Shown here: one piece after another, positions 1 through 13,330 of the stretch
Layout: each line of letters starts with the position of its first letter
Position numbering within the stretch: position 1 is the first letter of the stretch
Source: Anaerolineales bacterium
Lineage (GTDB): Bacteria > Chloroflexota > Anaerolineae > Anaerolineales > E44-bin32
Assembly: GCA_011772595.1 (NCBI GenBank)
Contig: WVZH01000332.1
Span: 1-13,330, forward strand
DNA length: 13,330 nucleotides
Reading direction: 5' to 3'
Program-made: the position numbers and the translations under genes
The notes under the pieces: generated by a model
Told to the model about the DNA's origin: nothing
Databases searched by the model: none
The model's input: the letters and a program-made list of their open reading frames with translations, nothing else

Positions 1-14
1 ACCTTGGAGCTGAG

Positions 15-2072
15 CTAATCATTTCCCTTGCCGTGTTCTGAGGATGTCGTCTCATCCACCTCAGGGTCAGACTTCCCTCGCAATCGTTTGGCTTGTTCTC
101 GCAAGCGTTGAAAATAATCACTCTCAACGATTTTCTCCACCTGGTGCGCCCTTTTCACCTCGTCGATTTTGATTTCAAGTTCTCGAATTTTCTCCTTCAA
201 AGCCAATTCGCGCTGGCGGATTTTTATGGCGTTATCGATTGCGATGGATGCTTGAGCCGCCAAACGGCTGAGTTGGCGCTGATCGTCCGAGGTGAAGTAC
301 TCGCTCTCGTGATGTACTAGAGTTAGCATACCAACCAACCGTTCCTCAATTATCAAGGGCACGCCTAAAAAAGACTTGACACCGCTATCGACAATCCCTT
401 GAAGGGTCTCATCCTTGCTTGTCGATCCCATATGTTGCCGTAGCTCTTCAATCGACACAGAAGGGATCAGAAGAGAAGTTCGGCTCTGAGCAATCAATCC
501 CTTCAATCCCTCGTGAAGTGGAGATCGACTCCCGGTTGTGTCGTCGAAACCCTCTTGTCCGCCCCAAGCTTCTACGATCAATTCGCTACCCTGAACGATA
601 GAAAGCTCTGCCGCATCGAATGCCACCACTCGCTGTACTGCGTCTAAGACAGTCCGTAGCGCGTTTTCATATTCGAGTGTGGAGGCGATAGTCTGCCCCA
701 TAACGTAGATGGAACTGAGCTCGTTGATGCGTTTCTGCAACGTGTTGACCATTTGACTGAAGACCAAAACAAGATTGGATACCTCCCGCGTTCCACCGAT
801 CTGAGCCCAATTGATATCACCGACAGCCAATCTTTCGTCCATACCAACCGAGGCATCGATGGCGTCTACCGATGATTCGATTTCCCTCGCCGCTTTGGAG
901 AGTTGAACCACAGGGCGGGATATCCCGCGCGCAAGACCGACTGACACGAATAAAGCCAGCACAACCAGACCCACGGCACCGAACATCAACTGCCGACTGA
1001 TGTTTATTGCCGGTTCGATGATCTCGCGCCGCGGTTGCATCAGACTTAAACGCCAATCCGTTGTGGGGATGTGTGTATAGACCGATACCCACTCATCCCC
1101 AAGCTCATCTACGACGATCTGTGAGCCTGCTCTTTCATTCAGGATATCCGCCACAACGGGCGCCATGGTCGCTTCTTCATCGGCTAATTTGATATTGAGT
1201 TCCTCTCCGAGCGGGGTATCTTCAGGCGCATAATCCTTATGCGCAATGATGTCCCCATCGCTATCGAGCAGGAAGGCATAGCCCTTTTCTCCCACTTCAA
1301 ATCCGAGTATCTCTCGCTGTAGATCCACAATGACAAAATCGTGCGACATTACCGCAATCAAGGTGCCGCCATCGTAAATGGGCACTGAATTCGTGACCAT
1401 CAACCCGGCACCGGCATAATCGTTGTAGGGAGCCGTCCAGACCGATTCCCTCCCCGGATTGTTATCCGCGTTTGCAACTGTATAGAAAACGATCGTTTGC
1501 GGTTCCCAATCCACAGGATAGGTGTTCGGATGCCAGGGGTAGAGACGCATCATGCCCTCAGCCAGGGTAAGATAGATCCACTGCGTGCCAATATTGCTGC
1601 TGCGGATCGCCTCAAAGATCGGGTTCAAGTTTTCGGTAACTACAACATCTTGCTCCAACTTTGGAGAAAGAGCGGTATTTTGGTTGATAAAAACATTGGA
1701 CTGGCGATCATCATCATGCCGGGGGAAATACACACCGTCATACCACAAGTCAAGACCATAAACATTGTTGTCGTCGCGCTGATACTTCTGTAAGACGGAT
1801 ACCATTTCTTCGGGAGATGGCTTGTCCTCATTTAAAAGCTCAACACCAGCCTGCGCGGCAGCCAGCTTTGTCGCGTTCTCAAAGCCACGTAAACGCTCAT
1901 CAATCGCCGAAGCACGTGCTTCGACGCGAGCTCTGAGTTGAACAAGTTGTTCCTGCTCCACTCCCGTCGCTGTGGTCCTGATCGCGTTGAAGGCCATCAG
2001 GCCCAGCGTAACCGCGCTGGTGAGCAATAGGGCAACGAGAATGATCCAGAAAGTGGTGATACGTTTGAACAC
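15..2072 (-). CDS. Membrane receptor: cache sensor, HAMP, GAF, coiled coil, no output domain
   Basis: A 685-residue integral membrane sensor. A first membrane helix (about residues 8-30) and a second (about 362-383) bracket an extracytoplasmic region of roughly 330 residues that looks like a double cache domain, with 'EKGYAFLLDSDGDIIAHKD' (262-280) as its clearest stretch. A HAMP linker follows (383-452, 'ARGISRPVVQLSKAAREIE'), then a GAF domain (about 453-615, ending in the typical 'LSRLAAQASIAIDNA'). The last 70 residues are a charged coiled coil with 'ESDYFQRLREQAKRLR' and a polar tail. There is no histidine-kinase, GGDEF, cyclase or chemotaxis output domain. The start is GTG at 2072, with AAGGAA about 8 bases before it. 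It lies 33 bases downstream of the winged-helix/MinD gene on the same strand, so co-transcription is likely. Inference: the signal passes by protein contact, perhaps to that neighbour. The ligand cannot be read from the sequence. Confidence 0.85.
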   Translation of the reverse strand: MFKRITTFWIILVALLLTSAVTLGLMAFNAIRTTATGVEQEQLVQLRARVEARASAIDERLRGFENATKLAAAQAGVELLNEDKPSPEEMVSVLQKYQRDDNNVYGLDLWYDGVYFPRHDDDRQSNVFINQNTALSPKLEQDVVVTENLNPIFEAIRSSNIGTQWIYLTLAEGMMRLYPWHPNTYPVDWEPQTIVFYTVANADNNPGRESVWTAPYNDYAGAGLMVTNSVPIYDGGTLIAVMSHDFVIVDLQREILGFEVGEKGYAFLLDSDGDIIAHKDYAPEDTPLGEELNIKLADEEATMAPVVADILNERAGSQIVVDELGDEWVSVYTHIPTTDWRLSLMQPRREIIEPAINISRQLMFGAVGLVVLALFVSVGLARGISRPVVQLSKAAREIESSVDAIDASVGMDERLAVGDINWAQIGGTREVSNLVLVFSQMVNTLQKRINELSSIYVMGQTIASTLEYENALRTVLDAVQRVVAFDAAELSIVQGSELIVEAWGGQEGFDDTTGSRSPLHEGLKGLIAQSRTSLLIPSVSIEELRQHMGSTSKDETLQGIVDSGVKSFLGVPLIIEERLVGMLTLVHHESEYFTSDDQRQLSRLAAQASIAIDNAIKIRQRELALKEKIRELEIKIDEVKRAHQVEKIVESDYFQRLREQAKRLRGKSDPEVDETTSSEHGKGND

Positions 2073-2105
2073 AATTCCGTTCCTTTTGAAGCACGTGTCT
2101 CCCGG

Positions 2106-3884
2106 TTAGATCAACATTAATTTTTGATTGACCTCCAAGGCCATAGCTTCTTGTTCCAGCTCTTTCTTGAGATTTTCCACATACTCGATGACATCCGGCA
2201 CATGTTGATCCAAATCATCTTGTGTGACATAACTCTGAACCAAATGGATATTCTCGCTCACCAATCCGACCTCGCTGCTTTTCCATACGCCCCTTGCACG
2301 GGTGCTGGTAGCGCCGCCAAACAGCCCGCCTAAGAAGTCGAGTGTTTTATCCACGTAGGCTTGAGTGTCCACTTCTTTGTCTACACCAATGGTTGAGGGG
2401 ATGTACACACCAATTTGGGCCGTAAACTCCAGCGAGTCAGCCAGTGCCCGCGCTGTATCGGTAAGCCTCTCAGGTAGATTCTCGAGATCCCGATCCAGAA
2501 GTTCGGGAAGCCCTTCAAGAAACGGGATTTCAAAATCAAATTGGCTTCGAGCACTTGAAATATCATATTCCGGATTCACCTGATTTACTACCGTGAATAA
2601 CTTCCTATTCCCCGCAGCTGGAGACTCCTTCAAAGTTGCATACATATTCATGACCTGCGGCCAGGAAGTCGGATCCGATGAGGCAAGGAGGATTACTTGA
2701 TCTGCACGTTCCAATATGTAAGCGAATTTGTCCGTCATCTGACCCAGCAAACCAATCACAATGTGGTCGTAGCTGCTCACAAGCTGATCAAAGACCAGAG
2801 TGGTCTGAACCGAAGCTGGTAAACCAGGCGCACTCGCAGGAACGTGCACATCATAACCACCCGGATGATGATGGATCTCAGTCCCCTCTTTATAGCCGAA
2901 TAGCTTTGGCAATCGTTCCGGCGCCGGATATTCAGTGTATACAGTCTTGCCCGCAGCTTTGTGCGCTAACATCAACGCTATTGCGGTACCGAGTGTTGTG
3001 CAACCCGCAGCGGCATCTACGCTAATGAGTACGCATAGATGGGCTTCCTGCACGCTCCCGGTGAGGCGAGCATTTGCGTCCGCTAAGCGATGACCTAGAA
3101 TACGAGCAAGTTCAAGGGCGATAGTGTTGTGTTCGCCAAGTAAGTCGAAAAAATCCTGGCGCTTGATTTGCAGGATGTCGACTTCGGTAAGCGCCGTTGC
3201 CGTCGCGGTGGAACTTTGTCCGATGAGAAGACCCATATCCCCGAAAATCTCACCTTGTTTCAAATAAGCTAAGGTTTTGGGAGTTTGATTGTGGACAATG
3301 TGTGAAATCTTTACCATACCGCGCTTGATCAAAAAAAGCGTATCGATCAATTCGCCCTGCCACAGAACGACCTCATTACGGCCCCAATGACGCTCGTTTG
3401 ATTTCTCTGCAATCTCTTCGACGACCCGGTCGGATAGGTTCTTGAACAATGAAACCTGCTTTAAAAAAGCCTTGTCGTCCAACTCCACAAGACTCCAAAT
3501 TTCTTCGGCGATCCCTCGCCCCGCGCGTGTGACCTTCCCACCAAAACTTACACGGTAATAGATTTCACCGTCAATGAAGGCTTCGCGGATATACCCTGCT
3601 TCTTTCAATTCGGAGAGTACCGGTGCAACTTGATCCGGATCTTGTGAAAGTGCCTTGTAGATATCTGCAAACCGCGCTTGGTCTCGCCTCGAGAGCCAAT
3701 TGATCAACTCACGTTGCTCAGCGGGGAGAAATAACAAATCCACAGGGCTTAACCCTGTAGAAGTAGAATCTGTACTTTCTGCGCGGGATCCCTTTTCCTG
3801 TGGGGACTTCCTCGTTCTTGCTGAACGAGCGAAGTTAAACGCTCCTAAAGGGTCGTCATGAGCACGGTTATCGTCTTCTGACAT
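2106..3884 (-). CDS. Winged helix / cNMP-binding / degenerate MinD-like ATPase / FGGAT-domain fusion
   Basis: A 592-residue soluble protein with four parts. Residues 1-45 are polar and probably disordered. Residues 50-115 form a winged helix ('LPAEQRELINWLSRRDQ', 'LSELKEAGYIREAFIDGEIYYRV'). Residues 145-265 are a Crp-type cyclic-nucleotide-binding fold ('GEIFGDMGLL' at 211-220); the Arg that normally contacts the cyclic phosphate is replaced in 'GQSSTATATA'. Residues 282-480 look MinD/ParA-like ('LCVLISVD', 'YDHIVIGLLG', 'DQVILLASSDP', 'KLFTVVNQVNP'), but the Walker A position reads DAAAGCTT, without either Lys of KGGxGKT(T/S). Residues 490-592 form a separate domain with FGGAT, 'LVSENIHLVQSY' and 'LKKELEQEAMALEVNQKLMLI'-like features; I recall such about 100-residue units as stand-alone proteins of unknown function. 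The start is ATG with only a weak upstream purine run. Likely a membrane-sensor-coupled regulator or scaffold; function is not established. Confidence 0.82.
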   Translation of the reverse strand: MSEDDNRAHDDPLGAFNFARSARTRKSPQEKGSRAESTDSTSTGLSPVDLLFLPAEQRELINWLSRRDQARFADIYKALSQDPDQVAPVLSELKEAGYIREAFIDGEIYYRVSFGGKVTRAGRGIAEEIWSLVELDDKAFLKQVSLFKNLSDRVVEEIAEKSNERHWGRNEVVLWQGELIDTLFLIKRGMVKISHIVHNQTPKTLAYLKQGEIFGDMGLLIGQSSTATATALTEVDILQIKRQDFFDLLGEHNTIALELARILGHRLADANARLTGSVQEAHLCVLISVDAAAGCTTLGTAIALMLAHKAAGKTVYTEYPAPERLPKLFGYKEGTEIHHHPGGYDVHVPASAPGLPASVQTTLVFDQLVSSYDHIVIGLLGQMTDKFAYILERADQVILLASSDPTSWPQVMNMYATLKESPAAGNRKLFTVVNQVNPEYDISSARSQFDFEIPFLEGLPELLDRDLENLPERLTDTARALADSLEFTAQIGVYIPSTIGVDKEVDTQAYVDKTLDFLGGLFGGATSTRARGVWKSSEVGLVSENIHLVQSYVTQDDLDQHVPDVIEYVENLKKELEQEAMALEVNQKLMLI

Positions 3885-4447
3885 TGGCAGCCCTGATGGA
3901 TACCGTTGGTTTTATTGAAAGACGCCCTCAGAACCAATATCGATTCTGAAATCAGTTTCTCGGGAAGGTCTAAACTACGCAAAAGATTACGTTCATGTTG
4001 GTAACGATCAAAGCACGAAAACCAGCATACTATAGCATGCCAAGGAAATGGGAACAATAAGAAGAAATTACCTATATGCACCAGGTCTCAACATAAGGTA
4101 GGAAAAAAATCTTCCAACCAACCGTTTTAAAGAAGAGATCTATGCCTCAGGGGAAGAGAACTGGCTTCATCATTCTCACATTATAGGGATCTTGGACAGT
4201 GTGCACACGGTGATTATCCTCACACCCCACCGCAGAAACTGTAAGTCGAGGGCTTGGTGCTTAGAGGTTGGTTCTTTCCATGTTCCCTCTAACTTTGAAT
4301 GCACGCATCGACGCTTACCAATAGGATATCCCTAGGGTAACTTCACAACCATGGACGGAATCGGCCACAGCGCGAAGGTTTGCAGATAATCCATCTCGAC
4401 GAGGGGCTGCGATCAGTCGCCAGGTTTCCGTCAACATTGCTCGATGA
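3885..4447. other. Long intergenic stretch, no supported gene
   Basis: About 560 bases upstream of the winged-helix/MinD gene. Short frames exist on both strands, but none has a convincing start or a recognisable domain. A perfect 10-base palindrome (GTGTGCACAC) lies at 4199-4208. No tRNA, no strong promoter and no terminator were seen; TTGGTT/TAAAAC with a 17-base spacer on the minus strand near 3907-3935 is too weak to call. Confidence 0.5.
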
Positions 4448-4801
4448 GTAACCCTATTCGAGATCGCGGCAGTACCCAGATCAATGCCACCTACATATGC
4501 TTTGTGTGTGCTAAGCCAACCTTTTCGGGCGCCGGAATATGTACCTGAAGGTACGACGTTCACGCCGGTCTACGATAGCGTCACCAGCACGTAGCCTAAT
4601 CTCCCGATTGAGGATTTGTGGGTCTTGGGGGGATTGAACGCTTCGGGGAACGTCAGCAACACACCCCGGCTGGCGATTTGGCAAGGCGACCAAAACTGTA
4701 CCCGGGATGACATTTCGGACAATAGGGGCACGCTTGACTTCATCACCCACGACCCTGCCAGCGACGTCTTGACAGACCAGCACATCTACTGCGAGCGCTG
4801 A
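4448..4801 (+). pseudogene. Possible decayed plus-strand coding remnant
   Basis: One plus-strand frame is open from 4448 to the TGA at 4799-4801 apart from a TAG at 4592-4594, and much of it reads like real protein: 'PEYVPEGTTFTPVYDSVTST', stop, 'PNLPIEDLWVLGGLNASGN', then 'LAIWQGDQN' and 'LDFITHDPASDVLTDQHIYC'. There is no start codon with a ribosome site, and upstream this frame degrades into stops. CAG to TAG would explain the internal stop. A hairpin terminator lies 31 bases after the final stop, where a plus-strand gene would need one. I do not recognise the family. A competing 148-codon minus-strand frame over the same bases runs through the terminator and reads worse. Low certainty. 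Confidence 0.28.
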
Positions 4802-4829
4802 CACAACGGACCCTGTGCTTCTTGCATGC

Positions 4830-4862
4830 AAAAACCGGCAAACCATGGCTTGCCGGTTATTA
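4830..4862. terminator. Hairpin terminator between convergent units
   Basis: Perfect 9-bp stem AACCGGCAA (4833-4841) / TTGCCGGTT (4850-4858) with an 8-base loop holding CCATGG. On the minus strand the stem runs into five T (4834-4830), a standard intrinsic terminator for the fur/iron permease operon that ends at 4962. On the plus strand it is followed by ATTATT, a weaker tail that could serve the remnant ending at 4801. Confidence 0.75.
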
Positions 4863-4961
4863 TTCGGATTCCAAGACCGGGACTCAAAACTTGGGCCTGC
4901 GGATGAATAGTCGGCTGACTTGTCTACTTTCCCTTGAGATCTCGCACACGGAACCACACTC

Positions 4962-5807
4962 TCATCGTTGGGATTTCTCCAATCTCGACCGGCCTTTGGT
5001 CACCAGCCTTACTGCAAGAAGGATCACGACAAAGTAACCGACGTAGGAAAGCGCCTCTACCAGGGAGGGATTCCCGTTATAGCCAAAAACGGACTTCAGC
5101 ATCGATCCAACCAGCGAATCCTCACTCAGATACGGATTAAGATCCCACACCTGATCCACTACTGGAGGAATCCAACCCACCTCGATGAACTCGTGGATTC
5201 CGTGAGCGAAGAGACCAGCAGCAAACAGAATGAGCAGCACACTCGTAACGAGAAAGAAGTTCCGGATGTTAAGGCGGATGGTAGTCTTAAATAGTGCCCA
5301 TCCGAGGAGAAACGCCACTGCGATTCCAATCAAACCACCTGCGAATACCTGGCGCGTACTCGCCGTCATTGCGGCTGCGGTTAGGAAAAGCGAAGTTTCG
5401 ATCCCTTCACGAACCACGGCTAAGAAGGCGATGCTAAAAAGAGCCCATTTTTGACCACCCTGGACAGCCTTTCGGACATCACTCTCCAAACCCGCTTGCA
5501 GCCGTCTGCTGTTTCGCAGCATCCAGAAAATCATCCAAGTTAGAACACCGGAGGCCAGGAGCATGGTCACACCTTCGAAGACCTCCTCTGATTTTCCTTC
5601 TAAGGTGGCACCCACAAACTGGAGCGCGATTGCGACCGACAGGCTCACAAGCAGCGCTGCGATTACACCCGACCATATCACCTTGCGTAAGGATGAGTGT
5701 CCGATTTTCTCCAGGACGCCTAGCGCTATGAACACGATCAGCGCCGCTTCCAAACCCTCCCTTAAACCGATAAAGAAACTCGGGATCATACCAAATTCCT
5801 CCACCAT
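4962..5807 (-). CDS. FTR1-family high-affinity iron permease
   Basis: A 281-residue polytopic membrane protein that imports iron across the cytoplasmic membrane. It shows the two hallmark REGLE-type motifs, REGLE at 16-20 and REGIE at 133-137, each in a membrane helix, plus an acidic 'KSEEVFEG' (72-79) and 'HGIHEFIE' (202-209). About seven hydrophobic helices are visible, and length matches EfeU/FTR1 proteins. The annotated ATG (5807) directly follows the fur stop codon, with AAGG 5 bases before it. A second ATG at 5789 (residue 7) has a better site, GGAGG with 8-base spacing, and would start the protein at 'MIPSFFIGLREGLEA', the usual family beginning; I favour 5789. Family knowledge: FTR1 permeases work with an oxidase or extracytoplasmic redox partner. 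None is fused here; the divergent cytochrome c lipoprotein is the nearest candidate. Confidence 0.92.
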   Translation of the reverse strand: MVEEFGMIPSFFIGLREGLEAALIVFIALGVLEKIGHSSLRKVIWSGVIAALLVSLSVAIALQFVGATLEGKSEEVFEGVTMLLASGVLTWMIFWMLRNSRRLQAGLESDVRKAVQGGQKWALFSIAFLAVVREGIETSLFLTAAAMTASTRQVFAGGLIGIAVAFLLGWALFKTTIRLNIRNFFLVTSVLLILFAAGLFAHGIHEFIEVGWIPPVVDQVWDLNPYLSEDSLVGSMLKSVFGYNGNPSLVEALSYVGYFVVILLAVRLVTKGRSRLEKSQR

Positions 5808-6239
5808 TTAATCCTTCGAACACTGCTCACAATAACCCTCAAAGCAAATACAGGCATGCGTCACGGCCACATCCATCTGTTCTGCCAGTTCGGCACGCAC
5901 CTGCTCAATACGCCTTGTCTGGAATTCGATCAAACGACCACAACCTACACACGTGAAGTGAAAGTGCTCTTGTTTCGACACCGTTTCGTACACTTCGCGC
6001 TTATGCTCTCGGGCAAAATAGCGTTGCTGAACCAAGCTCATACCTTTGAGAATAGATAAGGTGCGATAGACGGTCGCCAAGTTGATGCGTTTATTCAGCG
6101 ACCTTGCTCGCTGCCAGATCTCCTCCGCATCCAAATGTTCTGCACTGCCTTCGATAATCTCCAACACCAATTCGCGTTGAGGCGTCAGACGCATCCCGGA
6201 GGCGTGTAAGGAGTTGGGTAGGCTTTTTCCTGAGGTCAT
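5808..6239 (-). CDS. fur: Fur-family metal-dependent repressor
   Basis: A 143-residue Fur-family regulator. Residues 15-70 form the winged helix, with recognition helix 'INLATVYRTLSILK' (52-65). The dimerisation/metal half has 'EHFHFTC' (91-97) with the His ligands. The structural zinc site is formed by CVGC (97-100) and CEQC (137-140). Glu105 in 'RLIEF' sits where Fur proteins carry an acidic ligand. Because it is translationally joined to an iron permease, an iron-sensing Fur is more likely than Zur or PerR, but the sequence alone does not settle the metal. Its stop codon touches the permease start (TAAATG), so the two should be co-translated. The start at 6239 is ATG with a weak GGGGA about 8 bases upstream; another ATG five bases earlier is out of frame. 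A palindromic operator sits between the promoter -10 and this start, so self-regulation is expected. Confidence 0.92.
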   Translation of the reverse strand: MTSGKSLPNSLHASGMRLTPQRELVLEIIEGSAEHLDAEEIWQRARSLNKRINLATVYRTLSILKGMSLVQQRYFAREHKREVYETVSKQEHFHFTCVGCGRLIEFQTRRIEQVRAELAEQMDVAVTHACICFEGYCEQCSKD

Positions 6240-6264
6240 CGCATCGTCCCCAATCCTGGGTTAT

Positions 6265-6279
6265 TGCAAATGATTTGCA
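6265..6279. promoter_or_regulatory. Fur-type 7-1-7 operator
   Basis: TGCAAATGATTTGCA is a perfect inverted repeat with 7-base arms around one central base, the architecture known for Fur-family sites. It begins 6 bases after the minus-strand TATAAT and therefore covers the expected transcription start of the fur/permease operon. The half-site TGCAAAT differs from the enteric TGATAAT box in two positions. Confidence 0.75.
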
Positions 6280-6284
6280 GTAGC

Positions 6285-6314
6285 ATTATATGCCACGGAG
6301 CCGGAAGGTGTGAA
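6285..6314 (-). promoter_or_regulatory. Promoter of the fur / iron permease operon
   Basis: On the minus strand, TTCACA (6314-6309, one mismatch to TTGACA), an 18-base spacer, and a perfect TATAAT (6290-6285). The transcript would start near 6278, inside the Fur-type palindrome, about 40 bases before the fur ATG. Confidence 0.72.
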
Positions 6315-6445
6315 TAGCAGATCGTCATGCTGGAAAACGCCTTTCATCACATCTTACGACCTCCAAGACTGCAACGTGTGTCGATGGATTTCAGGTCGAT
6401 ACTTTTCAGTTTCGTATTCTTGAATACCTCCTGGTCATCTTCATT

Positions 6446-6530
6446 TGTCATTGCTAAGGAGCGTAGCGAAGAAGTAATCTCCAACTCGCGTATAGGGGAT
6501 CGCGTCGCCCCTATCGGGGCTCGCGATTCC
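6446..6530. repeat. Dispersed intergenic repeat with alternative hairpins
   Basis: The stretch TCATTGCTAAGGAGCGTAGC (from about 6449) followed by GAAGAAGTAATCTC is a variant of a repeat I recall from many bacterial genomes, including Chloroflexota, of the form TCATTGCGAGGAGCGCAGC. It is followed by two mutually exclusive hairpins: ATAGGGG (6492-6498) with CCCCTAT (6508-6514), or ATCGCG/GCCCC (6499-6511) with GGGGC/CGCGAT (6516-6527). It lies between the divergent promoters of fur and the cytochrome gene. Copy number cannot be checked here. Confidence 0.55.
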
Positions 6531-6573
6531 ACACGTTAGATGCCTCCATGTTCAAGATCGGGATGCGATTTTA

Positions 6574-6610
6574 TGTTATACTATCCTTCGAAGATAATAT
6601 CGGGTATAAC
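6574..6610 (+). promoter_or_regulatory. Extended -10 promoter inside a long inverted repeat
   Basis: TGTTATACT (6574-6582) is an extended -10 element (TGn plus TATACT) about 80 bases before the TTG start of the cytochrome lipoprotein; no good -35 is seen. It sits in an interrupted palindrome: GTTATAC (6575-6581) is exactly complementary to GTATAAC (6604-6610), with TTCGAA near the centre flanked by further partly paired bases. An activator or repressor could bind here. Confidence 0.42.
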
Positions 6611-6662
6611 AGGGCCAATTAGTCTAGAAATTACCGTCCAAAAACGAAATAGGAGTAAAGCA

Positions 6663-7307
6663 TTGGAGAAAAGATTATCTTTGCGTAGATATTTGCTTAC
6701 TGTATTCATTCTCGGAGGGCTCCTGCTAGCAGCTTGCAGCACGCCTCAGTCGACACCGATAGCGAACGACTCCCCAGCAGAGGTTGTCGTTGAGCATGGG
6801 GAGTCCAACGAAGAGGCGGAACATTCCGAGGGAGCTGTCAAAGAGAGTGAGCACACTGAGGGGGAAGAACACGAAGACGAATATGCCAAGGACGAAGAGC
6901 ATGAGGACGAACATTCTGAGGGCGAAGAGCATGAAGACGAGGGGATTGATCTCGAAGAGCACAATCACGCCGAGATTCCCCACGACTTCGAAGGCTTGGA
7001 AAATCCCTTCGGTGAGGATCCGGAAGCCATCGCCGCTGGTGCCGAGCTCTTCGCAATGACATGCGCCGTTTGTCATGGGGAAGGTGGAGAGGGTGACGGC
7101 CCTTCCGCTGCCGGCCTAGATCCCAAGCCCGCCTCACTTGCCGATGCTGACATGATGGCAGATCTCTCCGACGCCTATCTCTTCTGGCGTATCACGGAAG
7201 GCGGCATGATGGAGCCCTTCAACTCTTCCATGCCTCCCTGGGGCGAATCGCTCTCTGAAGAGCAGCGCTGGCAGTTGGTAAGCTACATTCGCACACTTTC
7301 AGAGTGA
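6663..7307 (+). CDS. Lipoprotein cytochrome c with His/Glu/Asp-rich tandem repeat
   Basis: A predicted 214-residue membrane-anchored, extracytoplasmic c-type cytochrome. I place the start at TTG 6663: AGGAG stands 7 bases before it and the product then begins MEKRLSLRRYLLTVFILGG, a proper lipoprotein signal with lipobox LAAC (Cys25). The longer frame from 6540 adds 41 residues crossing the promoter and has no ribosome site. Residues about 44-109 are extremely rich in Glu, His and Asp, including four 10-residue units beginning EEH. Residues about 115-214 form a class I cytochrome c domain: haem-binding CAVCH (134-138), 'GEGGEGDGPSAAGL', and the probable axial Met in SSMPPWG (Met190). Family knowledge supports electron transfer outside the membrane; metal binding by the acidic/His region is inference. 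Placement divergent from fur and the iron permease suggests a redox or metal-capturing partner. A strong terminator follows. Confidence 0.86.
   Translation: MEKRLSLRRYLLTVFILGGLLLAACSTPQSTPIANDSPAEVVVEHGESNEEAEHSEGAVKESEHTEGEEHEDEYAKDEEHEDEHSEGEEHEDEGIDLEEHNHAEIPHDFEGLENPFGEDPEAIAAGAELFAMTCAVCHGEGGEGDGPSAAGLDPKPASLADADMMADLSDAYLFWRITEGGMMEPFNSSMPPWGESLSEEQRWQLVSYIRTLSE
6864..6983 (+). repeat. 30-bp coding tandem repeat (EEHEDE units)
   Basis: Four consecutive 30-base units encode EEHEDEYAKD, EEHEDEHSEG, EEHEDEGIDL and EEHNHAEIPH. The first six residues are constant in three units; the fourth is diverged. Related EHSEG and EHTEG blocks lie just upstream. Codons vary (GAA/GAG, CAC/CAT), so the array is not very recent. 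Confidence 0.75.
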
Positions 7308-7319
7308 TACTCTGTATAC

Positions 7320-7362
7320 AAAAAAGGGCGTCCTATAGATACCGGACGCCCTTTTTTTTTTT
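7320..7362. terminator. Strong bidirectional intrinsic terminator
   Basis: Perfect 8-bp stem GGGCGTCC (7326-7333) / GGACGCCC (7344-7351), 10-base loop, six A before and eleven T after (7352-7362). It ends the cytochrome transcript on the plus strand; on the minus strand it is followed by six T and would end the copper-type operon coming from the right. Confidence 0.92.
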
Positions 7363-7401
7363 ACCTATCTTCGGTAGATTTTGAATTGAATGTCATTTTC
7401 G

Positions 7402-7553
7402 TTATCCTAAGTGTGCCAAAACCTTCGAAGCCATCCCTCCTTCGGGCAATTCCATTAAGCCACCGACAATTGACGCTCTGTACTCCAGATCGAGGCTATT
7501 GTTCCATCTTGGTCATCAACCACAAGCGGTTGTCTCGGCACCTTTGAAGCCAT
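7402..7553 (-). pseudogene. Small frameshifted ORF with an internal direct repeat
   Basis: Eight bases after the DUF411 stop an ATG (7553) opens a 32-residue frame, MASKVPRQPLVVDDQDGTIA and onward, ending at 7455. Another frame (7512-7402) overlaps it and reads as convincing protein, 'LEYRASIVGGLMELPEGG' then MASKVLAHLG and a stop. A single indel near 7490-7505 would fuse them into a protein of about 50 residues. The peptide MASKV occurs in both parts because a 16-base sequence (7421-7436 and 7540-7555, one mismatch) is directly repeated 119 bases apart. I do not recognise the product. It could be a short last gene of the copper operon or a remnant. Confidence 0.28.
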
Positions 7554-7560
7554 CCATAGG

Positions 7561-8064
7561 TTATCTACGGTCGTACACCCAGGTTCGGCCATCTTTATCG
7601 AGTGCAAAAACCTCGTATGGTCCCCCTTGCGAACTACCCATTCCTGGCGATCCAGGGGGCATCCCGGGCACTACGAGTCCAACAAGATCGGGGGTCTCGC
7701 GCAACAGTTTCTCGATCAGGTCGGCCGGAACGTGCCCCTCGATGATGTATCCATCCACCAAGGCCGTATGACACGATGCAAATTCGTCTGCCACACCAAG
7801 ATCTGCTTTCAGATCTCGAAGCTCCTGATCCCCCAAATCAACGAGATCGACCACGAATCCGTTCTTTTGTAGGTGAACCACCCACTGAGAGCAGCACCCT
7901 CAAGTCGGGCTGCGGTAGACTTTGATGTTATAGCTGGACGGGTTATCAGCCAACGGCACCGCCGAGTTGTTTCTAGTCGGAGTAATCAGCAATACAATTG
8001 CTAAGGCCATAGCCACAACAATGGCGCCAGCTGCTATAAAGATCCAGAATCGATTGGTTGACAT
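7561..8064 (-). CDS. DUF411 metal-binding protein with in-frame TGA at first Cys of CGCC (candidate selenoprotein)
   Basis: Read through one TGA, this is a complete 167-residue DUF411 protein. The start is ATG 8064 with GGAG 7 bases upstream. Residues 5-27 form a membrane anchor or signal. Then 'NIKVYRSPT' leads to codon 55, TGA (7902-7900), and 'GCCSQWVVHLQKNGF'; family members have Cys at that codon, giving the CGCC metal-binding motif near the N-terminus. The rest is standard: 'LGVADEFASCHTALVDGY', 'IEGHVPADLIEKLL', 'VPGMPPGSPGM', 'YEVFALDKDGRTWVY'. There is no frameshift and no other stop. DUF411 proteins usually accompany copper or other heavy-metal resistance genes, as here next to a CopB-type ATPase. 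TGA may encode selenocysteine (a hairpin follows) or be a TGC-to-TGA nonsense mutation. If it is a plain stop, only residues 62-167 could be made, from a GTG at 7881. Family call certain; decoding uncertain. Confidence 0.82.
7869..7885 (-). promoter_or_regulatory. Candidate bacterial SECIS hairpin after the TGA
   Basis: In the mRNA, 14 bases after the UGA a stem GUGGGUG / CACCUAC (seven pairs, one G-U) closes a three-base GUU loop, so the loop begins 21 bases after UGA. As I recall the bacterial SECIS consensus, the loop lies about 16-37 bases downstream and has a G in its first two positions; both hold. Seven-pair hairpins also occur by chance, so this is supportive only. Confidence 0.35.
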
Positions 8065-8190
8065 ATCTAGCTCCACTCAACGAAATAATCTGAAGTAAGG
8101 CTCATAACGATTTCCGCAATTTGACACCAAATTCCTCGTCCCATTTGGCAAGAACGAAGAGAGCCCTCCACTCAAGTTTGAGAAATCTCG

Positions 8191-9221
8191 CTACAAGACG
8201 GACGTTGCCCTCCTCAAGGTTTGTGCACTGATCGCCACCAAGACCGTGCTGAGAGACATAAAAAGCGCGCCCAGGGCTGGTGAGAGCAGGATTCCGAATG
8301 GTGCCAAAAGACCCGCGGCGAGTGGAATGGCAACAACGTTGTACCCCATAGCCCATATCAGGTTCTCGACCATCCTGCGGATCTGTCAGCCAAAACCTGC
8401 GTTCTCGATTTACTCTGCTGTGCCTGCTCGACTAGTCTCATGACGCCTGCTAGCGCCGTATCCTCACCAATTGCATTCACGCGCACTCTCAAACTACCGT
8501 CACGACTGATCGGCCCCGCAATCACCTCGTCGCCGGGATTCTTCAGAACGGGTCGGGATTCACCTGTGATCATCGATTCGTTGACTTTAGATTCACCTTC
8601 GACCACTTCTCCATCCATAGGGATGCTCCCACCCGGGCGAACAAGAACCAAGTCTTCCATCTGTAGACTCTCAACAGACACTTCCTCAGTCTTCCCGGTG
8701 GACAGTAATCGCTCGGCGGTGTCGGGTAAAAGCTTGGCCAACGCTTGCAACGCGCCGGAGGCCTGGCGGACGCTGGCATTTCCAACCAATGGCCAAGAAG
8801 CATGACATCAATCAGGGTCACCAATTCACAGAAGAAGCCCTCTCCCAAATCAGCAAGAAGGGCGGTCCAGCTATAAGAAGAAGACCACACTGATTGCCAA
8901 CGAGATCAAAGTCATCATGCCAGGCTGGCGGCTGCGGATTTCCGGAACAGCCATACGCAGAAAGGGTACTCCACCGATCAAAAAGATCACCAGGGATAGA
9001 ACGGGTGTAACCCAATGGCTGCCTGGGAACACAGGCATACTGAAACCTAACCACCCTTGAACCATCTCGCTGTAAAGTAACACCGGAATCGAAAGGGCAA
9101 GGCAAATCCAGAATCGATCCCGAAACATCTTCTCGTGCCTGCTATGGTCGACACGATGTCCCTGGCTGGTCTGCTTGTGATTCGTGTGATCAGCTTCTTG
9201 TGAAGCGTGACTGTTGTTCAC
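8191..9221 (-). pseudogene. Broken CopB-like copper P-type ATPase (frameshifts plus internal deletion)
   Basis: Pieces of a P1B-type heavy-metal ATPase lie in order. Frame 1 (9221 to about 8880): a His-rich N-terminus, which continues upstream as further His codons without a proper start, then '[21 protein letters not shown]' and two helices. Frame 2 (about 8880-8777): '[19 protein letters not shown]', '[13 protein letters not shown]'. Frame 1 again (about 8776-8380): '[19 protein letters not shown]' and the actuator motif TGES in '[11 protein letters not shown]', ending at 'QVLADRSA'. Frame 3 (about 8385-8191): the C-terminal helices '[20 protein letters not shown]' to 'AISAQTLRR'. The metal-binding CPx helix, the DKTGT phosphorylation site and the nucleotide domain, some 350 residues, are absent between the last two pieces. 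It cannot be an active pump. Its place downstream of a two-component system and two SHOCT genes fits a copper-export operon. Confidence 0.9.
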
Positions 9222-9263
9222 ATGTTCATGGTGGGCATCATGATATTCCGATCCCTGACTCTA

Positions 9264-9494
9264 TCAATCCTTTAAGTCCTCGCTCATAAGTTGATACTGT
9301 TCACGCGTGATCTCGCCGTTCGCATAGCGTTGATCAAGGATCTCACGCGCACCCAGGTCTTGATTCCCTCCCCTGGCTCCAGGCTTGGATCCACCTCGGA
9401 AGATGGACCTTATAAGCCACACAGCACCAGCGATCAACAGTCCCCAGAAAAGGAGCATTAGCAACATCCCTAGAAAACCAAACCCCATCATCAT
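9264..9494 (-). CDS. Small SHOCT-domain membrane protein
   Basis: A 76-residue protein: one hydrophobic helix (about residues 3-30, 'FLGMLLMLLFWGLLIAGAVW'), a short basic Gly-rich linker, and a C-terminal SHOCT motif (about 47-74, 'LGAREILDQRYANGEITREQ'). The start is ATG 9494, first of three ATG codons, with GGGGAG 6 bases upstream. SHOCT segments are short oligomerisation-like tails common on small membrane proteins; no biochemical role is established. It is a paralog of the next gene upstream and stands directly before the ATPase pseudogene, its stop being about 40 bases from the ATPase reading frame, so the genes were probably one operon. Confidence 0.82.
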   Translation of the reverse strand: MMMGFGFLGMLLMLLFWGLLIAGAVWLIRSIFRGGSKPGARGGNQDLGAREILDQRYANGEITREQYQLMSEDLKD

Positions 9495-9570
9495 CGACGT
9501 CTCCCCTCACACGGTATTGGGTTCAAGCCTTGTCATGCTATGAGATAACAAAATCGATCTGCACACACAC

Positions 9571-9852
9571 TCAGTTAAAATCAGAGAGCATTTGCTGATA
9601 CTGCTCACGATCGATCTCGCCCCGGGCATAGCGAACATCCAAGATCTCACGCGGCGAAAGCCTGCCCTGCTCTAAATCCTGGGGAGATCCATATCCTTGT
9701 CCACCCGCATTGAGACGACGTACGATCCAGAAGATCAGGAACACGCCGCCAACGAACAATCCGAGGATTATGACCAGGTTGAGAATCAACCCCACAATGC
9801 TGCCTTCACCAAATCCGCCAAAGCCACAACATCCAGAAAACCAATTCATCAT
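9571..9852 (-). CDS. Small SHOCT-domain membrane protein, paralog with N-terminal Cys pair
   Basis: A 93-residue protein. The N-terminus 'MMNWFSGCCGFGGFGEG' carries two adjacent Cys and many Gly, then a membrane helix (about 19-46, 'IVGLILNLVIILGLFVGGVF'), a short linker, and the SHOCT tail (about 63-92, 'LSPREILDVRYARGEIDREQ'). It is clearly related to the neighbour at 9264-9494 (REILD.RYA.GEI.REQYQ in both), so the pair arose by duplication. The start is ATG 9852 with GAGGAG 8 bases upstream. Metal binding by the Cys pair would fit the copper-like setting but is speculation. The gene is the first after a 167-base gap from the histidine kinase and may have its own promoter there. Confidence 0.82.
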   Translation of the reverse strand: MMNWFSGCCGFGGFGEGSIVGLILNLVIILGLFVGGVFLIFWIVRRLNAGGQGYGSPQDLEQGRLSPREILDVRYARGEIDREQYQQMLSDFN

Positions 9853-9956
9853 CTCAAAATCTCCTCTCTATCTTAAAATCTTAAAGGCCGAAACGCGTTT
9901 TCACGTCATACTCAATAATCCTAGCGCCTGAAATTAAAGGTGCTTTAGAGGAAATA

Positions 9957-9973
9957 TAAAGATTTCGTAAAGA
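9957..9973. promoter_or_regulatory. TAAAGA direct repeats, 11-bp period
   Basis: TAAAGA occurs at 9957-9962 and 9968-9973, exactly 11 bases apart, with a weaker TAGAGG at 9946-9951 in the same phase. Direct repeats spaced by about one helical turn are typical of OmpR-family binding sites. They lie about 105-120 bases before the start of the first SHOCT gene, in the gap after the kinase gene. Confidence 0.33.
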
Positions 9974-10019
9974 ATGGAGGCAATGTTTCGAATTCGTCAA
10001 ACGTGAGGCAAGAACTCGA

Positions 10020-11174
10020 TCAACCGCTGACTGGCAAGCTGAAAGTGAACGTACTCCCCCGCTCGGCACCCAGACTTTCAGCCCAAATGCGTCCTCCATG
10101 GGCTTCTGTGAGGTGCTTGGCGATCGTCAACCCAATACCGCTGCCCCCGACTGCGCGTGAGCGTGCGCGATCTACACGATAGAAGCGAGTGAAGATATGG
10201 GGCAGGTGTTCCGCTGGGATACCTACCCCGGTATCCGAAACAGAGATTTGAATTTCACCCCCTATTTGCCGGGCACGAATTTCCACGCGGCCCCCTTCCG
10301 GTGTGTATTGTAAAGCGTTTCCCATTAGATTAATTAACACCTGTCCAATACGGTCTTCATCAACGAAGACCTTGGGAAGACCTGTCGGTGCTTCGCATTC
10401 AAGTGCCACCTTTTTCTCCTCGAATTGGCGGATCAAGCGGTTTTTAGTAGCCTCGATCAAGCCTGAAACATTTTGAGAGCTAAGGTTCAACTCATAGGCA
10501 CCAGCTTCGACTCTGCTAAGCTCTTCTAAGTCGTCAACCAGTCGTTGAAGCCGGTGGGCTTCATGATAAATCCGTTGGAATGTCTCCATGTCGGCAGTTA
10601 ACACACCGTCCATCAGACCTTCCATCGATCCCTGGATGGTGGTCAGCGGCGTACGAAGCTCGTGTGCGACGTTCCCGATGAGCTGCCGCCGCATGACTTC
10701 AATGTACTCGAGCTTCGTCGCCATCTGATTAAAGCTCAGCGCAAGTTGAGCCAATTCATCCACATGATCTCTTGCAATGTCTCCTGGAATTTCTACACGC
10801 TCGGCGTAGTGCCCATCCGCGATACGTTGGCTTGCCACACTCATTTGCCGAATTGGGGCAACGACCTGACGGCTGACAAACAAGCTGACTGCGACGGCTG
10901 CAATGAAGGCTGCCACGATCGCCGGTCCAAGCGCTGCATTAACTGCGCTGCGGAAATTGGTGGATAGATCCTGTTCTAGTGTCACGCCTCCACCCGTCAT
11001 GGAGCTATTCCCCATCATCATCTCGTTCATCGCAGCCAAGTGGCGATCAAAAGCCGTCGGGACTGCAAACTCGACCGCCGAAACCAACACGATAACTCCA
11101 ACCAGCAGGACGATCAGATAAGAGACAAAGATTTTCCACCCGATGTGGCGGCGGATCGTTTTTAACATGTTCAC
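10020..11174 (-). CDS. Two-component sensor histidine kinase with Met-rich periplasmic loop
   Basis: A 384-residue membrane kinase. One helix (about 14-37) and a second (about 82-102) enclose a short extracytoplasmic loop of about 45 residues containing 'MNEMMMGNSSM' (49-59). HAMP follows (103-155), then the HisKA domain with phospho-acceptor His171 in HELRTPLT, and the HATPase domain: N box 'LMGNALQYTPEGG' (Asn286), G1 DTGVGIP (314-320), F box 'FTRFYRVDRARS', G2 GSGIGL (344-349). All catalytic motifs are intact. The start is GTG 11174, overlapping the regulator stop by 4 bases; an ATG two codons later (11168) has GAGGTG upstream and is equally possible. Met clusters are known Cu(I)/Ag(I) ligands, and the downstream genes are copper-type, so copper sensing is a reasonable inference, not shown. 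BaeS/CusS-like in layout. Confidence 0.93.
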   Translation of the reverse strand: MNMLKTIRRHIGWKIFVSYLIVLLVGVIVLVSAVEFAVPTAFDRHLAAMNEMMMGNSSMTGGGVTLEQDLSTNFRSAVNAALGPAIVAAFIAAVAVSLFVSRQVVAPIRQMSVASQRIADGHYAERVEIPGDIARDHVDELAQLALSFNQMATKLEYIEVMRRQLIGNVAHELRTPLTTIQGSMEGLMDGVLTADMETFQRIYHEAHRLQRLVDDLEELSRVEAGAYELNLSSQNVSGLIEATKNRLIRQFEEKKVALECEAPTGLPKVFVDEDRIGQVLINLMGNALQYTPEGGRVEIRARQIGGEIQISVSDTGVGIPAEHLPHIFTRFYRVDRARSRAVGGSGIGLTIAKHLTEAHGGRIWAESLGAERGSTFTFSLPVSG

Positions 11175-11857
11175 ATCACCTCATCCTCAAAGCGGTAACC
11201 GACCCCCCTGACCGTCGTGATGAAACGATCATCACCCAGCTTCTGCCTGATGTGCCCGATATGGACGTCAACGACGCGAATCTCCCCGAAGTAATCATAA
11301 CCCCACACCTTTTCCAATAGTTGCTCGCGGCTCAAAACAATCCCCGCATGTTCCGCGAGCGTTCGGAGTAGATCGAATTCGATCGTGGTGAGCCCCACAG
11401 GTTTATCGTCCACCCAAACCATTCGACCAGCGGCATCAATGCGGATGTGTTGGAAAGTAAGAACCGAACTTTCCACTCGCCGGTCCCCTGTCCGCATGCG
11501 CCGTAACGCGGCTTTGATCCGCGCCATCAACTCTCGGGGACTGAAGGGTTTTGTCAGGTAGTCATCGGCACCCACCGAAAGACCGATGATCTTATCCGTC
11601 TCTTCCGATTTCGCCGTCAGCATGATGACGTAAGCGTCAGATTCACGGCGAAGTCGAGTGAGCAATTCAATCCCATCCATCCCAGGCAGCATGATGTCTA
11701 AGACGATCAAATCGGGTCTAATCGTCCGTGCAGACTTGAGTCCCGAAGGGCCATCGGTGGCGGTGTGGAATTCATATCCCTCACTACTAAGATAGGCTGT
11801 GACGAGGTCGAGAATGCTTTGCTCGTCATCAATCACCAAAATCTTTGCGCTTGTCAC
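11171..11857 (-). CDS. OmpR-family response regulator
   Basis: A 228-residue DNA-binding response regulator. The receiver domain (5-118) has acidic pocket Asp10/Asp11, phospho-acceptor Asp54 in 'LIVLDIMLPGMDG', Thr81 and Lys103 in 'DDYLTKPFSPREL'. The C-terminal winged helix (about 130-226) has 'LTTIEFDLLRTLAEH', 'LSREQLLEKVWGYDYFG', the recognition region 'VVDVHIGHIRQKL' and the closing 'ITTVRGVGYRFE'. All key residues are present. The start is GTG 11857 with AGGA 7 bases upstream. It is the first gene of the apparent copper-type operon and overlaps the kinase gene by 4 bases. Targets likely include its own operon; TAAAGA repeats near 9960 are one candidate site. Confidence 0.94.
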   Translation of the reverse strand: MTSAKILVIDDEQSILDLVTAYLSSEGYEFHTATDGPSGLKSARTIRPDLIVLDIMLPGMDGIELLTRLRRESDAYVIMLTAKSEETDKIIGLSVGADDYLTKPFSPRELMARIKAALRRMRTGDRRVESSVLTFQHIRIDAAGRMVWVDDKPVGLTTIEFDLLRTLAEHAGIVLSREQLLEKVWGYDYFGEIRVVDVHIGHIRQKLGDDRFITTVRGVGYRFEDEVM

Positions 11858-12303
11858 TCTCTTATCCTGATTCTATGGAATTACAACCACTCATTCGTTG
11901 AGTCAAGAACTATTTTACACAGGAATACAGGTGGGTTGGGCACCTTTGGGCGACCTGCGTTCAACGCTGCCAAACGTGCTCTGGTGATTCTCATACAAGT
12001 CCACAGACACTTAATCCGCGTCCTATGTTTATTCCTTGCGACTCCGGTATCATGACAACTTACGCATTATTTTAGGCAAATCACCCTTCCCCCATTCCAC
12101 CCAAATACGCTGCCCTATTGAAGTCTTTACCAGTTTCTTTCCACTCACTCACTTTAAATGAATCACTATCTGGCGTATTGGGCGAAGCCTCGAATTACAG
12201 TGCAGCCGACCTGACCCAGTTGGATACATTGTAGATGGATTTTGAGGCCGATCGACACAGCACAGGCATACAATAGCCATGAGAAGGGTGATGGAGATGG
12301 GTG
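11858..12303. other. Intergenic stretch between divergent units
   Basis: About 445 bases with no supported gene. One plus-strand frame (about 12076-12234) gives some 50 protein-like residues ('SLTLNESLSGVLGEASNYSA') between stops without a start, possibly a remnant. TACAAT at 12269-12274 could be a -10 for the hydrolase, but TTGAGG is 21 bases upstream, too far. GGAG at 12293-12296 is the hydrolase ribosome site. Confidence 0.45.
11880..11906 (-). promoter_or_regulatory. Possible promoter of the two-component operon
   Basis: On the minus strand TTGACT (11906-11901) and TGTAAT (11885-11880) are each one base from consensus, but the spacer is only 15 bases, shorter than usual. It stands 23 bases before the regulator GTG start. 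Confidence 0.33.
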
Positions 12304-13330
12304 ATGAAGAAGACCCTTATCGGAACGACGCTGTTGGTGCTGCTTCTCAGCGCATGCGGGTCACGTGTCCGCATTGAGCAGAAAGAAGGACAAACTATCG
12401 GCGGTGTGGATGTGCGGGTGGAGGAGATCCAATTTCGTTCCGGCCAGTTCAAGTTGATCGGGGATCTGCGAATGCCTGAAGGAGATGGTCCACATCCAGC
12501 GATCATCATGGTTCCCGGCGATGGAGCAGCCACACGCAACGGCTCCGTTCCATTCCGTCCGTTGATCGAGATCTTCCTGCGCAACGGGTACGCTGTTTTT
12601 TCGTGGGACAAACCGGGCAGCGGAGAATCGACCGGGGAATTCAGCGACGTGCTCACACAACGCGCCGCTATCCTGGTTGATGGAATTAAGGTCCTGACTG
12701 AACATGAGTTCATCGACCCGGGTCGCATCGGTCTGTAGGGGATCAGCCAGGCCGGGTGGGTCATGCCCTTGGCGATCGAGCAATCGGAGAATGTCGCCTT
12801 CATGATCGTCGTCAGTGGCGGCGCGGAGGACAGCATCGAACAGATGGCCTATCAGGTCGGGCAGAAGGTAGCCTGTGCCGGTGGCCTGGCGGAGCAGGCG
12901 GAACTTGTGGAACTGAATTGGTCGCAGATGGCTAAAGCTACCAGTTAAAACGAATACCGCGAGGCCATGGAAGTCCTTTTGGGAATTTGGAGTGTCAGGG
13001 CTCACACAGGTTTAGAGATGACTGAGGAAAAAGACTGGAAACCTTGGTCTCGGGAGTGGGACGCATTCATCGACCCGATGGAGGTCATTGAACACACCAC
13101 CAAACCAATACTCGTTCTCTTTGGTGAGTTGGACAAGAACATCGATCCGGTCCAGGGGGCGGAGGGCTATGAGGCTGCGTTGCGAAAAGCTGGTAACCAG
13201 GATTACCGGATCGTGGTAATCCCCGGCGTAGCACACACATTAACGCCGGCAAAGACGGGTTGTCTCACTGAGATGTGGGAAACGAGTTATGCGCCCGAGT
13301 TCCTGGAAACCATGGAGACGTGGCTTCAAG
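12304..13330 (+). pseudogene. Alpha/beta hydrolase lipoprotein with two in-frame stops, runs off window
   Basis: One frame from ATG 12304 (GGAG 7 bases upstream) reads through to the window edge and encodes a serine-hydrolase-fold lipoprotein: signal with lipobox LSAC, oxyanion region 'HPAIIMVPGDGAATRNG', 'FSWDKPGSGESTGEFSD', nucleophile elbow GISQAG, acid-site region 'KPILVLFGELDKNIDP', and catalytic His region 'VVIPGVAHTLTP'. The triad Ser, Asp and His are all present. Two stops interrupt it: TAG at 12736-12738, just before the elbow where homologs often have Trp (TGG to TAG), and TAA at 12946-12948 in 'MAKATS'-stop-'NEYREAM'. There are no frameshifts. Without readthrough only a 144-residue stump lacking the catalytic Ser is made. 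The family is S33/dienelactone-hydrolase-like; the substrate is unknown. It may be a recent pseudogene. Confidence 0.85.

Follow-up and report, generated by a model that had tools for sequence, protein, structure and literature searches.

The gene at positions 7561 to 8064 on the reverse strand of the window, i.e., of the whole stretch of 13,330 nucleotides analysed here, most likely specifies a copper protein of the CopG type (DUF411) that has a membrane anchor or signal at its N-terminus and carries selenocysteine (Sec) at UGA codon 55. We put the probability of this reading at roughly 85%. It is supported by a break that relatives share at the same place, by a second TGA deduced for one pair of them (P0003 and P0241), by the near-single clade formed by the broken proteins, and by the conservation of the part downstream of the break; from these observations we infer the identity of the residue. 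The recoding of one UGA at a position where relatives carry a metal-binding Cys is the established pattern of selenocysteine genes.

The first-pass annotation of this DNA had described a gene with its own start and ribosome site and with a single in-frame stop, a TGA at the first Cys of the CGCC motif. Both parts of this description are confirmed. With the TGA taken as a residue, the interval is read as a single frame that contains exactly one in-frame TGA, in the context SPT-TGA-GCC, and no other break; the TGA is codon 55 (7902 to 7900). The corresponding motif pattern matches once in the window versus 0 of 200 shuffles. The start is an ATG with a GGAG 6 nt upstream, as judged by eye. All features are collected in Table 1.

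Table 1. Positions of the candidate selenoprotein gene, its signals and adjoining features in the window (strand given as + or -; a point stands for no strand).
Feature	Position	Strand	Remarks
DUF411/CopG-like gene	7561..8064	-	167 residues with UGA read; N-terminal hydrophobic helix, then thioredoxin-like domain
In-frame TGA, candidate selenocysteine codon	7900..7902	-	codon 55, first Cys of the CxCC motif
GGAG, ribosome-site-like	8071..8074	-	6 nt upstream of the ATG at 8064, by eye
Frame remaining after the stop	7564..7881	-	106 residues, start GTG at 7881
SECIS-like stem-loop	7855..7899	-	45 nt right after the UGA; apical loop GUU at +22 to +24 (7878-7876)
Upper hairpin of the SECIS-like element	7869..7885	-	17 nt, 14 nt after the UGA
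Heavy-metal (possibly copper) P-type ATPase remains	8191..9221	-	upstream of the DUF411 gene; decayed
Inverted repeat flanked by A and T runs	7320..7362	.	by eye; the consensus scan did not list it

The family assignment is clear. The Pfam domain DUF411 (PF04214) is found at an E-value of 4.7e-25, with 87.5 bits versus a cut-off of 27, and the top sequence match of known structure is CopG (6WIS, E 5.7e-28), which aligns to residues 47-162 and thus spans the TGA. Opposite the TGA, 6WIS has the first Cys of its CGCC. For the read-through protein, AlphaFold2 gives a model with a mean pLDDT of 86.8 and with values of 53-75 over the first 40 residues, where a modelled helix of low confidence (residues 6-26) resembles a membrane anchor or signal. 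In the thioredoxin-like domain of this model, residue 55 follows the first strand (46-51) and precedes the first helix (58-67). A Foldseek search with the model returned 6wis_A as the top match (E 2e-14, TM 0.89 by target length). According to the portions of PMC7558416 available, CopG-like periplasmic proteins hold a tetranuclear copper cluster by means of CxCC and two adjacent Met residues, and they have been proposed to oxidise Cu(I) and to hand the copper on. As in the CopG/DUF411 proteins (PF04214; PDB 6WIS, 6WJE), the CHT, EGHVP and PGMPxGSPGM blocks are conserved in the window protein; unlike them, it has a TGA codon for the first Cys of the copper-binding CxCC, while the other two members of the triad, Cys57 and Cys58, are present. 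The window protein keeps M135 and M142, as do all 116 broken forms and all 119 Cys forms; these two are probably the ligand Met residues of 6WIS.

Relatives of the gene have been deposited in a cut form that matches the frame 7564-7881 on the reverse strand. We collected them with a profile built from the window's post-motif part together with P0098, P0035 and P0002, all of them cut forms. The search took lengths of about 58-185 residues, such that longer full-length relatives were outside its range; 8000 candidates, the upper limit of the search, were scored, all of them below E 1e-3, and the best 120 were listed. Among these best 120, 117 begin after the motif, including P0002, which is the window's own; the remaining three are P0003, P0205 (rank 88, with CGCC) and P0230, a fragment without a start. 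No Cys at the motif occurs in the first 87 of these 120 matches. The best 120 matches listed for a full-length query consist of 116 proteins with CxCC (113 with CGCC and 3 others), P0003, and three cut forms. The Cys and the broken sets originate from these two kinds of separate search, each with its best 120, so that the resulting 118 versus 119 proteins do not represent a frequency; the Cys set was moreover chosen by a pattern requiring C.CC, and its 119 of 119 at the motif hold by construction. Before counting we dropped P0002, P0240 and P0241 (window copies or fragments) as well as P0230 (the fragment without a start). Across the shared part, the broken relatives among the matches listed are 50-73% identical to the window protein, and all three of them that carry an organism name derive from Anaerolineales or Anaerolineaceae MAGs. 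Judged by this kinship, the window probably belongs to the same group. Among P0176-P0234 there are also numerous cut DUF411 proteins with different sequence types (VGHLQANGFKVQKK and others), one cluster having 175 members; the broken form may reach beyond the Anaerolineales.

Where the break lies in the relatives can be narrowed down from their starts. When the 116 cut relatives are aligned to the window protein, their first residue falls at 59 (3 proteins), 62 (101), 63 (3) or 71-77 (9), and never before 59. Val, a possible GTG start, occupies residue 49 in 108 of the 119 Cys forms and residue 47 in 56 of them. Since a stop further upstream would leave the starts at 47 and 49 available, the stop of the cut relatives should fall at about residues 50-58. 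As DNA, the TGA is known from the window alone; in relatives other than P0003 and P0241 it corresponds to a break bracketed to the motif in protein records.

One pair of records comes closer to the codon itself. P0003, at 53% identity the nearest full-length relative among the matches listed, has a Trp at the TGA position. P0241 comes from a longer contig; its residues 1-52 are the same as those of P0003, and it stops exactly at SPT. A codon that is called Trp in one record and stop in the other fits TGA, as it is read under codes 4 and 11, respectively, and the protein records thus suggest a TGA here; a TGG in one strain together with a stop in the other is less likely. P0241 is the one relative in which the exact stop position is visible: a search for N-terminal fragments gave two matches among three candidates, namely P0241 and the window's own. 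The latter fragment is recorded on two contigs, and it occurs beyond our 13,330-base window, because the longest contig carrying it has 16,228 bases. The last W of P0003 is probably a genuine residue, being common to other relatives. According to the first-pass annotation, its proposal would fall if close relatives all carried TGC and the window alone had TGA. The protein records point the opposite way, as the nearest relatives are broken there too.

The two forms separate on a maximum-likelihood tree built from the post-motif sequence (237 rows and 106 columns), in which 119 of the 232 inner branches are unresolved. The label broken or Cys changes 3 times on the tree versus 79 times with shuffled labels, and one branch with an SH-aLRT support of 93, which is under the tool's mark of 95, parts 117 of 118 broken from 118 of 119 Cys forms. 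The two exceptions are P0006, which has Cys but groups with the broken forms, and P0235, which is broken but groups with the Cys forms; they possibly reflect exchanges between Sec and Cys, or else poor resolution. On this topology, the broken forms constitute essentially one clade. The residues C98, T100, EGHVP at 109-113, M135, P140, G141 and M142 occur without exception in the 116 broken forms. For the window protein and P0003, conservation can be followed across the stop: they agree at 8 of 11 positions just before the UGA, at 6 of 6 from the UGA to the next start, and at 60 of 106 after that start, against 6 of 31 in the anchor region.

Directly after the UGA, the transcript may form a SECIS-like hairpin, which we scored by geometry rules of the kind that applies to bacterial SECIS elements. 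It reaches -11.0 kcal/mol with the loop starting at +22, and 8 of 400 synonymous shuffles equal it. Under the same scoring, the E. coli formate dehydrogenase genes fdhF, fdnG and fdoG obtain -8.7, -7.4 and -7.4, with loops at +20. The hairpin is the best fold at 44, 48 and 54 nt, while another fold wins at 36, 40 and 60 nt. A value of -11.0 or better is also reached by 30 of 600 codons of neighbouring genes and by 3 of 20 Cys-type DUF411 sites. If the UGA is included in the fold, it is paired into a different lower stem, and 9 of 200 shuffles do equally well. The hairpin is hence weak evidence: consistent with a Sec reading, not distinctive for it. Neither a tRNA-Sec nor any other tRNA was detected in the 13 kb window by ARAGORN and Rfam. 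The Anaerolineales are part of the Chloroflexota, and Sec-containing formate dehydrogenases have been reported in marine Chloroflexi subphylum I, grouped with the Anaerolineae, in the available text of PMC5736913.

Several other explanations of the TGA have to be weighed. The first-pass annotation had treated nonsense decay as a real alternative, i.e., that the gene has decayed as its neighbours have and acquired the TGA by chance, and had pointed to a broken adjacent ATPase and a nearby broken hydrolase. These lesions are real: the adjoining ATPase is frame-shifted and gutted, and the hydrolase frame holds a TAG and a TAA. Despite two decayed neighbours, decay of the DUF411 gene itself seems very unlikely to us. 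There is only one lesion, and it hits precisely the functional Cys; relatives that form a clade are broken at this place too, at the identities given above and with conserved downstream residues, and a decayed gene would not remain conserved for that long. Slightly less improbable, yet still far from likely, is initiation downstream of the stop. The functional product would then be the 106-residue protein from the GTG, with the upstream part as a relic or leader, which agrees with the deposition of at least 116 relatives in the cut form. Such a protein would dispense with the strand 46-51, the start of the helix 58-67 (both as modelled) and the CxCC site. Moreover, to the eye, the GGAG lies ahead of the upstream ATG and no GGAG-like site precedes the GTG, which is the first start after the stop. 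The window protein and P0003, the one comparable pair, are conserved before the UGA as well as in the six residues between the UGA and the GTG. With conservation flanking the stop on both sides, neither decay nor downstream initiation explains this pair.

If a suppressor tRNA or an altered genetic code placed Cys or Trp at the UGA, this would agree with the deposition of P0003 with Trp at this position and with the Cys found there in nearly all full-length relatives among the matches listed. Besides the DUF411 gene, 6 of 9 intact genes of the window end in TGA; TGA is therefore an ordinary stop here, a general recoding does not take place, and we reject genetic code 4 (TGA as Trp). Furthermore, decoding of UGA at a single redox Cys is just what a Sec system does, and we consider the Cys or Trp reading to be as improbable as decay. 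Least probable of all is that the breaks in the relatives are gene-calling artefacts of intact CGCC genes. The relatives are indeed known from protein records alone. Gene calling nevertheless ran through CxCC in 116 of the best 120 matches to the full-length query, the cut forms group together on the tree, and P0241 displays a real stop at the site.

Selenocysteine at codon 55 would replace the CxCC site of the window protein by UxCC. A SelB-type factor would recognise the hairpin after the UGA and insert Sec, and the protein would be located outside the cytoplasm. Copper would be bound through Sec55, Cys57, Cys58 and the conserved Met residues, with Sec55, judged from the alignment to 6WIS, as one ligand of the copper cluster. 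Compared with Cys, Sec is expected to bind Cu(I) no less well and to undergo oxidation and reduction more readily. A more far-reaching proposal is that of a large unreported CopG clade, whose named members are Anaerolineales, in which Sec, as a direct ligand, turns the Cys-bridged tetranuclear copper cluster of a copper-resistance protein into a mixed selenolate-thiolate one; we see the odds for and against it as even.

The candidate status of DUF411 as a new selenoprotein family, suggested by the first-pass annotation, agrees with the literature consulted. DUF411/CopG is absent from the inventory of 119 selenoprotein families in Table 1 of a 2026 review (PMC13188914), and the accessible main text of this review on prokaryotic selenoproteins contains none of the terms DUF411, PF04214, COG3019 and CopG. 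Likewise, the available portions of PMC12013277, PMC9312934, PMC2398784, PMC5424206, PMC7558416 and PMC5736913 hold no report of DUF411 as a selenoprotein. The pairing of DUF411 with selenocysteine was not found in the literature searched; Deng et al. 2026, who describe candidate selenoproteins from groundwater genomes according to the accessible part of PMC13188914, may include DUF411. An NCBIfam scan assigned no family to P0001 or P0003. With the thioredoxin-fold bacterial selenoproteins (UxxC, UGC, UxC), the protein has in common a candidate Sec that takes the place of a conserved Cys behind the first strand, abundant Cys homologues, and a possible hairpin after the UGA; it differs in that the nearest motifs listed, UGC and UxC, belong to other families (PMC13188914). 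The presence of Sec in a metal-handling protein would also be shared with the CopZ-like 2Fe-2S protein, the E1-E2 cation ATPase and the SO_0444 Cu/Zn efflux transporter listed there, but these copper-linked selenoproteins are other families with domain identifiers other than PF04214 (PMC13188914). If our reading is true, DUF411 represents a new selenoprotein family that is apparently cut short in more than 100 deposited proteins, and selenium is tied to copper homeostasis in uncultured bacteria. It would also permit a direct test of Sec as a ligand in a copper cluster for which the structure of the Cys form has been solved.

Further sequence collections were surveyed for the TGA form. In viral contigs, the motif pattern occurred in 106 stretches, and no TGA-form DUF411 came to light among them. 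A script screen of these 106 kept 8 that carry CHT, stay open for more than 60 codons or reach the end of the stretch, and none of the 8 is a DUF411 by eye. Searching the viral contigs with P0001 alone gave no relative. By alignment, the viral collection contains 13 DUF411 loci, of which 11 reach the motif, all 11 with CGCC. Among phages, two weak DUF411 matches were found. Plasmid searches returned 3433 and 3449 records with DUF411 matches; the 10 and 20 best rows were listed, the best identity among these matches is below 60%, and both loci examined, from records without annotation, have CGCC. Out of 57 genomes of Coleofasciculus and relatives, 7 have DUF411, each with CGCC and none with stops. 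A search for selB in one genome of the Coleofasciculus group and two plasmids gave no match above the cut-off, which has no bearing on the window.

In the neighbourhood of the gene, the P-type ATPase persists as pieces in different frames, and by eye the core that should follow the actuator domain and precede the last membrane helices is gone. These remains fit a copper-handling locus. The alpha/beta hydrolase-like frame (12301-13329, forward strand) has its TAG at 12736 and its TAA at 12946 and runs off the window end. A stretch of about 1 kb (3885-4960) is without a recognisable gene, and the three frames tested there gave no Pfam match. The strong inverted repeat of Table 1 lies between the DUF411 gene and the cytochrome c gene, which converge on it, and may end transcription of both. 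Ahead of its haem domain, the cytochrome c gene (6540-7307) encodes an extended segment with many His, Glu and Asp residues, possibly a metal-binding stretch.
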